A stretch of DNA of 64,000 bases from Arthrobacter caoxuetaonis. Its GTDB lineage: Bacteria; Actinomycetota; Actinomycetes; Actinomycetales; Micrococcaceae. The stretch's first letter is position 1. Each line of letters begins with the position of its first letter. A program made the translations under genes and the position numbers. Shown here piece by piece: positions 1-64,000 of this stretch. The stretch lies in contig NZ_CP099466.1 in the NCBI RefSeq assembly GCF_023921125.1, forward strand, positions 682,001 through 746,000. The letters are read 5' to 3'. The notes under the pieces were generated by a model. It worked only from the letters and a program-made list of their open reading frames with translations. It was not told the DNA's origin and searched no databases.

Positions 1-578
1 AGATGACTCCCGCCGGTGCGGACCTGCAAGGGCTTGACCCGGCGGCCTTCGTGGATGAGAACACCGGCCTGCCGACCGTCATGGACATCATGAATGAACT
101 GCGCAAGCCCGGACGCGATCCGCGCCCGGCGTTCAAGACCGCCACCTTCTCCGAGGGCATCGAAAAGATCGCTGACCTGCGGCCCGGCATGGTGCTCGAC
201 GGCGTGGTCACCAACGTGGCGGCCTTCGGTGCCTTCGTGGATATTGGCGTTCACCAGGACGGGCTCGTGCACATCTCGGCCATGTCTTCCACGTTCATTT
301 CGGACCCGCGCGACGTCGTGAAGTCCGGCCAGGTGGTGAAGGTGAAGGTGATGGAGGCCGATCCCGAGCGGAAGCGGATTTCGCTGACCCTCCGGCTCGA
401 GGACGAACTGCCCTCCAGTACCCGCAAGGAAACCGGGCGTCCCGCACGGGCGGGACGCCCGGCCCCGGCGTCCAAGGCGCAGCCAGGCAAAGCAGGCCGC
501 CCGCCGCGCCGGGAAACGGCCGCCCCGCAGCCGGAAGGGCCGATGGCGGAAGCGCTGCGCCGGGCCGGTCTGGCCTAG
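1..578 (+). CDS. tex: Tex-like S1 RNA-binding transcription accessory protein, C-terminal part (5' end outside window)
   Basis: The reading frame is open at the left edge, so only about the last 192 residues are visible. The first visible residues belong to the end of the Tex helix-hairpin-helix region. An S1 RNA-binding domain follows, beginning around [20 protein letters not shown] and continuing through VHISAMS to the RISLTLR strand. The last 55 residues are a basic Ala/Pro/Gly/Arg-rich disordered tail, as is common in actinobacterial homologues. Tex proteins are cytoplasmic nucleic-acid-binding factors linked to transcription and RNA handling. The catalytic-like YqgF and HhH domains lie upstream and cannot be checked here. 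Confidence 0.88.
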
Positions 579-602
579 CGCCGGCAGCTTAGCGCCGCGG
601 GC

Positions 603-857
603 TCAGCCGTCGGCCGAGGTCGGTTCCTGGAGTGCGTCTTCGGGACGGCGGTGATCGTGTTCTGCTTCGTCAGCTCCGCCGGAATGGGCAGCCGGGACGG
701 TACCTGCGGCATGTGTTCCCTGTTCCTCGCGGATGTTGCCCGCGGGCTGCTCCGTTTCTCCAGGCGTCCGCGGTGCCCCCGTGGGCTCGGGCTGCGGGGC
801 GCTGGGACCCAGGGGATCCTCGGCGTCGTTGGCGGGTCCGGTCGGTTCAGTAGTCAT
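603..857 (-). CDS. small acidic disordered protein, unknown function
   Basis: This encodes 84 residues rich in Glu, Pro, Ala, Gly and Thr, with no hydrophobic segment, so it should be a soluble, intrinsically disordered protein. The start is supported by a Shine-Dalgarno-like GAAAGGAC about 5 bases before the ATG. It lies just downstream of, and on the same strand as, the HAD/vsr pair. A similar acidic mini-protein occurs at 3612-3752. I do not recognise a family. Coding is plausible because of the ribosome site and codon use, but not certain. Confidence 0.55.
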   Translation of the reverse strand: MTTEPTGPANDAEDPLGPSAPQPEPTGAPRTPGETEQPAGNIREEQGTHAAGTVPAAHSGGADEAEHDHRRPEDALQEPTSADG

Positions 858-877
858 GGGGTGTCCTTTCGGGTCGT

Positions 878-1567
878 TTAGCTGGCCGACTGCTGGTTCA
901 GCAGGCTGTCCTGCAGACTCTCCAGCAGGTCCCTCGGGCTGGCGTAAACCTGTTTGGCGCCGGCCTCGAGCAGCTCCGCTTCGCTGGTTCCGCCGCAGGT
1001 GAGTGCGATCGTCGGGATTCCCAGTTTGGCGGCAGACCGCACGTCCCAGACGGAGTCGCCCACAAAAACTGTCTCCTGGGCCTGCAGCCCGGCGGAGTCC
1101 AGGGCCGCCTGGAGGATGTCCGGAGCGGGCTTGCTCTGCTCGGCGTCGGAGGAACTGGTAGCGCCGGTGATGGCGTCGTCGGCATCGATCGCGGCGCGCA
1201 GCGCGTCCAGATCCGCGGAGGAGGCAGAAGATGCCAGGACGACGGCGAGCCCGTCGGAGGCGACTTTGCGCAACAGCTCTGCCGCGCCGTCGAACGCCCG
1301 AAGGGAGGGCCAGGACGCGGAGAAGAGCGCACCGTGGCTCGAATCGAGTTTCTCCTCTTCCTCCGCGGACGGATCACCATCCAGCAGGTGGCTGACGAGC
1401 TTGTCACCGCCCATCCCGATAGCCCGGTGGATGGCCGCCATGGGAATGTCATAGTCCAGCTGGCGGAAGGCCTGCCACCAGGCCACTGTATGGAGGTAAT
1501 TCGAATCAACCAGCGTGCCGTCCACGTCGAAAAGCACGCCGCGCAGGGCCTGGGTTGTCTCCGGCAT
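878..1567 (-). CDS. HAD-superfamily phosphatase (phosphoglycolate phosphatase-like)
   Basis: This 229-residue protein has all four HAD motifs: the nucleophile motif DVDGTLVDSN near residue 15, a Ser in VLASSASS, the Lys in SKPAPDIL, and the acidic VFVGDSVWD. A helical cap lies between the first two motifs (C1 cap), as in phosphoglycolate phosphatase and beta-phosphoglucomutase relatives. It probably hydrolyses a small phosphorylated metabolite in the cytoplasm; the substrate cannot be read from the sequence. Its ATG follows directly after the vsr stop codon with no gap, so the two are almost certainly co-transcribed and translationally coupled. Confidence 0.85.
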   Translation of the reverse strand: MPETTQALRGVLFDVDGTLVDSNYLHTVAWWQAFRQLDYDIPMAAIHRAIGMGGDKLVSHLLDGDPSAEEEEKLDSSHGALFSASWPSLRAFDGAAELLRKVASDGLAVVLASSASSADLDALRAAIDADDAITGATSSSDAEQSKPAPDILQAALDSAGLQAQETVFVGDSVWDVRSAAKLGIPTIALTCGGTSEAELLEAGAKQVYASPRDLLESLQDSLLNQQSAS

Positions 1568-2053
1568 TCAGTTCCCCTTCGGTTGGGTGATGGTTGCGGG
1601 CGAGTCTAGCGGGGATGATTCGGCAGCGCCCGGTGGGCCGAGGAAAGCCAGCAGCTGCGACTCAAGCACGGATGCATTGCGCATTTCGCATTCCCAGACC
1701 ACCAGGGCTTCCCAGCCGGCATCGTTCAGTGCCTGGAGGGCGGCGGCGTCCCGGGCGAGCGTCCTGGCCCGTTTCGCGGCCCAGAACTCAGGATTCGTTG
1801 CCGGTGCGTGCGTCCCGGCGGGACAGGAATGGGTGTGCCAGAAGCATCCGTTGACGAAGATGACTTTGCGCCTGCCCGCGAAGACCAAGTCCGGCTTTCC
1901 CGGCAGGCTTCCCCCGCGCGTGGCTCCGTGCAGCCTGAACCGGTAACCGGCGCGGTGAAGCAGGCGCCGGATCAGCAGTTCGGGTTTGGTGTTCTTGGAG
2001 CGGATCCGGGACATGTTCCGGCTGCGCTGCTCCGGAGAGACCGTATCTGCCAT
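1568..2053 (-). CDS. vsr: very short patch repair (Vsr) endonuclease
   Basis: This 161-residue protein matches the Vsr family along its length. It has the N-terminal RSRNMSRIRSKNTKPE segment, the catalytic Asp55 in GKPDLVF, and the mismatch-intercalating/active-site stretch FVNGCFWHTHSC (Phe71, Trp72, His73). Vsr nicks 5' of the T in T:G mismatches made by deamination of 5-methylcytosine. These genes normally sit beside a cytosine-5 methyltransferase, but none is encoded nearby. A TAGACT -10 element ends 6 bases before the ATG, suggesting a leaderless mRNA that also carries the HAD gene. Confidence 0.9.
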   Translation of the reverse strand: MADTVSPEQRSRNMSRIRSKNTKPELLIRRLLHRAGYRFRLHGATRGGSLPGKPDLVFAGRRKVIFVNGCFWHTHSCPAGTHAPATNPEFWAAKRARTLARDAAALQALNDAGWEALVVWECEMRNASVLESQLLAFLGPPGAAESSPLDSPATITQPKGN

Positions 2054-2059
2054 GCCGCC

Positions 2060-2065
2060 AGTCTA
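2060..2065 (-). promoter_or_regulatory. -10 element of vsr, leaderless arrangement
   Basis: Reading on the minus strand, TAGACT is followed by 6 bases and then the vsr ATG. This spacing would put the transcription start at the start codon. No good -35 hexamer is visible at 16-18 bases. Confidence 0.5.
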
Positions 2066-2180
2066 GGATGCCCGCCGGCTTTGCCGCCCCGGGCTCCGCT
2101 AAAGCCGGGAACTCCTAGCCATGGCGTTCCGGCGGGCATAGCTTTGGCTGTAGTGATGCCGGCGAGAGGACAGCGGTTCA

Positions 2181-3158
2181 ATGGCCCACATCAGGATTTT
2201 GGCGACCGGAGGAACCATTGCCTCAAGGTCCGGACAGGACGGAGCGTCCTCTGCGGAACGTGCTGAGAAGCTGGCGGCCGGGCTCTCCGGCCGGCACAGC
2301 TACTCGGCCCAGGACGTCACCAACGCCAACAGCTACCAGCTGCGCCTGGGTGAGGTTCGGCTGATCGCGGAGGCCGTCCACGCTGCGGTCATGGACGACG
2401 GTGTGGACGGCGTCGTCGTCACGCACGGCACAGACACCATGGAAGAGACAGCCTTCCTGCTGGACCTGGTGCACGACTCACCCAAACCGGTGGTCTTCAC
2501 CGGCGCCCAACGGCCCGCGGACAGCAAGGTGGCAGACGGTCCGGGCAACCTGGAGGACGCCGTCACGGCTGCGGCGGCTCCCCAGCTGCGGGGCTGCGGG
2601 GTCCTGATCTCCTTCGCGGGGGAGATCCTTGGCGCACGCGGAACCCGGAAACTGCATACCCTGGCGGAGAGTCCATTTGGCGGCGGCGTTCCGGTGGCGC
2701 ATTTCGTGGCGGGAACGCTGCACGTCACCGCCGTGCCGGTTCGGCAGAAACCCCTGCCGCTGCCCGGCGAAGACTTTGACAATGCCCGGGTGGAGATCAT
2801 CGAGTGCGCCCTCGGAACCACGCCGGAGCTGTTCTCCTACGCCGTGCGGTCCGGAGCCAACGCCGTCGTCCTGGCTGGTACGGGTACGGGTAACGCCGGA
2901 GCCGGCTTCGCCGAAGCAGTCCAGGACGCAGTGCGCGCCGGGTGCCCGGTGATTCTGTGCAGCCGGGTGCCGGCGGGAGGCGTGGTTCCGGCCTACGGTG
3001 CCGGCGGCGGAGTGAACCTGGTCCGGGCCGGTGCCATCCCGGGCGGAGACCTGGGTCCGTCCCAGGCGCGGATGCTCGCCGCACTGCTGACCTCCCTGCC
3101 CGCTACCCAGGACGAAATCCTGCAGGCACTCACCACGGGGGCGTCCCGTGGAGCCTAA
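2181..3158 (+). CDS. ansA: L-asparaginase, type I/II family
   Basis: This 325-residue protein hydrolyses L-asparagine to aspartate and ammonia. The two active-site signatures are present: TGGTIAS near residue 9, which carries the nucleophilic Thr, and VVTHGTDTMEETA near residue 80, with the second Thr-Asp pair. The middle segment ISFAGEILGARGTRKLHT and the C-terminal GTGTGNAG also fit the family, and the length is normal. No signal peptide is visible, so it is probably cytoplasmic. The start is chosen because it has GAGAGGA about 10 bases upstream. It is a single gene flanked by vsr (divergent) and a YegP-like gene. Confidence 0.9.
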   Translation: MAHIRILATGGTIASRSGQDGASSAERAEKLAAGLSGRHSYSAQDVTNANSYQLRLGEVRLIAEAVHAAVMDDGVDGVVVTHGTDTMEETAFLLDLVHDSPKPVVFTGAQRPADSKVADGPGNLEDAVTAAAAPQLRGCGVLISFAGEILGARGTRKLHTLAESPFGGGVPVAHFVAGTLHVTAVPVRQKPLPLPGEDFDNARVEIIECALGTTPELFSYAVRSGANAVVLAGTGTGNAGAGFAEAVQDAVRAGCPVILCSRVPAGGVVPAYGAGGGVNLVRAGAIPGGDLGPSQARMLAALLTSLPATQDEILQALTTGASRGA

Positions 3159-3282
3159 AGGTCCCGATCACAAGGTCTCGATCACGCAACGGCTGCCAAA
3201 GTTGCCGGGAAAGGGGTCCGAAAACTCGTCAGCCGACTTACCATTAATCGCACTGAAGGTACCCCTTACAAGGAGGTAAGAG

Positions 3283-3519
3283 ATGTCGGGCTACTTCAAG
3301 CTGGTTGACGCCCACGACGGCGCATTCCGGATCAAGCTCATTTCCGGTGACGGAGCACTGATGGCAGTCTCCGCAATGTTTCCTACGAAGGAAGCTGCTG
3401 CGGCAGGGATTGAGCAGCTCCGTGAGATTGCCGGGACCGGGCCAGTGGTGGACCACAGCAAGGATGCCGACGTAATAGCTGACGCGAACAGGAACAGCGG
3501 CACGGCGAAAGCATCGTAA
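3283..3519 (+). CDS. YegP/DUF1508-family small protein
   Basis: This 78-residue protein carries one DUF1508 repeat: an N-terminal YFKLVDAHDGAFRIKL strand pair, then S-x-MFPTKEAAAAGIEQLRE. Such proteins are small, cytoplasmic and of unknown function; some are linked to stress. Translation should be strong because AAGGAGGT lies about 6 bases upstream of the ATG. The ribosome site is flanked by CTTAC and GTAAG, so a weak hairpin could place it in a loop. A GC hairpin follows the gene. Confidence 0.85.
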   Translation: MSGYFKLVDAHDGAFRIKLISGDGALMAVSAMFPTKEAAAAGIEQLREIAGTGPVVDHSKDADVIADANRNSGTAKAS

Positions 3520-3557
3520 GTCCGCCGCTGATTGAGGTCTGTCCCTGGCCTTTCGTG

Positions 3558-3578
3558 CCCGGCGCCCCACACGCCGGG
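3558..3578 (+). terminator. hairpin after the YegP-like gene
   Basis: CCCGGCG and CGCCGGG form a 7-bp perfect stem around a 7-base loop. A short run of T (CCTTTT) follows about 12 bases later, so this is at best a weak intrinsic terminator. It lies between two convergent small genes. Confidence 0.4.
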
Positions 3579-3611
3579 AACGGGAGGCCTTTTACTGTTT
3601 AACCCTGCAGG

Positions 3612-3752
3612 TCAGGTGCCCTGCGGGTCCTCGTCTTCACCTTCGGCCGGTTGCTGTGACCTTTCCTGTCCGGTTCCCGGATCGACGTTCGTGTCACCTT
3701 CCGCCGGGCTCTCGTTGTGGGTACGTTCCTCATCGTGTGGATTCGTGCTCAT
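3612..3752 (-). CDS. 46-residue acidic disordered protein
   Basis: A short minus-strand frame begins MSTNPHDEERTHNES and ends EGEDEDPQGT. It is dominated by Glu, Asp, Pro, Gly, Asn and Gln, with no hydrophobic core and no Cys. The evidence for translation is GGAGGA about 4 bases before the ATG and the placement opposite the YegP-like gene, with a hairpin between. It resembles in composition the protein at 603-857. I recognise no family. A stress-related or purely structural role is only a guess. Confidence 0.5.
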   Translation of the reverse strand: MSTNPHDEERTHNESPAEGDTNVDPGTGQERSQQPAEGEDEDPQGT

Positions 3753-3949
3753 GAGTTCCTCCATCCTCGGTAAAGCGCGTCCGGTGGTGGCGGCAGCTTC
3801 CCGTCAATGCCGGAGCTGGCCGGATGGCCGATGTGTTCAAGTCTAGGAATCGCCGGGCGCTTGCGACAGGCCCTACGGGGAGTGCAGCCAGTCCCGGGGC
3901 ACTGTCACAAGCGCCGGACAGCCCCTAGGCAGGACGGCGTACCTGCCGG

Positions 3950-3955
3950 TAGCGT
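3950..3955 (+). promoter_or_regulatory. -10 element of the FAD dehydrogenase gene, leaderless arrangement
   Basis: TAGCGT ends 7 bases before the ATG at 3963, and there is no Shine-Dalgarno-like sequence. This supports both the chosen start and a leaderless transcript. Confidence 0.45.
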
Positions 3956-3962
3956 TTGCCCG

Positions 3963-5630
3963 ATGCAGCCAAAAGACGCAGATGTCATAGTGGTGGGGGC
4001 CGGGCTGGCGGGCCTGGTAGCAACGGCCGAACTCGTGCACGCAGGGCGCTCCGTGCTCCTTGTGGAGCAGGAAGGCGAACAGAGCCTGGGCGGCCAGGCC
4101 TGGTGGTCCTTCGGTGGCCTGTTCCTGGTGGACTCGCCCGAACAGCGGCGGCTCCGGGTCAAGGATTCCGTGGAACTGGCCTGGCAGGACTGGCTGGGTA
4201 CGGCCGGCTTCGACCGCGAGGAGGATTACTGGCCGCGGCGTTGGGCGGAGGCCTACGTGAACTTCGCGGCGGGAGAAAAACGCTCCTGGCTGCACCAGAT
4301 GGGCCACCGTTTCTTTCCGGTAGTGGGCTGGGCTGAGCGCGGAGGCTACGGCGCCACGGGTCCCGGCAACTCCGTGCCCAGGTTCCACATCACCTGGGGG
4401 ACCGGTCCCGGCGTCACCGCACCGTTTGAAGCCAAGGTGCGCGACGGCGTCGCCCGCGGCCTGGTCCGCCTGGCCTGCAACCACCGGATGGAGTCCCTCG
4501 TCACCAGTGCGGGCACGGTGGCCGGGATCCGCGGCAGCGTCCTGGGGAGAACCACGACGCCGCGTGGCCGCTTGGCCTCCCGCGACGTGGTGGGGGAGTT
4601 CGAGTTCCCGGCCGGCGCCGTCGTCGTAACGACGGGCGGTATTGGCGGCGACCATGCCTTGGTGCGGGATGCCTGGCCGGCGCGGCTCGGGACACCACCC
4701 GCGACGATGCTCAGCGGTGTGCCCCAGCATGTTGACGGGCGGGGGATCCAAGCCGCCCAGGATGCCGGCGGACGGGTCATTAATCCGGACCGGATGTGGC
4801 ATTACGTGGAAGGCATCAAGAACTGGAATCCGGTGTGGCCCAACCACGGTATCCGGATCCTGCCGGGTCCGTCCTCCCTCTGGCTGGACGCTGCAGGAAA
4901 CCGGCTGCCCGGTCCGCTGTTCCCGGGTTTCGATACGCTCGGGACGCTGGAGCACCTGCGTAGCACCGGTCATGACTACAGCTGGTTTGTGTTGAACAAG
5001 GCCATCATCCGCAAGGAATTCGCCCTCTCAGGCTCGGAGCAGAATCCGGACCTGACCGGCAAGTCTGTCCGTGACGTCCTCAAGCGGGCCACCGCAGGCG
5101 TGCCCGGCCCGGTCCAGAAGTTCCTGGACCATGGGGAGGACTTCATCACCGCTTCCAGCGTGCCCGGACTGGTGGCCGCGATGAACACCCTGGCCAAGTC
5201 CGCCACGGACGGCCGGGCGCCGGTGCTTTCCGCCGAGTCGGTCCTGGCGGAACTGCAGGCCCGGGACCGGGAGATCGCCAACCCCTTCAGCAAGGATGCG
5301 CAGGTGACGGCGATCCGCGGCGCCCGCACCTATCTGGGGGACCGCTTGATCCGCACCGCCGCTCCCCGGCCCATCCTGGACCCCAAGGACGGACCGCTGA
5401 TCGCAGTGCGGCTCTCCGTCCTCACCCGCAAGACCTTGGGCGGACTCGAAACAGACCTGGACAGCCAGGTGCTGGGCGCCAACGGTACACCCGTTCCCGG
5501 CCTGTTTGCCGCCGGTGAAGCTGCCGGCTTCGGCGGCGGGGGCATGCACGGATACCGCTCCCTCGAGGGAACGTTCCTGGGTGGATGCCTCTTCAGCGGG
5601 CGGGCCGCAGGGCGGGCCGCCGCACGTTGA
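3963..5630 (+). CDS. FAD-binding dehydrogenase of the fumarate reductase/3-ketosteroid dehydrogenase fold
   Basis: This 555-residue flavoprotein opens with a Rossmann dinucleotide motif (VIVVGAGLAGLVATAEL) and ends with the FAD-closing segment PGLFAAGEAAGFGGGGMHGYRSLEGTF. The length and these two ends match the FAD-binding dehydrogenases related to 3-oxosteroid 1-dehydrogenase and flavocytochrome c. Substrate specificity cannot be told from sequence. The frame is open further upstream to 3807, but 3963 is preferred because homologues start just before the Rossmann strand and a -10 box lies 7 bases upstream. It is a single gene. Confidence 0.82.
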   Translation: MQPKDADVIVVGAGLAGLVATAELVHAGRSVLLVEQEGEQSLGGQAWWSFGGLFLVDSPEQRRLRVKDSVELAWQDWLGTAGFDREEDYWPRRWAEAYVNFAAGEKRSWLHQMGHRFFPVVGWAERGGYGATGPGNSVPRFHITWGTGPGVTAPFEAKVRDGVARGLVRLACNHRMESLVTSAGTVAGIRGSVLGRTTTPRGRLASRDVVGEFEFPAGAVVVTTGGIGGDHALVRDAWPARLGTPPATMLSGVPQHVDGRGIQAAQDAGGRVINPDRMWHYVEGIKNWNPVWPNHGIRILPGPSSLWLDAAGNRLPGPLFPGFDTLGTLEHLRSTGHDYSWFVLNKAIIRKEFALSGSEQNPDLTGKSVRDVLKRATAGVPGPVQKFLDHGEDFITASSVPGLVAAMNTLAKSATDGRAPVLSAESVLAELQARDREIANPFSKDAQVTAIRGARTYLGDRLIRTAAPRPILDPKDGPLIAVRLSVLTRKTLGGLETDLDSQVLGANGTPVPGLFAAGEAAGFGGGGMHGYRSLEGTFLGGCLFSGRAAGRAAAR

Positions 5631-5652
5631 CGTCCAAACGCCGCTTAAAGAA

Positions 5653-5688
5653 ACTGGGCCGGTACCGCCGCGGCGGTACCGGCCCAGT
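5653..5688 (-). terminator. strong palindromic terminator
   Basis: This is a perfect 36-bp palindrome (18-base arms, starting ACTGGGCCGG). Read on the minus strand it is followed by TTTCTTT, so it should terminate the membrane-protein gene at 5698-6240. It lies between two convergent genes and may also stop plus-strand transcription. Confidence 0.75.
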
Positions 5689-5697
5689 CCCGGGTGG

Positions 5698-6240
5698 TTA
5701 TGCCCCCGGGTTGAACTTCTTGAACTGCCGGTAAGCCTTTGACGCGTTGAAGAACTCCGTGGAGGGCTTCATCCACAGAACGACGACCGCTGCAACCGGG
5801 AGCAGCACGCCCAGGACGGTCAGTACCGCCATCAGGCCGCCGGCGCCTGCGCCGGCGAGGTTGAAGATGCCCAGGACAGCGAAAACGGTCGCTACGATTC
5901 GCGCCCAGTTGTGGCCCTTGCGGATAAACAGGGCTACCAGCAGAGCGATAGCGGTGCTGACGACAGCGAAGAACAGGGTCGTCATCAGGGCGACGCCGAT
6001 GATCATGTCGAGCTCTTCGGCCGTGAACTGGCCGCCCACGGTTGCCTGGTACTCGCTGGAGTTCAACCAGGAGATCCCAACCGGGATGCTGATGATGGTC
6101 AGGGCTGCAGCGGCAATCAAGAGCCAGAAGCCCAGGTCCACCTGCTTGGGGCGAACCGGTGCCGGCGGCGCTGCCGGTGCCTGGCCGCTCGAGTACGCGT
6201 TGTAGCTGTAATTGTTTGCCGGAGGCATTTGCTCGGACAT
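5698..6240 (-). CDS. membrane protein with four predicted TM segments, unknown function
   Basis: This encodes 180 residues. The N-terminal 40 are Pro/Ala/Tyr/Asn-rich and presumably cytosolic. Hydrophobic helices follow: LGFWLLIAAAALTIISIPVG, a second after ELDMIIGVAL, a third near ARIVATVFAVLG, and a fourth near VLTVLGVLLPVAAVVVLW. The C-terminal tail is short and basic. An upstream in-frame codon exists at 6264, but the ATG at 6240 is preferred because GAGGGG lies about 5 bases before it. The layout resembles small DUF4064/DUF4190-like actinobacterial membrane proteins; the function is unknown. Confidence 0.7.
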   Translation of the reverse strand: MSEQMPPANNYSYNAYSSGQAPAAPPAPVRPKQVDLGFWLLIAAAALTIISIPVGISWLNSSEYQATVGGQFTAEELDMIIGVALMTTLFFAVVSTAIALLVALFIRKGHNWARIVATVFAVLGIFNLAGAGAGGLMAVLTVLGVLLPVAAVVVLWMKPSTEFFNASKAYRQFKKFNPGA

Positions 6241-6408
6241 TATTCCCCTCAGAATGTTCTGCAATGCGGGTGCGTGCCGATGGCTGCAGGGGCCGCCGGC
6301 GTAGGACAGAAGACAGCATAGTTACCATCCGTCACTTCTGCCTCCCCAAAACGGCTGAGTTTCCGCGAAATCCGCCCTATAGGAGTTTTTTGACCTGCTC
6401 CGGAAGGA

Positions 6409-7314
6409 CTAGTTCAGTGTTGCCAGCGCCGGGTAGGAGGTCTGCGCGCCGGGTCCGGCCGCGGCCAGGGCTGCGGCGCGGGATGCGAACGCCGCGGCCT
6501 CGGCGAGCGTGCTTCCACGGGCCAGGCGTGCCGCCACCGCTGCCGTGAAAGCATCGCCGCACCCGGTGGTGTCCACGGCATCCACGGGTGTTGCCGGGAT
6601 CGCCTGCACGGCAGGTTGGGAGGACGGATCCAGGACTACCGACCCGCCGGCTCCGAGGGTGACCACGGCGCGGCCGATACCGCGTGTGGCCAGTGACTGG
6701 GTTACTGCTGGCCAGTCGGCCGCGGGATCGCCGATTCCGCTGAGCTGGCCTGCCTCATGGACATTCACCAGCAGGACGTCGGTCAGGGCGAGCAAATCCC
6801 GCGGAACGTCCCGGTAAGGGGAGAGGTTCAGCAGGACCTGCGCTCCGGCTGAATGCGCGCTCTCGGCCGCGGCCACGACCGTTTCGAGCGGTACTTCCAG
6901 GCTGAGGCACAGCACCGCAGCGTCCGTAAAGAGGGACGCCGGCAGGTCACTTCCCTGGAGGGTCCCGTTGGCTCCGGGGGAGACGATGATGGTGTTCTCG
7001 CCGGCAGCGTCGACCACGATCATGGCCGTCCCGGTAGCGGTCCCTTCCCGGCGGACAACTGCCGAGATGTCCACTCCGGCGCCGGCAGCCGCTTCCAGCA
7101 GCAGATCGCCGTGGCCATCGGCACCAACCGCGCCGCAGAGCACGACGTCGGCACCCAGGATCGCGGCAGCAGCCGCCTGGTTGGCACTTTTACCGCCAGG
7201 AACGATCACCAGTTCCGAACCGGTAAGGGTTTCACCGGGCTGGGGGAACCGCTCGGTGCGTACTGTCAGGTCGGCATTAAGCGAGCCGACCACCACAACC
7301 TTGTTCCCGCTCAC
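6409..7314 (-). CDS. rbsK: ribokinase (PfkB family)
   Basis: This 301-residue PfkB carbohydrate kinase should phosphorylate D-ribose at O5 with ATP. It shows the N-terminal substrate motif GSLNADL, the family signature GGKSANQA and the C-terminal TTGCGDAF, which holds the catalytic Asp and anion hole. It starts with GTG, and its start overlaps the stop of the nucleoside hydrolase gene by 4 bases (GTGA), so translation is coupled. Together the two enzymes would split a nucleoside and then trap the freed ribose as ribose 5-phosphate. Confidence 0.87.
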   Translation of the reverse strand: MSGNKVVVVGSLNADLTVRTERFPQPGETLTGSELVIVPGGKSANQAAAAAILGADVVLCGAVGADGHGDLLLEAAAGAGVDISAVVRREGTATGTAMIVVDAAGENTIIVSPGANGTLQGSDLPASLFTDAAVLCLSLEVPLETVVAAAESAHSAGAQVLLNLSPYRDVPRDLLALTDVLLVNVHEAGQLSGIGDPAADWPAVTQSLATRGIGRAVVTLGAGGSVVLDPSSQPAVQAIPATPVDAVDTTGCGDAFTAAVAARLARGSTLAEAAAFASRAAALAAAGPGAQTSYPALATLN

Positions 7315-8273
7315 GCCTGGACCTCCCCGATCCGTTCGAGGGCGTCGATTACCAGGTCCCAGAACCGCTCGTGGTCAAGGTCCATGGCCACCGACGTCGT
7401 GCAGTCAGCCGGTGCAGGGGCCCGGAAATCGGCCACGGTCATGCCGAGGGTCTTGGTGCCCGTCAATTCGACATCGAGCGGAACCCGGCGGGTGGTCATG
7501 ACCTTTGGGTCAATCACCAGGGCCACGGCACAGGGATCGTGCACGGGAGGGGCCGCAAAGCCCTGCGCGTCGCGGTAGGACGTGCGGAAGAATTCGAGCA
7601 GTTCTCCGACGAACGTGGCCGGAGCGGTGCCGACTGCTGCGATCCGCTGGACGACGTCGTCGGTCGCGAGTGCCTGGTGCGTCAGGTCCAGCCCGACCAT
7701 CGTCAGCGGCCACTTCTCGTGGAAGACAATATGGGCGGCTTCGGGGTCGATGATGATGTTGAACTCGGCCACGGCGGACCAGTTGCCGGTGTGGTAGCCG
7801 CCGCCCATCAGCACCACCTCCTTCACCCGCTGCGCGATCCGGGGTTCCTTGCGGACCGCCAGGGCAATGTTGGTGAGCGCGCCGGTGGGCACCAGGGTGA
7901 CGGTTCCGGGCTCGTGGGACATCACCGTGTCGATGATCAGGTCCACTGCATGCCGGGAATCGAGCTCGATGGCCGGCTCGGGAAGGACCGGCCCGTCCAG
8001 CCCGGATTCTCCGTGGATGTCCGGTGCGGTTTCCACCGTGCGGACCAGCGGGCGGGCGCAGCCGGCGGCGAAGGGCACATCGGTGATTCCGGCGACGCGG
8101 GCCACGGAGAGCGCATTCCGCGTGACCTTCTCCAGGGTCTGGTTACCCATCACCGTGGTCACGGCCAGGAGCTCGATCTCCGGGTTTCCGTGGGCCAGCA
8201 GGAGGGCAATGGCATCGTCGTGGCCGGGATCGCAGTCCAGGATGATCTTTTGCGGCATAGCTGTGGTGCTCAT
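7311..8273 (-). CDS. inosine-uridine-preferring nucleoside hydrolase
   Basis: This 320-residue cytoplasmic hydrolase cleaves the N-glycosidic bond of ribonucleosides to base and ribose. The calcium-binding/catalytic signature DCDPGHDDAIAL lies near residue 12, the second Asp cluster is in FNIIIDPEAA, and a C-terminal VHDPCAVA carries the active-site His and last calcium ligand. Which base it prefers is not visible. It is the first gene of a two-gene operon with ribokinase. Confidence 0.88.
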   Translation of the reverse strand: MSTTAMPQKIILDCDPGHDDAIALLLAHGNPEIELLAVTTVMGNQTLEKVTRNALSVARVAGITDVPFAAGCARPLVRTVETAPDIHGESGLDGPVLPEPAIELDSRHAVDLIIDTVMSHEPGTVTLVPTGALTNIALAVRKEPRIAQRVKEVVLMGGGYHTGNWSAVAEFNIIIDPEAAHIVFHEKWPLTMVGLDLTHQALATDDVVQRIAAVGTAPATFVGELLEFFRTSYRDAQGFAAPPVHDPCAVALVIDPKVMTTRRVPLDVELTGTKTLGMTVADFRAPAPADCTTSVAMDLDHERFWDLVIDALERIGEVQA

Positions 8274-8341
8274 GTCTTTCGGTGCGGGGGCGCCTCAACG
8301 GGCACCGGGTCTGCCCTCAATCATAGGGAACTGCGCAGCGG

Positions 8342-8932
8342 TCAGCGGGTGGCGAGGCGGTGCTTCAAGCCGAGCCGGACCGAGGACCACTCGCTGTCCA
8401 GGATGGAAAAGACGACGACGTCGCGCCGGGAACCGTCCACCCACAGTTCGTTGCTGCGCAGCACTCCGTCCTGCTTGGCGCCCAGCCGGGCAATAGCGGT
8501 CCGGGACGCATAGTTGTGCCAGTGCGTCCGGAACTCCACAGCGATGCAGTCGAGTTCTTCAAAGGCCCGCGTGAGCAGCAGGTATTTGGTCTCGGCATTG
8601 ATCGAGGTCCGCTGCGCGCTCTCGGCAAGCCAGGTGGAGCCGATCTCCAACCGGCGGTGCTCGGCCTTGATGTTCATGTACGTGGTCATGCCGCAGAGCT
8701 TTCCGGTGTCCAGGCGGCGGATGGCCCACGGTGCCATGGTCCCGGCTGCCTGGTGTGAAAGCCGCGCCTGGACCTCCGCTGCCATTCCCACCGGAGCAGG
8801 GATCCGCGTGTACCAAAGCTTCCAGAGTTCCCCGTCTTCGACCGCCTCAACCAGCTCGGGAACGTGGGCCTCCTCCAGCGGTTCAAGCCGTACGGTGCGG
8901 CCTTGCAGGGTAACGGGCGTGGAGAAGCTCAT
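8342..8932 (-). CDS. GNAT N-acetyltransferase, RimJ/RimL type
   Basis: This encodes 196 residues with the fold of RimJ/RimL-like acetyltransferases: an N-terminal VRLEPLEEAHVPEL strand-helix, the central LEIGSTWLAESAQR that binds acetyl-CoA, and SRTAIARLGAKQDGVLR in the C-terminal half. The substrate (protein N terminus or small amine) is not deducible. It is a single gene whose ATG is preceded by a -10 element at 6 bases and no ribosome site. Confidence 0.8.
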   Translation of the reverse strand: MSFSTPVTLQGRTVRLEPLEEAHVPELVEAVEDGELWKLWYTRIPAPVGMAAEVQARLSHQAAGTMAPWAIRRLDTGKLCGMTTYMNIKAEHRRLEIGSTWLAESAQRTSINAETKYLLLTRAFEELDCIAVEFRTHWHNYASRTAIARLGAKQDGVLRSNELWVDGSRRDVVVFSILDSEWSSVRLGLKHRLATR

Positions 8933-8938
8933 GGGCTC

Positions 8939-8944
8939 ATCCTA
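8939..8944 (-). promoter_or_regulatory. -10 element of the RimJ/RimL-like gene, leaderless arrangement
   Basis: On the minus strand TAGGAT is followed by 6 bases and then the ATG, the spacing expected for a leaderless mRNA. Confidence 0.5.
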
Positions 8945-9042
8945 GGGGTGGCGCCGGCGGGGGAATAAGAACGGCGTACCGGCAGTTCACCCATTAGATG
9001 CAAAAGCATGAAAATAGGCAGGCGTTACCGAAAGGGGCCGTT

Positions 9043-9702
9043 GTGGCCAAGCGCAGGATAGTCATCATCACCGCTGGGCTGGGTGTGCCCTCTTCCAGCC
9101 GCATGCTGGCCGACCAGCTGGGCGCCGCAGCCAGGGACGTGCTGACGGAGGCAGGGATCGACGCTGCCGTCACTACCCATGAGCTGCGTGAGTACGCAGT
9201 GGACATCGCGAACACCATGGTCGCCGGGTATGCACCGCCGAACCTGGAGGCGCTGCTCAACGAAGTGATCGACGCCGACGCGCTCATTGCGGTGACGCCG
9301 GTCTTCACGGCCTCGGTGTCCGGACTCTTCAAGTCCTTCTTCGACGTGATCGACAAGGACTCGCTGGACGGCAAGCCCGTGCTGATCGGGGCCACCGGCG
9401 GCAGCGCCCGGCACTCGATGGTGCTCGATTTCGCCATGCGGCCGCTGTTCGGATACCTCCGCGCCCGGCTGGTGCCCACCGCCGTCTACGCCGCGCCGGA
9501 AGACTGGGGAGCCGGTGCTTCCGGAGCCGCCGGCCTGGACCGCCGGGTGCGGCAGGCCGGCGCGGAACTGGCAGGCCTGCTGCGCGGCGGGACCGGCCTG
9601 CAGCAGGAGACTGCTCCCGCAGCGCCGGGCCGGACTGCGGTGCACGGCTCGATGGAGTCGCTGCCGTTCGAGGAGCTGCTGGCCCAGACCCAGCGGCGGT
9701 AG
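9043..9702 (+). CDS. NAD(P)H-dependent FMN reductase, flavodoxin-like fold (CE1759 family)
   Basis: This encodes 219 residues with the flavodoxin-like fold: RIVIITAGLGVPSSSRMLADQL at the N terminus is the phosphate-binding loop and first helix, and TPVFTASVSGLFKSFFDVID plus GATGGSARHS form the flavin site. Members of this family supply reduced FMN to luciferase-like monooxygenases; one such enzyme is encoded at 33455 but not next door. The GTG at 9043 is chosen over an in-frame ATG at 8998 because AAAGGGG precedes it and the protein then starts at the first strand. Confidence 0.8.
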   Translation: MAKRRIVIITAGLGVPSSSRMLADQLGAAARDVLTEAGIDAAVTTHELREYAVDIANTMVAGYAPPNLEALLNEVIDADALIAVTPVFTASVSGLFKSFFDVIDKDSLDGKPVLIGATGGSARHSMVLDFAMRPLFGYLRARLVPTAVYAAPEDWGAGASGAAGLDRRVRQAGAELAGLLRGGTGLQQETAPAAPGRTAVHGSMESLPFEELLAQTQRR

Positions 9703-9707
9703 AGCGG

Positions 9708-10505
9708 CTAAGACCGTTCCACGAAGGCGAGCACGCGTGCCGGGCTGGCAGTGCCGCCAACGATCTTCAGCGGTGACACCACAACCATGGCGCCGGTGGC
9801 CGGCAGCTGGGCGAGGTTCTGGAGCAGCGTGACGCCGTACTTGTTGTTGCCGAGCAGGTAGTAATGGGCAGGGAACGGCGGGTCGAACGCGCCCGCATTG
9901 CCCGCGTCGATCCCCACCGTCTCAACGCCCAGTCCGGCGATCGGGGTTTCCTCCGCCAGCCATTTGGCGCATGCTGCGGAAATCCCCGGCGTGTGGGAAC
10001 CGGTCTCGTCGATGTTCAGGAAGGCATCGGCGTCGTCCACGAATTTGTCCCAGCCGGTGCGCAGCAGCAGCCAGCCGCCGTCGGGCAGCGCTCCGTGCTC
10101 CGCTTCCCACGCCTTGATATGTTCCGGCTCCACCAGGAAATCGGGGTCCGCCGCAGCTTCGGCGCTGAAGTCCAGGACAACGGCGGGACCGGTCAGGCGC
10201 TTGACCGGGATCTCGGACACGTCGTCGCCGTCGCGTCCCGTGACCCAGTGCGACGGCGCATCCACGTGGGTGCCGATGTGCTCACCGGTATGGATGTTGT
10301 GGTGCTTCCAGAACGGACCTGGTTCATTGAAGGCGCTGACCTCTTCGAGGCTGAAGTCGATCAGGTTCACGAACGGATCCGGCAGCTTCAGCGTCGGGAT
10401 CTCACTGCTCAGGGGCGCCGTGAGGTCCACGATCTCCAGCGTTCCGCCGTCGAGGGCGCCGAGGAAGTCCTGGATCACACCGGGGTTGATGCTGTTCTGC
10501 GCCAT
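9708..10505 (-). CDS. cyclase-family metal-dependent hydrolase (kynurenine formamidase-like)
   Basis: This encodes 265 residues of the cyclase family (PF04199 type). The metal-binding signature is plain: HTGEHIGTHVDAPSHW near residue 75, giving the His and Asp ligands, with a further His in FPAHYYLLGNNKYG. Relatives include bacterial kynurenine formamidase and isatin hydrolase, so amide or lactam hydrolysis is likely; the substrate is open. The frame extends upstream to 10682, but the ATG at 10505 fits the family and is preceded by GGACAGGA. It is divergent from a ThDP enzyme gene 179 bp away. Confidence 0.82.
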   Translation of the reverse strand: MAQNSINPGVIQDFLGALDGGTLEIVDLTAPLSSEIPTLKLPDPFVNLIDFSLEEVSAFNEPGPFWKHHNIHTGEHIGTHVDAPSHWVTGRDGDDVSEIPVKRLTGPAVVLDFSAEAAADPDFLVEPEHIKAWEAEHGALPDGGWLLLRTGWDKFVDDADAFLNIDETGSHTPGISAACAKWLAEETPIAGLGVETVGIDAGNAGAFDPPFPAHYYLLGNNKYGVTLLQNLAQLPATGAMVVVSPLKIVGGTASPARVLAFVERS

Positions 10506-10613
10506 GTTCGGGTCCTGTCCTGCGGTTGCGGAAATGTTTGCCTGAGAATACCTCCCACGCCCCGCCGGAGCGGCAAAAGCGAAGTTCTGTGCCGAATCAT
10601 GACGCGGGCACGG

Positions 10614-10642
10614 TTGGGACTGCTGCGGGCGCATCCTAGAGT
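10614..10642 (+). promoter_or_regulatory. promoter of the ThDP-enzyme gene
   Basis: TTGGGA (10614-10619) and TAGAGT (10637-10642) are separated by 17 bases and lie about 43 bases upstream of the start codon. It is a reasonable sigma-A-type promoter in the divergent region shared with the cyclase gene. Confidence 0.45.
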
Positions 10643-10684
10643 CTTGGTAGGAAGTTGCGTCAGACCCAGGCAGGAGCCGCACGG

Positions 10685-12352
10685 ATGGATCAAATGAATG
10701 TCGCCGCGCTGGTGGGCCGCACGCTCGCCAAGTTGGGGGCCGGACACGCCTTTGGCGTGGTGGGCAGCGGCAACTTCCATCTCACGAACGCCCTGCGCGG
10801 GAACGGCGTCCCTTTTACTGCCGCGCGGCATGAAGGCGGAGCTGCCACGATGGCGGACGCCTACTCCCGGATGTCCGGATTGGTCTCGGTTCTTTCCACC
10901 CATCAGGGCTGCGGCCTGAGCAACGCCGCGACCGGAATCGCTGAAGCCGCGAAGTCGCGCACCCCCATGATCGTCCTGACAGCCGACGCCGCCGGGGCTG
11001 CTGTCCGGTCGAACTTCCGGATCGACCAGGATGGTTTCGCCCGCAGCCTCGGAGCCGTTCCGGAGCGGGTGCACTCTGCCGCCAGCGCGGTTGCCGATAC
11101 GGTCCGGGCGTTCCGAACAGCGCAGAACGAGCGCCGCACGGTGGTCCTCAGCGTGCCCCTGGACGTCCAGGCCCAGCCGGCACCCGACGGCACGCCGGAC
11201 CGGCTGATGCCGGTTCTTCCCGGCGGCCGTATCCGGCCCGATGCCGTGCTGGTCCGCGGACTGGCCGACTGCCTCAGCCACGCGAAGCGTCCCGTGTTTG
11301 TTGCCGGACGCGGTGCCCGGGCAGCCGGATCCGAGCTGAAGATGCTCGCCGCCCACTCGGGAGCCCTGCTGGCAACATCGGCCGTAGCGAGCGGCCTCTT
11401 CGCCGGCGAGGAGTTCAACCTCGGAATCGCCGGTGGTTTCTCCACCCCGGAAACGGCCGCACTGATCAGCGAAGCTGATCTCATCATTGGGTGGGGCTGC
11501 ACCCTGAATATGTGGACCATGCGCCACGGTTCCCTGATCCATCCCGACGCCGTGGTGGTGCAGGTGGACGTGGAGGACTCAGCGCTGGGAGCGAACCGCG
11601 ACATCCATCTTGGCGTGCTGGGCGACTGCGCCGTCACGGCTGCCGACGTGCTCGCCGAACTGCGGGCTGTTCGTCCGGAACCCCTCGAAAACTACCGGAC
11701 AGCCGATGTTGCCGGGCGCATCGCGGCGGGTTCGCGCTGGCAGGACGTGCCGGTGCAGGACATTTCAACCCCGGAGCAGATCGACCCCCGCGTGCTGACG
11801 CTGGAACTGGACCGGCTGCTGCCCGCGGAGCGCCTGGTTTCCGTGGATTCGGGCAACTTCATGGGCTATCCCTCCACCCACCTCACCGTTCCGGACGAGT
11901 TCGGGTTCTGCTTCACGCAGGCGTTCCAGTCCATTGGCCTTGGCCTGTCCACCGCGATCGGTGCCGCACTGGCCCGGCCGGACCGCCTGCCGGTCCTGGG
12001 CACCGGCGACGGCGGCTTCCTGATGGGCATCTCGGAACTCGAAACGGCAGTCCGGCTGCGGCTCCCGCTCGTCGCGATCGTCTACAACGACGCCGCCTAC
12101 GGTGCCGAAGTACACCATTTTGGTGCAGCGCCCGAGCCCGTCGATATGGCTGCCGTAACCTTCCCCGACACCGACATCGCGGCCATCGCCCGCGGCTGCG
12201 GGGCGGCGGGAATTACCGTACGCAGCACCGCCGACCTGGCGGGGGTCACCGAATGGCTGGCCGGCCCGCGGGACGCTCCGCTGGTCATCGACGCCAAGAT
12301 TGCCAACGACGGCGGCGCCTGGTGGCTGGCGGAGGCCTTCAAAGGCCACTAA
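10685..12352 (+). CDS. thiamine diphosphate-dependent enzyme (acetolactate synthase-like)
   Basis: This encodes 555 residues with the three-domain layout of the ThDP decarboxylase/ligase family. The N-terminal Pyr domain carries the activating Glu in AARHEGGAATMADAYSR (near residue 51). The middle Rossmann-like domain follows. The C-terminal PP domain has the GDG...N metal-ThDP motif (GTGDGGFLMG, then YNDAAYG about 25 residues later). It is too distant to call a true biosynthetic IlvB, and no small subunit follows. The start at 10685 has AGGAG about 9 bases upstream. The divergent cyclase gene suggests a shared catabolic role. Confidence 0.82.
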   Translation: MDQMNVAALVGRTLAKLGAGHAFGVVGSGNFHLTNALRGNGVPFTAARHEGGAATMADAYSRMSGLVSVLSTHQGCGLSNAATGIAEAAKSRTPMIVLTADAAGAAVRSNFRIDQDGFARSLGAVPERVHSAASAVADTVRAFRTAQNERRTVVLSVPLDVQAQPAPDGTPDRLMPVLPGGRIRPDAVLVRGLADCLSHAKRPVFVAGRGARAAGSELKMLAAHSGALLATSAVASGLFAGEEFNLGIAGGFSTPETAALISEADLIIGWGCTLNMWTMRHGSLIHPDAVVVQVDVEDSALGANRDIHLGVLGDCAVTAADVLAELRAVRPEPLENYRTADVAGRIAAGSRWQDVPVQDISTPEQIDPRVLTLELDRLLPAERLVSVDSGNFMGYPSTHLTVPDEFGFCFTQAFQSIGLGLSTAIGAALARPDRLPVLGTGDGGFLMGISELETAVRLRLPLVAIVYNDAAYGAEVHHFGAAPEPVDMAAVTFPDTDIAAIARGCGAAGITVRSTADLAGVTEWLAGPRDAPLVIDAKIANDGGAWWLAEAFKGH

Positions 12353-12378
12353 TCCCGGCTTCTCTGCCCGGCCGAGGG

Positions 12379-12831
12379 TTACAGGCCGGGAGTGTCCTGG
12401 TTGTCCGGGCGATCTTCCCAGCCCAAGTTGGAAGCCATGCGCTGCAGGACGGTGACCAGGGCCGCGTATTCCTCTTCGGAGACCTCGGAGGTCAGCTGTT
12501 CCCGGATCCGCTCGACGGCGCCGCGCAGGTTTTCAAGGCTGCGGGTGCCCAGGTCCGTCAGGGCATAGGTTCCGTCATTCACTTCCACCCAGCCGCTGTC
12601 GGCCAGTTCTTCGATCAGCTCGGCCGAGGTGCCGGTTTCTACGGGCGGGAAGAAAGGACGGAGCTGGTCAGCCAGTTCCTTTTCGGTGACGGGGCCGCTG
12701 GTGAGCACATTCATCATCTGCCACTGCAGGCGGGTGACTCCGTGTTCCTCAAAGCTCGCGCCGAACTGCTCATCGACGAGCTGGTCCACCAGTTTGAGCC
12801 AAAATCCTATGGGACGTTCCTGGGTAGCCAT
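12379..12831 (-). CDS. MarR-family transcriptional regulator
   Basis: This 150-residue winged-helix protein has the MarR layout. The dimer helix comes first (IGFWLKLVDQLVDEQF), then the helix-turn-helix region beginning LQWQMMNVLTSGPVTEKELADQL, then the wing (SGWVEVNDGTYALTDLG), and a C-terminal dimerising helix. MarR proteins usually repress nearby genes and release DNA on ligand binding; the target could be the ThDP gene or itself. The start is supported by a TACAGT -10 element 6 bases before the ATG with TTCCCA 17 bases further up. Confidence 0.82.
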   Translation of the reverse strand: MATQERPIGFWLKLVDQLVDEQFGASFEEHGVTRLQWQMMNVLTSGPVTEKELADQLRPFFPPVETGTSAELIEELADSGWVEVNDGTYALTDLGTRSLENLRGAVERIREQLTSEVSEEEYAALVTVLQRMASNLGWEDRPDNQDTPGL

Positions 12832-12837
12832 CCCCCC

Positions 12838-12866
12838 ACTGTACAAACCAACACGGACGCTGGGAA
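12838..12866 (-). promoter_or_regulatory. promoter of the marR-type gene, leaderless arrangement
   Basis: On the minus strand TTCCCA (12861-12866), a 17-base spacer, TACAGT (12838-12843), 6 bases, then ATG. The same TTCCCA-17-TAGGGT-6-ATG order occurs before the deaminase gene at 34380. Confidence 0.55.
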
Positions 12867-12874
12867 TGGCCAGC

Positions 12875-13150
12875 CTAGAGGCGGGCCTGCATTCCGCAGG
12901 CAGGGCAGGGTGCAGAGCGGGCCAGCTCCACGCACACCACGCAGACGGGCAGGTGGCCGTTGTCATCCCTGAGCGGCCGGTTCGGCATTTTCTTGCCGCA
13001 GTAGGGAACCGGACGGCGGGCGCGCTGCATGGCCCGCCGCTTGCAGGGGGTGCAGAAGACGTGGACCAGCTCATCGGTGTCGTCCGTCGGGGTATCCAGC
13101 GGGCGTGTGTCCGCCACCGGCGTCGGGCGGACGGCTTCCTTGAGGCTCAT
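12875..13150 (-). CDS. small zinc-ribbon-like protein, unknown function
   Basis: This 91-residue protein contains several Cys pairs: FCTPCK near residue 32, a single C in PYCGKK, CVVC near residue 70 and CPACG near the end. Two zinc ribbons or treble-clef-like sites are likely. The first 25 residues are Pro/Thr/Asp-rich. The start is set by GGAAGGAAC just before the ATG. It lies upstream of and on the same strand as the MarR gene, 43 bp apart. I cannot name the family. A DNA- or RNA-binding role is possible. Confidence 0.65.
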   Translation of the reverse strand: MSLKEAVRPTPVADTRPLDTPTDDTDELVHVFCTPCKRRAMQRARRPVPYCGKKMPNRPLRDDNGHLPVCVVCVELARSAPCPACGMQARL

Positions 13151-13329
13151 GTTCCTTCCTTGGCAACACTGCAGTTGCGCAGGGCTGAGTGTCCTGCAGC
13201 ATTTTCCAAGGTACCGATTTCTACAATTGGTAGAAGTTGTTTCAGCCCGTCGCGAGGCGCAAGGCGGCGCGGAAACCGTGCATTTTGCTGTGCCGGATTT
13301 CACCGGCCGCTGTGGCGCGGAACGGGGAA

Positions 13330-16650
<3,321 letters not shown>

Positions 16651-16767
16651 GGAATCATCGTCTCACGCAGGGCCGACACACCCCACGCCGCGACGAAGCG
16701 GCAGGTCGCAGAGGGGAGCGGCTCCCGTTTGGCGTTTCACGCGCGCAAAGCGGTAACATCGCCCGTA

Positions 16768-16795
16768 ACGCAGATCACAATGGCGTGATCTGCGT
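16768..16795 (-). terminator. hairpin downstream of the first TauE gene
   Basis: ACGCAGATCAC and GTGATCTGCGT form an 11-bp perfect stem with a 6-base loop. It follows the TauE gene on the minus strand and precedes the helicase gene. No T-run follows, so it could be a terminator helped by Rho or a protein-binding palindrome. Confidence 0.35.
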
Positions 16796-16817
16796 GCCCT
16801 CGTAGCGGCGTTGCCGC

Positions 16818-17594
16818 TTATGCGCGGAAGAGGGCCGGTACGGTCTGCAGCAGCACTGCCAGGGCGACAGCAAAAATGAGGGCGGCGAAAACCCGGCTGA
16901 CGACGGCGTCGTTAAGGCGGTGGGCGATTCGCGCAGCTCCCAGCGAGGCGGCCATGGCTGCCGCAGCGAAGCTGAGAGTCAATGCCCAGTCAATGGAAAG
17001 CCCGTCCAGGTGTGCGGCGAAGCCGGACGCAGAGTTGATCACGATGATGACCAGGGACGTGCCAATCGCCCGGTGCATGGGAAGGCGAAGCAGCAGGGTG
17101 AGGGCGGGAATGATGAGGAAACCGCCGCCCACACCCAAAAGGCCGGTGAGGAAACCAACGGCCAGTCCGGTGGGAATGCCGCGCAGTGCCAGCTGGCCCC
17201 AGCGGTTGGCGCCCGGCTGTGACTGGACGTTGGATACCCCGGCGGCCAGCAGCATCCGCAGTCCCGCGACGATCATGATCAGGGCGAAGAACAGCATCAG
17301 CCAGTCCTTGTCCAGGCGTGCGCCGGCGGCAGCCCCCAGCCAGGAAGCCGGAATGCCTGCAGCTCCCACCAGCAGGACCAGCGGCCAGCTGACGTCCGAA
17401 CGCAGCCGGGGGAGGGCTCCTGCAAGGGAGGCCAGGCCCACGACGATCAGCGAGGTAGGCACCGCCTCGGCAGGCTCCAGTCCCACCACATAGACCAGTG
17501 CGGGGACGGCAATAATCGCTCCGCCGGCGCCGACCAGGCCCACCACGGCGCCGACCAGTACGCCGACAGCCAGGCCGATCAGCACCATGTCCAT
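16818..17594 (-). CDS. sulfite exporter TauE/SafE-family membrane permease (copy 1)
   Basis: This 258-residue integral membrane protein has the two-fold repeat of the TauE/SafE family: [20 protein letters not shown] in the first half and [19 protein letters not shown] in the second, with about eight hydrophobic helices. Members move sulfite, sulfoacetate, thiosulfate or other organosulfur anions. The frame is open further upstream, but the ATG at 17594 lies just before the first TM helix. The gene is divergent from a rhodanese/TauE pair across a 131-bp region holding two CsoR/CstR-type palindromes, so sulfide or persulfide control is likely. Confidence 0.82.
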
Positions 17595-17645
17595 GCCCGC
17601 AACATTCCCAGACAACCTGCTGTTCGAGAAGGCTTGGGAAATGGG

Positions 17646-17682
17646 ATACCCCCGGGGGTGTTTTGCATACCCCCATGGGTAT
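17646..17682. promoter_or_regulatory. pair of CsoR/CstR-type operators in the divergent TauE/rhodanese region
   Basis: Two G/C-tract palindromes lie 6 bases apart: ATACCCCCGGGGGTG (17646-17660) and ATACCCCCATGGGTAT (17667-17682). The second is a perfect ATACCC-N4-GGGTAT dyad. This is the form of operator known for CsoR-family regulators, including the persulfide sensor CstR. The same dyad occurs twice more at 20588-20627. They lie 44-80 bases upstream of the rhodanese start. Confidence 0.7.
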
Positions 17683-17725
17683 ATGGGAGCGTAGGGGTAC
17701 TCCCTATTCCTTTCGAAAGGACCCC

Positions 17726-18328
17726 ATGACTGCGACGCCTGCAGCCGTAACCTCCGTTGACGCCCAGACCCTCCGCACCTGGATGCAGGACCAGGAAGAC
17801 CTGATCGTCCTCGACGTCCGCTCCGCCGCCGAGTTCGAATCAATGCACATCCGCGGCTCCTATAACGTTCCGCTGCCGCTGCTCTCGGAGCACACCGATG
17901 CCTTGGCCGAACGGCTCGGCAAGCGTGTTGTACTGGTGTGCCAGTCCGGCACCCGGGCAGAACAGGCCCGCACCCGCCTGGGCGGCGCGGGCGTCGGTTT
18001 CGCCCATGTCCTGGCTGGCGGTGTCCCGGCGTTCGCAGCAGCGAACGGCGAGGTCGTCCGCGGCCAGCAGCGCTGGGACCTGGAACGCCAGGTGCGCATG
18101 GTGGCCGGCAGCGCCGTCGTGCTGGGCCTTGCCGGCGGCCGCTTTGTCTCGCCTAAGCTCCGCATGCTTGCCGGCGGCATCGGTGCCGGCCTGACTTTCT
18201 CCGCTGCCACCAACTCCTGCGCCATGGGCATGGTCCTGGCCAAGATGCCGTGGAACCGCACTTCTTCGGAGCCCACACGGGAATCGGCAATCGAGACCCT
18301 TCCCCAGCAGGGTCCTGCGGCCTCATGA
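17726..18328 (+). CDS. rhodanese with C-terminal DUF2892 membrane hairpin (YgaP-like)
   Basis: This encodes 200 residues. Residues 1-105 form a rhodanese domain with LDVRSAAEFESMHIRGS and the active-site loop VCQSGTR, where Cys72 would carry the persulfide. Residues about 125-185 hold two hydrophobic stretches of the DUF2892 type (SPKLRMLAGGIGAGL...NSCAMG), so the rhodanese domain is tethered to the inner face of the membrane. It would pass sulfane sulfur, perhaps to or from the neighbouring permeases. The start has GAAAGGAC upstream, and the stop overlaps the second TauE gene by ATGA. A paralogue is at 46573-47163. Confidence 0.85.
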   Translation: MTATPAAVTSVDAQTLRTWMQDQEDLIVLDVRSAAEFESMHIRGSYNVPLPLLSEHTDALAERLGKRVVLVCQSGTRAEQARTRLGGAGVGFAHVLAGGVPAFAAANGEVVRGQQRWDLERQVRMVAGSAVVLGLAGGRFVSPKLRMLAGGIGAGLTFSAATNSCAMGMVLAKMPWNRTSSEPTRESAIETLPQQGPAAS

Positions 18329-19086
18329 CCCCCACGCTCGCCCTCGTTCTTGGCCTGTCCCTGCTCATCGGCCTCTCCCTGGGGCTGCTGGGGGGAGGCG
18401 GTTCGATCCTCACGGTACCGATCCTGGTGTACATCGCCGGTTTCGGTGCGAAGGAAGCCATTGCGGCTTCGCTGTTTGTTGTGGGGGTGACCTCCGCCGT
18501 CAGCGTCATCGGGCACGCCCGCGGAGGGCGGGTCCGCTGGAAGACCGGACTGATCTTCGGTACCGCAGGTATGGCCGGAGCCTTCGGCGGCGGCCTGCTC
18601 GGCAGCCGCATCCCCGCCGTCGTGCTCATGATCGCCTTTGCGCTCATGATGATCGCGACGTCGATCGCTATGCTCCGCGGACGCCGCAAGGTCGATCCGG
18701 ATAAGGCCTACACCGACCTGCCGATTCTGCGGATCCTCGCAGACGGCGCCGTCGTGGGCCTGGTGACGGGACTGGTTGGCGCCGGCGGCGGGTTCCTGGT
18801 GGTTCCGGCACTGGCGCTGCTCGGCGGCATGCCGATGGCCATGGCTGTTGGCACGTCCCTGGTGGTCATCGCCATGAAGTCCTTTGCCGGCCTGGCAGGC
18901 TACCTGACCACCGTGCAGATCGACTGGAGCCTGACCCTGGCCGTGACTGCCATGGCGATTGTTGGGTCCTTGGCCGGCGCACGGCTGATCGGGAGGATTC
19001 CCGAGGCTGCCCTGCGGAAAGCCTTCGGCTGGTTTGTCCTGGCCATGGGTGCCTTTGTCCTGGTGCAGGAGCTCACCGGCTTGTAA
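18325..19086 (+). CDS. sulfite exporter TauE/SafE-family membrane permease (copy 2)
   Basis: This 253-residue permease has the repeated Gly-rich motifs GLLGGGGSILTVPILVYIAG and GLVGAGGGFLVVPALALLGG, about eight TM helices and a short loop (RRKVDPDKAYTDLP) between the halves. It is translationally coupled to the rhodanese gene by an ATGA overlap, and is paralogous to the permease at 16818-17594 on the other side of the operators. Together they probably export sulfite or thiosulfate formed by persulfide oxidation. Confidence 0.85.
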   Translation: MTPTLALVLGLSLLIGLSLGLLGGGGSILTVPILVYIAGFGAKEAIAASLFVVGVTSAVSVIGHARGGRVRWKTGLIFGTAGMAGAFGGGLLGSRIPAVVLMIAFALMMIATSIAMLRGRRKVDPDKAYTDLPILRILADGAVVGLVTGLVGAGGGFLVVPALALLGGMPMAMAVGTSLVVIAMKSFAGLAGYLTTVQIDWSLTLAVTAMAIVGSLAGARLIGRIPEAALRKAFGWFVLAMGAFVLVQELTGL

Positions 19087-19109
19087 TACCGTTTCCTGCG
19101 CAACATACA

Positions 19110-19140
19110 AACCCCGGCCCGCAATATGCGGACCGGGGTT
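19110..19140. terminator. bidirectional terminator between convergent sulfur genes
   Basis: AACCCCGG and CCGGGGTT form an 8-bp stem, with an inner CCGC/GCGG pairing. On the plus strand AGTTTCG follows; on the minus strand TGTATGTTG follows. It separates the TauE gene from the convergent dioxygenase gene. Confidence 0.6.
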
Positions 19141-19154
19141 AGTTTCGCCGGGGG

Positions 19155-20546
19155 TTAGGAAGCGTGAGCGGCAGCCCAGGCGGGGTAGGCGCCTTCCAGC
19201 TCGACGACGTCGTACCCGGCGTTGCGCAGGGCATTGCCGACGATCGAGCTGCGCATGCCGCTGGCGCAGTACGCCACAATCGTGCCATCGGAGGGCAGCT
19301 GGTCCAGGTTCCACAGGGCGCGGCCGCCGTGCAGCTGGTGCGAGCCGGGGATGTGGCCCGCGGCGTGCTCCGTGCGGGAGCGGACGTCCAGCACCATGGC
19401 TGTGTCGAACGGGTCCAGGTCCGTGGCGGAGATGGTGGCCGGCGCGGCCTGGGGGAGTCCGTCAAGGCTGGAAACGAAGCCGGCGACGTCGTCAATGCCT
19501 ACGCGGGCCAGGGCATCACGAACGGCGTGGGCCTGGGCCTGATCTGCGGTGAGCAGGATCAGCGGGCGCGTGTTTTCGGACTCGGGGTCGACGGCCCAGG
19601 CTCCGAAGCTGGCAGTCTTGCCGCCGGCGGGAATGTGCAGGGCACCGGGGACGGTTCCCTTGTGCAGGTCGGCCACGCCGCGGGTGTCCACAAAGGTGGC
19701 CTTCCCGGTCTCCAAGCGGGATGCGACGTCGGTTGCGGGGATTTCCGTGAGCGGTTCACGCGGGCCCATCACTGCCGGACCCTGCTTGTTCTGCTTCTTC
19801 ATGCGGGCGAAGTAAGCGTGGGCCTCGGGCTGTCCGTCGAGGAGTTCGTTGATGAAGGCCTGCTCGTCGTTGGCTGCGAGGTAGGGGCCCCACCAGGCGT
19901 ACAGGCGCTCGTAACCCACGGTGGAGGACGGGATGGCGCCCAGCGCCTTGCCGCAGGCGCTGCCTGCGCCGTGGCCGGGGTGGACCTGCACGTAATCGGG
20001 CAGGGTCAGGAACTTGTCCCGCAGGCTGGCGAACATCTGCCGTGCGCCTTCGAAGCGGGTGTCAACGCCGCCGGCTGCTTCATCGAGCAGGTCGGGGCGG
20101 CCGAGGTCTCCGGCGAAGACGAAGTCACCGGAGAGCAGGTAGCCGGCCTGGTCGCTGAAGGCGCCGTCAGTGACCAGGAAGGAGAGGTGCTCTGGGGTGT
20201 GGCCCGGAGTGTGCAGCGCCTTGATGGTGAGGTTGCCGATGGTGATCGCATCGCCGTCGAACATCCGCGTGCCCTCGAAGCCGTACTGCCAGTCGGTGCC
20301 GCCTTCGCCGGAAACGTAGATGGCTGCACCGGTGGCGGCGGCGAGCTCACGCGTGCCGGAGAGGTAGTCGGCGTGGATGTGGGTTTCCGTCACCGCAGTG
20401 ATCTTCATGCCGTTGGCGGCAGCAAGTTCGAGGTAGGGCGCGACGTCGCGGCGGGCGTCAACGACGATAGCCTCGCCCAGCCGCTGGCAGCCGATGAAGT
20501 AGCTGGCCTGGGCCAGGTCCTCGTCATAGATGCGTTCGATAAGCAT
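19155..20546 (-). CDS. persulfide dioxygenase-rhodanese fusion (MBL fold, CstB-like)
   Basis: This encodes 463 residues. The N-terminal metallo-beta-lactamase domain has the iron site typical of persulfide dioxygenases: THIHADY (His56, His58, Asp60), HTPGHTPEHLSF, SGDFVFAGDLGRPD and VHPGHGAGSACGK. Two rhodanese domains follow. The first (about 275-365) has no Cys in its loop (LLTADQAQAH); the second (about 380-463) has the active CASGMRSS. Such fusions oxidise glutathione/CoA/bacillithiol-like persulfides to sulfite and move sulfane sulfur to form thiosulfate. GGAGGAA precedes the ATG, and two CsoR/CstR-type palindromes lie 42-81 bases upstream. Confidence 0.9.
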   Translation of the reverse strand: MLIERIYDEDLAQASYFIGCQRLGEAIVVDARRDVAPYLELAAANGMKITAVTETHIHADYLSGTRELAAATGAAIYVSGEGGTDWQYGFEGTRMFDGDAITIGNLTIKALHTPGHTPEHLSFLVTDGAFSDQAGYLLSGDFVFAGDLGRPDLLDEAAGGVDTRFEGARQMFASLRDKFLTLPDYVQVHPGHGAGSACGKALGAIPSSTVGYERLYAWWGPYLAANDEQAFINELLDGQPEAHAYFARMKKQNKQGPAVMGPREPLTEIPATDVASRLETGKATFVDTRGVADLHKGTVPGALHIPAGGKTASFGAWAVDPESENTRPLILLTADQAQAHAVRDALARVGIDDVAGFVSSLDGLPQAAPATISATDLDPFDTAMVLDVRSRTEHAAGHIPGSHQLHGGRALWNLDQLPSDGTIVAYCASGMRSSIVGNALRNAGYDVVELEGAYPAWAAAHAS

Positions 20547-20587
20547 GGGTTCCTCCGTGGGGATGGGGTTCTGTTCCCTCCACGGTA

Positions 20588-20627
20588 ATACCCCCTAGGG
20601 TATAAACCCAAATACCCGAGGGGGTAT
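20588..20627. promoter_or_regulatory. pair of CsoR/CstR-type operators upstream of the persulfide dioxygenase gene
   Basis: Two perfect dyads with 6-base arms are present: ATACCCCCTAGGGTAT (20588-20603) and ATACCCGAGGGGGTAT (20612-20627). They match the palindromes at 17646-17682 in arm sequence and spacing, so one regulator probably controls all three sulfur transcription units. Confidence 0.72.
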
Positions 20628-20701
20628 GTGGCGGCGAGCCCCTGGGGGCTTCAATGCCAGGGGTCGCCGCTGGGCGAGCGCAGTATGCTAGCTTGGAGCT
20701 G

Positions 20702-20743
20702 ATAAATCTGATTTATTCGCGGCGAAGCCACAGCAAATCAGAT
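20702..20743. promoter_or_regulatory. candidate operator of the gluconate operon
   Basis: ATAAATC-T-GATTTAT (20702-20716) is a perfect 7-bp dyad. A second half, AAATCAGAT (20735-20743), is the reverse complement of ATCTGATTT inside the first. These A/T-rich sites stand out in GC-rich sequence and lie 28-69 bases before gntK. The FCD-type GntR regulator at 26889-27635 is the natural candidate to bind here (inference). Confidence 0.45.
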
Positions 20744-20770
20744 GTAATGGAGCGTCTGAGGAGTTTGGCC

Positions 20771-21298
20771 ATGCCGTTGGCGAACAATTCGTATCCGCCT
20801 GTCGTCGTCATGGGCGTACAGGGATGCGGCAAATCCACCGCCGGACGGGCCATCGCGGCCACTCTGGGCCTGCCGTTCCTGGACGGAGATGACCTGCACC
20901 CGGCCAGCAACAAAGCCAAAATGGCCTCCGGGCACCCGCTGACCGATGAGGACCGCGAACCCTGGCTCCGTGCCATTGGCGCTGAAATCGAGGCAGGCCT
21001 GGCGAAGGGCACTGCGACAGTGGTTGCCTGTTCCGCCCTGAAGCGGCAGTACCGGGACCTCATCCGTTCCTACGCGCCGACTGTGCAGTTCGTTCACTTG
21101 GACGGTTCGCGCGAACTGATCGCCGAACGCCTCTCCAAGCGCGACCACGAGTACATGCCGCCGACCCTGCTGGACTCCCAGTTCGCCACCCTTGAACCTC
21201 TCGGCGATGACGAGGCCGGAATCCGGCTGGACATCACGCTGAGCCTTGGCGAGATTGCCGCTGCAGCGGCAGCCGCCGTCGAACCCTCCGGGCACTAA
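20771..21298 (+). CDS. gntK: gluconokinase
   Basis: This 175-residue kinase makes 6-phosphogluconate from gluconate and ATP. The P-loop MGVQGCGKST lies at about residues 14-23, FLDGDDLHPASNKAKMASGHPLTDEDR is the family fingerprint for gluconate binding, and ACSALKRQYRD follows. The length is normal. Upstream in-frame ATGs exist at 20654 and 20747, but 20771 is chosen because GAGGAG sits 8 bases before it and it matches the usual N terminus. It is the first gene of the gluconate/idonate operon; GntP follows 32 bp downstream. Confidence 0.9.
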   Translation: MPLANNSYPPVVVMGVQGCGKSTAGRAIAATLGLPFLDGDDLHPASNKAKMASGHPLTDEDREPWLRAIGAEIEAGLAKGTATVVACSALKRQYRDLIRSYAPTVQFVHLDGSRELIAERLSKRDHEYMPPTLLDSQFATLEPLGDDEAGIRLDITLSLGEIAAAAAAAVEPSGH

Positions 21299-21330
21299 CC
21301 CGGTTCACTCACCCACCTGATAGGACAACG

Positions 21331-22734
21331 ATGACCGATCTCGAGCTCAATTGGACGCTGGGTACGCCCGGCCTCCTGTTGATCGCCGTCGCAGCCATTG
21401 CACTGCTGCTGGTGATGATCATGAAGTTCCGCATCCACGCCTTCCTGGCGCTGATCGTGGTCAGCCTGCTCACCGCCGTCGCCACCGGTATTCCGGCCGG
21501 CTCCATTGTGCCCACGCTGCTCAGCGGCTTCGGGACCACCCTGGGCAGCGTCGCGCTGCTGGTTGGCCTGGGCGCGATGCTCGGACGCATGCTGGAAGTT
21601 TCCGGCGGTGCGGAGGTCCTGACCAACGCGCTCATCAACAAGTTCGGGCAGAAGCGGGCCTCGCTGGCGCTTTCCGTGGCCTCGCTGATGTTCGGCTTCC
21701 CCATCTTCTTCGACGCCGGCCTTGTGGTCATGCTGCCGATTATCTTCACCGTTGCACGCCGCATGGGCGGGTCGCTGCTGACCTACGCTTTCCCGGCCGC
21801 TGCCGCGTTCTCCGTCATGCACGTGTTTGTCCCGCCGCACCCCGGCCCGGTGGCAGCTACCGGGCTGCTGGGTGCTGATATCGGCCTGGTGCTGATCTTC
21901 GGCCTGCTCATTGCCATTCCCACCTGGTACCTGACCGGCTACCTCTTCGGACACTTCCTGGGCCGCAAGTTCAACATCCCCGTGCCGGCGATTCTGGATG
22001 CCCCGAAGGGTTCCGCGGAAGAGGAATTCCGTTCCGCTCCGAGCCTTGGTGCGATCGTCACCCTGCTGCTGCTTCCGTTCTTCCTCATCTTCCTGAACAC
22101 CGGCCTGAACATGGCAGCCACTGCGGAGCTGGTCTCCCTGGAGGACACCTGGGTCCAGATCCTGCGTACGCTCGGTGAGACTCCGGTTGCCCTGCTCATC
22201 ACCGTCTTCCTGGCGATGTGGCTGCTCGGCCGCCGCCAGGGCAAAAAGGCCACGCTCATCGAGACCGTTGTGGATTCGGCCCTCGGCCCGGTCTGCTCGA
22301 TCATCCTGATCACCGGTGCCGGCGGCATGTTCGGCGGCGTGCTGCGCGCCAGCGGGATTGGCGACGCGATTGCCGGCTCCCTCGACGCCATTGGCCTGCC
22401 GGTCATCGTTGCCGGCTTCGTCATTGCCGCAATCATCCGGCTGGCACAGGGTTCCGCCACGGTGGCCCTGACCACAGCCGCTGCCCTGGTGCAGCCGGTG
22501 GTCCTGGACAATCCGGAGTTCAACGCCGTGCAGACGGTCGCGATCGTGCTGTCCCTGGCCGCGGGCTCGGTCTTCGCCGGCCACGTCAACGACTCCGGTT
22601 TCTGGCTGGTCAGCCGGTTCTTCCAGATGGACACCAAGACCACGCTGAAGACCTGGACCGTTGGCCAGGCGCTCATCGGCGTCGTCGGCTTCATCCTGGC
22701 ACTGGCGATCTACCTGATCGCGTCAGGGTTCTAG
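21331..22734 (+). CDS. gntP: gluconate:H+ symporter, GntP family
   Basis: This 467-residue integral membrane protein has 12 or more hydrophobic helices. Family landmarks include GLGAMLGRMLEVSGGAE, FGFPIFFDAGLVVMLPII and HVFVPPHPGPVAAT in the first half, and RLAQGSATVALTTAAALV and NDSGFWLVSRFF in the second. GntP permeases import gluconate or related sugar acids with protons. It lies between gntK and two dehydrogenase genes. A TAGGA precedes the ATG by about 6 bases. Confidence 0.9.
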   Translation: MTDLELNWTLGTPGLLLIAVAAIALLLVMIMKFRIHAFLALIVVSLLTAVATGIPAGSIVPTLLSGFGTTLGSVALLVGLGAMLGRMLEVSGGAEVLTNALINKFGQKRASLALSVASLMFGFPIFFDAGLVVMLPIIFTVARRMGGSLLTYAFPAAAAFSVMHVFVPPHPGPVAATGLLGADIGLVLIFGLLIAIPTWYLTGYLFGHFLGRKFNIPVPAILDAPKGSAEEEFRSAPSLGAIVTLLLLPFFLIFLNTGLNMAATAELVSLEDTWVQILRTLGETPVALLITVFLAMWLLGRRQGKKATLIETVVDSALGPVCSIILITGAGGMFGGVLRASGIGDAIAGSLDAIGLPVIVAGFVIAAIIRLAQGSATVALTTAAALVQPVVLDNPEFNAVQTVAIVLSLAAGSVFAGHVNDSGFWLVSRFFQMDTKTTLKTWTVGQALIGVVGFILALAIYLIASGF

Positions 22735-22739
22735 CAATC

Positions 22740-22781
22740 CGCAACGGCCGGGAACAGCAGCTGCTGTTCCCGGCCGTTGCG
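22740..22781. repeat. 42-bp perfect palindrome inside the gluconate operon
   Basis: The sequence from 22740 to 22781 reads the same on both strands (arm GCAACGGCCGGGAACAGCAG plus flanking C/G). As RNA it forms a very stable hairpin 6 bases after the gntP stop and 25 bases before the SDR start. No T-run follows, so attenuation, partial termination or protection of the upstream mRNA are all possible. Confidence 0.75.
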
Positions 22782-22806
22782 CTACCACGCACCCCTGGAG
22801 GGACAC

Positions 22807-23568
22807 ATGTTTGATATTTCCGGCCGGATCGCACTGGTCACCGGATCGAGCCGGGGGATCGGGAACGCGATTGCCCGCGGGCTGGCAGGTGCCGGCGCGA
22901 TCGTGGTCCTGAACGGGCTCGACGGCGACCGGCTGGAGGCAGCGCGGGCTTACCTGGCCGCCGAATTCGGACCCGGGAAGGTCTTCGCCAGACAGTTCGA
23001 TGTCACCGACGCGCAGGCTGCGGCCGACGGCGTCGCCTGGGTAGAGCGTGAAGTTGGTCCCCTGGCCATCCTGGTGAACAACGCCGGAGTCCAGCACCGG
23101 GTGCCGATGCTGGACCTGGAGGTCGAGGACTGGGAACGGGTGATCCGCACCAACCTGACCAGCGCTTTCCTAGTAGGACGAGAAGCTGCACGGCACATGA
23201 TTCCGCGCGGTGCCGGGAAGATCATCAACATTGCCTCGGTCCAGGCCGATCTCGCGCGGCCGACCATAGCGCCGTACACGGCATCAAAGGGCGGGATCCG
23301 GAACCTGACCCGGGCGATGACGGCTGAATGGGCAGGATCCGGGCTGCAGATCAATGCCATCGCGCCGGGATACATCCACACTGAGATGACGCAGAACCTC
23401 GTCGATGATGAGGAGTTCAATTCGTGGATTCTGGGCAGGACTCCGGCGGGTCGCTGGGGCACTGTGGAGGACATCATTGGCCCGGCGATCTGGCTGGCCT
23501 CCGATGCGTCGAACTTCGTCAACGGTCAGGTCGTCTTTATCGACGGCGGCATGACCACGGTGGTGTAG
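22807..23568 (+). CDS. idnO: SDR-family oxidoreductase, gluconate 5-dehydrogenase-like
   Basis: This 253-residue short-chain dehydrogenase has the cofactor motif TGSSRGIG near the N terminus, NNAGVQHR, and a catalytic Ser...Tyr-x-x-x-Lys set (NIASVQ... then YTASK). NAD(P) specificity is not clear from sequence. Sequence style and position next to gluconokinase, GntP and an IdnD-like enzyme fit 5-ketogluconate/gluconate interconversion in the L-idonate pathway. GGAGGGA precedes the ATG at 22807; a longer in-frame start at 22777 lies in the hairpin region and is rejected. Confidence 0.83.
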   Translation: MFDISGRIALVTGSSRGIGNAIARGLAGAGAIVVLNGLDGDRLEAARAYLAAEFGPGKVFARQFDVTDAQAAADGVAWVEREVGPLAILVNNAGVQHRVPMLDLEVEDWERVIRTNLTSAFLVGREAARHMIPRGAGKIINIASVQADLARPTIAPYTASKGGIRNLTRAMTAEWAGSGLQINAIAPGYIHTEMTQNLVDDEEFNSWILGRTPAGRWGTVEDIIGPAIWLASDASNFVNGQVVFIDGGMTTVV

Positions 23569-23577
23569 GGGGCTCTT

Positions 23578-24615
23578 GTGAATTCAGTTTTGGGTGTCGT
23601 GGCGCACGGGGCGGGCGACCTGCGGGTAGAACCTGTGGCGCCGGCGGAGCCGGCTGCTGATGAAGCTGTCGTGGAGATCGCCTATGGCGGGATCTGCGGA
23701 TCGGACCTGCATTACTGGCAGCACGGTGCTGCGGGGGAGTCCATCCTGAAGGCGCCGATGCTGCTCGGACATGAAGTCGTGGGGCGTGTGTTCCGTGCTG
23801 CAGCCGACGGCTCGGGGCCGGTGGCGGGAACTGCCGTGGCCGTGCATCCGGCGACGCCGGGTCCAGGCGACGGGTCCAGGTATCCCGAGGACCGGCCGAA
23901 CCTGTCGCCCGGCTGCACGTATTTGGGCAGCGCTGCGCGGTTCCCGCATACGGAGGGGGCCTTTGCCCGGTTCGTGAACCTTCCGGTGCGGATGCTCCGG
24001 GTGCTGCCGGAGAACCTGCCGCTGCGCCGTGCAGCACTGGTGGAACCTGCGGCTGTGGCCTGGCATGCGGTTTCTCGTGCCGGGGATGTGCGGGGCAAAC
24101 GTGTGCTGGTGACTGGTTCCGGACCTATTGGAGCGCTCATTACCGCCGTGCTTCGGGCACGCGGCGCCGGTGAGATCATCACGACGGACATGCACGAGTT
24201 CCCGCTGGAGACCGCCCGGGCTGTTGGAGCCGACCGCAGCCTGCTGGCGACGGATGCCGAGGGTATTGCTGCCGTGGATGCCGACATCTGCTTCGAGTCC
24301 TCGGGCAGTTACCGCGGTCTGATGTCCGCGGTACAGGGAGCAACCCGCGGCGGCCGGGTTGTCATGGTGGGGCTGTTGCCTTCGGGGGAGCAGCCTGCGC
24401 TGATCTCCCTGGCAATCACGCGGGAACTGGAGCTGGTCGGTTCCTTCCGGTTCAACGACGAGATCGACGATGTCATTTCTGCCCTCGCCGACGGGAGCCT
24501 GCAAGCTGACCCGGTGATCACCCACGAATTTGCGGTCCAGGAGGCGCTGGAGGCGTTCGAAGTGGCCAGGGACGCTTCGGCTAGCAGCAAGGTTCTTCTG
24601 CGCTTCGACGACTGA
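23578..24615 (+). CDS. idnD: zinc-type alcohol dehydrogenase, L-idonate 5-dehydrogenase-like
   Basis: This 345-residue medium-chain dehydrogenase starts with GTG after TAGGGGG. Catalytic zinc ligands are visible in GGICGSDLHYW (Cys near 40), LLGHEVVG and LVEPAAVAWHA. The Rossmann motif GSGPIGALI lies near 180. It aligns along its length with IdnD, including the SGSYRG and VGSFRFNDEID regions. It differs in the structural zinc lobe: where IdnD-type enzymes have four Cys, this protein has a Pro/Gly/Asp-rich segment with a single Cys. It is the last gene of the operon. Confidence 0.82.
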   Translation: MNSVLGVVAHGAGDLRVEPVAPAEPAADEAVVEIAYGGICGSDLHYWQHGAAGESILKAPMLLGHEVVGRVFRAAADGSGPVAGTAVAVHPATPGPGDGSRYPEDRPNLSPGCTYLGSAARFPHTEGAFARFVNLPVRMLRVLPENLPLRRAALVEPAAVAWHAVSRAGDVRGKRVLVTGSGPIGALITAVLRARGAGEIITTDMHEFPLETARAVGADRSLLATDAEGIAAVDADICFESSGSYRGLMSAVQGATRGGRVVMVGLLPSGEQPALISLAITRELELVGSFRFNDEIDDVISALADGSLQADPVITHEFAVQEALEAFEVARDASASSKVLLRFDD

Positions 24616-24632
24616 GGGCAGGCTCCGATGGG

Positions 24633-26654
24633 TCAGCCGGATACATCTAGGGGAGTATCGCGTCCAGGGGAGTATCGCGTTCCGGGAGCGCCGCGTCCCA
24701 GTGGGCTCAACGGGCCTGGTCGGCTGCCCGGCAGCGGCGGTGCCGTGGAGGTGTAGGTGTGGCCGGTGGGTGTGGTGATCCGGACAATGTGCCGACCTCC
24801 GGACGTTTGGCAGGGCGCCCCGGCCGCATTCGCTGCCGCTGATTGACCCGCCGGCCCGTTCACCCCCGACGGCACCCCATTGATTGGTGTTGCGTTCCAA
24901 CCGGGTGCTTCTTTGGCCTGGTTGCAGGCTTCGCAGAGTCCCTGTCCGTTGATGTAACTGGTTGGTCCGCCCGCGGCGGAGGATCGGATGTGGTCGATGT
25001 GCCGGATCGGTGCGTCGCACCAGGGAGTGCGGCAGGTTTGGTCCCTGGTGCGGATCAGCCGTGCCAGGCCTGCAGGGAATGCGCGGGCCTTGGATTCCAT
25101 TGCGGCCAGTTCCCCGGAAACCGGGTCAAGATACAGGCGGCGCAGGCTGACCAGGGATGGATGCTCCGGCGGAGATTCTTGGCTGGAGGATTCCGCATCC
25201 GGCAACCCTGATGTGCCCCGCAGTTGTTGGTTGGATGAGCCTCCGACTGGTGGTGAAGCCTCTCGGCGTCCGCCTGGCGGTGAAGCCTCTCGGCCGCAGA
25301 TCCCTAGTCCCAGTCCTGAACGGATCAGTTCCCTCGCCCACGAGCCGGGGACGATCCCGTACCCCGGGAAGTAGGCCGGTGCCTCTGGGAGCGATGGCCG
25401 TGCTCCGAAGGCCCGGTCCCCAGAAGATCCGTTCTCAGGGACCCCGTTCCCGTTCCCAGGGACCCCGTTCCCGTTCCCAGGGACCCCGTTCCCGCTCCCA
25501 GAGAGGCCGTTCCGACTCTCGGACGTCCCGTTCTGCATGACCGACTGCTGTGGGATCACGATCTGGGAGAGCAGGGTCCGGTCCGTGATCACCAGCTGCA
25601 CCTCGACCGGTACCCGGTCCGCTGTGTCCTGGCCGGTGACGCGTTCGACGAGGGTATCGGCCATGATCTGACCCCGCCCGCGTCCGTCCCCGGATGCACG
25701 CAGGGAATCCGCTGCCCGGGACAATGCCGCATACACCGCCACTCCCTGAGCCACCGGCAGCAGACCGGTCAGGTAGGACATGGTGTCCGGCGCCGGGCGG
25801 CAGGAGACGTACCGGTCGGAGACGGCTTTGGCGTTGCGCCGGACCTGGGACGCGGGGTCAATGGTCTGGGTGATCGTGCGGATCCGGGCGATGAGTTTCC
25901 GGTCGCCGAGGCCTTCCAGGGAGGCTGGGTCCTTGCAGATCAGCTCATCGACCCGGCGCCGGTCTTCCACGTCCAGGCAGGCTGTTTCCCGGACCAGGAG
26001 CGTGGCCCGCCATTCACTGAGCACCCCGGAAGACAAAGCCGCCAGGGTGTAGGGCATTTCGTGGACCAGTGCCTTGCCGAAACCCAGGTGCCGGCTGCCC
26101 CGGTGCGGGGAATCCCGCCTCGCCAGCGCCACCTGCGATCCCACACCGCGGCCAAGATGCTCAGCCGGGACACCGGCACGGGACTGCGCCCGCCGCTGGG
26201 AGGCATCAAACGATGCCGCGGCACGGGCCTGCACCGCCGCAGCTGCAGACTTCAGTTCCTCCAGCACCCGCATCAAATCAACCAACTCGGGGTCAGCCCA
26301 GGCATCCGGGATGTCATCCGTGGTGTCCGGATCCTGGAGACAGCGCAGGCAGGCGACGACGTCGTCCAGTAACTCGTGAGTGCTGGCGGAACGAACAGCC
26401 GCCCGGCTCTCGCTGCCGAGCCAGGACGAATTCGGAACTGACGGGCCGGTCTTTTGAGGTATGGACGCCGGTAAGGAAGCGTCGAGCGCGGCAGCCCCAC
26501 GGACCCCGTGAAAGAGCAAGGAGCGGGCAGGAGCCATGCCGGTAAGGGGGCCGGCGGCACGGCGGTAGGCAGCCCGTGCTCCGGGTGCTCCAGATGCTCC
26601 AGGACCCGAGGGCTTTGGCTGCTGCAACGGGGGTGCTGCTTCCATCTCCAACAT
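24633..26654 (-). CDS. DUF222 / 13E12-type HNH endonuclease family protein
   Basis: This encodes 673 residues. The N-terminal half carries the long helical DUF222 region (from VVACLRCLQDPD to about residue 330). A low-complexity insert of NG-V-P-G-N repeats follows near 370-400. The C-terminal HNH nuclease reads RDQTCRTPWCDAPIRHIDHI...LCEACNQAKEAPGW. Such genes occur in many near-identical copies in actinobacterial genomes; their role is unclear, and they are not proven mobile. A TAGCCT -10 element ends 6 bases before the ATG, which supports this start. The gene is embedded between the gluconate operon and its likely regulator. Confidence 0.85.
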   Translation of the reverse strand: MLEMEAAPPLQQPKPSGPGASGAPGARAAYRRAAGPLTGMAPARSLLFHGVRGAAALDASLPASIPQKTGPSVPNSSWLGSESRAAVRSASTHELLDDVVACLRCLQDPDTTDDIPDAWADPELVDLMRVLEELKSAAAAVQARAAASFDASQRRAQSRAGVPAEHLGRGVGSQVALARRDSPHRGSRHLGFGKALVHEMPYTLAALSSGVLSEWRATLLVRETACLDVEDRRRVDELICKDPASLEGLGDRKLIARIRTITQTIDPASQVRRNAKAVSDRYVSCRPAPDTMSYLTGLLPVAQGVAVYAALSRAADSLRASGDGRGRGQIMADTLVERVTGQDTADRVPVEVQLVITDRTLLSQIVIPQQSVMQNGTSESRNGLSGSGNGVPGNGNGVPGNGNGVPENGSSGDRAFGARPSLPEAPAYFPGYGIVPGSWARELIRSGLGLGICGREASPPGGRREASPPVGGSSNQQLRGTSGLPDAESSSQESPPEHPSLVSLRRLYLDPVSGELAAMESKARAFPAGLARLIRTRDQTCRTPWCDAPIRHIDHIRSSAAGGPTSYINGQGLCEACNQAKEAPGWNATPINGVPSGVNGPAGQSAAANAAGAPCQTSGGRHIVRITTPTGHTYTSTAPPLPGSRPGPLSPLGRGAPGTRYSPGRDTPLDVSG
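25441..25503 (-). repeat. three tandem 21-bp repeats in the DUF222-HNH gene
   Basis: A 21-base unit (plus-strand core ACCCCGTTCCCGTTCCCAGG) occurs three times with about one substitution, encoding the 7-residue repeat G-N-G-V-P-G-N on the minus strand. The in-frame period means copy-number changes would not break the reading frame. Confidence 0.75.
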
Positions 26655-26660
26655 GGTCGA

Positions 26661-26666
26661 AGGCTA
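26661..26666 (-). promoter_or_regulatory. -10 element of the DUF222-HNH gene, leaderless arrangement
   Basis: On the minus strand TAGCCT is followed by 6 bases and the ATG at 26654. No ribosome site is present. Confidence 0.45.
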
Positions 26667-26838
26667 TGAAACGGTTTCTCGTTGAAGACCAGTAAGACCT
26701 GTCTATGTGGACAAAGACCTTTCCGCCCAGCGCGGCGCCACTATCGGGGAGGACAGGAGGAGCGGCTTCCATCGGGGAGGAAAGGAGAGCGGCAGGCTGG
26801 CCGCGCCCGCGCCGCGCCCGCGCCGCGCCCTCGCCGGG

Positions 26839-26864
26839 GCCTTGGCCGTACCTACGGCCAAGGC
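26839..26864 (-). terminator. hairpin after the GntR-type gene
   Basis: GCCTTGGCCGTA and TACGGCCAAGGC form a perfect 12-bp stem with a 2-base loop. It lies 25 bases beyond the stop of the regulator gene on the minus strand. No T-run follows. A GC-only tract of CGCGCC/CGCGCCCG repeats (about 26798-26830) flanks it. Confidence 0.45.
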
Positions 26865-26888
26865 GCGCGCCCACAGCTACCCCAATAA

Positions 26889-27635
26889 CTACCCCTCCAC
26901 TACGCCCGGACGCTCCGGCTGAGTAAAGATCCGGGGTTCTTCCGCCCAGACACCCTCGACTTCAGACTTGGTCCGGCGCATGATCTGGTCCATGGCCTCG
27001 CGGGCAGCTTCAGGTTTTCCCTCCTGGACCGCGTTCGCGACGTCGACGTGCCACTGCAGTGCTTCCTCATGCGGATGGGAGGGCATGAGCCCGTAGTCGG
27101 TGCGGCCCCGGAGGACTTCGGCGATCATCGACTGCATTTGCCCGAACATCTCGTTCCCGGAAGCGGCTAGGACCAGTGCATGGAAGTGGATGTCCAGGTC
27201 CAGGAACTGCTGCAGGTCGCCGGCACGGCCTACGGCACGCATCTTGGCGGCAACAGCCATCAGCTCCGCAGCCATATCCTCGGGGGCGTGCTCGGCTGCG
27301 AGTTCGGCGGCAGCAGGCTCGACGGCGGAACGCAGTTCAGTCAGTGAGCGCAGCTGTGCACCCTTGCCGGGAACGGAGGCCAGCCGCCAGCGCACCACGA
27401 ACGGGTCGAACACGTTCCAGGCGGTCTCCGGGAGAACCCGGATACCAATCCGCTTCACCGTTTCAACCAGGCCGAGGGACTGCAGCACCCGCACCGCTTC
27501 GCGTGCAACGGACCGCGAAACGCCGAGCTCAGTTTCGAGGTCTCCGGAGAGCATCGTCGACCCGGGAGCGAGCTCGCCGGAAACAATCCTGCGTCCGAGG
27601 GATTCGATGACCAGGCTGTGCAGTCGGGAACTCAT
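26889..27635 (-). CDS. GntR-family regulator, FCD (FadR) subfamily
   Basis: This encodes 248 residues. The N-terminal winged helix covers about residues 1-70 (IVSGELAPGSTMLSGDLETELGVSRSVAREAVRVLQSLGLV, in part). The C-terminal all-helical FCD ligand domain follows, with a metal-site pattern of Asp-x-x-x-His (LDIHFHALVL) and two later His (HPHEE, LQWHVD). FCD regulators often sense sugar acids. Its closeness to the gluconate/idonate operon makes it the likely repressor; the separation by the DUF222 gene is unusual. Candidate sites lie at 20702-20743. Confidence 0.83.
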   Translation of the reverse strand: MSSRLHSLVIESLGRRIVSGELAPGSTMLSGDLETELGVSRSVAREAVRVLQSLGLVETVKRIGIRVLPETAWNVFDPFVVRWRLASVPGKGAQLRSLTELRSAVEPAAAELAAEHAPEDMAAELMAVAAKMRAVGRAGDLQQFLDLDIHFHALVLAASGNEMFGQMQSMIAEVLRGRTDYGLMPSHPHEEALQWHVDVANAVQEGKPEAAREAMDQIMRRTKSEVEGVWAEEPRIFTQPERPGVVEG

Positions 27636-27688
27636 GCGCGTCGTCGGGTAGCAGTCACCGTTTCATCATATGCAACAGCGGCCGTGCC

Positions 27689-28708
27689 TCAGGGCTGCGG
27701 CTTGACGACGGGAAACAGTCCGTCCGGCTCCTCGCCCTCCTCGTAGTGACTGGCCGCCGGACCAACGATGAGGGGATCCGGGGCGTGTGCCACGGCCCGG
27801 TCCTTGTTGGGGTATTCGACGCTGTCCAGCACGAACCGCATCGCCTCCAGCCGGGCGCGTTTCTTGTCATTCGACTTCACCACGGTCCAGGGCGCGTCAC
27901 CGGTGTCCGTGTAGAAGAACATGGCTTCCTTGGCCTGCGTGTAGTCGTCCCACTTGTCCAGGCTCGCGAGGTCCGTGGGGGAGAGCTTCCACTGCTTCAC
28001 CGGATCTGTTTCGCGTGCCGCAAACCGTGCCAGCTGTTCGGCCCGGCCCACGGAAAACCAGAATTTGCGCACCAGCACGCCGGAGTTCACGAGCATCCGT
28101 TCCAGTTCCGGAACCTCCCGCATGAACTCCAGGTACTGCGCCGGAGTGCAGTAGTTCATGACGCGTTCGACGCCGGCACGGTTGTACCAGGACCGGTCCA
28201 TCATCACGATTTCCCCGCCGCCGGGGAGGTGGGAGACGTAGCGCTGGAAATACCACTGCGTCCGCTCCTGATCCGTGGGCTTCTCCAGGGCGACGATCCT
28301 GGAACCGCGGGGATTCAGGTGCTCATTGAACCGTTTGATCGCGCCGCCCTTCCCGGCGGCGTCGCGGCCCTCAAAGATCAGAAGCATCTTCTGGCCGGTG
28401 TCCTTGACCCACAGCTGCATCTTGAGGAGTTCAATCTGCAGCTGCCGCTTTTGCCGTTCGTAGGACCGCCGGCTGAGTTTTTTATCGTAGGGGTAGTTGT
28501 GCTGCCAGGGGGCCTCGTTGCCTTTGTCCGTAAGGACGACAGGATTCCTCGCATCCAGCTCGCCGAGTTCATCGAGTTCCGCGGCATAGTCCTCTGCGAC
28601 TGAAACCCGTTCACGGCCGTTGGAATTCGCGCTGGCCTTTCCCCCGGATTTGTCCTCCGCGGGCGCCTTCTCGGAGTCAGTCTGGGTCGCGTTCTTGCCG
28701 TTGGCCAT
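27689..28708 (-). CDS. ppk2: polyphosphate kinase 2
   Basis: This encodes 339 residues. The PPK2 core has Walker A in FEGRDAAGKGGAIKRF (about 113-122), the RGSRIVALEKPTDQERTQWYFQRY stretch, and Walker B/lid in MMDRSWYNRAGVERVM. PPK2 enzymes use polyphosphate to phosphorylate GDP, ADP or AMP; the class cannot be assigned with certainty, but a single domain of this size fits class I. The first 45 residues are a Lys/Ala/Ser-rich disordered extension. GAGGAGGG lies just upstream of the ATG. It is apparently monocistronic and divergent from a secreted nuclease gene. Confidence 0.9.
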   Translation of the reverse strand: MANGKNATQTDSEKAPAEDKSGGKASANSNGRERVSVAEDYAAELDELGELDARNPVVLTDKGNEAPWQHNYPYDKKLSRRSYERQKRQLQIELLKMQLWVKDTGQKMLLIFEGRDAAGKGGAIKRFNEHLNPRGSRIVALEKPTDQERTQWYFQRYVSHLPGGGEIVMMDRSWYNRAGVERVMNYCTPAQYLEFMREVPELERMLVNSGVLVRKFWFSVGRAEQLARFAARETDPVKQWKLSPTDLASLDKWDDYTQAKEAMFFYTDTGDAPWTVVKSNDKKRARLEAMRFVLDSVEYPNKDRAVAHAPDPLIVGPAASHYEEGEEPDGLFPVVKPQP

Positions 28709-28816
28709 GGCCCTCCTCAGGAAGTGTGCACACCACCGAATCTACGCGGCAGCCCCGGCCAAGGGAAGGGCGCGCCGCACGCCTGCACGGCATCACCTGC
28801 GCAGCGGAGATAATTG

Positions 28817-29755
28817 ATGGCGATGAAACACCTGCGCACCATATTGCTGTCCCTTTCCGCCCTCACGCTCCTGCTGACAGGAACAGCCTGCGTGCCGCAG
28901 GAATCACCTGCCGGCGCCATCCCGCAGCCTGCAGAAGTCCAAAGCAGCGAAGCAGGGACCACAGACGCCCAGGCGGGAACCGCGCTGGAGCAGCTGGGAA
29001 CCATCGCGATCAAAGGCCGCGCCCCGAAGACCGGCTACAGCCGCGAGGAATTCGGGCCGGCCTGGGCCGACGTCGACCACAATGGCTGCGACACCCGCAA
29101 CGACATCCTGGCCCGGGACCTGGTGTCTGAGGAATTCAAGCATGGAACCCAGGACTGCGTTGTCGCCTCGGGAACCTTCGCCGACCCCTACACAGGGACC
29201 ACGATCAGCTTCGTGCGCGGCAACACCACCAGCACGGCCGTGCAGATCGACCATGTGGTGGCGCTGTCCGATGCCTGGCAGAAGGGTGCGCAGCAGCTCT
29301 CTGCCGAGCAGCGCAGCCAGTTCGCCAACGATCCGCTCAACCTTTTGGCCGCGGACGGTCCGGCCAATGGGGCGAAGTCGGATTCCGACGCCGCCACCTG
29401 GCTGCCGCCGAACAAGGCCTTCCGCTGCGAGTACGTCGCGCGGCAAACAGCGGTCAAGGCCGCGTACGGGCTGTGGATGACGCAGGCCGAGCACGACGCG
29501 ATAGCAACTGTCCTCTCGTCCTGCCCCGAGGAACCGGTTCCGGCCCGGGAGGGCACAGCGCCGCGGACTGTGGCCGCCCAACCGGGAGCGGCTGGTCCGG
29601 GGGCAGAGGGGGCTCCGGAGGGCGCCGGCACGACGCCGGTTTATGCCAACTGCACGGCAGTCCGGGCTGCGGGAGCGGCTCCGATCCGCCCCGGGGATCC
29701 CGGCTGGGATCCGAAGTTCGACGGCGACGGCGACGGGGTCGGCTGCACGTCCTGA
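28817..29755 (+). CDS. secreted HNH nuclease with C-terminal Excalibur calcium-binding domain
   Basis: This encodes 312 residues. A signal peptide (MAMKHLRTILLSLSALTLLL) ends in TGTAC, so it is exported and perhaps lipidated, although the lipobox is atypical. The middle part carries a GmrSD/HNH-type nuclease signature: IDHVVALSDAWQ, FANDPLNLLAADGPANGAKSD and WLPPNKAFRCEY. The last 40 residues are an Excalibur domain (YANCTAVRAAG ... DGDGDGVGCTS) that binds calcium. The enzyme probably degrades extracellular DNA for nutrition or competition. GGAG lies 7 bases before the ATG at 28817. Confidence 0.87.
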   Translation: MAMKHLRTILLSLSALTLLLTGTACVPQESPAGAIPQPAEVQSSEAGTTDAQAGTALEQLGTIAIKGRAPKTGYSREEFGPAWADVDHNGCDTRNDILARDLVSEEFKHGTQDCVVASGTFADPYTGTTISFVRGNTTSTAVQIDHVVALSDAWQKGAQQLSAEQRSQFANDPLNLLAADGPANGAKSDSDAATWLPPNKAFRCEYVARQTAVKAAYGLWMTQAEHDAIATVLSSCPEEPVPAREGTAPRTVAAQPGAAGPGAEGAPEGAGTTPVYANCTAVRAAGAAPIRPGDPGWDPKFDGDGDGVGCTS

Positions 29756-29936
29756 GAACCCCGACACTGAGAGCCCTGACGATCCCGACCCGGAAGCCTT
29801 CAACTAGCGGACAGTTCCTGTCCTGAATTTGGGTCAATGCGGACCCTAGGTGTCCTCAAAGGCGTCGTGTGTTGTTGCAGCGGCTCCTAGCGTTGTGCCC
29901 AAGCTTCTAAGCACCAGGGGCACGGAAGGGTACGTC

Positions 29937-30140
29937 ATGGGATTGCTTGAGATAGAGCTGGCGCGGCTCGACTACCGGGAGCGTCTGGCCGACGCAGAAC
30001 GGGGCAGGAGGGAGGCGGTTCGGGCCAGGTCCCTGCGGGGAAGGCCCCGGCAGGAAGCAAAGGTCGATTGGCCCGTGCTGTCATTCCACGTAGCAGGGTT
30101 CCGGTACCGGCTCTGGTTCACCCGAACGGTCTCGTTCTAG
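29937..30140 (+). CDS. small basic protein, unknown function
   Basis: This 67-residue frame begins MGLLEIELARLDYRERLADA and continues as an Arg/Glu-rich charged helix, then ends in a short WPVLSFHVAGFRYRLWF strand-like segment. GAAGGG lies about 8 bases before the ATG; the frame is open upstream to a GTG at 29850, but the shorter form looks better. No family is recognised. Coding is plausible but unproven. Confidence 0.45.
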   Translation: MGLLEIELARLDYRERLADAERGRREAVRARSLRGRPRQEAKVDWPVLSFHVAGFRYRLWFTRTVSF

Positions 30141-30202
30141 CTGCCGGTTCCTGTTCCAAACGCCAGCCATCGGCCGCCAGCTGGCAGCCGGCCTGCGGAC
30201 GC

Positions 30203-30237
30203 ACTTCGCGCCCGGCAACAGGTGCCGGGCGCGAAGT
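30203..30237. terminator. 15-bp perfect hairpin between convergent genes
   Basis: ACTTCGCGCCCGGCA (30203-30217) pairs fully with 30223-30237 across a 5-base loop. It lies between the small gene ending at 30140 and the CAP gene ending at 30278. There is no T-run on either side, so its ending efficiency is uncertain. Confidence 0.5.
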
Positions 30238-30277
30238 TCAGGGTGCGGGAACGCTCAACAGGGCGGGCTAGCGTCAG

Positions 30278-31228
30278 TTAGCGGCCGCCGCCGTGGTGCC
30301 CGCCGCCACCGCCGCCGCCGTGGTGCCCACCGCCGCCGTGGTGCCCGCCGCCGCCGTGGTGGCCGTTGTTCCAGCCAGCAGTCTGGCCGGTGTTCGGATC
30401 AGCGCCTCGTCCGGGATCGTTCCAGCCGCCGCGGTCCCCGCGGTGTCCTTCCCCACGGCCCTCGCGGCCTCCCTTCGGCCAGCAGTCCTTGCCGTCCGGA
30501 GCAGTGGGATTGTTGACGATCGGCTGCTCGGGTTCGGGACCCGGGTTCGGGACCGGTGCAGGCTCGGGAGCAGGCTCCGGGACAGGTGCCGGTTCCGGCG
30601 CGGGCTCGGGTGCAGGCTCCGGTTCCGGCGCGGGTTCGGGCGCGGGTTCGGGGACAGGCGCAGGTTCAGGCGAAGCCTCAGCACCCGGAGCAGGAACGGT
30701 TGCCGGATGGTCCGGTGAATACTGGAAGAAATTCGCCACAGCATACAATGCCTGATCCCCGTCGCTAAAGGTCACTCCAATTCCAAGCGTATTCAGATCG
30801 GGGTCGCTGAGAATCGCGTTATGGCCGGGAGAGTTTATCCACTGCTGCACAATCTCCTGGGCGCTGTGATCGGAGCGGGAAGCGATAACTTCTCCGGCCT
30901 TGCTCCATCCCGCCAGGTCGGGGGAACCGGCATAGTCCGGGTTGTGTTCGAACACCCCGGAGGAGGCCATCTGGTCCGACCAGCCCTGGGCTGTCTGGGA
31001 AACCACGGGATTGTATTGCACCGGAGCAAGTCCCTGAGCTTCTCGGAATGCGTTGATTTCCGCGAAGATCTCGGCCAGGACCTGCTCCTGCGAAGCGGTT
31101 GCGGCACCGGGCTCCATAGTCACGGCTGGAGCCAGTGAGGGCGACGCTACGGCTGCCGTACCCACTCCTCCTGCGCCAATAACGGCTGAAAGCGTAATGA
31201 TGCCAAGCGATTTCTTGGTTTTATTCAT
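30278..31228 (-). CDS. secreted CAP (SCP/PR1) domain protein with Pro/Glu-rich and Gly/His-rich tail
   Basis: This encodes 316 residues. A signal peptide covers about residues 1-29 (ending VASPSLA). The CAP domain (about 48-165) has INAFREAQGLAPVQYNPVV, GVFEHNPDY, GEVIASRSDHSAQEIVQQW, SPGHNAILSDPDLNTLGIGV and a final aromatic YAVANFF. A Pro/Glu/Ala repeat spacer follows (about 170-235), such as passes through a cell wall. The last 40 residues are almost only Gly and His with a closing Arg. The tail could bind Zn, Ni or Cu. The extracellular role of bacterial CAP proteins is poorly known. The upstream leader is AT-rich. Confidence 0.85.
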   Translation of the reverse strand: MNKTKKSLGIITLSAVIGAGGVGTAAVASPSLAPAVTMEPGAATASQEQVLAEIFAEINAFREAQGLAPVQYNPVVSQTAQGWSDQMASSGVFEHNPDYAGSPDLAGWSKAGEVIASRSDHSAQEIVQQWINSPGHNAILSDPDLNTLGIGVTFSDGDQALYAVANFFQYSPDHPATVPAPGAEASPEPAPVPEPAPEPAPEPEPAPEPAPEPAPVPEPAPEPAPVPNPGPEPEQPIVNNPTAPDGKDCWPKGGREGRGEGHRGDRGGWNDPGRGADPNTGQTAGWNNGHHGGGGHHGGGGHHGGGGGGGHHGGGR

Positions 31229-31229
31229 A

Positions 31230-31272
31230 GGATGAGACCTTTCTTAGGTTGCGGTCACTATGTGGCTCATCC
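31230..31272 (-). promoter_or_regulatory. 5' leader hairpin of the CAP gene
   Basis: On the minus strand GGATGAG (31266-31272) can pair with CTCATCC (31230-31236), placing the likely ribosome site AAGAAAGG inside the loop directly before the ATG. The wider leader up to about 31400 is much richer in A and T than its surroundings. A regulatory RNA role is possible, but no known riboswitch class was recognised. Confidence 0.35.
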
Positions 31273-31409
31273 CCCCGCTTTTACGCTACAAAAGTGCGTC
31301 TCAAAATCACAATTCTAATTCAAATTAATGGTGTTTCAGTCATCACCCTTCCCAAGTCCAAAACAGGAACTTATAATTAGCCCGCCTAACATGTGCGGTG
31401 CGGGTTCGC

Positions 31410-31415
31410 TACCAT
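31410..31415 (+). promoter_or_regulatory. -10 element of the phosphinothricin-acetyltransferase-like gene, leaderless arrangement
   Basis: TACCAT ends 7 bases before the ATG at 31423 with no ribosome site between. Confidence 0.45.
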
Positions 31416-31422
31416 TTCGCCC

Positions 31423-31944
31423 ATGGCATCCACCCTTCTCACGCGGGACGCAACACCCGCCGACGCCGCCGCCTGCGCAGCGCTCTACGCCCCCTACGTC
31501 CTGCAGACGGCAGTGTCGTTCGAAACGGAGCCGCCCGCAGCGGAGGAGATGGCCCGGCGCATCGCCGCAGCACAGGAACGGTACGCGTGGCTCGTGGGGG
31601 AGCACGACGGCGCGGTGGCCGGCTATGCGTACGCCGGCAGCTGGCGAAGCCGGGCAGCGTACGCCCGGACAGCGGAAACCAGCATCTACGTGGCCCAGTC
31701 AGCTACGGGCACCGGTGTGGGATCTGCCCTCTACAGGGCGCTGCTGGAACGTTTGGGAAAGCTGGGCTTGCGCACCGTCGTGGCCGGCATGACCCTGCCG
31801 AACCCGGCCAGCGAGGCGCTGCATACCGCACTTGGGTTCATGCCCGTGGGAGTGTTCCGCCGAGTGGGCTGGAAGCACGGCGCCTGGCACGACGTCAGCT
31901 GGATGCAGCTGGACCTGTCCGCCGCATCCGGGGGAACGACCTAG
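31423..31944 (+). CDS. GNAT N-acetyltransferase, phosphinothricin acetyltransferase-like
   Basis: This encodes 173 residues. Family landmarks are [51 protein letters not shown] and the acetyl-CoA loop [19 protein letters not shown], then FHTALGF-like [20 protein letters not shown]. Such enzymes acetylate phosphinothricin, methionine sulfoximine or other amino acids. The start at 31423 is preferred over 31393 because the -10 box lies 7 bases away. Its 3' end overlaps the convergent oxidoreductase gene by 4 bases. Confidence 0.85.
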
Positions 31945-32384
31945 GCTTCGACCATCCGCTCAAGCACGAACACTGGAATCTCGCGCTCAGTCCTGGCCTG
32001 GTAGTCGGCGTACGGCGGATAGGCCTCCACGGCGCGGTCCCACCAGAGCGTTTTCTCTTCGCCGGTGACTTCGCGGGCCCGCATGTCCCATTTCTGCGGA
32101 CCGTCCTGCAATTCGACATGGGGATGGGACTTGACGTTGAAGTACCAGAGGGGGTGCTTCGCGGCACCGCCAAGGGAAGCGACCACCGCGTAGTCGCCGT
32201 CGTGCTCAACCCGCATCAGCGGCGTCTTGCGCAGCTTGCCGCTTTTGGCACCCTTGGTGGTCAGCAGGACCACCGGACGACCATGGAGAGTAGTGCCGCG
32301 GGTACCGCCGGAGGACTCGATTTCGGCCGCCTGGTCGCGGGAGCGTTTGGAGGTGCTGGGGACGTATTCACCGGTAAGGGGCAT
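31941..32384 (-). CDS. nitroreductase/deazaflavin (F420)-dependent oxidoreductase, Ddn-like
   Basis: This 147-residue protein has the split beta-barrel of the DDN/F420-H2-dependent family: [38 protein letters not shown] (strand-turn-strand, in part), [19 protein letters not shown], and a C-terminal [11 protein letters not shown]. Relatives reduce quinones or nitro compounds with F420H2. F420 use suits an actinobacterium but is inferred. It ends 4 bases into the convergent acetyltransferase gene. GGAGG stands just before the ATG. Confidence 0.85.
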
Positions 32385-32428
32385 GCCCTCCAGTTAACAC
32401 CCGATCCGGAGCGAAGGTTAGGGCGGGG

Positions 32429-33340
32429 CTAGCGGACCGGCGGGGTGAAGATCCACGGTTCCCGGGGGAGCTTCCGCGGATCGAACACCTCCAGCGCTTC
32501 CGGCAACGTCCCGGGCAAACCGAGTGAGTCCAGGATCATCGCCGTCGCTTCCGGCACTGGAATCCCGGCGTCGGCCAGCGCGCCGAGTGTCACGGCGCCG
32601 TCGCGCTTGGCCAGCCGCTTGCCCGTGGTGCCCAGCACCAGCGGGACGTGCACGTACTCCACCGGAGGCAGCCCCAGCAGGGATGCGAGGTACGCCTGCC
32701 GGGGTGTGGAGGAGAGGAGATCGTCGCCGCGGACCACCTGGTCGATGCCCTGGGCGGCATCGTCGACGACGACCGCCAGGTTGTAGGGCGGCACGCCGTC
32801 GTTGCGCAGCAGCACCAGGTCATCCACGGCTCCGGTGTAGTCCCCGTGCAGCACATCATGCACGGTGTACTCGTCCACGTCGGCCCGCAGCCGGAGCGCT
32901 CCCGGACGTTCGCGGCGGCGTCGTTCACGCTCTGCTTCCGGGAGGTTCCGGCAGGTCCCCGGGTACGCCCCCGGCGGCGAGTGCGGGGCGCGGGGTGCAT
33001 CGGAAATCTCCGCACGGGTGCAGAAACACTCATAGACCCTGCCCTCGGCCTGCAGTTTCGCGATCGCCTCCAGATACACGGGGGTCCGGTCGGACTGGCG
33101 GATGACCTCACCGTCCCAGTCGAGTCCGACGGCGGCGAGGTCGCGCACCTGGGCAGCTTCCGCTCCGGCGCGCGCCCGGTCAAGGTCCTCAATGCGCAGC
33201 AGGAAGTTCCGCCCGGTGCTCCGGGCGAAGAGCCAGGCCAGCATGGCGGTGCGGAGGTTTCCGACGTGCAGTTCGCCGGAGGGGCTGGGGGCATAACGGC
33301 CGGCGGCGGCGGAGGACGAGGGAGACGGGACAGGAAGCAC
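32429..33340 (-). CDS. gluQ: glutamyl-Q tRNA(Asp) synthetase
   Basis: This encodes 303 residues, a truncated class I GluRS catalytic core without anticodon domain. The HIGH-like element is YAPSPSGELHVGN, the zinc site uses CFCTRAEI and YPGTCR, and the KMSKS-like loop is GKRLAKRDG. It glutamylates queuosine at the wobble base of tRNA-Asp. The frame continues upstream to 34273, but that part overlaps the opposite LLM gene; the GTG at 33340 fits the family start, has GGAAGG just upstream and a TAGGCT -10 box 7 bases away. Confidence 0.87.
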   Translation of the reverse strand: MLPVPSPSSSAAAGRYAPSPSGELHVGNLRTAMLAWLFARSTGRNFLLRIEDLDRARAGAEAAQVRDLAAVGLDWDGEVIRQSDRTPVYLEAIAKLQAEGRVYECFCTRAEISDAPRAPHSPPGAYPGTCRNLPEAERERRRRERPGALRLRADVDEYTVHDVLHGDYTGAVDDLVLLRNDGVPPYNLAVVVDDAAQGIDQVVRGDDLLSSTPRQAYLASLLGLPPVEYVHVPLVLGTTGKRLAKRDGAVTLGALADAGIPVPEATAMILDSLGLPGTLPEALEVFDPRKLPREPWIFTPPVR

Positions 33341-33347
33341 GCCTTCC

Positions 33348-33353
33348 AGCCTA
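33348..33353 (-). promoter_or_regulatory. -10 element of gluQ, near-leaderless arrangement
   Basis: On the minus strand TAGGCT is followed by 7 bases (GGAAGGC) and the GTG start. The 7 bases also look like a ribosome site, so transcription may start a few bases either side. Confidence 0.4.
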
Positions 33354-33454
33354 CAAACCCGCGGCCCGATCCGCTGCACGCCACCGCTGCACGATCTGCT
33401 GCACGCCGCCGCGGCTAGACTGGCGGGCACCACTGCGAGCCAGAGGAGCCTGAC

Positions 33455-34330
33455 ATGCCCGACTACGGCCGAGACCTGCTCTTCGGCGCCTTCATCACTC
33501 CGGCTGCGGCACCGCCGCAGCATGCCGTGGGCCTGGCGGTCGCCGCCGAGGCCGCCGGACTCGACCTGGCGGCCTTCCAGGACCATCCCTATCAGCCGCG
33601 GTTCCTCGACACCTGGACCCTGCTGTCCTATGTGGCTGCCCGGACCACCCGCCTGAAGCTGGTGACCGATGTCCTGAACCTGCCGCTGCGCCAGCCTGCA
33701 GTGGTCGCCCGCAGTGCGGCCAGCCTGGACCTGCTCAGCGGCGGACGGTTGGAGCTCGGCCTGGGCGCAGGGGCGTTCTGGGAGGCGATCGAAGCTGCGG
33801 GCGGGAAGAAGCTCAGCCCGGCAGACGCCGTCACGGCCCTGGAAGAGGCGATCCGGATCATCCGCGGGATCTGGGACGTCTCCACCAAGGCTCCGCTCCG
33901 GGTGGACGGCCGGATCCACCGGGTGGACGGCGCCAAGCGCGGGCCGGCGCCGGCGCACGACGTCGGCATCTGGCTGGGTGCCTACAAGCCGCGGATGCTG
34001 CGGGTCACCGGGGAGGTGGCTGACGGCTGGATCGGCTCGCTGGGCTATCTGCGCGCAGGCATGCAGGAACTGGCGGAGCTGAACGCCCGCATTGACGACG
34101 GCGCCGCCTCGGCCGGCCGCGATCCGTCGGACGTGCGGCGGCTGCTGAACATCAGCCCTTCCTCGGATACGCCGGGCTGGACGGAACGGCTGGCGGAGCT
34201 GGCCCTGGACTACGGAATCTCCGGCTTCATCCTGGCCAGCGACGATGCCGGAGAGCTTGCCAGGTTCGGACACGAGACGGCTCCAGCGGTCCGGGAAGCT
34301 GTGGCGGCGGCGCGTTCCGGCAGGAACTGA
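33455..34330 (+). CDS. LLM-class (luciferase-like) flavin-dependent oxidoreductase
   Basis: This 291-residue TIM-barrel protein fits the LLM family: LAVAAEAAGLDLAAFQDHPYQPRFLDTW (start of barrel, in part), TDVLNLPLRQPAVVARSAASLDLLSGGRLELGLGAG (flavin site), and LGAYKPRMLRVTGEVADGW. FMN or F420 can serve as cofactor in this family; the sequence alone does not decide. It may draw reduced FMN from the reductase encoded at 9043. AGAGGAG precedes the ATG. It is divergent from gluQ, 114 bp apart. Confidence 0.85.
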   Translation: MPDYGRDLLFGAFITPAAAPPQHAVGLAVAAEAAGLDLAAFQDHPYQPRFLDTWTLLSYVAARTTRLKLVTDVLNLPLRQPAVVARSAASLDLLSGGRLELGLGAGAFWEAIEAAGGKKLSPADAVTALEEAIRIIRGIWDVSTKAPLRVDGRIHRVDGAKRGPAPAHDVGIWLGAYKPRMLRVTGEVADGWIGSLGYLRAGMQELAELNARIDDGAASAGRDPSDVRRLLNISPSSDTPGWTERLAELALDYGISGFILASDDAGELARFGHETAPAVREAVAAARSGRN

Positions 34331-34367
34331 TGCCGGTGCGGCTCTTCCCAGTTTTGTCGCGTCCTCC

Positions 34368-34373
34368 TAGGGT
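34368..34373 (+). promoter_or_regulatory. -10 element of the deaminase gene, leaderless arrangement
   Basis: TTCCCA (34345-34350), 17 bases, TAGGGT (34368-34373), 6 bases, then ATG. The pattern matches the marR promoter at 12838-12866. Confidence 0.55.
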
Positions 34374-34379
34374 GGGGCC

Positions 34380-34823
34380 ATGACGTCGGAGCTGCTGTTG
34401 CCTGCCCTGAATTCCGCCCGCAAGGGCCGGGCCGAAGGCGGAATCCCCATTGGTGCCGCGCTGTATGTCGAAGGAGCGATCGTGTCCACGGGGCGCAACC
34501 GCAGGCAGCAGCTCGGCAGCGTGATCCGCCATGCCGAGATGGACTGCCTGGAGCATGCAGGACGGCTGCCCGCCGGCGCCTACACAAAGGCCACGATGGT
34601 CACCACGCTCTCACCCTGCGACATGTGCACCGGAGCGATCCTGCTGTACCGGATTCCGCACGTGGTCATCGGCGAGAACCGCAGCTACCGGGGTGCCGAA
34701 GATCTGCTGCGGGAACGCGGGGTCCAGGTGGACGTTCTGGATGATCAGGCGTGCACCCTCCTGATGCAGGAGTTCATGGCCGAATTCCCGTCCCTGTGGA
34801 ACGAGGACATCGGCGTGCTCTAG
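34380..34823 (+). CDS. nucleoside/cytosine deaminase (CDA fold)
   Basis: This 147-residue zinc hydrolase has the cytidine-deaminase-fold signature: HAEMDCLEHAG (His51 zinc ligand, Glu53 proton shuttle) and TLSPCDMCTGAILLYRIPHVVIGEN (Cys80 and Cys83 zinc ligands, in part). The length and the tail ACTLLMQEFMAEFPSLWNEDIG closely recall the yeast-type cytosine deaminase rather than tRNA adenosine deaminase. It would turn cytosine or a related base into uracil. The gene has a -10 box 6 bases before the ATG and no ribosome site. Confidence 0.85.
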   Translation: MTSELLLPALNSARKGRAEGGIPIGAALYVEGAIVSTGRNRRQQLGSVIRHAEMDCLEHAGRLPAGAYTKATMVTTLSPCDMCTGAILLYRIPHVVIGENRSYRGAEDLLRERGVQVDVLDDQACTLLMQEFMAEFPSLWNEDIGVL

Positions 34824-34860
34824 AGCGCTGCGCGCCGGCTCGGCTGCGCGCCCCGCAATG

Positions 34861-35583
34861 TCACGCGCCCGCACGAACCCCGTCCGCGACAGCGTCGACG
34901 GGACCGTTCCAGGGCGTGCCGTGGCCGGGCAGCACCCAGTCCACGTCTGCCAGGCCGGTGAGCCGGTCCAGCACTTCAAGGGCACGCGCGGGATCGTCCG
35001 TGAAGGGAGAAGGCTGCAGCCCCGTCTTGCCGGATAGAACGTGCCGGGTGGTGAGGGCATCGCCGACGAACAGCGCCCGGGCCGCAGGGACATGGACCGC
35101 CACGCTGCCGGGGGAGTGGCCGGGAAGTCCGATGATCCGCGGCGAGCCCGGCAGGTCCAGCACATCCCCGTCCTGGACGGGCACGACGTCGGCGAGGTAA
35201 GTGGTGCGCCACCCGCCCTTGCGGACGGTGTAGGCCAGGAACCCGGCTGTGGGCTTGAGCCGGAACCGGCCTGCAGAGGCCAGGGCCGCTTTCGCCTTTT
35301 CCGTTCCGCGCGCCCGGGCGGCGTCGTCGGCATGCACGTAGACCGGAATTCCCGTCTCGCGGCGCAGGCGTTCGGCGAAGCCGATGTGGTCGGTGTCCCC
35401 ATGGGTCAGGACGATTCCCCGCACGTCACTGAGCGGGCGCCCCAGTGCGGCCAATTCGCGCTGCAGGTCCTTCCAGTGCCCGGCGAGGCCTGCGTCGATG
35501 ATGGTGATCCCCTCATCGGTCACCACCAGGTAGGCGGCAACGATGTCGTTCCCGATGCGGTGCAGGTGGTCTCCAAGCAACAT
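34861..35583 (-). CDS. MBL-fold metallo-hydrolase
   Basis: This 240-residue metallo-beta-lactamase-fold protein has the metal motif LTHGDTDHIGF (HxDxDH), a later LPGHSPGSVAVHV, an Asp in LFVGDALTT and a last His in VLPGHGTPW, so both metal sites are complete. No signal peptide is present. The substrate is not known; lactones, thioesters and phosphodiesters are all cleaved by relatives. It is a single gene convergent with the deaminase gene. Confidence 0.83.
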   Translation of the reverse strand: MLLGDHLHRIGNDIVAAYLVVTDEGITIIDAGLAGHWKDLQRELAALGRPLSDVRGIVLTHGDTDHIGFAERLRRETGIPVYVHADDAARARGTEKAKAALASAGRFRLKPTAGFLAYTVRKGGWRTTYLADVVPVQDGDVLDLPGSPRIIGLPGHSPGSVAVHVPAARALFVGDALTTRHVLSGKTGLQPSPFTDDPARALEVLDRLTGLADVDWVLPGHGTPWNGPVDAVADGVRAGA

Positions 35584-35793
35584 GTCCGTCTCCTTGCATC
35601 CGGTCTTCCGGGGCCCTGGTTCGACGTGCCTTCGCCTCAGCGCACATCCCTGGTGATTGTTGCAGCCGCACGGGCCGCTTTGGAAGCAGGCGGCCCCGCC
35701 CTGCCCTTGCCCGTTGGGCCGCCGTCGTGAAGTATGGCCGCACCGGGGGGATCAGGATCAACTGCAAAGACGCAGAAGGGATCAGACGGAACC

Positions 35794-37257
35794 ATGCGCA
35801 AACTGACATCACTCGCAGCCGCCGTGTCACTGGCACTTATGGCAGCGCCGGCCACGGCAACAGCAGCCGAACCAGTCACGGAACTGGGCGGCACACTGGC
35901 CAACGGAGCAACCTGGGCTGCCGAAGTGCCCCGGAACTGGAACGGAAAGCTGGTGCTCTACAGCCACGGCTTCCGGCCGGGCCCGGACAACCCGGCGTGG
36001 GATCAGGGCTTCGATTCCACCGCCCAGGCGCTGACGGACCGCGGGTTCGCGGTGGCGGCGTCGTCCTACGCTACTGCGGGCTGGGCGCTGGGAACCGCGG
36101 TGCAGGACCAGCTGGACACGCTGGCTGCGTTCTCAGCCGAAGCGGGCGAACCGGCGCGGACCATCGCGTTCGGAACGTCCATGGGCGGGCTGGTCAGCAG
36201 CCTCATCGCCGAAACTCCGCAGAGCGGCGTGGACGGCGCGGTGAGCACCTGCGGGCTACTCGGCGGCGGGATCAACCTCAATAACTACCAGCTCGACGGA
36301 CTCCATGCCCTTGCCGAACTGCTCCTTCCCGGCCAGGAGGTGCAGCTGACTGGTTTCCGCACGGCAGAAGAAGCCGCGGCCACTACCGGGGTGCTCCTGC
36401 AGGCAGTGCAGCAGGCACAAACGACGCCGGACGGACAGGCTCGGCTGGCGCTCGCAGCGGCCCTGATGAACACTCCTACCTGGTTCAGCGGGGACACCCC
36501 GCCGGATCCCCGGGACTATGCCGCGCAGCAGGAAGCACAGTACAACTGGCTGCTGCAGACCATCCCGTTCGTGGTCGGTGCGCGCGTATCGATCGTGACG
36601 GCGGCCAACGGGGACAGCGGCTGGAACGAGGGCGTGGACTACCGGTCGCTGCTGCAGGAATCCGCGCAGCGCCGGCAGGTGGATGCGCTTTACCGTGCCG
36701 CGGGGCTGGACCTGCGGGCGGACCTGCGGACCCTGACGGGTGAGGCGGACATCAAGCCGGACCCCGAGGCGCTGGAATGGGTGGAAGAGACCTCCACTCC
36801 GCAGGGCGACCTGCAGATACCGGTGCTGACCATGCACACCCTGGCAGACATCCTGGCGCCGGTGGAATACACCGAGGAGTACGGGGAGACGGTGCGCGAA
36901 GCCCGGGCGACGCCGCTGCTGCGGCAGGCGTATATCGAGCGCACCGGGCACTGCACCTTTACGGACGCCGAACGCGTTGCGGCCGTTCTGGCGATGGATG
37001 AACGGCTGGACACCGGACGCTGGGCCAACATCGCCGAACCCCGGCAGCTGGACCGCCGGGCCGAATCCCTGAACCTGGGTGAGGCAGACTTCATCAGGTA
37101 CCAGCCGGCCGAGTTCGTCAACGACCGCAGCTGGGATCCCTGCCCGGGCCAGGGACACGGCCACGGGAAGGGCGACGGATATGGGAAGGGACACGGCCAC
37201 GGGAAGGGGCACGGCCATGGAAAGGGCCACGGCCACGGACACGGCCGCGGCCGGTAG
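35794..37257 (+). CDS. secreted alpha/beta hydrolase with Gly/His/Lys-rich C-terminal tail
   Basis: This encodes 487 residues. A signal peptide (MRKLTSLAAAVSLALMAAP) ends near ATA-TAAEP. The hydrolase core has the oxyanion segment KLVLYSHGF, the nucleophile elbow IAFGTSMGG (Ser129), an Asp-containing TLADILAP and the catalytic His in ERTGHCTF. After residue 450 the chain becomes GQGHGHGKGDGYGKG and further GHGHGK units to the end. The repeat tail could bind metal ions or the negatively charged wall. The substrate is unknown. The start is the ATG just before the signal peptide; a longer frame begins at 35734. Confidence 0.8.
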   Translation: MRKLTSLAAAVSLALMAAPATATAAEPVTELGGTLANGATWAAEVPRNWNGKLVLYSHGFRPGPDNPAWDQGFDSTAQALTDRGFAVAASSYATAGWALGTAVQDQLDTLAAFSAEAGEPARTIAFGTSMGGLVSSLIAETPQSGVDGAVSTCGLLGGGINLNNYQLDGLHALAELLLPGQEVQLTGFRTAEEAAATTGVLLQAVQQAQTTPDGQARLALAAALMNTPTWFSGDTPPDPRDYAAQQEAQYNWLLQTIPFVVGARVSIVTAANGDSGWNEGVDYRSLLQESAQRRQVDALYRAAGLDLRADLRTLTGEADIKPDPEALEWVEETSTPQGDLQIPVLTMHTLADILAPVEYTEEYGETVREARATPLLRQAYIERTGHCTFTDAERVAAVLAMDERLDTGRWANIAEPRQLDRRAESLNLGEADFIRYQPAEFVNDRSWDPCPGQGHGHGKGDGYGKGHGHGKGHGHGKGHGHGHGRGR

Positions 37258-37260
37258 CTG

Positions 37261-37674
37261 CTAGTCCTGGTCGCCGAGTTCCTGGAACAGGGTCAGCTGC
37301 AGTCCGGCCGGACCGTTCAGCCGGGAGTTGAGCGATCGCCACGGGGTTTCCCGCGGCTCGGCGACCAGTTCGGCGCCGCCGTCCACCGCCCGTTGGGTGC
37401 GGGCGGCGGCGTCGTCCACTTCAAAGGCGACCCGGAGCTTGAGGCTGGGCTGGCCATCGGCCTCGACCCGGTCGATCATGCGCACCTGTGCAGGATTGGA
37501 GAGTTCCAGCGTCGCTCTTCCTGCGTCCAGGATGGTGACGCGGGCATCTCCCTCGCCCTGGTAGGCCTCCTGCTCGGGCAGGCCAAGGACGTCCCGGTAG
37601 AACGCCAGGGCGGCATCGTAATCTTCGGCTTCCACGACCAGGCGCAGCTGGCGGACAGGCTGTTGGTTTTCCAT
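37261..37674 (-). CDS. VOC-family (glyoxalase/bleomycin resistance fold) protein
   Basis: This 137-residue protein has one VOC unit: RLVVEAEDYDAALAFYRDVLGLPEQEAY, a central strand pair with RATLELSNP, then FEVDDAAARTQRAVDGGAEL and a final LQLTLFQE strand. Metal ligands are not obvious. Members include dioxygenases, glyoxalases and antibiotic-binding proteins; no precise role can be given. It lies just after the secreted hydrolase gene on the opposite strand (3 bp between stops). Confidence 0.75.
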   Translation of the reverse strand: MENQQPVRQLRLVVEAEDYDAALAFYRDVLGLPEQEAYQGEGDARVTILDAGRATLELSNPAQVRMIDRVEADGQPSLKLRVAFEVDDAAARTQRAVDGGAELVAEPRETPWRSLNSRLNGPAGLQLTLFQELGDQD

Positions 37675-37738
37675 GCCTGGGCAAACCGCAGGCAGGGCGC
37701 CGCCATTCCCGCCGTCCGGCGTTAAGAGGGACTAACGC

Positions 37739-37787
37739 ACGACGGCGGCAGGTGCCGCTCCGAGGAGAAGGCGCCTGCCGCCGTCGT
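37739..37787 (-). terminator. 14-bp perfect hairpin downstream of the ArsR/SRPBCC/VOC cluster
   Basis: ACGACGGCGGCAGG (37739-37752) and CCTGCCGCCGTCGT (37774-37787) pair perfectly; the 21-base loop carries a ribosome-site-like CGAGGAGAAGG. It follows the VOC gene at 37810 on the minus strand. There is no T-run. Confidence 0.45.
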
Positions 37788-37809
37788 ACTGTCAGTTCCG
37801 GGCGTTGCG

Positions 37810-38244
37810 CTAGATTCCTTCACCAAACTGCGGGCGGGAGGCAAAGGGGATGAGCGGATGCTCCGCCCGGGCGCGGATCTGCTGCACTACCCACGTGTTG
37901 CCGTCCGGGTCCGCGAAGGAGAACATAGTGCCGCCGTCGCGCTCGTCCAGAACGGTGATCTCGCTGGCCTCCACGCCGCGGGAGGCCAGCTCTTCCCGGG
38001 CGGCGGCGGCGTCGGGAACCACCAGCTGCAGCCCCTTCAGGGAGCCCGGGTCCATCTCCTCCCCGCCGGGAATGCTGCCGATGACGATTGAGCAGCCCGA
38101 TCCCGGGGGAGTCAGCTGCGCGAAGGCCATGTGCTCGTTGACGGTGTGGTGGTCCAGGTCGAACCCCACCTGGTCGCCGTAGAAGGCGATACTGCGGTCC
38201 AGGTCGCTGACCGGGACTTTGATGACTTCCAAGGTCCAATCCAT
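37810..38244 (-). CDS. VOC-family protein, likely last gene of the ArsR-SRPBCC cluster
   Basis: This 144-residue VOC protein shows VIKVPVSDLDRSIAFYGDQVGFDLDHH, EHMAFAQLTPPGSGCSIVIG and MFSFADPDGNTWVVQQI. The spacing of His and Glu candidates allows a metal site. A start at 38634 is open in the same frame but overlaps the SRPBCC gene. The ATG at 38244 has GGAGGAAGC just before it. It is 25 bp after the SRPBCC gene on the same strand, so it is likely co-transcribed with it. Confidence 0.8.
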   Translation of the reverse strand: MDWTLEVIKVPVSDLDRSIAFYGDQVGFDLDHHTVNEHMAFAQLTPPGSGCSIVIGSIPGGEEMDPGSLKGLQLVVPDAAAAREELASRGVEASEITVLDERDGGTMFSFADPDGNTWVVQQIRARAEHPLIPFASRPQFGEGI

Positions 38245-38269
38245 GCTTCCTCCAAGGCTTTTGCGTGCT

Positions 38270-38749
38270 TCAGGCGGTCGCGAATGCCAGCAGCTGCTCC
38301 AGCTTGTCGTAGCCCGCGGCCATGCCGGATTCCATCCCCGAGGACACGAAACTATCCCTCGTTTCGAGCGATGGATAGACCGAGTGCCCCACGAGCCTGG
38401 ACCGGCCGTCGGGAAGGTCCTCGAAACGCAGGAAATCCAGGCTCGCCTGGTCCGGGAAACCCTCGTACTCGAAGGTCTGCAGGATGAACTCCGCCGGACG
38501 GATGGAGTGGAAGACGCCGCGGAAGGCGTACTCCTCGGTCCCCTCGGTCTGCACGAACCGGTAGCTGCCTCCCGGGACCGCGTCAAAGACGTCGATCCGG
38601 GTGTCCAGCCGGTCCGGGCCGATCCATTCGGCATAGGTGTCCGGGTCTACGTGGGCACCGAAGACCCGGGCCGCGGGGTAATCGAATTCGCGGGTGTAAT
38701 CGATAAAGGGGGCACCGTCGGGAAGGGTGACTTCCAATGCGTTGGTCAT
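38270..38749 (-). CDS. SRPBCC (AHSA1-type) domain protein, copy B
   Basis: This 159-residue START-like protein has FDYPAARVFGAHVDPDTYAEWIGP (first strand and helix of the AHSA1 domain), GGSYRFVQTEGTEEYAFRGVFHSI, and the long C-terminal helix GMESGMAAGYDKLEQLLA. It is a tandem duplicate of the next gene, sharing the N terminus MTNAL and PFIDYTRE. The hydrophobic cavity suggests ligand binding. The start overlaps the preceding gene's stop by ATGA. Confidence 0.83.
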   Translation of the reverse strand: MTNALEVTLPDGAPFIDYTREFDYPAARVFGAHVDPDTYAEWIGPDRLDTRIDVFDAVPGGSYRFVQTEGTEEYAFRGVFHSIRPAEFILQTFEYEGFPDQASLDFLRFEDLPDGRSRLVGHSVYPSLETRDSFVSSGMESGMAAGYDKLEQLLAFATA

Positions 38750-39252
38750 GATGCCTCCTGCGGTGTCTTGGCGCCGGTCCGGCTGGCAAGAAGCTCTTCC
38801 AGCCGCTCGTAACCTTGGACGAGGCCGCTTTCCATGCCGGAGGCGGCCATGCCGTCCCGTGCTTCCTGGGTGGGGTAGACAGCATGCACGGTGATGCGGG
38901 TGCGGCCGTCTCCCAGGTCTTCGAAGGTATTGAATTCCAGGCTGACGACGTCGGGATAGCCGGAGAACTCGAAGGTCTGGATGGCGAACTCGTTCTCCCG
39001 GACGGTGTGGAAGATGCCGGTGAAGTCATACGGAATGCCTTCGGGGCCGGTGTGCGTGTATTTGTAGGTGCCGCCGGTGGCGAAGTCGTAATGGTCCATT
39101 TCCATCTTCATGCCCCGCGGTCCGAGCCACTGGCTGACCAGGTTCGGATCGGCGTGGGCACGGAAGACATCGGCGACGGGAAAATCGATCTCCCGGGTGT
39201 AGTCGATGAAGGGGACACCGTCAGGGACGGAGAGCTGCAGTGCGTTGGTCAT
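38746..39252 (-). CDS. SRPBCC (AHSA1-type) domain protein, copy A
   Basis: This 168-residue AHSA1-like protein has IDFPVADVFRAHADPNLVSQWLGP, GGTYKYTHTGPEGIPYDFTGIFH and GMESGLVQGYERLEELLA. It overlaps the ArsR gene by 4 bases and copy B by 4 bases, so the three are one tight operon. ArsR-SRPBCC pairs are common in actinobacteria and are thought to sense or bind small hydrophobic molecules. The start at 39252 is used; the upstream extension to 39357 lies within arsR. Confidence 0.84.
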   Translation of the reverse strand: MTNALQLSVPDGVPFIDYTREIDFPVADVFRAHADPNLVSQWLGPRGMKMEMDHYDFATGGTYKYTHTGPEGIPYDFTGIFHTVRENEFAIQTFEFSGYPDVVSLEFNTFEDLGDGRTRITVHAVYPTQEARDGMAASGMESGLVQGYERLEELLASRTGAKTPQEAS

Positions 39253-39614
39253 GATGGATCCTTTGCCTGCGGGCCGCTGCGTGCGGCCTGGTTCTGGAGC
39301 ACAGCGTCGAGGCTGCGGAACTGCTCTTCGCGGACCAATCGGTAGCGGTCGATCCACGCCGTGAGTGCCTCCAACCGTGCGGGGTTCAGGTGGACGGGCC
39401 GGCGCTGGGCGTCACGCGTGCGCGTGACCAGTTCCGCCTGCTCGAGGACCTGGATGTGCTTCGAGACAGCCTGCTTGCTGATCTCGAAGGGTTCCGCCAG
39501 TTCGTTGACCGTGGCAGGGCCCCGGGAAAGCCGGGCAATGATGCGGCGGCGGGCCGGATCGGCGAGGGCCATAAAGGCCCTGTCGAGCTGTGTCTCGCCG
39601 CGCGCCTCGTCCAT
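39249..39614 (-). CDS. ArsR-family transcriptional repressor
   Basis: This encodes 121 residues. The winged helix runs from LDRAFMALADPARRRIIARL through PATVNELAEPFEISKQAVSKHIQVLEQAELVTRTRDAQRRPVHL (in part), which is typical of the ArsR group without metal-binding Cys next to SRPBCC genes. It probably represses its own operon. The ATG at 39614 is used; an alternative TTG at 39665 would add 17 residues. A palindrome at 39662-39677 upstream is its likely operator. Confidence 0.83.
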   Translation of the reverse strand: MDEARGETQLDRAFMALADPARRRIIARLSRGPATVNELAEPFEISKQAVSKHIQVLEQAELVTRTRDAQRRPVHLNPARLEALTAWIDRYRLVREEQFRSLDAVLQNQAARSGPQAKDPS

Positions 39615-39661
39615 GCTGTGGTCCGTTCCTTGCTGCAAACTGTATTCAATGTTCTGGTTGT

Positions 39662-39677
39662 TCAACCTTTCGGTTGA
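39662..39677. promoter_or_regulatory. likely operator of the ArsR-SRPBCC operon
   Basis: TCAACC-TTTC-GGTTGA is a perfect 6-bp dyad with a 4-base centre. An overlapping GGTTG-TT-CAACC (39656-39667) adds a third half site. It lies 48 bases upstream of the ArsR ATG, where repressor binding would block transcription. Confidence 0.55.
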
Positions 39678-39913
39678 TTACGAAGCTACGCCGCCTGACA
39701 GGAGGGGTCAAGGGGCTTCCTGGAAGAATTCAGGGCTGGCCCAGCCGCGCGTCGCCGAGCGGGACGGAAGATCCGAAGTGGCTCCCTTCAGTGCGTTCCC
39801 AGCGGACGCACGGTGCTGGTTCGAGGTGAGCGGAGTAGCGTTTATACGCACTGCGGCTCTTCGCGGACGGAACGGTACGGACCCCAGAACGCGGCTACCG
39901 GTGAGGACACAAC

Positions 39914-40225
39914 ATGAGTTCCATGGATCACGGTGCAGCTTCGGGACAGCGCCGCCACAAGGAGACCGAGACCGGATTCCACTGGCCCAGCTTCGCCCTG
40001 GGCCTGGTGCTGCTGCTGTTCGTCCTGGCCCAGGGGGAAGACAACGGGGCGCCCGGCTACGTTGGCATGGCGGGACTGATCCTGCTCATCACCGGACTGT
40101 ACTCGGCGGCCACGCGGCGGAAATCCTGGATGCGCCTGACCACGCCGTCGGCCGCATGGATTGTTGCAGCCGGCGGCGCAGTCCTGATGCTTGTCGCTCT
40201 GGGGCTGCGGCTCGCGGGGCTGTAA
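39914..40225 (+). CDS. small membrane protein with three TM helices, unknown function
   Basis: This 103-residue protein has a 20-residue polar, His-containing N terminus, then HWPSFALGLVLLLFVLAQG, YVGMAGLILLITGLYSAA and a last helix IVAAGGAVLMLVALGLRLA. The short loops have basic residues (RRKSWMR), placing them inside. No family is recognised. The 299 bp upstream to the ArsR gene hold the operator above and GCGTTTATACGC at about 39837, a possible second dyad; nothing else is clear. Confidence 0.65.
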   Translation: MSSMDHGAASGQRRHKETETGFHWPSFALGLVLLLFVLAQGEDNGAPGYVGMAGLILLITGLYSAATRRKSWMRLTTPSAAWIVAAGGAVLMLVALGLRLAGL

Positions 40226-40252
40226 TGCCCGGTGCATCAGCCCGGCCTTGGC

Positions 40253-40258
40253 TACGCT
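40253..40258 (+). promoter_or_regulatory. -10 element of the DUF664 gene, leaderless arrangement
   Basis: TACGCT ends 6 bases before the ATG at 40265, with no ribosome site. No clear -35 is seen. Confidence 0.45.
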
Positions 40259-40264
40259 GGGCGG

Positions 40265-40768
40265 ATGCTGAACGACGAACGAATCGACCCGCCCGAAGCA
40301 GCTGACGAGCGGGGGACCCTCAACGGTTTCCTGGACTACCTTCGCGCCACCGTTGTCTTCAAGGCCCAAGGCCTGTCCGACGCCGACGCCGCACGCCAGG
40401 TCCTGCCCTCCCTGCTGACCGTCTCGGGTCTGCTCCGCCACCTTGCCGACGTCGAACGCTGGTGGTTCCGGGCACAGCTGGATGGCCAGACGGGCATTCC
40501 CACGCGCTGGAGCGGTGACGATCCCGACGCCGAGTTCCGCGTTACCGAGCAGGACAGCCTCGCCGAAATCATCACCGACTACCAGGCTGCCTGCGACGAG
40601 TCCCGTGAGGTTGCCGCGCGCTACGGGCTGGAGGACATGTGCAAAGCGGACCACAGCGCCGGGCACAACCTTCGCTGGGTGCTGGTGCACATGGTCGAGG
40701 AAACCGGGCGCCACTGCGGTCACCTGGATATCATCCGCGAACTGCTCGACGGCGTCACGGGGGAGTAG
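40265..40768 (+). CDS. DinB-like DUF664 protein (possible mycothiol-dependent enzyme)
   Basis: This 167-residue four-helix-bundle protein has the DUF664/DinB pattern: LNGFLDYLRATVVFKAQGL, SLLTVSGLLRHLADVERWWF with a conserved His, and the C-terminal NLRWVLVHMVEETGRHCGHLDIIRELLDG, which provides two more His for a metal site. Actinobacterial relatives are mycothiol-dependent transferases or isomerases; that role is inferred. The start is chosen because a -10 box sits 6 bases upstream. Confidence 0.85.
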   Translation: MLNDERIDPPEAADERGTLNGFLDYLRATVVFKAQGLSDADAARQVLPSLLTVSGLLRHLADVERWWFRAQLDGQTGIPTRWSGDDPDAEFRVTEQDSLAEIITDYQAACDESREVAARYGLEDMCKADHSAGHNLRWVLVHMVEETGRHCGHLDIIRELLDGVTGE

Positions 40769-40802
40769 CGGGCCGGTTCCGCGGCTGCCTGCTCCGGGGT
40801 GT

Positions 40803-40849
40803 TGTCAGTGCCGGATCCCCGGTTTGGAAGCGATGTCAGTGCCGGATCC
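40803..40849 (+). repeat. two 16-bp direct repeats
   Basis: TGTCAGTGCCGGATCC occurs at 40803-40818 and 40834-40849, 31 bases apart start to start, in the 157-bp gap before the first paralogue gene. No match was noticed elsewhere in the window. Confidence 0.7.
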
Positions 40850-40925
40850 TATGGTTGGCGGCGAAGGAACAAATTGTTCCTTGCCGGCCCACAGGCCGGT
40901 CATTCGCATCCTTTGGGGGATCACC

Positions 40926-41726
40926 ATGGAAAACCAGACCTATACTCCTGCGCCGGCACCGCTGCCGGCCGCGCCCGCAGCAAAACCCGGCAAGGGCCTT
41001 GCCGTCACCGGCCTGGTCCTGGGCATCGTCGCCCTGGTTCTGTGCTGGGTGCCGATTCTCAACAACGTCTTCCTGTTTGTGGGACTCGCCGGACTCGGCT
41101 TTGCCATTGCAGCCCTGGTGATCGCTTCGAAGCGCAAGGCGCCGAAGGGTATGCCCATCGCTGGCCTGATCCTCAGCATCGTGGCCATCATTGGGGTTTT
41201 CGCAACCCAGGCCATGTACTCGGCAGCCCTCGACTCCGTGGTGAAGAGCGTTGAAGACAGCGCGGACGGCGTGACCACCTCCTCGGAGGAGGAACAGGAA
41301 GAAGCCACCACGGAAGCCCTTGCGGCAGGGGAATCGGCCATGGTCGGCGAATACACCGTGACCGTTTCCGGGGTGAACCTGCAGGCCACTGATCCGATCA
41401 TGGCGGTGAACCAGTTCAACAGTGCGCCGACGGGCCAGTATGTGCTGGTGGACCTGTCCGTTGTGTACAACGGCTCTGAAGAAGGCGATCCGTGGATCGA
41501 TCTCACCACTGAGTTCGCCGGCTCTGACGCCCGCCAGTACTCGACCAGCACCTGCAGTGCCCTCCTCGAACGGCCGAGCCACGAGGTCCCCACGCTGACC
41601 AACGGCGGCGCGGCGGAGTACCAGGTCTGCTTCGATGTTCCTGGTGAGTCCGTCTCCGGGTCAAAGATCCTGGTGGAGTCCCTGTTCTCGCTCCGGGATG
41701 ACCGGGTGTACTGGGCAGCTCAGTAG
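40926..41726 (+). CDS. membrane protein with extracytoplasmic Cys-pair domain, paralogue 1
   Basis: This encodes 266 residues. A Pro/Ala-rich N terminus leads to hydrophobic helices (GLAVTGLVLGIVALVLCWVP, VFLFVGLAGLGFAIAALVIA, GMPIAGLILSIVAIIGVFA), like DUF4190. An acidic linker (SSEEEQEEATTE) is followed by a beta-rich domain, like DUF4352: VGEYTVTVSGVNLQ, YVLVDLSVVYNGS, FAGSDARQYSTSTC and YQVCFDVPGES, ending VYWAAQ. The two Cys are about 30 residues apart. Three more such genes follow at 42490, 43991 and 44988. GGGGGATCACC precedes the ATG. Function unknown. Confidence 0.78.
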   Translation: MENQTYTPAPAPLPAAPAAKPGKGLAVTGLVLGIVALVLCWVPILNNVFLFVGLAGLGFAIAALVIASKRKAPKGMPIAGLILSIVAIIGVFATQAMYSAALDSVVKSVEDSADGVTTSSEEEQEEATTEALAAGESAMVGEYTVTVSGVNLQATDPIMAVNQFNSAPTGQYVLVDLSVVYNGSEEGDPWIDLTTEFAGSDARQYSTSTCSALLERPSHEVPTLTNGGAAEYQVCFDVPGESVSGSKILVESLFSLRDDRVYWAAQ

Positions 41727-41837
41727 CGGTTTGGATCGGATGCCCCTGCCGCCCGTCTGTGTCAGCGCAACCCGCGTCGAGACGTCACTGCAGGTCAGCG
41801 GTAAGGGGCCCCGGCCAGAACGTGATAAACACGAAGC

Positions 41838-42335
41838 ATGGCAACCACAGCATTCAAGCAGAACCCTGTCCGCACCGCCGGTGAGCTTCCCGCCGTCGGC
41901 ACCCAAGCCCCGGCCGTTGAACTGGTAGGCGCCGATCTTTCAAGCGTCACCCTTTCGGGCTTCGCCGGACGCCGGGTCGTCCTGAACATCTTCCCGAGCG
42001 TGGACACTGGCGTCTGCGCCGCGAGCGTCCGCCGCTTCAACGAAATCGCGGCAGGACTGGAGAACACCACGGTCGTATGCGTCTCCAAGGACCTTCCGTT
42101 CGCGCTCGGCCGCTTCTGCGGCGCCGAAGGCATCGAGAACGTGGTGGCCGCTTCGGCTTTCCGCAGCAGCTTCGGTGAAGACTTCGGCCTGACCCAGGCA
42201 GAGGGACCGCTGGCAGGCCTGCTGGCCCGCGCCGTCGTCGCTATCGATACGGACGGAAGCGTCCTCTACACGCAGCTCGTCCCGGAAATCACCACCGAAC
42301 CGGATTACGACGCCGCAGTGGCCGCCCTCGGCTAG
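41838..42335 (+). CDS. tpx: thiol peroxidase
   Basis: This 165-residue atypical 2-Cys peroxiredoxin has the peroxidatic Cys60 in [17 protein letters not shown] and the resolving Cys94 in GRFCGAEG, the same spacing as E. coli Tpx (61/95). It reduces H2O2 and organic peroxides using thioredoxin. It sits between the first and second of the Cys-pair paralogue genes, possibly by chance. A GATAAA -10-like box lies 8 bases before the ATG. A terminator hairpin follows the gene. Confidence 0.92.
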
Positions 42336-42352
42336 TTTTCCATTTGTGACGG

Positions 42353-42382
42353 GGCCCGTTCCGCTTTCCTGCGGGGCGGGCC
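42353..42382 (+). terminator. terminator after tpx
   Basis: GGCCCG-TT-CCGC and GCGG-GG-CGGGCC form a 10-bp stem with an internal bulge and a 6-base loop, followed by TTTCGTT. Confidence 0.65.
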
Positions 42383-42414
42383 TTTCGTTGTGCGGCATAG
42401 GTAACCAGCGTGCT

Positions 42415-42420
42415 TAGGAT
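42415..42420 (+). promoter_or_regulatory. -10 element upstream of paralogue 2
   Basis: GCTTAGGATAGTGG carries TAGGAT, 69 bases before the ATG at 42490. A near copy, GGCTAGGATAGGGG, lies 64 bases before paralogue 4, so the two genes share promoter and leader design. Confidence 0.45.
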
Positions 42421-42489
42421 AGTGGCGGGGCGGCCGGTGAGCGGAGCTCATTCCCGCCCCTTGTCTCAGTCACATCGTTGGGGGAACGA

Positions 42490-43941
42490 ATGAACAAGGA
42501 ACATGGGTGGCCCGCGCCTGAGGAACGGACCGGGGAAGTAGCCGGCCGCGAATCGCCAGAAGACGGACGCCGGCCTGAAGCCGGGGACGGCGCGGATTCC
42601 GGGGTCAGCACGGAATCAGGGGACGCCGGACAACTGTCTTCGCTCGAGCCTCAGCCGGCGGAGAACCAGGCATCAGCTGCTGCGGAGGCAGAATCCGCTC
42701 CGGCGCCATCCGTTCCGTCTTACGCAGCTGGCCCAGGCTTTGCTCCGCCCGGATACGCCCCTCCGTCCGGATATGCCGCTCCGGCGGGCTACAGTGCGCC
42801 GGCCGGAAACGGCGGTCCCGTCAGTTATGGGCAGGCCCAGTCCGGAAACGGCGGTTACGGCGGTTACGGCCAAGCTCCGGCCGGTTACGCCCCTCCGTCC
42901 GGATATGCCGCTCCGGCGGGTTACAGCGCGCCGGCCGGGCACGGCGCTCCGTACGGATACGGCGGATATGCCGGACCCGGTGGATTCGGGCCGGGACAGG
43001 GCCCCGGGCCTGGAGGCCCGGCCGGTTACGGAAACGGACCGGGATACGGCAGCCATCAGCGGAAGTCACCGGGCAAAGGACTGGCCATCGCTGCCGTCTG
43101 CGTCGCCGGAGTCGGTCTGCTGTTCAGCTGGATCTGGTTCCTGAACTTCATCACCTATCTGGCCGGCGCCGTCGCCCTTGGCATGGGTATTCCAGCTCTG
43201 ATCAAGGGCATCAAGGCGAAAAACGTCGCGCTGCCGTTGTCCGTTATCGCGTTGTCTTTCGCGGTGGTGGCCATGGTCGCGGCGACCATCATCAACCTCA
43301 CCGTCCAATATGATTCCCCGGACACCGAGATGAATCCGGGCTATTCCCAGGGCCAGGCGGTCCCCGGACCTGTGCCTGCTGAGACGCCCGAACCGGTGCC
43401 CGCCGATGAACAGGCAACTGAACAGGCAACTGAGCGCCAAGAGCAGCCGGGCTTGCCTGACCGGGACTATTCGGCCGATATTTCCGGATCCTTCTACACG
43501 GACATCATTGAGCAGCCTGCCGCTTCAGCGGGGGAAGGTGTGCAGGTTGGCGACTACACCGTAACGCTCGCTGAAGTGGACCGGGATGCATCCGCCGAAG
43601 TGCTGGAGCGCGACCCTTCCGCAGGTGAGCCGACCCACGGGTACGTTCTCTTTGAATTCCGCGCGGTATACAACGGGTCCGCTTCCGGTGGCACCGGCCG
43701 GCCCGACTTGGACTTCACGCCAAAGTTCATTGGCGCCGATGCCCGGCTCCACAGTGTCCTGAACTGTTCCATGGATCTTGGCGTGAGCTCCTCCGACCGG
43801 CCCAGCCTGGCCCCGGGAGAGACCGGAACCTACGAAATCTGCTTCGATCTGCCCGAAGCAGCCCTGGCTGAGGACAGCAGGGTTGGCCTGCGAATGATCC
43901 TCGCCGAACGCAACGAGGACGTTTACTGGCGGTTGCCGTAG
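42490..43941 (+). CDS. membrane protein with Gly/Tyr/Pro-rich N-terminal region and extracytoplasmic Cys-pair domain, paralogue 2
   Basis: This encodes 483 residues. About 190 N-terminal residues are disordered: first acidic, then repeats such as YAPPSGYAAPAGYSAPAG. Two or three TM helices follow (GLAIAAVCVAGVGLLFSW, ITYLAGAVALGMGIPALI, VIALSFAVVAMVAATIIN), then an acidic linker, then the shared domain: VGDYTVTLAEVDRDA, YVLFEFRAVYNGS, FIGADARLHSVLNC, YEICFDLPEAAL and the end VYWRLP. The start has GGGGGAACGA directly upstream. The N-terminal repeats exist as two 68-bp near-copies in DNA. Confidence 0.8.
   Translation: MNKEHGWPAPEERTGEVAGRESPEDGRRPEAGDGADSGVSTESGDAGQLSSLEPQPAENQASAAAEAESAPAPSVPSYAAGPGFAPPGYAPPSGYAAPAGYSAPAGNGGPVSYGQAQSGNGGYGGYGQAPAGYAPPSGYAAPAGYSAPAGHGAPYGYGGYAGPGGFGPGQGPGPGGPAGYGNGPGYGSHQRKSPGKGLAIAAVCVAGVGLLFSWIWFLNFITYLAGAVALGMGIPALIKGIKAKNVALPLSVIALSFAVVAMVAATIINLTVQYDSPDTEMNPGYSQGQAVPGPVPAETPEPVPADEQATEQATERQEQPGLPDRDYSADISGSFYTDIIEQPAASAGEGVQVGDYTVTLAEVDRDASAEVLERDPSAGEPTHGYVLFEFRAVYNGSASGGTGRPDLDFTPKFIGADARLHSVLNCSMDLGVSSSDRPSLAPGETGTYEICFDLPEAALAEDSRVGLRMILAERNEDVYWRLP
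42751..42950 (+). repeat. two near-identical 68-bp repeats in paralogue 2
   Basis: The segment from 42751 (GGATACGCCCCTCCGTCCGG) recurs from 42883 with only a few changes, offset by 132 bases (a multiple of 3). Both encode the Tyr-Ala-Pro-Pro-Ser-Gly repeat, so the region can expand or shrink in frame. Confidence 0.75.
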
Positions 43942-43990
43942 GCCGGCTGTTGCGGGACCAGCACTGAACCAGAACCAATTTCAGGGGGAA

Positions 43991-44869
43991 ATGGGTATGC
44001 AGAATCAGACTGCGGCCGCGCCGCACGGGGACTATTACGGGTCTTACCCCGGGCCGGGCCAGGTGCTCCCGCCAGCCGGGTCTACGGGCAGGGGGCCGGC
44101 GATCGCTGCTGTTTCGGTGGCCGGGTCGGCGCTGGTGAGCTGCTGGATACCGTTCCTGAATGTTTATGCGTTCATCGCCGGCCCGGTAACCCTCGTGCTG
44201 GCGGTAGTTGCACTGGTGAGCGCGAAGAGGAAACCGCTCCTGGCCCGGGTGCTGGCAGTCGTCTCCATCGGGATGGCGGTCCTCGCCGTGGCGCTCGCCT
44301 GGTCCGTCAACTCCTGGGCCGTAAAAGCCCTCGACAAGACACCGGGATCTCCTCAGTCCCAGCAGGAAGCTGAGCAACCACGGTCCGCCGAAACCCGCGG
44401 ACTGTCGGGCGACGCATCCCCTGTGCTGCCCGGCAGGGCCCTGGAACAGATCCTCGCGGAGCCGGTTGTTCCATCCGGTGTGGGGGCACAGTTAGGGGAC
44501 TTTGAAGTCAGGCTTTCGGAAGTGGACCGTGATGCAACGGACAGGGTCCAGCAGCGCAGCCCGTCTTCCGTGCCGCAGGAGGGCACCTATGTGCTGTTCG
44601 AGTTCGAAATGCGCTACGACGGCGGGCTAACGGGCGAACCGGACTTCACTCTGGTGCCCGGATTCGTGGGCACTGACGGCCGCGAGTACTCGGCGGTGGA
44701 CTGCTCCACGGGCTTGAGCATGGAAGGCCCAGACCATCCGGGGCTGCACGGGGAGTACAGCGGCAGCTACGACATCTGTTTTGACCTGCCCCCGGAGGCC
44801 CTGGGCGACAAGAGCAGGGTGGTACTGCGGATGCCGGCCGTGGCCGAAGAGCTTTACTGGCAGCCATAA
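43991..44869 (+). CDS. membrane protein with extracytoplasmic Cys-pair domain, paralogue 3
   Basis: This encodes 292 residues. A short Gly/Tyr/Pro N terminus is followed by TM helices (GPAIAAVSVAGSALVSCWIP, VYAFIAGPVTLVLAVVALV, LLARVLAVVSIGMAVLAVAL). The C-terminal domain shares LGDFEVRLSEVDRDA, YVLFEFEMRYDGG, FVGTDGREYSAVDC and YDICFDLPPEALGD and ends LYWQP. GGGGGAA directly precedes the ATG. It starts 50 bp after paralogue 2, so co-transcription is possible. Confidence 0.78.
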   Translation: MGMQNQTAAAPHGDYYGSYPGPGQVLPPAGSTGRGPAIAAVSVAGSALVSCWIPFLNVYAFIAGPVTLVLAVVALVSAKRKPLLARVLAVVSIGMAVLAVALAWSVNSWAVKALDKTPGSPQSQQEAEQPRSAETRGLSGDASPVLPGRALEQILAEPVVPSGVGAQLGDFEVRLSEVDRDATDRVQQRSPSSVPQEGTYVLFEFEMRYDGGLTGEPDFTLVPGFVGTDGREYSAVDCSTGLSMEGPDHPGLHGEYSGSYDICFDLPPEALGDKSRVVLRMPAVAEELYWQP

Positions 44870-44917
44870 GGCGCTGGGGAGGCTGTGACTAGGAAGTATG
44901 CAGGTAGCGGCCTTGGC

Positions 44918-44923
44918 TAGGAT
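44918..44923 (+). promoter_or_regulatory. -10 element upstream of paralogue 4
   Basis: TAGGAT within GGCTAGGATAGGGG, 64 bases before the ATG at 44988; it matches the element before paralogue 2. Confidence 0.45.
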
Positions 44924-44987
44924 AGGGGTCGGCGGTCTCCGGACCGATCGAACTAATTTGATAACGCACGACTTTTGGGGGGAACGA

Positions 44988-46403
44988 ATGGATAGGGACC
45001 AGGGACAGCCCGAGCCCGCGGACCGGGACAACAGCGTCGGCGGTGACAGCTCCGGCACCGAGGCTGGCGCCAGCGACAGCACCGGCGGCACTCGCGACGG
45101 CGGCACTCGCGAGGGCGGTCCGGCTGCGGAGGACCTGCGCCCGGAGGCCGGACCGGAAGGGGACCCGGAACGTCCTGCCGAGGAAGAGGCCAAGGAGACG
45201 GCATCGGCCTGGTCCGCACCCGGTGGTGTAGAACCTGAAATTGGTGGCGGACCTTCGCTGCCATACCAGGACGGGCAGATTCCTCCGGTACCCCAGTACA
45301 ACCCCTATGCCCAGGTTCCCCGTATGCCTGCTGCCGACCAGGGCGGAGCCCCCGGATACCCCGGCCAGCAAGGCGGCTACCCGGGCTACCCAAGCTATCC
45401 CGGCCAGCAAAGCCAGCAAGGCCAACAGAGTCCCTACGCCAACCAGGCGGGAGCCCCCGGCTACTCGGGCTACCCGGGCCAGCAAGGGCAGCCCGGCCAG
45501 CCAGGTTCCTACCCCAACCCGGGCGGAGCCCCCGGATACCCCGGCCAGCCCGGCTACGGCAGCTACGGGCCGCCGCCGGCCACGCCGGGCAAGGGCCTGG
45601 CCATCGCGGCACTGGTGCTCGCCATCCTGGCCGTGCTCATTTGCTGGATCCCGTTACTGAACTTTGTGTCGTTCCCCCTGGCAATCGTCGCGCTCGGCCT
45701 GGCAATCCCGGCGCTCATCAAGGGCAACAAGGCCCGCAACGTTGCAAAACCGCTCTCGATCGCCGCGCTGACCGTAGCGGCGTTGTCCATCGTTACGGCC
45801 ATCGTTGTGAACACCGTCGTCGTGGACTCGCTGCGGGACGCAGGTCTCTGGGAAAGCGAAAGCGAGACGGGGACGGAGTCCTTCACTGAGGTCGAGGACT
45901 ACTCCGAGGAACTCACCGAAGCTGAGAAAGAGGATTACTCCTACCAGTTCACTGACTCGTACATCAGTGAAATTGCCGCAGAGCCGGCAAACGCAGCCGG
46001 CGACGAAGTGACCGTGGGTGACTACACGGTCACCCTGGTGGAGCTGGACCGCGACGCAGCGGCCGAGGTCCAGGAACGGGACCCGCAGGCCGGCGCACCG
46101 GACTACAACTACGTTCTGGCCCGCTTCACCGCCGTCTACAACGGCACCGGAGACGGACGTCCGTGGCTGGACCTGCCGCCGGAACTCATTGGAACTGACA
46201 GCAGGCTCTACACCGTCATGGGGTGCTCCAGTGGCCTCGGCCAGCGGAGCATTGACCAGGAACTGCTCAGCAAGGGGGACACCGTCACGGTGGAAGCCTG
46301 CTTCGACGTTCCCGATACCGCCCTGGGCGAGGACAGCCGCCTGGGCATGCGCATGATCCTCGCCGAGCAGGACAACGACTACGTCTACTGGCGCCTGCCG
46401 TAA
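44988..46403 (+). CDS. membrane protein with Gly/Tyr/Pro/Gln-rich N-terminal region and extracytoplasmic Cys-pair domain, paralogue 4
   Basis: This encodes 471 residues. The first 85 residues are acidic and disordered; residues about 100-190 are Gly/Tyr/Pro/Gln repeats (GAPGYPGQQGGYPGYPSYPG and similar). TM helices follow (GLAIAALVLAILAVLICWIP, FPLAIVALGLAIPALI, LSIAALTVAALSIVTAIV), then an acidic linker and the shared domain: VGDYTVTLVELDRDA, YVLARFTAVYNGT, LIGTDSRLYTVMGC, VEACFDVPDTALGE, ending VYWRLP. GGGGGGAACGA precedes the ATG, as in paralogue 2. Function unknown; a sensor or wall-facing adaptor is a guess. Confidence 0.8.
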   Translation: MDRDQGQPEPADRDNSVGGDSSGTEAGASDSTGGTRDGGTREGGPAAEDLRPEAGPEGDPERPAEEEAKETASAWSAPGGVEPEIGGGPSLPYQDGQIPPVPQYNPYAQVPRMPAADQGGAPGYPGQQGGYPGYPSYPGQQSQQGQQSPYANQAGAPGYSGYPGQQGQPGQPGSYPNPGGAPGYPGQPGYGSYGPPPATPGKGLAIAALVLAILAVLICWIPLLNFVSFPLAIVALGLAIPALIKGNKARNVAKPLSIAALTVAALSIVTAIVVNTVVVDSLRDAGLWESESETGTESFTEVEDYSEELTEAEKEDYSYQFTDSYISEIAAEPANAAGDEVTVGDYTVTLVELDRDAAAEVQERDPQAGAPDYNYVLARFTAVYNGTGDGRPWLDLPPELIGTDSRLYTVMGCSSGLGQRSIDQELLSKGDTVTVEACFDVPDTALGEDSRLGMRMILAEQDNDYVYWRLP

Positions 46404-46520
46404 CCGAAGCGACGTAAGAATAGTCCTCAGACTGCTGAAACTCAATGGTGCTGGAGATACTTGAGTGCTTTACGAGGAAGAAGTCGGCTGAGGAAGAACA
46501 GGCTGTTTTAAGCTGGAAAA

Positions 46521-46548
46521 GGCCCGCTCCGTTGGGGCGGAGCGGGCC
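46521..46548 (-). terminator. terminator of the second rhodanese gene
   Basis: GGCCCGCTCCG and CGGAGCGGGCC form an 11-bp perfect stem with a 6-base loop. On the minus strand TTTTCC follows, a good intrinsic terminator for the gene ending at 46573. Confidence 0.75.
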
Positions 46549-46572
46549 ATCACCACGGGAAAGCGTTCGCGG

Positions 46573-47163
46573 CTAGCGGTCGAGGTCCGCCTGGATCTCT
46601 TCCCACGACGGCTCGGAAGCACCCTGGTTCCACGGCAGGTACGCCAGCGCCTTGCCCATCGCACAGGTGTTGGACAGCGCAGAGAAAACCAGCCCGCCGC
46701 TGATGCCCCCGGCCAGCATTCGGAACTTCGGCGACGCCACGCGGCCTGCCAGCAGGCCCAGCCCCACGAGGCTTCCGGCGGCGAAACGCACCTGGCGCTC
46801 CATATCCCAGACCTGCTTGCCTCGCACGACGGAACCGCCGGCCTTCTCGACGTCGTCCACGCTGCCGGTGAGCACCTGCCCGCCCTCCAGCCCGGCTGCG
46901 GCCAGGCGCTCGTGCGCCTGCTTGGCGCGGACACCGGACTGGCACAGGATCACGACGTCGCTGCCCAGCCGGGCGGAAAGCTCAACGGTGTGCGCAGAGA
47001 GCAGGGGCAACGGAATGTTGTGGGAGCCCGGGAGATGTGCGGACTCAAACTCGGCGGGATTGCGGACGTCGATAACCGTGAGGTTCGGGTTGTCCTCCAG
47101 CAGTGCCTTCAGAGTGGGGGCGTCGATGGTCTTGGTGGTCTCTGCGGTGGCAGCGGGGGACAT
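46573..47163 (-). CDS. rhodanese with C-terminal DUF2892 membrane hairpin, paralogue of the sulfur-island protein
   Basis: This encodes 196 residues. The rhodanese domain has VIDVRNPAEFESAHLPGS and the active loop LCQSGVRAKQA with Cys74. The DUF2892 part (about 120-175) has SPKFRMLAGGISGGLVFSALSNTCAMG. It is closely alike along its whole length to the protein at 17726-18328, but no ATACCC-N4-GGGTAT palindrome lies upstream, so it should be controlled differently. The ATG at 47163 has GAAGGAT upstream; an in-frame start at 47199 is less likely. Confidence 0.85.
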   Translation of the reverse strand: MSPAATAETTKTIDAPTLKALLEDNPNLTVIDVRNPAEFESAHLPGSHNIPLPLLSAHTVELSARLGSDVVILCQSGVRAKQAHERLAAAGLEGGQVLTGSVDDVEKAGGSVVRGKQVWDMERQVRFAAGSLVGLGLLAGRVASPKFRMLAGGISGGLVFSALSNTCAMGKALAYLPWNQGASEPSWEEIQADLDR

Positions 47164-47262
47164 TGGGATCCTTCGGAAGTGATGGCCGGAGTGAAGCATC
47201 CACCCTATGGGCCGAATCTGGGAGAAGGCCGGGGACGTTACGGAGTGTGGCCGGGCGGGCAG

Positions 47263-47856
47263 CTATTCCCCGATGGACCAGGGGTCCCTGCGCTGGCTCC
47301 TAAGGTCCCCTACCCGCAGAAGACGCCGGTACAGCGCGCCAACCAGGAGTACGGGGACAGCGAACATGATGACAATCAGGGCAGTGGAAGGCAGTTCGAG
47401 GAACCGTGCCATGGCCGGGGACGCCGGTGCTGCGTCGCTGTAGACATGGCGCAGGAGCATCAGCGCCGCGTGAAGCAGCGCCGGTGCGGTGACGGCAGCC
47501 GCTGCCAAAGCGCCGAGGATCCGGGACCTCGGGGAAGGTTCGACGACGGCATCCTGGGTGATCTCGTAGATCACCGGCGCGAGGACCGCGGGGATGAGCA
47601 GCCACAGCGAGGCGACGGCCAGCCCGGTCAGGAAGACGCCACGGGCGTACGACGGGGCTGCGGGCTGCGAGGTCATGACAAGGACCAGTCCAGTGACACC
47701 GACCAGGGAAATGAGTCCCGCGATGACCGGAGCTATGCGCTTCACGGCGTTCATCCCGCGCGCTTGCTGTGCCAGCCTCTCGGCTACCTCTTCCCAGTGC
47801 CGGTCTTCGCTGCCGCTGCTGTAAGCGGCTTCGCCGTCCCTGCCCAACGATGCCAT
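47263..47856 (-). CDS. membrane protein with four predicted TM helices, unknown function
   Basis: This encodes 197 residues. A polar N terminus of about 35 residues is followed by helices IAPVIAGLISLVGVTGLVLV, GVFLTGLAVASLWLLIPAVL, ILGALAAAAVTAPALLHAAL and ALIVIMFAVPVLLVGALY. The C-terminal tail is basic (RRLLRVGDLRSQRRD), so likely inside. The ATG at 47856 is chosen because GGGGGG lies upstream and an earlier start (47892) adds little. No family recognised. Confidence 0.65.
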   Translation of the reverse strand: MASLGRDGEAAYSSGSEDRHWEEVAERLAQQARGMNAVKRIAPVIAGLISLVGVTGLVLVMTSQPAAPSYARGVFLTGLAVASLWLLIPAVLAPVIYEITQDAVVEPSPRSRILGALAAAAVTAPALLHAALMLLRHVYSDAAPASPAMARFLELPSTALIVIMFAVPVLLVGALYRRLLRVGDLRSQRRDPWSIGE

Positions 47857-48195
47857 GTCCCGTATCCCCCCGATCTGCTGTTTCGTCAGCAAGAATACCG
47901 GGTCTGCTGCGGGCCGGGCCGGGGAGTAAAGGGTGAAAGTTCACCTGGCCTCTTGGGTCCGTATGACAATCTGGGCCCCCGCGCATTGCGTTTGGATAAC
48001 GTTCCGGGAACCCCTTGCCGGAGGGGCATGCGCGGGCATATGTTGTGCTGGCCTACAAATTGTCGGTAGGGGTACCGGCAGGGCGCTACAGCGTTGTATC
48101 CGCTCGATCCAGCCGTCCGGGTCACAAGGATGTTTCCCGTAGTCTCGCCGCGCAGTGCCCTTGCCGGCGGCAGGATCCTTTTCGAAGGTTCGACC
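47857..48195. other. 339-bp divergent intergenic region before the sugar transporter
   Basis: No gene is supported here. It must hold promoters for the membrane protein (minus) and the sugar-binding protein (plus). GGATAACGTTCC (47994-48005) contains the AACGTT core often seen in LacI-family operators; no LacI gene lies nearby, so this is only suggestive. Confidence 0.4.
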
Positions 48196-49317
48196 ATGAG
48201 CAAAAGAAAGAATGTTTCGGCCCTCTTCCTGGCGTTCGGACTGGCAGCAGGTATGGCGGCCTGCGCCCCGGCCGGCACCACCAACAGCGACAGCGAGGGC
48301 GGCGACGGCGTCGACTGCAATGTCGGCATCTCCATGCCCACCCGCAGCCTGGAACGCTGGATCAACGACGGCGAAGGGCTGAAGGAGAACCTTGAAGCCC
48401 GCGACTGCACCGTTGACCTGCAGTACGCAGATGACAAGACCGACCAGCAGATCAGCCAGATCCAGAACCAGGTGGCCGGCGGCGCGAAGATCCTGGTGGT
48501 CGCAGCGATCGACGGCGAAACCCTCGGCCCGGTCCTGGAGGACGCCAAGAACCAGGACGTCACCGTGATCGCCTACGACCGGCTGATCAACGGCACCGAC
48601 GCAGTGGACTACTACGCCACGTTCGACAACTACCAGGTGGGCCAGCTCCAGGGCGAGTTCATCGAGGAGCAGCTGGGCCTGGCCGACGGCGAAGGCCCCT
48701 ACAACCTTGAACCGTTCGCCGGCAGCCCGGATGACAACAACGCCAAGTTCTTCTTCTCCGGCGCGTGGGATGTCCTGCTGCCCTACGTGGAGAGCGGGCA
48801 GCTGGTGGTTCCGTCCGGCAAGTCCCCGGCCTCGAACGACGACTGGACGTCCATCGGCATCCTCGGCTGGGGCTCGGCGGATGCGCAGGCGGAAATGGAC
48901 AACCGGCTGCAGTCCTTCTACACCGGCGGTGACAAGGTCGACGTCGTGCTTTCGCCCAATGACAGCCTGGCGCTCGGCATCGAACAGTCGCTTTCCAGCG
49001 CAGGGTACGCCCCGGGCACCGACTGGCCGGTGATCACCGGCCAGGACGGCGACGTCGCGAACATCAAGGCCATCCTGGCCGACCAGCAGTCCATGACTGT
49101 CTGGAAGGACACCCGGGAGCTCGGCGCCCAGGTGGACACCATGATCGAGCAGATCGTCAACGGGGAAGAGGTGGAGGTCACTGACACCGAGACCTACGAC
49201 AACGGGGTGAAGGTGGTCCCCACCTACATCCTTGAGCCGCAGGTCGTGGTCAAGGACGATGTCCAGCCGATGCTGGTGGACTCCGGTTTCGTGGAGGCCG
49301 CCGACATCGGGCTGTAG
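48196..49317 (+). CDS. chvE: multiple-sugar-binding lipoprotein (ChvE-like)
   Basis: This 373-residue ABC substrate-binding protein has a lipoprotein signal peptide with the lipobox MAAC (Cys23), so it is attached to the outer face of the membrane. The mature part has the ChvE fingerprint: [69 protein letters not shown] and [24 protein letters not shown]. Relatives bind glucose, galactose, arabinose or xylose. The ATPase and permease follow. The start is the ATG before the signal peptide, with GAAGG upstream. Confidence 0.9.
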
Positions 49318-49380
49318 CGGTCCCCGGCTGTAGCGGTCCCGGTTTGCGGGGCACGGCGGCGGCTGCCGCCGTCGTGCCCC
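49310..49380 (+). repeat. tandem 15-bp repeat plus hairpin between the sugar-binding protein and ATPase genes
   Basis: GGCTGTAGCGGTCCC occurs at 49310-49324, across the stop codon, and at 49326-49340. An inverted repeat with 15-base arms (one mismatch) follows at 49348-49380. Hairpins after binding-protein genes commonly stabilise that part of the mRNA and raise the binding protein over the other components (general knowledge). Confidence 0.6.
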
Positions 49381-49406
49381 ACCTTCCCACTTCAGTGAGG
49401 CGAGAG

Positions 49407-50975
49407 ATGATCGACGACGACGTCGTCCTGCACATGGACGGCATTGTGAAGGAGTTCAACGGCATCAAGGCCCTGGACGGGGTGTCGGTGTCCGTCCGGC
49501 GCGGTGAGGTGCACGGCATCTGCGGCGAGAACGGCGCCGGCAAGTCCACGCTGATGAAGGTGCTCAGCGGCGTCTACCCGCACGGCAGTTTCGAGGGAAC
49601 CATCTCGCTGGAGGGCAGGCCGGTCAGCTACGGCTCGATCAATGACAGCGAGCGGGACGGGATCGTGATCATCCACCAGGAGCTGGCGCTCAGCCCGTTC
49701 CTGTCCATCGCGGAGAACATCTTCCTGGGCAACGAGGTGCAGCGCGGCGGGGTGATCGACTGGAACCAGACCAACCTGCAGGCCGCGGCCCTGCTGAAGC
49801 GGGTGGGGCTGGAGGAGAACCCGGCCACCAAGATCCTGGAGCTCGGCGTCGGCAAGCAGCAGCTGGTGGAAATCGCCAAGGCGCTGTCCAAGGAAGTGAA
49901 GATCCTGATCCTGGACGAGCCGACGGCGGCACTGAACGACGGCGATTCGGCGCACCTTTTGGGGCTCATTGACCAGCTGCGCGACGGCGGCATCACCTCG
50001 ATCGTCATTTCCCACAAACTCAACGAAATCCGGGCGATCGCGGACACAGTGACGGTGATCCGGGACGGAAAAACCATTGAGTCCTTTCCGGTGGAAAACA
50101 CTCCGGAAATCGAAACCCGGATTATCCGGGACATGGTGGGCCGGCCGCTGGACAGCCAGTTCCCGGACCGGGAACCGCAGATCGGCGAGGAGAAATTCCG
50201 GGTGGAGGACTGGACGGTGCACCACCCGATCGACGTGGACCGCGTGGTGGTTTCCAACGCGTCCTTCAACGTCCGGGCGGGGGAAATCGTCGGCTTCGCG
50301 GGGCTGATGGGGGCCGGACGCACCGAACTGGCGATGAGTATCTTCGGCCGGTCCTGGGGCACCGGGATTTCCGGCCGGGTGTACAAAGACGGCGTGGAAA
50401 TCCAGACCCGGTCGGTGGGGGAGGCCATCAGGCACGGACTGGCCTACGTGAGCGAGGACCGGAAGCGGTACGGACTGAACCTGATCGGCTCGGTGGTGGT
50501 CAACGTGTCCGCCGCCGCGCTGGGGAAGCTGGCCCGGCTGGGCGTGATCGACAAGCACCGCGAATATGCCGTGGCGGATGACTACCGGCAGAAGATGAAC
50601 ATCCGCACCCCGTCCGTCGTCTCCCTGGTGGCCAACCTCTCCGGCGGAAACCAGCAGAAGGTGGTGCTGAGCAAATGGATTTACTCCGGCCCGGAGGTAC
50701 TGATCCTGGACGAACCAACCCGGGGAATCGACGTCGGCGCCAAGTTTGAGATTTACGGAATCATCAATGAAATGGCGGCGCAGGGCAAAGCCGTGCTGGT
50801 CATTTCCAGTGAACTGCCCGAGCTGATCGGGCTCTGCGACCGCATTTACACCATCGCCGAAGGCAGGCTCACTGCGGAGGTTCCGCGGGCCGACGCCACG
50901 CAGGAGGAACTGATGCGGCACATGACGGTCGTCCGTAAGAAATCCGCCCGTAATGAAGGAGCACAAGGGACGTGA
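49407..50975 (+). CDS. mmsA: multiple-sugar ABC transporter ATPase, two nucleotide-binding domains
   Basis: This 522-residue protein consists of two ABC modules. The first has Walker [11 protein letters not shown] (about 37), signature [15 protein letters not shown] and Walker [11 protein letters not shown]. The second has a degenerate Walker A ([10 protein letters not shown], about 300), signature [15 protein letters not shown] and Walker [12 protein letters not shown]. This is the form of MglA/XylG/MmsA sugar ATPases. GAGGCGAG precedes the ATG at 49407. The stop overlaps the permease start. Confidence 0.92.
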
Positions 50976-52180
50976 CCACCACTACTTCCGAACAGGCGAA
51001 GACCCCGGCCCCGCCGCCCGCGGGCGGCAACGGCCGGAAACGCAGGCGGGTCGACCTGAGCCAGTACGGCATCCTCGCCGCGCTGGTGGTGATCGTCCTG
51101 CTGTTCCAGGTCCTCACCGGCGGGCGGCTGCTGTATCCGGGCAACGTCAGCAACCTCATCCAGCAGAACGCCTACGTGCTGATCCTGGCGATCGGCATGG
51201 TCATGGTGATCATTGCCGGCCACATCGACCTCTCCGTGGGGTCGGTGGTCGCCACCGTGGGTGCCATCGCCGCCCTGGCGATGAACAACTGGGGCATGCC
51301 CTGGTGGGCGGCCGTGATCATCTCCCTGGTGGTGGGCGCTCTGATCGGGGCGTGGCAGGGATTCTGGGTGGCGTTCGTGGGGATACCCGCGTTCATCGTC
51401 ACGCTGGCGGGCATGCTGGTGTTCCGCGGCGTCGCATTGATCCTGCTCACGGGCGGCACCATCAGCGGCCTGCCCCGGCCGTTCATCGCCATCGGCAACG
51501 GAACCCTTCCGGCGACCGGGGTGCCGGACCTGCTCACGCTGGGCATCGGCGTCGTCGCCTCCGTGGCACTGGTGGTTCAGCAGCTCAAGTCCCGCTCCGA
51601 CCTGAAGAAGCTGGACCTGCCGCGGGAGCGCACGGCGTCGTTCGTGTTCAAGAACGCTGTGGCCGTCGCCGCCATCATGTACCTCTGCTACCTGCTGGCC
51701 TACAACCGCGGCACCCCGATCATCCTGATCATCCTGGCTGCGCTGATCCTCGCGTACTCCTTCCTGCTGAACCGGACCGTGTTTGGCCGGCATATCTACG
51801 CCATGGGCGGGAACCTGAACGCAGCCATGATGTCCGGGGTGAAGACCCGCTGGGTGAACTTTATGGTGTTCGTGAACATGGGCTTCCTGGCCGGACTGGC
51901 CGCTGTGGTGAGCACGGCGCGTGCCGGCAGCGCCGTGGCCTCGGCCGGCGGCGGATTTGAGCTGGACGCCATTGCCGCCGTGTTTATTGGCGGTGCGTCG
52001 GTGCAGGGCGGTGTCGGCACGGTGGTGGGGGCCGTGATCGGCGGCCTGGTGATGGGCGTGCTGAACCAGGGCCTGTCCATCCTGTCCGTGGACGCCGCCT
52101 GGCAGCAGGTGATAAAGGGCCTGGTGCTGCTGCTGGCTGTGGCGGTCGGGTTCGCCCGGCGGGGCAGGGGTGCCCGGTAG
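50972..52180 (+). CDS. mmsB: multiple-sugar ABC transporter permease
   Basis: This 402-residue permease of the XylH/MmsB type starts with GTG, overlapping the ATPase stop by 4 bases. It has about ten hydrophobic helices, the motif [19 protein letters not shown] near residue 70, and a C-terminal [36 protein letters not shown]. With the binding protein and ATPase it completes a CUT2 importer. The first 25 residues are a polar Thr/Pro/Gly/Lys-rich cytoplasmic stretch. Confidence 0.92.
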
Positions 52181-52191
52181 GCGTGCTCGAG

Positions 52192-52197
52192 TAGGCT
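52192..52197 (+). promoter_or_regulatory. -10 element of the small membrane protein gene, leaderless arrangement
   Basis: TAGGCT ends 6 bases before the ATG at 52204; no ribosome site. Confidence 0.45.
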
Positions 52198-52203
52198 CGC
52201 CGC

Positions 52204-52674
52204 ATGGGGAATCCAGCAAGCGCCTCCGGGGCGCATCATGATCTTTATCGGCGGCCCGTTGAGGGACAGACGCAGGACGCTGTGCAGGTTGTCGATGACG
52301 GGTCGGCCAGCGGGGCGGCGGACCGTTTCGCAGATCCGGCACGCGGGGATGCCACGGAGTACCTCGGCGAACCGGCAGGGGACAGGACGCCGCTGGCCCA
52401 GGCCCCGGTCCGGCAACGGGTCAACGTCCCACTGATCGCAGCCTGGGTCCTGGTTGGCCTGTTCCTGGCGGCCGGCCTGGCATGGCTCACGGGAACTCTC
52501 CCGGCGTCACAGATGCTCTACGACTCCTCGGGCAACCTGCTCACCGAAAGCTCGACCGCTATCGCGATGAACCTCAATTTCATGGGCCCGTTCCTCTTCC
52601 TCTTCGGACTGCTCGGGGCCTTCACCCTGCTCACCGTGCAAGCGGCGGCGTTCCGGCGTGGGGTGCGGTCCTAG
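52204..52674 (+). CDS. membrane protein with disordered N terminus and two TM helices, unknown function
   Basis: This encodes 156 residues. The first 72 are polar and disordered, rich in Ala, Gly, Asp and Gln. Helix 1 is VPLIAAWVLVGLFLAAGLAWLTG (in part) and helix 2 is NFMGPFLFLFGLLGAFTLLT; the 30-residue loop between is likely outside and the tail is short and basic. It lies 23 bp after the transporter but has its own -10 box, so it may be separate. No family recognised. Confidence 0.6.
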   Translation: MGNPASASGAHHDLYRRPVEGQTQDAVQVVDDGSASGAADRFADPARGDATEYLGEPAGDRTPLAQAPVRQRVNVPLIAAWVLVGLFLAAGLAWLTGTLPASQMLYDSSGNLLTESSTAIAMNLNFMGPFLFLFGLLGAFTLLTVQAAAFRRGVRS

Positions 52675-52717
52675 ATAGGAAGAGCCTTGGGGAAGAGCCG
52701 GCGCCCGCACCCGTCGG

Positions 52718-54298
52718 TCAGAGGATCCCGGATGCCGCTGTAATGTCCATCCGCTGCACCTGCGGCACTTCGACGGGGTTCAGCTGCGCTCGGCAGCACA
52801 GGTCGCCCCGCTCCCCGGGCACAATCCAGCGAAGTTCGGCCGGCGCCTCCCCGCCGGCGGTGCGTGTTTTTTCGGGATGCAGCGGCCCGGCCGCGGCGCG
52901 CAGCCGCAGCCAGTCCGCGCGACGCTCCTCCCAGGGCTGATCCTGATCCATGTTTGGGGCAAAACAGGCGCGGAGCGCCTGCTCGGACTCGTCCGTGGGG
53001 CTGGACAGCCAGGCGGTCAAGGCTTCCCGGGCAGCATGCAGTTCCGGCCAGGTTCCGGCGTCGGGCTGTTCTCCACTGTCCGCTGCAGGCGGTGGATCTG
53101 CGGGTGCCTGCGGAGCAATCCCGAGAGCGGTGTCCAGGGCACGGGTCACTGCTTCCCCAATGCGGGAGTAGGTGGCGTTCTCGAGGCCCAGGGCTATGGT
53201 GCCGGTCTCCGGATGCCAGCGCATGTGCGCACTGAATCCGGGATAGCCGCCGGAATGGGAGACGATCCGCCCCGCGGCCGGATGCTCCAGGATGTTGAGG
53301 CCGAAGCCGTAGCCGCGGCGGGTGCCGGGCAGGTCCTGCGGGCGCAGCGGTACCGGACGGTGGATCCGCTGCATCTCTGCCCGGTCAGCAAGATCCAGCG
53401 GGCCTGCTGCCAGCGGCCCGGCGGCCAGCGCGCCGGCGGCCAGCGCGCCTGCGGCCAGCGGGCCGGCAGCTGACGGATCGGCAGCATAGGCGGGGCCCGC
53501 GGCCAGCCAAGCTGCCCACCGGTGCAGGTCCCGCAGCGTGGAAAAGAGGCCGCCAATGGGCGAGAACATCCCGGGGCCGGAGAAGGGCAGCTGCTGCCAG
53601 CCACCGGGCGCACGCCGGTAGCCGCGCACAGCGGGGACGGACAGTTCGGAGGCGGAGAAGGCGGTGTCGGCCAGGCCCAGCGGACGCAGCAGGCTGCTGG
53701 TCACCAGGGTTCGGTAGTCCGTTCCCGAGGCCCTCTCAAGGATCCGTCCCAGCAGGGCGTAGCCGAGGTTTGAGTAGCGGAAGCGGTCACCGGGAGCAGA
53801 AGCCAGACGGATTCCCCCGGCCAGCAGTGCGTCGAACTGTTCCGCCGGCATGGACTCCTGCCGGTCTGCCCAGGGGTCGTCCTCGGGCAGGCCCGAAGAC
53901 ATGGTGAGCAGGTGCCGGACAGTGACTGGACCGGCTGCGGCAAACGCCCCGGTGAACCGAAGCTCCGGAAGCCACTCGCGGATATCCGTGGCCAGGTCCA
54001 GCCGGCCGGAGCGCCGCAGTACCAGCGCTGCCGCAGCCGTGAAGCTCTTGGTGCAGGAAGCGATGCGGAAGGCCGTCCGCTCCCCGGGCGGGGGCCCGGC
54101 GTCGTCGGCAGCGCCGCACAGCACCCGGACCGGTGACCGGCCGGGGCGCGTCACTTCGGCCACGAGCACCGGGGCGATGCCCTCCTCGAAACGTGCCTGG
54201 AACAGGGCTTCCAGCTCAGTTTCCGGCCACCTTCCCTCTCCCGGTGGCCGCCCGCCGGATTCCGCCGCCGAAGGAGCTCCGGCCACGTCGTCAGACAT
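52718..54298 (-). CDS. serine hydrolase of the class C beta-lactamase/DD-peptidase family
   Basis: This encodes 526 residues. The active-site set is Ser81-x-x-Lys84 (ASCTKSFT), Tyr-x-Asn (FRYSNLGYALLG) and His-x-Gly (VSHSGGYPGFS). A low-complexity insert LAAGP/LAAGA occurs near residue 300. The C-terminal 130 residues form a separate beta-rich part, and no signal peptide is visible, so cytoplasmic action is likely. Relatives cleave D-amino-acid peptides or esters. Its ATG overlaps the M20 peptidase stop by 8 bases (ATGTCTGA), so it is coupled to that gene. Confidence 0.83.
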   Translation of the reverse strand: MSDDVAGAPSAAESGGRPPGEGRWPETELEALFQARFEEGIAPVLVAEVTRPGRSPVRVLCGAADDAGPPPGERTAFRIASCTKSFTAAAALVLRRSGRLDLATDIREWLPELRFTGAFAAAGPVTVRHLLTMSSGLPEDDPWADRQESMPAEQFDALLAGGIRLASAPGDRFRYSNLGYALLGRILERASGTDYRTLVTSSLLRPLGLADTAFSASELSVPAVRGYRRAPGGWQQLPFSGPGMFSPIGGLFSTLRDLHRWAAWLAAGPAYAADPSAAGPLAAGALAAGALAAGPLAAGPLDLADRAEMQRIHRPVPLRPQDLPGTRRGYGFGLNILEHPAAGRIVSHSGGYPGFSAHMRWHPETGTIALGLENATYSRIGEAVTRALDTALGIAPQAPADPPPAADSGEQPDAGTWPELHAAREALTAWLSSPTDESEQALRACFAPNMDQDQPWEERRADWLRLRAAAGPLHPEKTRTAGGEAPAELRWIVPGERGDLCCRAQLNPVEVPQVQRMDITAASGIL

Positions 54299-55601
54299 TG
54301 GCCAGGAAATCCTGCAGCACCTTCTGTCCGCCCCGCACCGAGGCCACCGGCACCCGTTCGTCGACTCCGTGCACGCCCTCGGGGATGCGCCCGTCGGGGT
54401 CGGCCGTGAGCGGCGCAAAGCCGTAGCACTGGATACCCAGGCGGGAAAAAGCTTTGGCGTCGGTGCCCCCGCCCATGCACATAGGCACCACCACCGCCTC
54501 CGGATCGTGCCGCACCAGGGCCTGGCGCATCGCCTCGAACCACGGGGAATCCACCGGGGACTGCAGCGGGCTCTCCCGGGTCAGGAAGCGAAGGCTGACG
54601 TCCGGGCCCAGCAGTTCCTTGACCGTAGCCAGAGTTTCCTTCTCCGTGCCGGGCAGGCAGCGGATATCGACGTCGGCTTCCGCCAGGCCGGGGATGACGT
54701 TCGTCTTGTACCCGGCGCGGAGAACCGTCGGCGTTGCCGAGCAGCGGACGGTCACCCTCGCGACCCGTCCCGCCTCGCCCATGGCATCGATCGCCGCCTC
54801 CACGCCAGCCTCGCTGGACAGGTCCGCAGTGAACCCAAGCGCCGCCGTCGTCTGCTCGATGTAGGCGCGGACCACGGGGACGAGCACCTGCGGCCATTGG
54901 TGATTGCCCAGGCGGTGCAGTGCGGAGACCAGGTTCTGCACGGCGTTGACAGGAACCGGACGGGAGCCATGGCCGGAAACACCTTCTGCGCGGACGCGGA
55001 TGTGCATGGTGCCGCGCTCGCCGGCGCCCACCGGGTAGAGGCGGAGGGTACGGCCGTCTGCTCCTGGAAGCAGTGTCGCAGTGCCGCCGGATTCGCCGAT
55101 CGCAGCCTCGACCCCGGCGAACAATTCGGGATGCTTAGTGGCCAGCCAGTCGGCGCCGTAGGCGCCCTTGTCCTCTTCGTCGGCAACGAACGCGACCACG
55201 ATGTCGCGGAGTGGCTGCTGGCCGGATTCGGCCCAGTTCAGCAGGGTGGCCAGGGTCATGGCGGCCATGTCTTTCATGTCGGCGGCGCCGCGTCCATAGA
55301 TCCAGCCGTCCCGTACCAGTCCCTCAAAGGGCGGGACGCTCCACTGCTCCGGTTCGGCAGGCACAACGTCCAGGTGTGCGTGCACCAGCAGTGCCGGAAG
55401 CGAGCGGTCCGCGCCCGGCACCCGCACCACCACGGACTGCCGGGTTTCCTCGGGGCCCAGGACCACCGGATCCAGGCCCGCGGCTGAAAGCCGGGCCGCG
55501 ATCCACAGGGCAGCCTCCCGCTCTCCGTTGCTCTTGCCCTCGCCGTAGTTGGACGTATCGAAGCGAATCAGTTCTGCGCAGAGCTCTGCCGGATCGTGCA
55601 T
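54291..55601 (-). CDS. M20-family metallopeptidase
   Basis: This 436-residue M20 dinuclear zinc peptidase has the motifs LLVHAHLDVVPAE (His and general-base Asp), YGRGAADMKD (bridging Asp), VAFVADEEDKG (catalytic Glu and ligand Glu), a lid domain with GERGTMHIRVRAEGVSGHGSRP, and a final His in PMCMGGGTDAKAF-like C-terminal segment. It probably cleaves dipeptides or N-acylated amino acids in the cytoplasm. It is divergent from the peptide importer and upstream of a serine hydrolase. GAAGGGAACC precedes the ATG. Confidence 0.88.
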   Translation of the reverse strand: MHDPAELCAELIRFDTSNYGEGKSNGEREAALWIAARLSAAGLDPVVLGPEETRQSVVVRVPGADRSLPALLVHAHLDVVPAEPEQWSVPPFEGLVRDGWIYGRGAADMKDMAAMTLATLLNWAESGQQPLRDIVVAFVADEEDKGAYGADWLATKHPELFAGVEAAIGESGGTATLLPGADGRTLRLYPVGAGERGTMHIRVRAEGVSGHGSRPVPVNAVQNLVSALHRLGNHQWPQVLVPVVRAYIEQTTAALGFTADLSSEAGVEAAIDAMGEAGRVARVTVRCSATPTVLRAGYKTNVIPGLAEADVDIRCLPGTEKETLATVKELLGPDVSLRFLTRESPLQSPVDSPWFEAMRQALVRHDPEAVVVPMCMGGGTDAKAFSRLGIQCYGFAPLTADPDGRIPEGVHGVDERVPVASVRGGQKVLQDFLANV

Positions 55602-55835
55602 GCGGTTCCCTTCAGGTGTTTACAAGACAGTAACCAAAATAGGTAAAAAAATCTGTTGATTCGGGAACCTTCAGTAATTAGTGTTCAAGCAGCGATTTCC
55701 ACGCGATCGAATTCCTCACCGGATTGCCGGCCGCAGATTACGCTATGCCCGAAACTGGGACCGTAGATACGTGTTTACATTTGTTTGCATATTTCCGCTG
55801 GCATAAGTCCAGCCTGTTACGGAGGAAAACGTAAA
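55602..55835. promoter_or_regulatory. A/T-rich divergent promoter region of the peptide island
   Basis: This 234-bp gap is much richer in A/T than the surrounding genes. GTGTTTACA occurs twice in the same orientation (55616-55624 and 55771-55779) and could be a regulator site or -35 (TTTACA). The region drives the peptidase pair on one side and the ABC operon on the other. Confidence 0.45.
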
Positions 55836-57677
55836 TTGCAGCCGTATATCCCGCGCCCGCCGAGGCACCGCTTCCGTTCTTCCTCCGTCGCAGCCGCCCT
55901 GGGGCTGGCGGCAGCACTTGCCGTCCCCGTGGCCGCGGCGGCACCGGCAGTCGCCGCCGAGGACAACGCGCCGATGCTCAAGCTCGCCCTCACCGGGGAC
56001 ATTGACACCCTGAACCCTTTCATCTCCATCCTCGCCACGAGCTCGAACGTGCTGCGCCTGCAGTACGAGCCGCTCGTTGCCTACGGTGCGGAAGCGAACG
56101 AGGAAATCCCGGGGATGGCCGAGAGCTGGGAGACTTCCGAGGACGGGACCGTCTGGACCTTCAGCATCCCCGAGGGACGGCAGTGGTCTGACGGAGAGCC
56201 GATCACCGCCGAAGACGCGGAGTGGACCTTTAACGCCATTATGGAAAACGATGACCTGAAGCAGGCCAACGGCTCAGTGCTGAGCAGTGTGGAATCGGTC
56301 GAAGCCGAGGATGACACCACCCTGGTGATCACCCTGAGCGAGGCCCAGGCCGTCAACCCCGGCACCGAGCTGCCGATCGTCCCCGAGCATGTGTGGTCCG
56401 AGCTGGACGATCCGGCCGGTTACGCCAATGACAAGGACACGGTGGGATCGGGGCCGTTCGTGGTGGACAACTACGACAAGTCGGCCGGCGTCACCATGAC
56501 CACCAACCCGAACTACTGGCGCGGAGCCGCGAAGATCTCCGGTGTCACCTGGATTCCGTACAAGAACTCCGACGCCGCCGTGCAGGCGCTGCGCACCGGA
56601 GAGATCGACATTGTCAGCGGCCTCACACCGGCCCAGTACCAGGCACTCGAGAACGAGCCGAACATCACCACCAACGCCGGCACCGGGCGCCGCTACCAGG
56701 CAATCGGCATCAATCCCGGCGCCCAGACCCCCGACGGTACCCCGATGGGCGACGGACATCCGGCACTGCAGGACGTGCAGGTGCGCCGGGCCGTGGCCCT
56801 GGCCATCGACAGCGACACCCTGCTGGAGAAGGTCCTGCAGGGACTGGGGGACAAGGCCACGGGTGAGATTCCCATGACTTACCCGCTCTACCACTGGGAT
56901 ACCGATGAGTTGCCGCTGGCCTATGACCCGGACGCCGCCAACAAGCTGCTGGACGAGGCCGGATACGAAATGGGTCCCGACGGCGTCCGCCTGGACAAGG
57001 ACGGCAAGGCACTGTCCATGCGCCTGATGGGCCGCAACTCGGATCCGACCCACCAGCAGATGGCCGATTACGTCAAACCCTGGCTTAAGGAAATCGGTAT
57101 TGATGTTTCCGTGGAAATGAAGGCTCCCGCCCAGGTGAATGATGATTCCACCGTCGGCAACTACGATCTCTACTTCACGGGATGGGGAATCGGTCCGGAT
57201 CCGGATTTCCAGCTGTCCATCAACCAGTGCAGCTCGCGCCCGAATGCAGACGGCACCGGCGCGACGTCGGAGAACAATTACTGCGATCCGGAGTTCGATG
57301 AACTGTACAAAGCACAGCACGCCGAACTGGACCAGGAAAAGCGCAGCGAGTTGGTGGCCCAGGCACAGGAAATGATCTACAACGCAGCCGTCAACAAAGT
57401 CCTTTACTACGCCAACAGCCTTGAGGCCTACCGCTCGGACCGCTGGGAGCCGTTTGTCACCCAGCCGGCTGAGGGCGGCGTCATCACCAGCCAGAACGGT
57501 CCGTGGAGCTACTACCAGGCCACTCCGGCAGGTGAGCTGGATGAAGCCGGAGTTGTGACGGACGACGACAGCAACACCGGAATGTTCATCGGTGTTGGCG
57601 GAGCTGTTCTCGTGGCGGGCCTCGTGGCCTTCCTGCTGATCCGCCGCCGCTCCGCCACCGCGGACGACCGCGAGTAG
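55836..57677 (+). CDS. peptide-binding protein of ABC transporter (family 5) with C-terminal membrane anchor
   Basis: This encodes 613 residues, starting at TTG with GGAGG ten bases upstream. A signal peptide (basic RPPRHRFR, then SVAAALGLAAALAVPVAAA) ends near AVA-AED; there is no lipobox Cys. The family 5 core has LTGDIDTLNPFIS, PLVAYGAEANEEIPGMAESW, WTFSIPEGRQWSDGEPITAEDAEWTF and VRRAVALAIDSDTLLEKV. The end is a TM helix (MFIGVGGAVLVAGLVAFLLI) with RRR, so it is held to the membrane at its C terminus rather than by lipid. An upstream in-frame ATG at 55785 has a weaker context. Confidence 0.85.
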   Translation: MQPYIPRPPRHRFRSSSVAAALGLAAALAVPVAAAAPAVAAEDNAPMLKLALTGDIDTLNPFISILATSSNVLRLQYEPLVAYGAEANEEIPGMAESWETSEDGTVWTFSIPEGRQWSDGEPITAEDAEWTFNAIMENDDLKQANGSVLSSVESVEAEDDTTLVITLSEAQAVNPGTELPIVPEHVWSELDDPAGYANDKDTVGSGPFVVDNYDKSAGVTMTTNPNYWRGAAKISGVTWIPYKNSDAAVQALRTGEIDIVSGLTPAQYQALENEPNITTNAGTGRRYQAIGINPGAQTPDGTPMGDGHPALQDVQVRRAVALAIDSDTLLEKVLQGLGDKATGEIPMTYPLYHWDTDELPLAYDPDAANKLLDEAGYEMGPDGVRLDKDGKALSMRLMGRNSDPTHQQMADYVKPWLKEIGIDVSVEMKAPAQVNDDSTVGNYDLYFTGWGIGPDPDFQLSINQCSSRPNADGTGATSENNYCDPEFDELYKAQHAELDQEKRSELVAQAQEMIYNAAVNKVLYYANSLEAYRSDRWEPFVTQPAEGGVITSQNGPWSYYQATPAGELDEAGVVTDDDSNTGMFIGVGGAVLVAGLVAFLLIRRRSATADDRE

Positions 57678-57679
57678 CT

Positions 57680-58720
57680 GTGGCAGAAGCGCTCAGCGAG
57701 CAGGACCTGACTCCCGCCCGCCAAGACTCCGACAACCAGCGCAGGAATTCCTCCTGGCTGCATTACATCGGCGTCAAGGCGGGCGGGGCGGCCGTCTCCC
57801 TCATCATGGTGGTGGTCCTCGGGTTCTTCGCCTTTAGGATCCTGCCGGGAGACCCGGTGCGTTCCCTCGCGGACGGCCGGCAGGTCACTGCCGAACAAAT
57901 GGATATCCTGCGCCGTGACTACGGCCTGGACCAGCCCCTGTTAGGCCAGTTCTGGCGGTACCTCACCGACCTGTTCCAGGGGAAGCTGGGGGAGTCCTAC
58001 ACGTACAACAGGCCGGTGCTGGAACTGATCGGCGACCGTCTGGGCCCTACCCTGCTGCTGACCGGAACCGCTGCGCTGATTTCGGTGGTGCTCGGGCTGT
58101 GGCTCGGGCAGAAGGCAGCGTGGCGCCGGGGCAGCCTGTTCGACAAGACCCAGACCGGGCTGGCGCTGATCTTTTGGTCGGTGCCGACGTTCTGGCTCGG
58201 GCTGTTGCTGCTGCTGCTCTTCGCCGGGACCCTGAACTGGTTCCCCACGGGCGGCATGGTCACCGCCGGGAGCAGTGCCGGCGGGCTGGAACGGATCCTG
58301 GACATCGGCCACCACATGGTTCTGCCGGTGCTGACCATGGTGGCCGTGGTCTACGCCCAGTACCTCATGGTGATGAGGGCGTCGCTGCTGGAGGAGATGA
58401 CCTCCGATTACCTGACCACAGCGCGCGCCAAGGGGCTGCGGGAAGACGACGTCCGCCGCCGCCACGCAGTGCCCAACGCCCTCCTGCCCGCCGTCACGCT
58501 GATTTTCCTGACCTTGGGAGGGCTGATCGGCGGAGCGGTCACGGTGGAAACCGTGTTCTCCTGGCCAGGTCTCGGCTATCTGACCTTCCAGGCCCTGTCC
58601 GCGCCGGACTTCCCGCTCCTGCAGGGGACATTCGTGGTCTTTTCCTCGATCGTCATCCTGATGAACTTCGCCGCGGACCTGCTTTACCGCGTGCTCGATC
58701 CGCGATTGAGGGCCTCATGA
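57680..58720 (+). CDS. dppB: peptide ABC transporter permease (DppB-like)
   Basis: This 346-residue permease starts with GTG 2 bases after the binding-protein stop. It has the DppB topology: first helix VSLIMVVVLGFFAFRILPGDPV, then after a long loop four or five helices, with the EAA-type loop TTARAKGLREDDVRRRHAVPNALLP. The DGRQVTAEQMDILRRDYGLDQPLLGQFWRYL segment is standard for this family. It forms the channel with the next gene's product. Confidence 0.9.
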   Translation: MAEALSEQDLTPARQDSDNQRRNSSWLHYIGVKAGGAAVSLIMVVVLGFFAFRILPGDPVRSLADGRQVTAEQMDILRRDYGLDQPLLGQFWRYLTDLFQGKLGESYTYNRPVLELIGDRLGPTLLLTGTAALISVVLGLWLGQKAAWRRGSLFDKTQTGLALIFWSVPTFWLGLLLLLLFAGTLNWFPTGGMVTAGSSAGGLERILDIGHHMVLPVLTMVAVVYAQYLMVMRASLLEEMTSDYLTTARAKGLREDDVRRRHAVPNALLPAVTLIFLTLGGLIGGAVTVETVFSWPGLGYLTFQALSAPDFPLLQGTFVVFSSIVILMNFAADLLYRVLDPRLRAS

Positions 58721-59616
58721 ACGCAACCCGCACCGCCTCGCGGGCGGCATGGGCGCGGCGCCGCGCCTCCGCCGCCGCAGGCTGGACACAGTTCCGCAGC
58801 AACAAGGCCGGGCTCAGCGGGATGATTGTCCTGCTCATTGTGGTGGCGCTGGCGCTGCTGGCTCCGGTGCTGGCACCGGAATCAACCCTCGACGTCACCC
58901 GGCTCGATTCCCTGCAGAACGAGCCGCCGTCGCTGGCCAACCCTCTGGGCACCGACCCGTCCGGGCGCAGCGTGCTGGCCATGCTGTTGTGGGGAGCCCG
59001 GGTCTCCCTGGTGGTCGGCTTCGCCGCAACGGCGGTCTCCATGGTGATCGGCACCGTCGTCGGGATGGCGGCCGGACACTTCTCCGGAGCCATCCAGGCA
59101 GTCCTCATGAGGATCATCGATTTCTTCCTGGTGGTTCCCTCCCTGGTGCTGGCAATCGTCCTCTCCAGCATCCTGGGCGCTGGCGTCATCACCATCGTCG
59201 CGGCGATCGGCATCACCTCCTGGGCGTCGACGGCCCGGCTGGTCCGGGCGCAGACCCTGACCATCGAGTCCCGGCCGTACATTGACCGTTCCTGGGCACT
59301 TGGTGCCGGCGACGCGCACATCATTGGCCGGCACGTGCTGCCTGCGGTGCTGCCGCTGGTGCTGGCCAACACCACCCTGACCGTGGGTTCGGCCATCATC
59401 GCCGAGTCAACGCTGAGCTTCCTGGGCCTGGGGGATTCGACCAGCATCTCCTGGGGGACCATGCTGAAATCCGCCTTGGACACGGGCGCTGCAACCGCCG
59501 GGTTCTGGTGGTTCGTGCTCCCGCCCGGTGTGGCGATCGTGATCGTCGTGCTCTGCTTCACCCTGGTGGGCCGTGCCCTGGAATCCGTAGTCAACCCCAC
59601 CCTGCGAGGACGCTGA
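58717..59616 (+). CDS. dppC: peptide ABC transporter permease (DppC-like)
   Basis: This 299-residue permease overlaps the previous gene by ATGA. Features are the N-terminal helix AGLSGMIVLLIVVALALLAPVLAP, the DppC segment LGTDPSGRSVLAMLLWGARVSLVVG, and the EAA loop YIDRSWALGAGDAHIIGRHVLPAVLP. The length is normal. A longer frame open from 58099 runs over dppB and is rejected. Confidence 0.9.
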   Translation: MNATRTASRAAWARRRASAAAGWTQFRSNKAGLSGMIVLLIVVALALLAPVLAPESTLDVTRLDSLQNEPPSLANPLGTDPSGRSVLAMLLWGARVSLVVGFAATAVSMVIGTVVGMAAGHFSGAIQAVLMRIIDFFLVVPSLVLAIVLSSILGAGVITIVAAIGITSWASTARLVRAQTLTIESRPYIDRSWALGAGDAHIIGRHVLPAVLPLVLANTTLTVGSAIIAESTLSFLGLGDSTSISWGTMLKSALDTGAATAGFWWFVLPPGVAIVIVVLCFTLVGRALESVVNPTLRGR

Positions 59617-61340
59617 TGCCCCGGCTGGCTTTTGAAGATATCCGCGTGACCTACACGATCCGCAGCGAGGAAGGTCCCCGCGATCTGGTGGCCGTCGACG
59701 GCGTATCCCTGGTCCTCGAGCCAGGTTCCACCCTGGGCCTGGCCGGCGAATCCGGCTGCGGCAAGTCCACCCTGGCCATGTCCGTGCTCCGCCTGCTTCC
59801 GTCCAACGCGCGGATAGAGGGGCGGATCATGCTCGGCGAGGAGGACGTTTCGGAACTGAGCTGGGGCCGGCTGCGTGCCGTGCGCTGGACCTCCGCCGCC
59901 GTCGTGTTCCAGGGTGCCATGCACTCACTGAACCCGGTACAGCGCATCGGGGACCAGATCGAGGAGGCGCTGCGCATCCATGCCCGCGACCTGGATCCGG
60001 CCTACCGCGAGGAGAAGGCCCGCCGGGCACGGGTGACGGAACTGCTCGGCCTGGTCGATCTGCCCCGGGCGAAGGCGGCGTCCTACCCGCACGAACTCTC
60101 CGGCGGACAGAAGCAGCGCGTCATGATCGCCATGGCCCTGGCCTGCGAGCCGGAACTGATCATCGCCGACGAGCCCACCACCGCCCTGGACGTGATTGTC
60201 CAGGACCAGGTGCTGCAGGTGCTCACCGGGCTGGTGGCCAGCCGCGGCCTGTCGCTGGTGATGATCAGCCACGACCTGTCCGTGCTCGCGTCGACCTGTG
60301 AGCGGATCGCGGTGATGCAGAACGGCCGGATCGTGGAGGAGGGCCCGGCGGCCTCGGTCATGCACGCACCGCAGCATCCCCACACCCAGGCCCTGGCCGC
60401 AGCGTTCCCCACCATCGGGGACCCGGCGTCCCGCCTGCGCCTGCCCGGTTACGCCGCCGAACCGGGGGCGCCGGATCCGGACGCTGCGCCCGTCTTGGAG
60501 GCCCGGAACGTCTCGGTGAGTTTCGCCGGACGCGGCGCGGGGACGGTTAGAGCGGTCGACGGCGTGAGCATCGCCTGCCGCCGCGGGGAAATCGTGGCCC
60601 TGGTCGGCCAGTCCGGGTCCGGGAAAACGACGCTGGCGCGCACACTGCTGGGCCTGCAGAAACCGACCGGCGGTGAACTGCTCTTTGACGGCAGTCCGCT
60701 GCCGCACCGCCGGCGTGCGCTGAAGGCCTACCGGCGGGCCGTGCAGTTTGTGCTGCAGGATCCCACCGCCGCGCTGAACCCGAAGCACACGGTCTACGAG
60801 TCGGTGGCTGAGGGGCCGCGGCTGCACAAACTGCCCGGCCACGAGGTACAGCTGGTGGCCGCCGCGCTGGCCAAGGCGGAGCTGAGCCCGCCGGAGCGGT
60901 TCGGCCCGGCCCTGCCGCAGGAGCTGTCCGGCGGGCAGCGCCAGCGCGTGGTCATCGCCGGGGCGCTGGCCCTGGACCCGGAGTTCCTGGTCGCCGATGA
61001 GCCGGTGGCCAGTCTGGATGCCTCGGTCCGGGCGGAAATCCTGGCCCTGCTGCTGCGGCTGCGCTCCGAGCTGGGGCTCGGAGCGCTGGTCATCACCCAT
61101 GACCTGGGCCTGGCGTGGAACATCGCGGACCGGGTGGTGGTCATGTACCAGGGCAGGATTGTGGAGGAAGGCCCGGTGGAGCAGGTCCTGCTGGATCCGC
61201 AGCACGAATACACCCGCCGGCTGCTAAGCGTGGTGCCCACCGCGAACCGTCCGGCCGTCGGGGACCCAGCCGCCGTCGGGGAACCGGCCGCCGTTGGGGA
61301 ACTGGCCGCGGGAGATACCGCCGTTGGGGAACCGGCGTGA
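59616..61340 (+). CDS. peptide ABC transporter ATPase, DppD-DppF fusion
   Basis: This 574-residue protein joins two ABC modules that are separate in many species. The first has Walker [10 protein letters not shown] (about 46), signature [15 protein letters not shown] and Walker [12 protein letters not shown]. The second has Walker [10 protein letters not shown] (about 333), signature [15 protein letters not shown] and Walker [12 protein letters not shown]. Both look catalytically complete. The last 25 residues are a repeat ([15 protein letters not shown]), encoded by 18-bp units. The start overlaps the permease stop by one base (TGATG). Confidence 0.9.
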
Positions 61341-62260
61341 GCGGGGCGGCCCATCCGGAGCTGGGGCCGCTGCGGTCCGGGGCGCGGGTTGGGCTGGTGG
61401 CACCCAGCGGTCCGCCGAAGCCGGAACAGCTGGAACGGGCTGAGGAGGTGCTGCGCGGCTGGGGGCTGGAACCTGTGCGGGGCAAGCACCTGCTGGACCA
61501 CCATCCCCGTGCCAGCTACCTTGCCGGCAGTGATGCGGACCGTGCCAGTGACCTGCAGGACGCCTGGTGCGATGACTCGCTGGACGCCGTCCTGTGCGTG
61601 CGCGGCGGCTACGGCGCCGTCCGGGTATTGGACCTGCTGGATGTGCCCAAGCTGGCCTCGGCCCGGCCCAAGCCGCTGCTGGGATCCTCCGACATCACGG
61701 CACTGCATGTGTTCTGGGCCGAGGAGCTGGGCCTGGCCACCTGGTTCACTCCGATGGTGGCAACCGGGGCGTTCCTGGATGATCCGGTTGCGGCCGCGGG
61801 CGTGCACCGGGCACTGCTGGAACCATACGCAGGCACGTCGTACACGGGCCCCGCAGCCGAGGCGCTGGTGCCCGGCACTGCCCACGGCGTCCTGACCGGC
61901 GGCAACCTGGCCCTGCTGGCCATGCTCAACGGTGCACGAACGCGGAAGCCGGTGGACAACACCGGGCGGATCGGGCTGCTGGAGGATGTCACCGAAGAGC
62001 CGTACCGGCTGGACGGGTTGCTGCAGACCTTGCTGCGGTCCGGTTGGTTTGACGGCCTCACCGGCCTGGCGCTGGGTTCCTGGTCCGAGTGCGGCGACCT
62101 CGCCGAGGTGCGGGCCCTCTGCGTCGAGTTGCTGGCTCCGCTCGGCATTCCGCTGGTCTGGGAACTGGGCTTCGGACACGGTCCCGCCGCGCACAGCATC
62201 CCCCTTGGTGTCCCTGCCACCCTGACGGCAGGCCCGCAGCCGCAGCTGGTCCTGGACTGA
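61337..62260 (+). CDS. S66-family LD-carboxypeptidase (murein tetrapeptide carboxypeptidase-like)
   Basis: This 307-residue serine peptidase starts with GTG, overlapping the ATPase gene by 4 bases. S66 features are GLVAPSGPPK at the N terminus, DAVLCVRGGYGAVRVLDLLD, the nucleophile elbow LLGSSDIT (Ser118), the catalytic Glu in LALGSWSECGD and the His in GFGHGPAAHSIPLG. Family members remove the terminal D-Ala from L,D-bonded murein tetrapeptides in the cytoplasm, or cleave microcin C-like peptides. In an importer operon, it points to recycling of wall peptides (inference). Confidence 0.9.
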   Translation: MSGAAHPELGPLRSGARVGLVAPSGPPKPEQLERAEEVLRGWGLEPVRGKHLLDHHPRASYLAGSDADRASDLQDAWCDDSLDAVLCVRGGYGAVRVLDLLDVPKLASARPKPLLGSSDITALHVFWAEELGLATWFTPMVATGAFLDDPVAAAGVHRALLEPYAGTSYTGPAAEALVPGTAHGVLTGGNLALLAMLNGARTRKPVDNTGRIGLLEDVTEEPYRLDGLLQTLLRSGWFDGLTGLALGSWSECGDLAEVRALCVELLAPLGIPLVWELGFGHGPAAHSIPLGVPATLTAGPQPQLVLD

Positions 62261-62265
62261 CCGGC

Positions 62266-63378
62266 ATGGACCTGACACGCCAGCTGCAGGACCTGCTCGA
62301 CGACGCCGTCGGGCAGGGCATGACGCCCTCAGCGGTGTGCGCCGCATCGCTCGACGGCGAAGCGTTGCCCGTACTCTCCGCCGGTCTGGCCCTGCGCTTC
62401 GGCGCCGACGGCGTGCCGCTGCCTGCCGAGGAGCGGGTGCCGGCCGATCCGCAGACCTGGTACGACCTCGCGTCGGTGACCAAACCCTTTTCCGCCCTCG
62501 CCGTCCTGGCGCTGGCGCGGGACGGGCTCCTGGACCTGGACGAGCCGGTGGCCGCCCGGCTGTCCGCTTTCGCCGCACCGTATCGGGGGAGCGAAGCGGG
62601 GAAGCAGCGCGTGACGCTGCGGCATCTGCTTACTCACACCTCGGGGCTGCCGGGCACCTGGGACGGCTGGCGGGAGCCACTGCCGGACCGGCAGACCGCG
62701 CTGGCCTCCCTGCTCTCCGTTCCGCTGGTTGCGGAGCCCGGTACCGGTTTCAGCTATTCGTGCGTGGGTTACAACTCCGCCATGGCGCTGGCGGAAAGCG
62801 TCACCGGGATGGCTTGGCGGACGCTCGTCGAGCTCCTGGTCCTGGATCCCCTGGCGCTGGGCGGCGACATCACGTTCCAGCCCGACCCCGGACACTGCGC
62901 CGCCACGGAATGCGGCTCGCCGGACGGGCGCGCCCTGGTCCGCGGCGAGGTGCATGACGAATCCGCGTACGCCCTGGGCGGGGCCGCCGCCAACGCAGGA
63001 CTGTTCGGTACAGCCTCCGGCGTCCTCCGGTTCGCCGAAGCGCTGCGCGGCGGGATCCCGGCGCTCCTGCCCGGTCCGCTGGCAGAACTGCTGTGGGAGG
63101 ACCAGCTGGACGGCCTGATGGGCTCCGCCGCAGGGGCGGCCCGCACCGGCGTCGGATACGGACAGTCCGTGGGCCTGCGGATCGGCCAGCTCGGCTGGAT
63201 GGGCGGGGAAGCCGCGGACGCCCGCGGCCACAACGGTTTCACGGGCACCTCTTTCCTGACCGACCGGGGGCGCCGGCTCAGCGTGGTCCTGCTGACCAAC
63301 CGGGTCCACCCCACCCGCGACGGAACCGACGTTACGCCGCTGCGGAAGGCGGTCAACGAGGCCGTCTACACCGCTTAG
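62266..63378 (+). CDS. serine hydrolase, class C beta-lactamase-like
   Basis: This 370-residue protein has Ser70-x-x-Lys73 (LASVTKPFS), a tyrosine motif FSYSCVGYNSA, and the third element HNGFTGTSF, which here is His-Asn-Gly instead of Lys-Thr-Gly. No signal peptide is visible, so it should act inside the cell on small D-amino-acid peptides, esters or amides. It begins 5 bases after the S66 gene and is the sixth gene of the operon. Confidence 0.87.
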   Translation: MDLTRQLQDLLDDAVGQGMTPSAVCAASLDGEALPVLSAGLALRFGADGVPLPAEERVPADPQTWYDLASVTKPFSALAVLALARDGLLDLDEPVAARLSAFAAPYRGSEAGKQRVTLRHLLTHTSGLPGTWDGWREPLPDRQTALASLLSVPLVAEPGTGFSYSCVGYNSAMALAESVTGMAWRTLVELLVLDPLALGGDITFQPDPGHCAATECGSPDGRALVRGEVHDESAYALGGAAANAGLFGTASGVLRFAEALRGGIPALLPGPLAELLWEDQLDGLMGSAAGAARTGVGYGQSVGLRIGQLGWMGGEAADARGHNGFTGTSFLTDRGRRLSVVLLTNRVHPTRDGTDVTPLRKAVNEAVYTA

Positions 63379-63405
63379 ACCCCATCCATCCCTCCAGGAG
63401 AGTTC

Positions 63406-64000
63406 ATGCCCGTTCTATCCGATTACAGCGACGGCACCCCCGAGATCGCGTTTTGCCTGCTGAACCCCGACGGCGGCACGGCGGCCTCCCGCGGCGCGGA
63501 CACTGCGTTCTATTCAGCCAGCACCATCAAACTGGCCGTCCTGCTGGCGGTACTGCAGGCGGTGGACCGCGGTGAGCTGTCGCTGGAGATGAGGTTTCCC
63601 GCTCGGGACACGTTCTCCAGCGCCGTGCCCGATGGCGGCGAGTTCGGCTTCCCGGGCGATGAGGCAGACCCGGGAATGCCGGCGGCGGGCACCGAGATGT
63701 CCCTGGCCGCCGTGCTGGACCGGATGATCACTGTCTCCTCGAACGCGGCCACGAACATGGCCGTGGACCTGGTCGGGTTCGACGCCGTGAACCGCACCCT
63801 CGCCGGCGCCGGTGCAGCGTCGTCGTACATGCAGCGCTATATCGGCGACCTGGCCGCGTTGGAGGCCGGGCTCACCCACCAGGTGACGGCGGCGGATCTG
63901 GCCCGCACCATGTACGCACTGATTTCCGGAAAGGCGCTGGGGCCGGAATCCACGGAGTTCGCGCTGGGCCTCCTGGCCCGGCAGGAGTTCGCCTGGATTG
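63406..64000 (+). CDS. class A beta-lactamase-fold serine hydrolase (3' end outside window)
   Basis: Only the first 198 residues are visible. Ser39-Thr-Ile-Lys42 (SASTIK) supplies the nucleophile and general base, and MITVSSNAATNMAVDLVG holds the S-x-N motif of the class A fold. There is no signal peptide, unlike a true secreted beta-lactamase. GGAGAG precedes the ATG by 5 bases. It is 27 bp after the previous serine hydrolase, so it belongs to the same operon and probably acts on D-amino-acid-containing peptides. Confidence 0.85.
   Translation, partial: MPVLSDYSDGTPEIAFCLLNPDGGTAASRGADTAFYSASTIKLAVLLAVLQAVDRGELSLEMRFPARDTFSSAVPDGGEFGFPGDEADPGMPAAGTEMSLAAVLDRMITVSSNAATNMAVDLVGFDAVNRTLAGAGAASSYMQRYIGDLAALEAGLTHQVTAADLARTMYALISGKALGPESTEFALGLLARQEFAWI

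Follow-up and report, generated by a model that had tools for sequence, protein, structure and literature searches.

Background

The genes and operator described here have a known counterpart in the ScCsoR-pdo-rhodanese-tauE circuit of Streptomyces coelicolor, in which a two-Cys CsoR-family repressor controls its own gene along with those for a persulfide dioxygenase (PDO), a rhodanese and a TauE permease, the four genes forming one cluster (PMC7533328). ScCsoR binds the operator ATACCn6GGTAT before pdo and is released by polysulfide (PMC7533328); it is reportedly persulfidated at Cys37 only, unlike CstR of Staphylococcus aureus. The latter, also a two-Cys repressor, controls tauE, the multidomain sulfurtransferase CstA and the dioxygenase-sulfurtransferase CstB, and is thought to act directly on one operon, sqr included (PMC5480029). 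In Bacillus licheniformis, the CstR-like repressor YrkD senses sulfane sulfur and is clustered with PDO and rhodanese-type genes (PMC9918477).

The system that we describe in Arthrobacter caoxuetaonis is known from its genes and sites. Regulator, PDO, rhodanese and TauE are all present, but not in a single cluster, as cstR lies about 1.04 Mb from the island. The genes and operator are those of the S. coelicolor sulfane-sulfur circuit and the split arrangement is what differs. Unlike that circuit, ours also has a second TauE permease, a membrane rhodanese and a gene for a 58-aa Cys-rich protein that shares the cstR promoter; the accessible portion of PMC7533328 holds no mention of a gene of this last type. 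In contrast to the single operon attributed to CstR in S. aureus, the sites here are spread over three promoter regions and two loci far apart, and the B. licheniformis arrangement differs in being an eleven-gene cis cluster with sqr and a second, sulfide-responsive control by NreBC (PMC9918477). The SUL module of Antarctic Arthrobacter plasmids comes close in one respect, since on pA58H2 the regulator and the MBL gene flank a match to the 58-aa protein, but the module is arranged in cis on a plasmid and includes an MFS transporter and a DUF302 gene (PMC6305408).

The sulfur island and its operators

The window, that is, the whole 64,000-nucleotide stretch analysed (C1:682001-746000), had been described in a sequence-only reading as holding two TauE/SafE permeases, a membrane rhodanese and a dioxygenase-rhodanese protein around two operator pairs, and this arrangement was borne out by re-called genes and domain matches (Table 1). 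In proteins of the CstB layout, two rhodanese domains, one of them with a Cys loop, come after an MBL domain. The island dioxygenase, whose gene lies at C1:701158, has this same order of domains, with the loop CASGMR read from the sequence in the second rhodanese domain and none at the corresponding place in the first, and its best PDB matches, 3tp9 (E 2.5e-105) and 3r2u (E 1.4e-84), cover nearly its full length. By analogy, we regard it as a CstB-like protein with predicted persulfide dioxygenase activity; the TauE substrate and rhodanese roles assumed below are likewise presumptive. A scan of sigma-70 promoters found none, as expected in a high-GC genome.

Table 1. Genes, terminator-like hairpin and operators of the island (positions in the window)
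Feature	Position	Strand	Details
TauE/SafE permease 1 (TauE1)	16818..17594	-	258 aa; PF01925 E 2.2e-50; left arm of divergent promoter
Operator 1	17646..17661	.	ATACCCCCGGGGGTGT; 1 mismatch
Operator 2	17667..17682	.	ATACCCCCATGGGTAT; perfect; 21 bp from operator 1
Rhodanese with YgaP-like membrane domain	17726..18328	+	200 aa; PF00581 E 2e-14, PF11127 E 7.5e-8
TauE/SafE permease 2 (TauE2)	18325..19086	+	253 aa; PF01925 E 2.3e-50; start overlaps rhodanese stop
Terminator-like hairpin	19110..19140	-	14 pairs; between convergent TauE2 and dioxygenase genes; from consensus scan, by itself no sign of function
Persulfide dioxygenase-type MBL with two rhodanese domains	19155..20546	-	463 aa; CstB-like architecture; PF00753 and two PF00581 stretches
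Operator 3	20588..20603	.	ATACCCCCTAGGGTAT; perfect
Operator 4	20612..20627	.	ATACCCGAGGGGGTAT; perfect; 24 bp from operator 3

A pattern search agreed with the earlier count of three perfect ATACCC-N4-GGGTAT sites among the four island operators. Their pairing also stood, with the spacing corrected from about 22-24 bases to 21 and 24 bp, start to start. Base composition predicts 0.116 occurrences of the perfect motif in the 3.93-Mb genome, and there are four (Poisson P 7e-6). At no more than one mismatch there were seven places against 5.0 expected, so that lone one-mismatch sites prove nothing; it is the perfect sites, together with their pairing, that establish the operators as non-chance. 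As a control, the backwards pattern at the same tolerance matched one place in the genome. When up to three mismatches were allowed, the window had 23 matches; 100 shuffles averaged 11.7, and a single one reached 23.

A probable regulator in trans

No CsoR-family gene lies in the window, as the sequence-only reading had claimed when it took the sites for CsoR/CstR-type operators lacking a regulator nearby, and the genome does encode such proteins: a PF02583 search returned two genes, at C1:1560117 and C1:1737943, both outside the 64 kb. One of them is a two-Cys protein of the kind that the reading had suggested looking for, a CstR-like protein (PF02583 E 4.1e-23, 82 bits, cut-off 22.8) encoded at C1:1737925-1738179. 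It has Cys35 and Cys64, 29 residues apart, and Gly60 where its copper-type RicR-like paralogue has His; its best PDB match, 7mq1, is aligned at both Cys. Further operators, the other suggested search, lie in the promoter of this gene, which has the only other pair in the genome (C1:1738213-1738249), one site perfect and one with a single mismatch (C1:1738213), 21 bp apart and with the same 5-bp linker, TTTGC, as operators 1 and 2. There are three operator pairs in three promoter regions, one before cstR itself and two before sulfur genes. Because cstR is far from its presumed targets, it is the shared operator sequence and the co-occurrence of the genes that connect them. Directly in front of the RicR-like gene is an ATACC-N7-GGTAT site, and the only resemblance to the N4 operator there is one site with three mismatches; genome-wide, the N7 form was found at only two places (C1:1560011 and C1:327565), both outside the island.

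Across the genus, 26 of 29 genomes had a CstR orthologue, and exactly these also had a dioxygenase orthologue; Cys35, Cys64 and Gly60 were present in all 26 CstR orthologues read, while a RicR-like gene was found in 29/29. Perfect N4 sites were present in 25/26 genomes with CstR versus 0/3 without it (P 0.001, for genomes that are not independent). The exception, G018, has CstR and the dioxygenase and no perfect site, each member of the pair at its cstR locus carrying one mismatch. In 19 of the 26 genomes cstR was within 2 kb of the PDO gene, and in seven the two were apart, five of these being draft assemblies in which they sit on separate contigs. A CstR regulon can apparently be split over the chromosome with its operators retained, and what seemed an unregulated sulfur island becomes a complete, testable regulon.

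The 58-aa Cys-rich protein

Divergent from cstR, with a promoter common to both, is the gene of the 58-aa Cys-rich protein. In the genus, an operator precedes 23 of 24 copies, the sole exception being in a genome without CstR, and the operator is still present in three genomes (G006, G023 and G024) where the gene is separated from both cstR and the dioxygenase gene. In a phylum-wide sample of 53 copies, 23 had a CsoR-family gene no more than 5 kb away (0.25 expected), and in several lineages the gene is clustered with an MBL/PDO, rhodanese, TauE or CXXC thioredoxin-like gene. In the same sample, 19/53 copies had neither operator nor sulfur neighbour, and 9 of the 47 genomes with the protein had no CsoR-family gene. 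A second palindrome, WTGTCCGKACAW, precedes 5 of the 19 unlinked copies. When 59 of the 96 candidate ORFs neighbouring the 19 copies were scanned, none of the 25 families listed, out of 54, turned up beside more than two copies.

Residues C2, C7, C10, C18, H21 and C35 are present in 67/67 rows of the family alignment (A2), in which position 37/38 is occupied by Cys37 alone in 14, His38 alone in 50, both in one and neither in two. After clustering at 90% identity, 5,060 proteins matched a profile of 51 rows, and one relative carries the name "predicted Zn-ribbon protein" in its source. Searches of established families gave little: a PDB profile search had no match up to E 10, Pfam had no convincing match on A2 (best NRIP1_repr_3, E 5.4e-5, scattered, 2/67 members), and neither DUF702 (12/67 members, best E 0.035) nor NCBIfam (best E 0.045) was taken as membership. 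Of 28 loci, 27 were kept; L125, from Acetobacteraceae, proved to be a false positive, the match falling within a longer ORF of another kind.

Genes as short as this one are easily overlooked: among the plasmid records listed, 34 of 40 had no annotated feature under the match, in a collection whose gene table is known to be incomplete. A literature search, in which most subscription papers were outside reach, found no characterisation of the protein and one mention, as a "small hypothetical protein" (PMC6305408); the part of that paper available to us holds neither an operator nor an analysis of it. We regard the 58-aa protein as a putative component of actinobacterial persulfide regulons that has so far escaped notice, a reading that ties an unnamed small family to persulfide control in many actinobacteria. 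Judged only from its position and operator, it would serve the same response as the island.

Proposed regulation and alternatives

We consider it highly probable that the island belongs to a split CstR regulon, whose CstR-like repressor is encoded elsewhere. The model builds on the genes, the operators, the two-Cys regulator in trans with its own operator pair and their conservation, all directly observed, and takes binding, persulfide sensing, enzyme activity and transport by analogy from characterised relatives. CstR would bind the paired ATACCC-N4-GGGTAT operators of three promoter regions, namely those of TauE1/rhodanese-TauE2, of the dioxygenase-rhodanese gene, and its own, shared with the 58-aa gene. 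As sulfane sulfur rises, persulfide would react with Cys35/Cys64 and the modified CstR would leave the DNA, inducing all units. The rhodaneses may then pass on sulfane sulfur, which the dioxygenase would oxidise to sulfite, with export of sulfite by the TauE permeases; once sulfane sulfur falls, newly made CstR would shut the system off.

The operators might instead belong to a copper-type (RicR/CsoR-like) repressor and the island respond to copper, given that the genome's other PF02583 member is RicR-like, that CsoR, RicR and CstR operators are alike, and that the S. coelicolor motif was derived jointly with copper CsoR and RicR sites (PMC7533328). However, the RicR-like gene's own site is spaced N7, versus N6 between ATACC and GGTAT in the island, all three congeners with the RicR-like gene and without CstR have no perfect N4 sites, and the gene content of the island is that of sulfur, not copper. 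On operator spacing and the genus survey, copper control through the RicR-like gene was rejected as the main reading, and we regard a copper-responsive island as very improbable. For the 58-aa protein, a metal-binding role, as a zinc or copper buffer that merely shares the cstR promoter and has no direct part in sulfur metabolism, is a serious possibility, if short of an even chance. The invariant Cys and His residues and the alternation at position 37/38 resemble a Cys/His metal-ligand swap, the Zn-ribbon name of one relative and the zinc-limitation response that sulfide causes in S. aureus (PMC5480029) point the same way, and so do the copies without operator or sulfur neighbour and the genomes without a CsoR-family gene. 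Against this stand the operator kept by copies apart from both cstR and the dioxygenase gene, and the clusters with sulfur genes in several lineages; metal binding and a sulfur role are, moreover, mutually compatible. Only tentatively do we propose that the protein is a dedicated component of actinobacterial persulfide defence, which as a zinc-ribbon-like carrier of sulfane sulfur or a persulfide/zinc buffer would pass sulfur among rhodanese, dioxygenase and perhaps thioredoxin, and that another repressor, with WTGTCCGKACAW as candidate site, takes over where CsoR is missing. If the family does handle sulfane sulfur, a missing piece of the pathway of Streptomyces and staphylococci becomes directly testable.

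The sequence-only reading had suggested that each pair takes up two adjacent tetramers. The paired sites could also be single operators embedded in promoters, the weaker second site being a remnant rather than a place for a second tetramer. Each 21-bp pair of the genome does have one imperfect half (17646-17661 in the window; C1:1738213), and pair spacings differ between relatives, where the 62 distinct pairs fall into groups at 20-24, 33-37 and 44-45 bp, plus single cases of 54 and 57 bp. We nevertheless think this rather unlikely, as the pairs are kept in all six clade genomes, at 21 bp before cstR and at 24 bp in the dioxygenase promoter, and two ScCsoR sites are likewise found in the pdo promoter (PMC7533328). 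An apparent helical phasing of the spacings (R 0.64 versus 0.12 for uniform) was set aside, the 62 pairs coming from related genomes. The dioxygenase operator pair is also upstream of gntK, which adjoins the island in four of the six clade loci, these loci being short.

The probable regulator and the split island

The four genes and four operators of the sulfur island were re-found in this 3.93 Mb, two-contig genome as the sequence-only reading of the window had stated them, with spacings of 21 and 24 bp within the two operator pairs. That reading had seen no CsoR-family gene in the window, and a PF02583 search of both contigs returned two elsewhere. The first is RicR-like (top NCBIfam match RicR at 118.6 bits, under the model's cut-off of 175); the second, CstR-like, encodes 85 AA with two cysteines (Cys35 and Cys64) and Gly60 at the position of a His in the RicR-like protein. 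Further operators, which that reading had proposed to look for, were found in the cstR promoter, where ATACCCCCTCGGGTAA and ATACCCCAGGGGGTAT are spaced 21 bp apart with a TTTGC linker common to this pair and the rhodanese pair. Whole-genome sites with at most one mismatch numbered seven (the island's four, the cstR promoter's two and a lone site) against about five expected by base composition, and perfect sites numbered four against 0.116 expected. ATACCGGAGGGGGGTAT, upstream of the RicR-like gene and with a middle one base longer than in the N4 operators, may be that gene's own operator.

The island belongs to a familiar type: an actinobacterial circuit for sulfane sulfur under a putative CstR-type repressor, here as a split variant. 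Of the two findings, the small protein is the more interesting.

Among 29 congeneric genomes (own one counted), CstR orthologues (at least 71% identity) and the dioxygenase occurred in the same 26, and a RicR-like match in all 29. Perfect sites were present in 25 of the 26 genomes with CstR and in none of the three without. The cstR gene lay within 2 kb of the dioxygenase gene in 19 of the 26 and apart from it in seven: G013, with 279 kb between the two on a single contig, and a clade of six (G000, G003, G005, G010, G011 and G014) whose dioxygenases were 89-93% identical to our own, other full-length ones reaching at most 74%. The clade's five drafts carry the two genes on different contigs and give no distance, and in all six the same 218-AA protein gene adjoins cstR and the small gene. 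We infer that an ancestral cluster was split and that operators were retained on both halves. In G022, the dioxygenase orthologue matched in two overlapping pieces, and the gene appears interrupted.

A gluconokinase gene (TIGR01313, above cut-off) starts about 95 bp past the dioxygenase operator pair, and gntK adjoins the island in four of the six clade loci, which were short. In S. aureus, gntK and gntR are induced by sulfide, according to one report (PMC5480029); the resemblance is probably coincidence.

Coordinates of the features discussed
Feature	Coordinates	Strand
Window	C1:682001-746000	
Gluconokinase gene	window 20723-21298	+
cstR	C1:1737925-1738179	
Lone operator	C1:19272	
Small gene	L002:1869-2045	
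Interrupted dioxygenase orthologue	G022:C1:791750-792867	
Mycolicibacterium small gene, first copy	L115:6001-6171	
Mycolicibacterium small gene, second copy	L115:9422-9544	
Phage match	MT835623.1:19139-19300	

The small protein

A 58-AA ORF, preceded by a ribosome-binding-like sequence, points away from cstR across the operator pair that separates the two genes. Its pairwise differences at codon positions 1, 2 and 3 (1811, 1191 and 4164; n=23 congeneric copies) are as for a coding gene, and the closest named relatives found with it were Arthrobacter species. The gene was present in 24 of the 29 congeneric genomes and not found in G004, G017 and G018, all with CstR. Of the 24 copies, 23 had an operator (at most one mismatch) no more than 300 bp upstream, 21 by script and two (G012 and G023, starts missed by the script) from match coordinates; the exception, G028, is without CstR and dioxygenase. 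In G006, G023 and G024, the small gene was far from both cstR and the dioxygenase gene, with the operator kept.

Across 67 aligned members, C2, C7, C10, C18, H21 and C35 were invariant, and positions 37/38 held His38 alone in 50, Cys37 alone in 14, both in one and neither in two, a pattern which suggests that these residues may be metal ligands. In a wider alignment of 51 members, from which three of 53 copies not fitting the selection pattern were left out, G17, G19, H21 and C35 were invariant, as were C2, C10 and C18, where the pattern required Cys. Cys2 would become N-terminal if Met aminopeptidase removes the Met. Pfam domains were absent from all 120 matches listed in each small-protein profile search.

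Association with the persulfide genes

Of 28 named loci matched, one was false; among the 27 counted, 24 had an operator (at most one mismatch) within 450 bp upstream (exceptions L112, L114 and L124) and 15 a CstR match. Two small-gene copies were present in a single Mycolicibacterium cluster that also contained matches to CstR, PDO and TauE. In a phylum-wide draw, the gene occurred in 48 of 396 genomes as 54 copies, two with an internal stop. With our own genome left out (n=53), a CsoR-family gene lay within 5 kb of 23 copies, against 0.25 expected by chance (75 PF02583 genes in 159.1 Mb), and within 600 bp of 15; all 23 places were confirmed in an independent PF02583 list. Twenty copies had an operator between -400 and +30 relative to the start, and 31 had one anywhere within 5 kb. 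For the 48 copies with a pattern-placed start, 14 had a site within 300 bp upstream, against none for the reversed pattern and a mean of 0.03 for shuffles. Counted by genome, 28 of the 48 carrying the gene had perfect sites, as did 76 of the 348 lacking it (odds ratio 5.0, P 6e-7, ignoring relatedness). Separately, five genomes of family f22 (G072, G107, G290, G321 and G376), in which the small gene was not found, had 15-33 perfect operators each, which might reflect an extensive CsoR-type regulon or a repeat unrelated to one.

At least one of operator, CsoR, PDO, rhodanese or TauE was near 34 of the 53 copies, as scored with HMMs partly trained on these same loci, and in one locus the small gene sat between TauE and a thioredoxin-like ORF whose WCGPC motif was read by eye. 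The remaining 19 copies had none of these features around them, and nine of 47 genomes carrying the gene had no CsoR-family gene anywhere; both counts speak against a persulfide link. No shared partner of the unlinked copies emerged among 59 neighbours scanned. The palindrome WTGTCCGKACAW stood 15-60 bp upstream of the gene in five of these 19 loci (L159, L160, L166, L171 and L173), with one further match in the 53 loci distant from the start, a finding that is post hoc because it was seen by eye first and then scanned in the same loci.

Plasmid records matching the small gene numbered 66. In five picked by choice, a 'metal-sensitive transcriptional regulator' lay within 6 kb in all, with rhodanese in four, MBL in three and TauE in three. 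A small-family match of 48% identity was also present in one phage record that lacks annotation.
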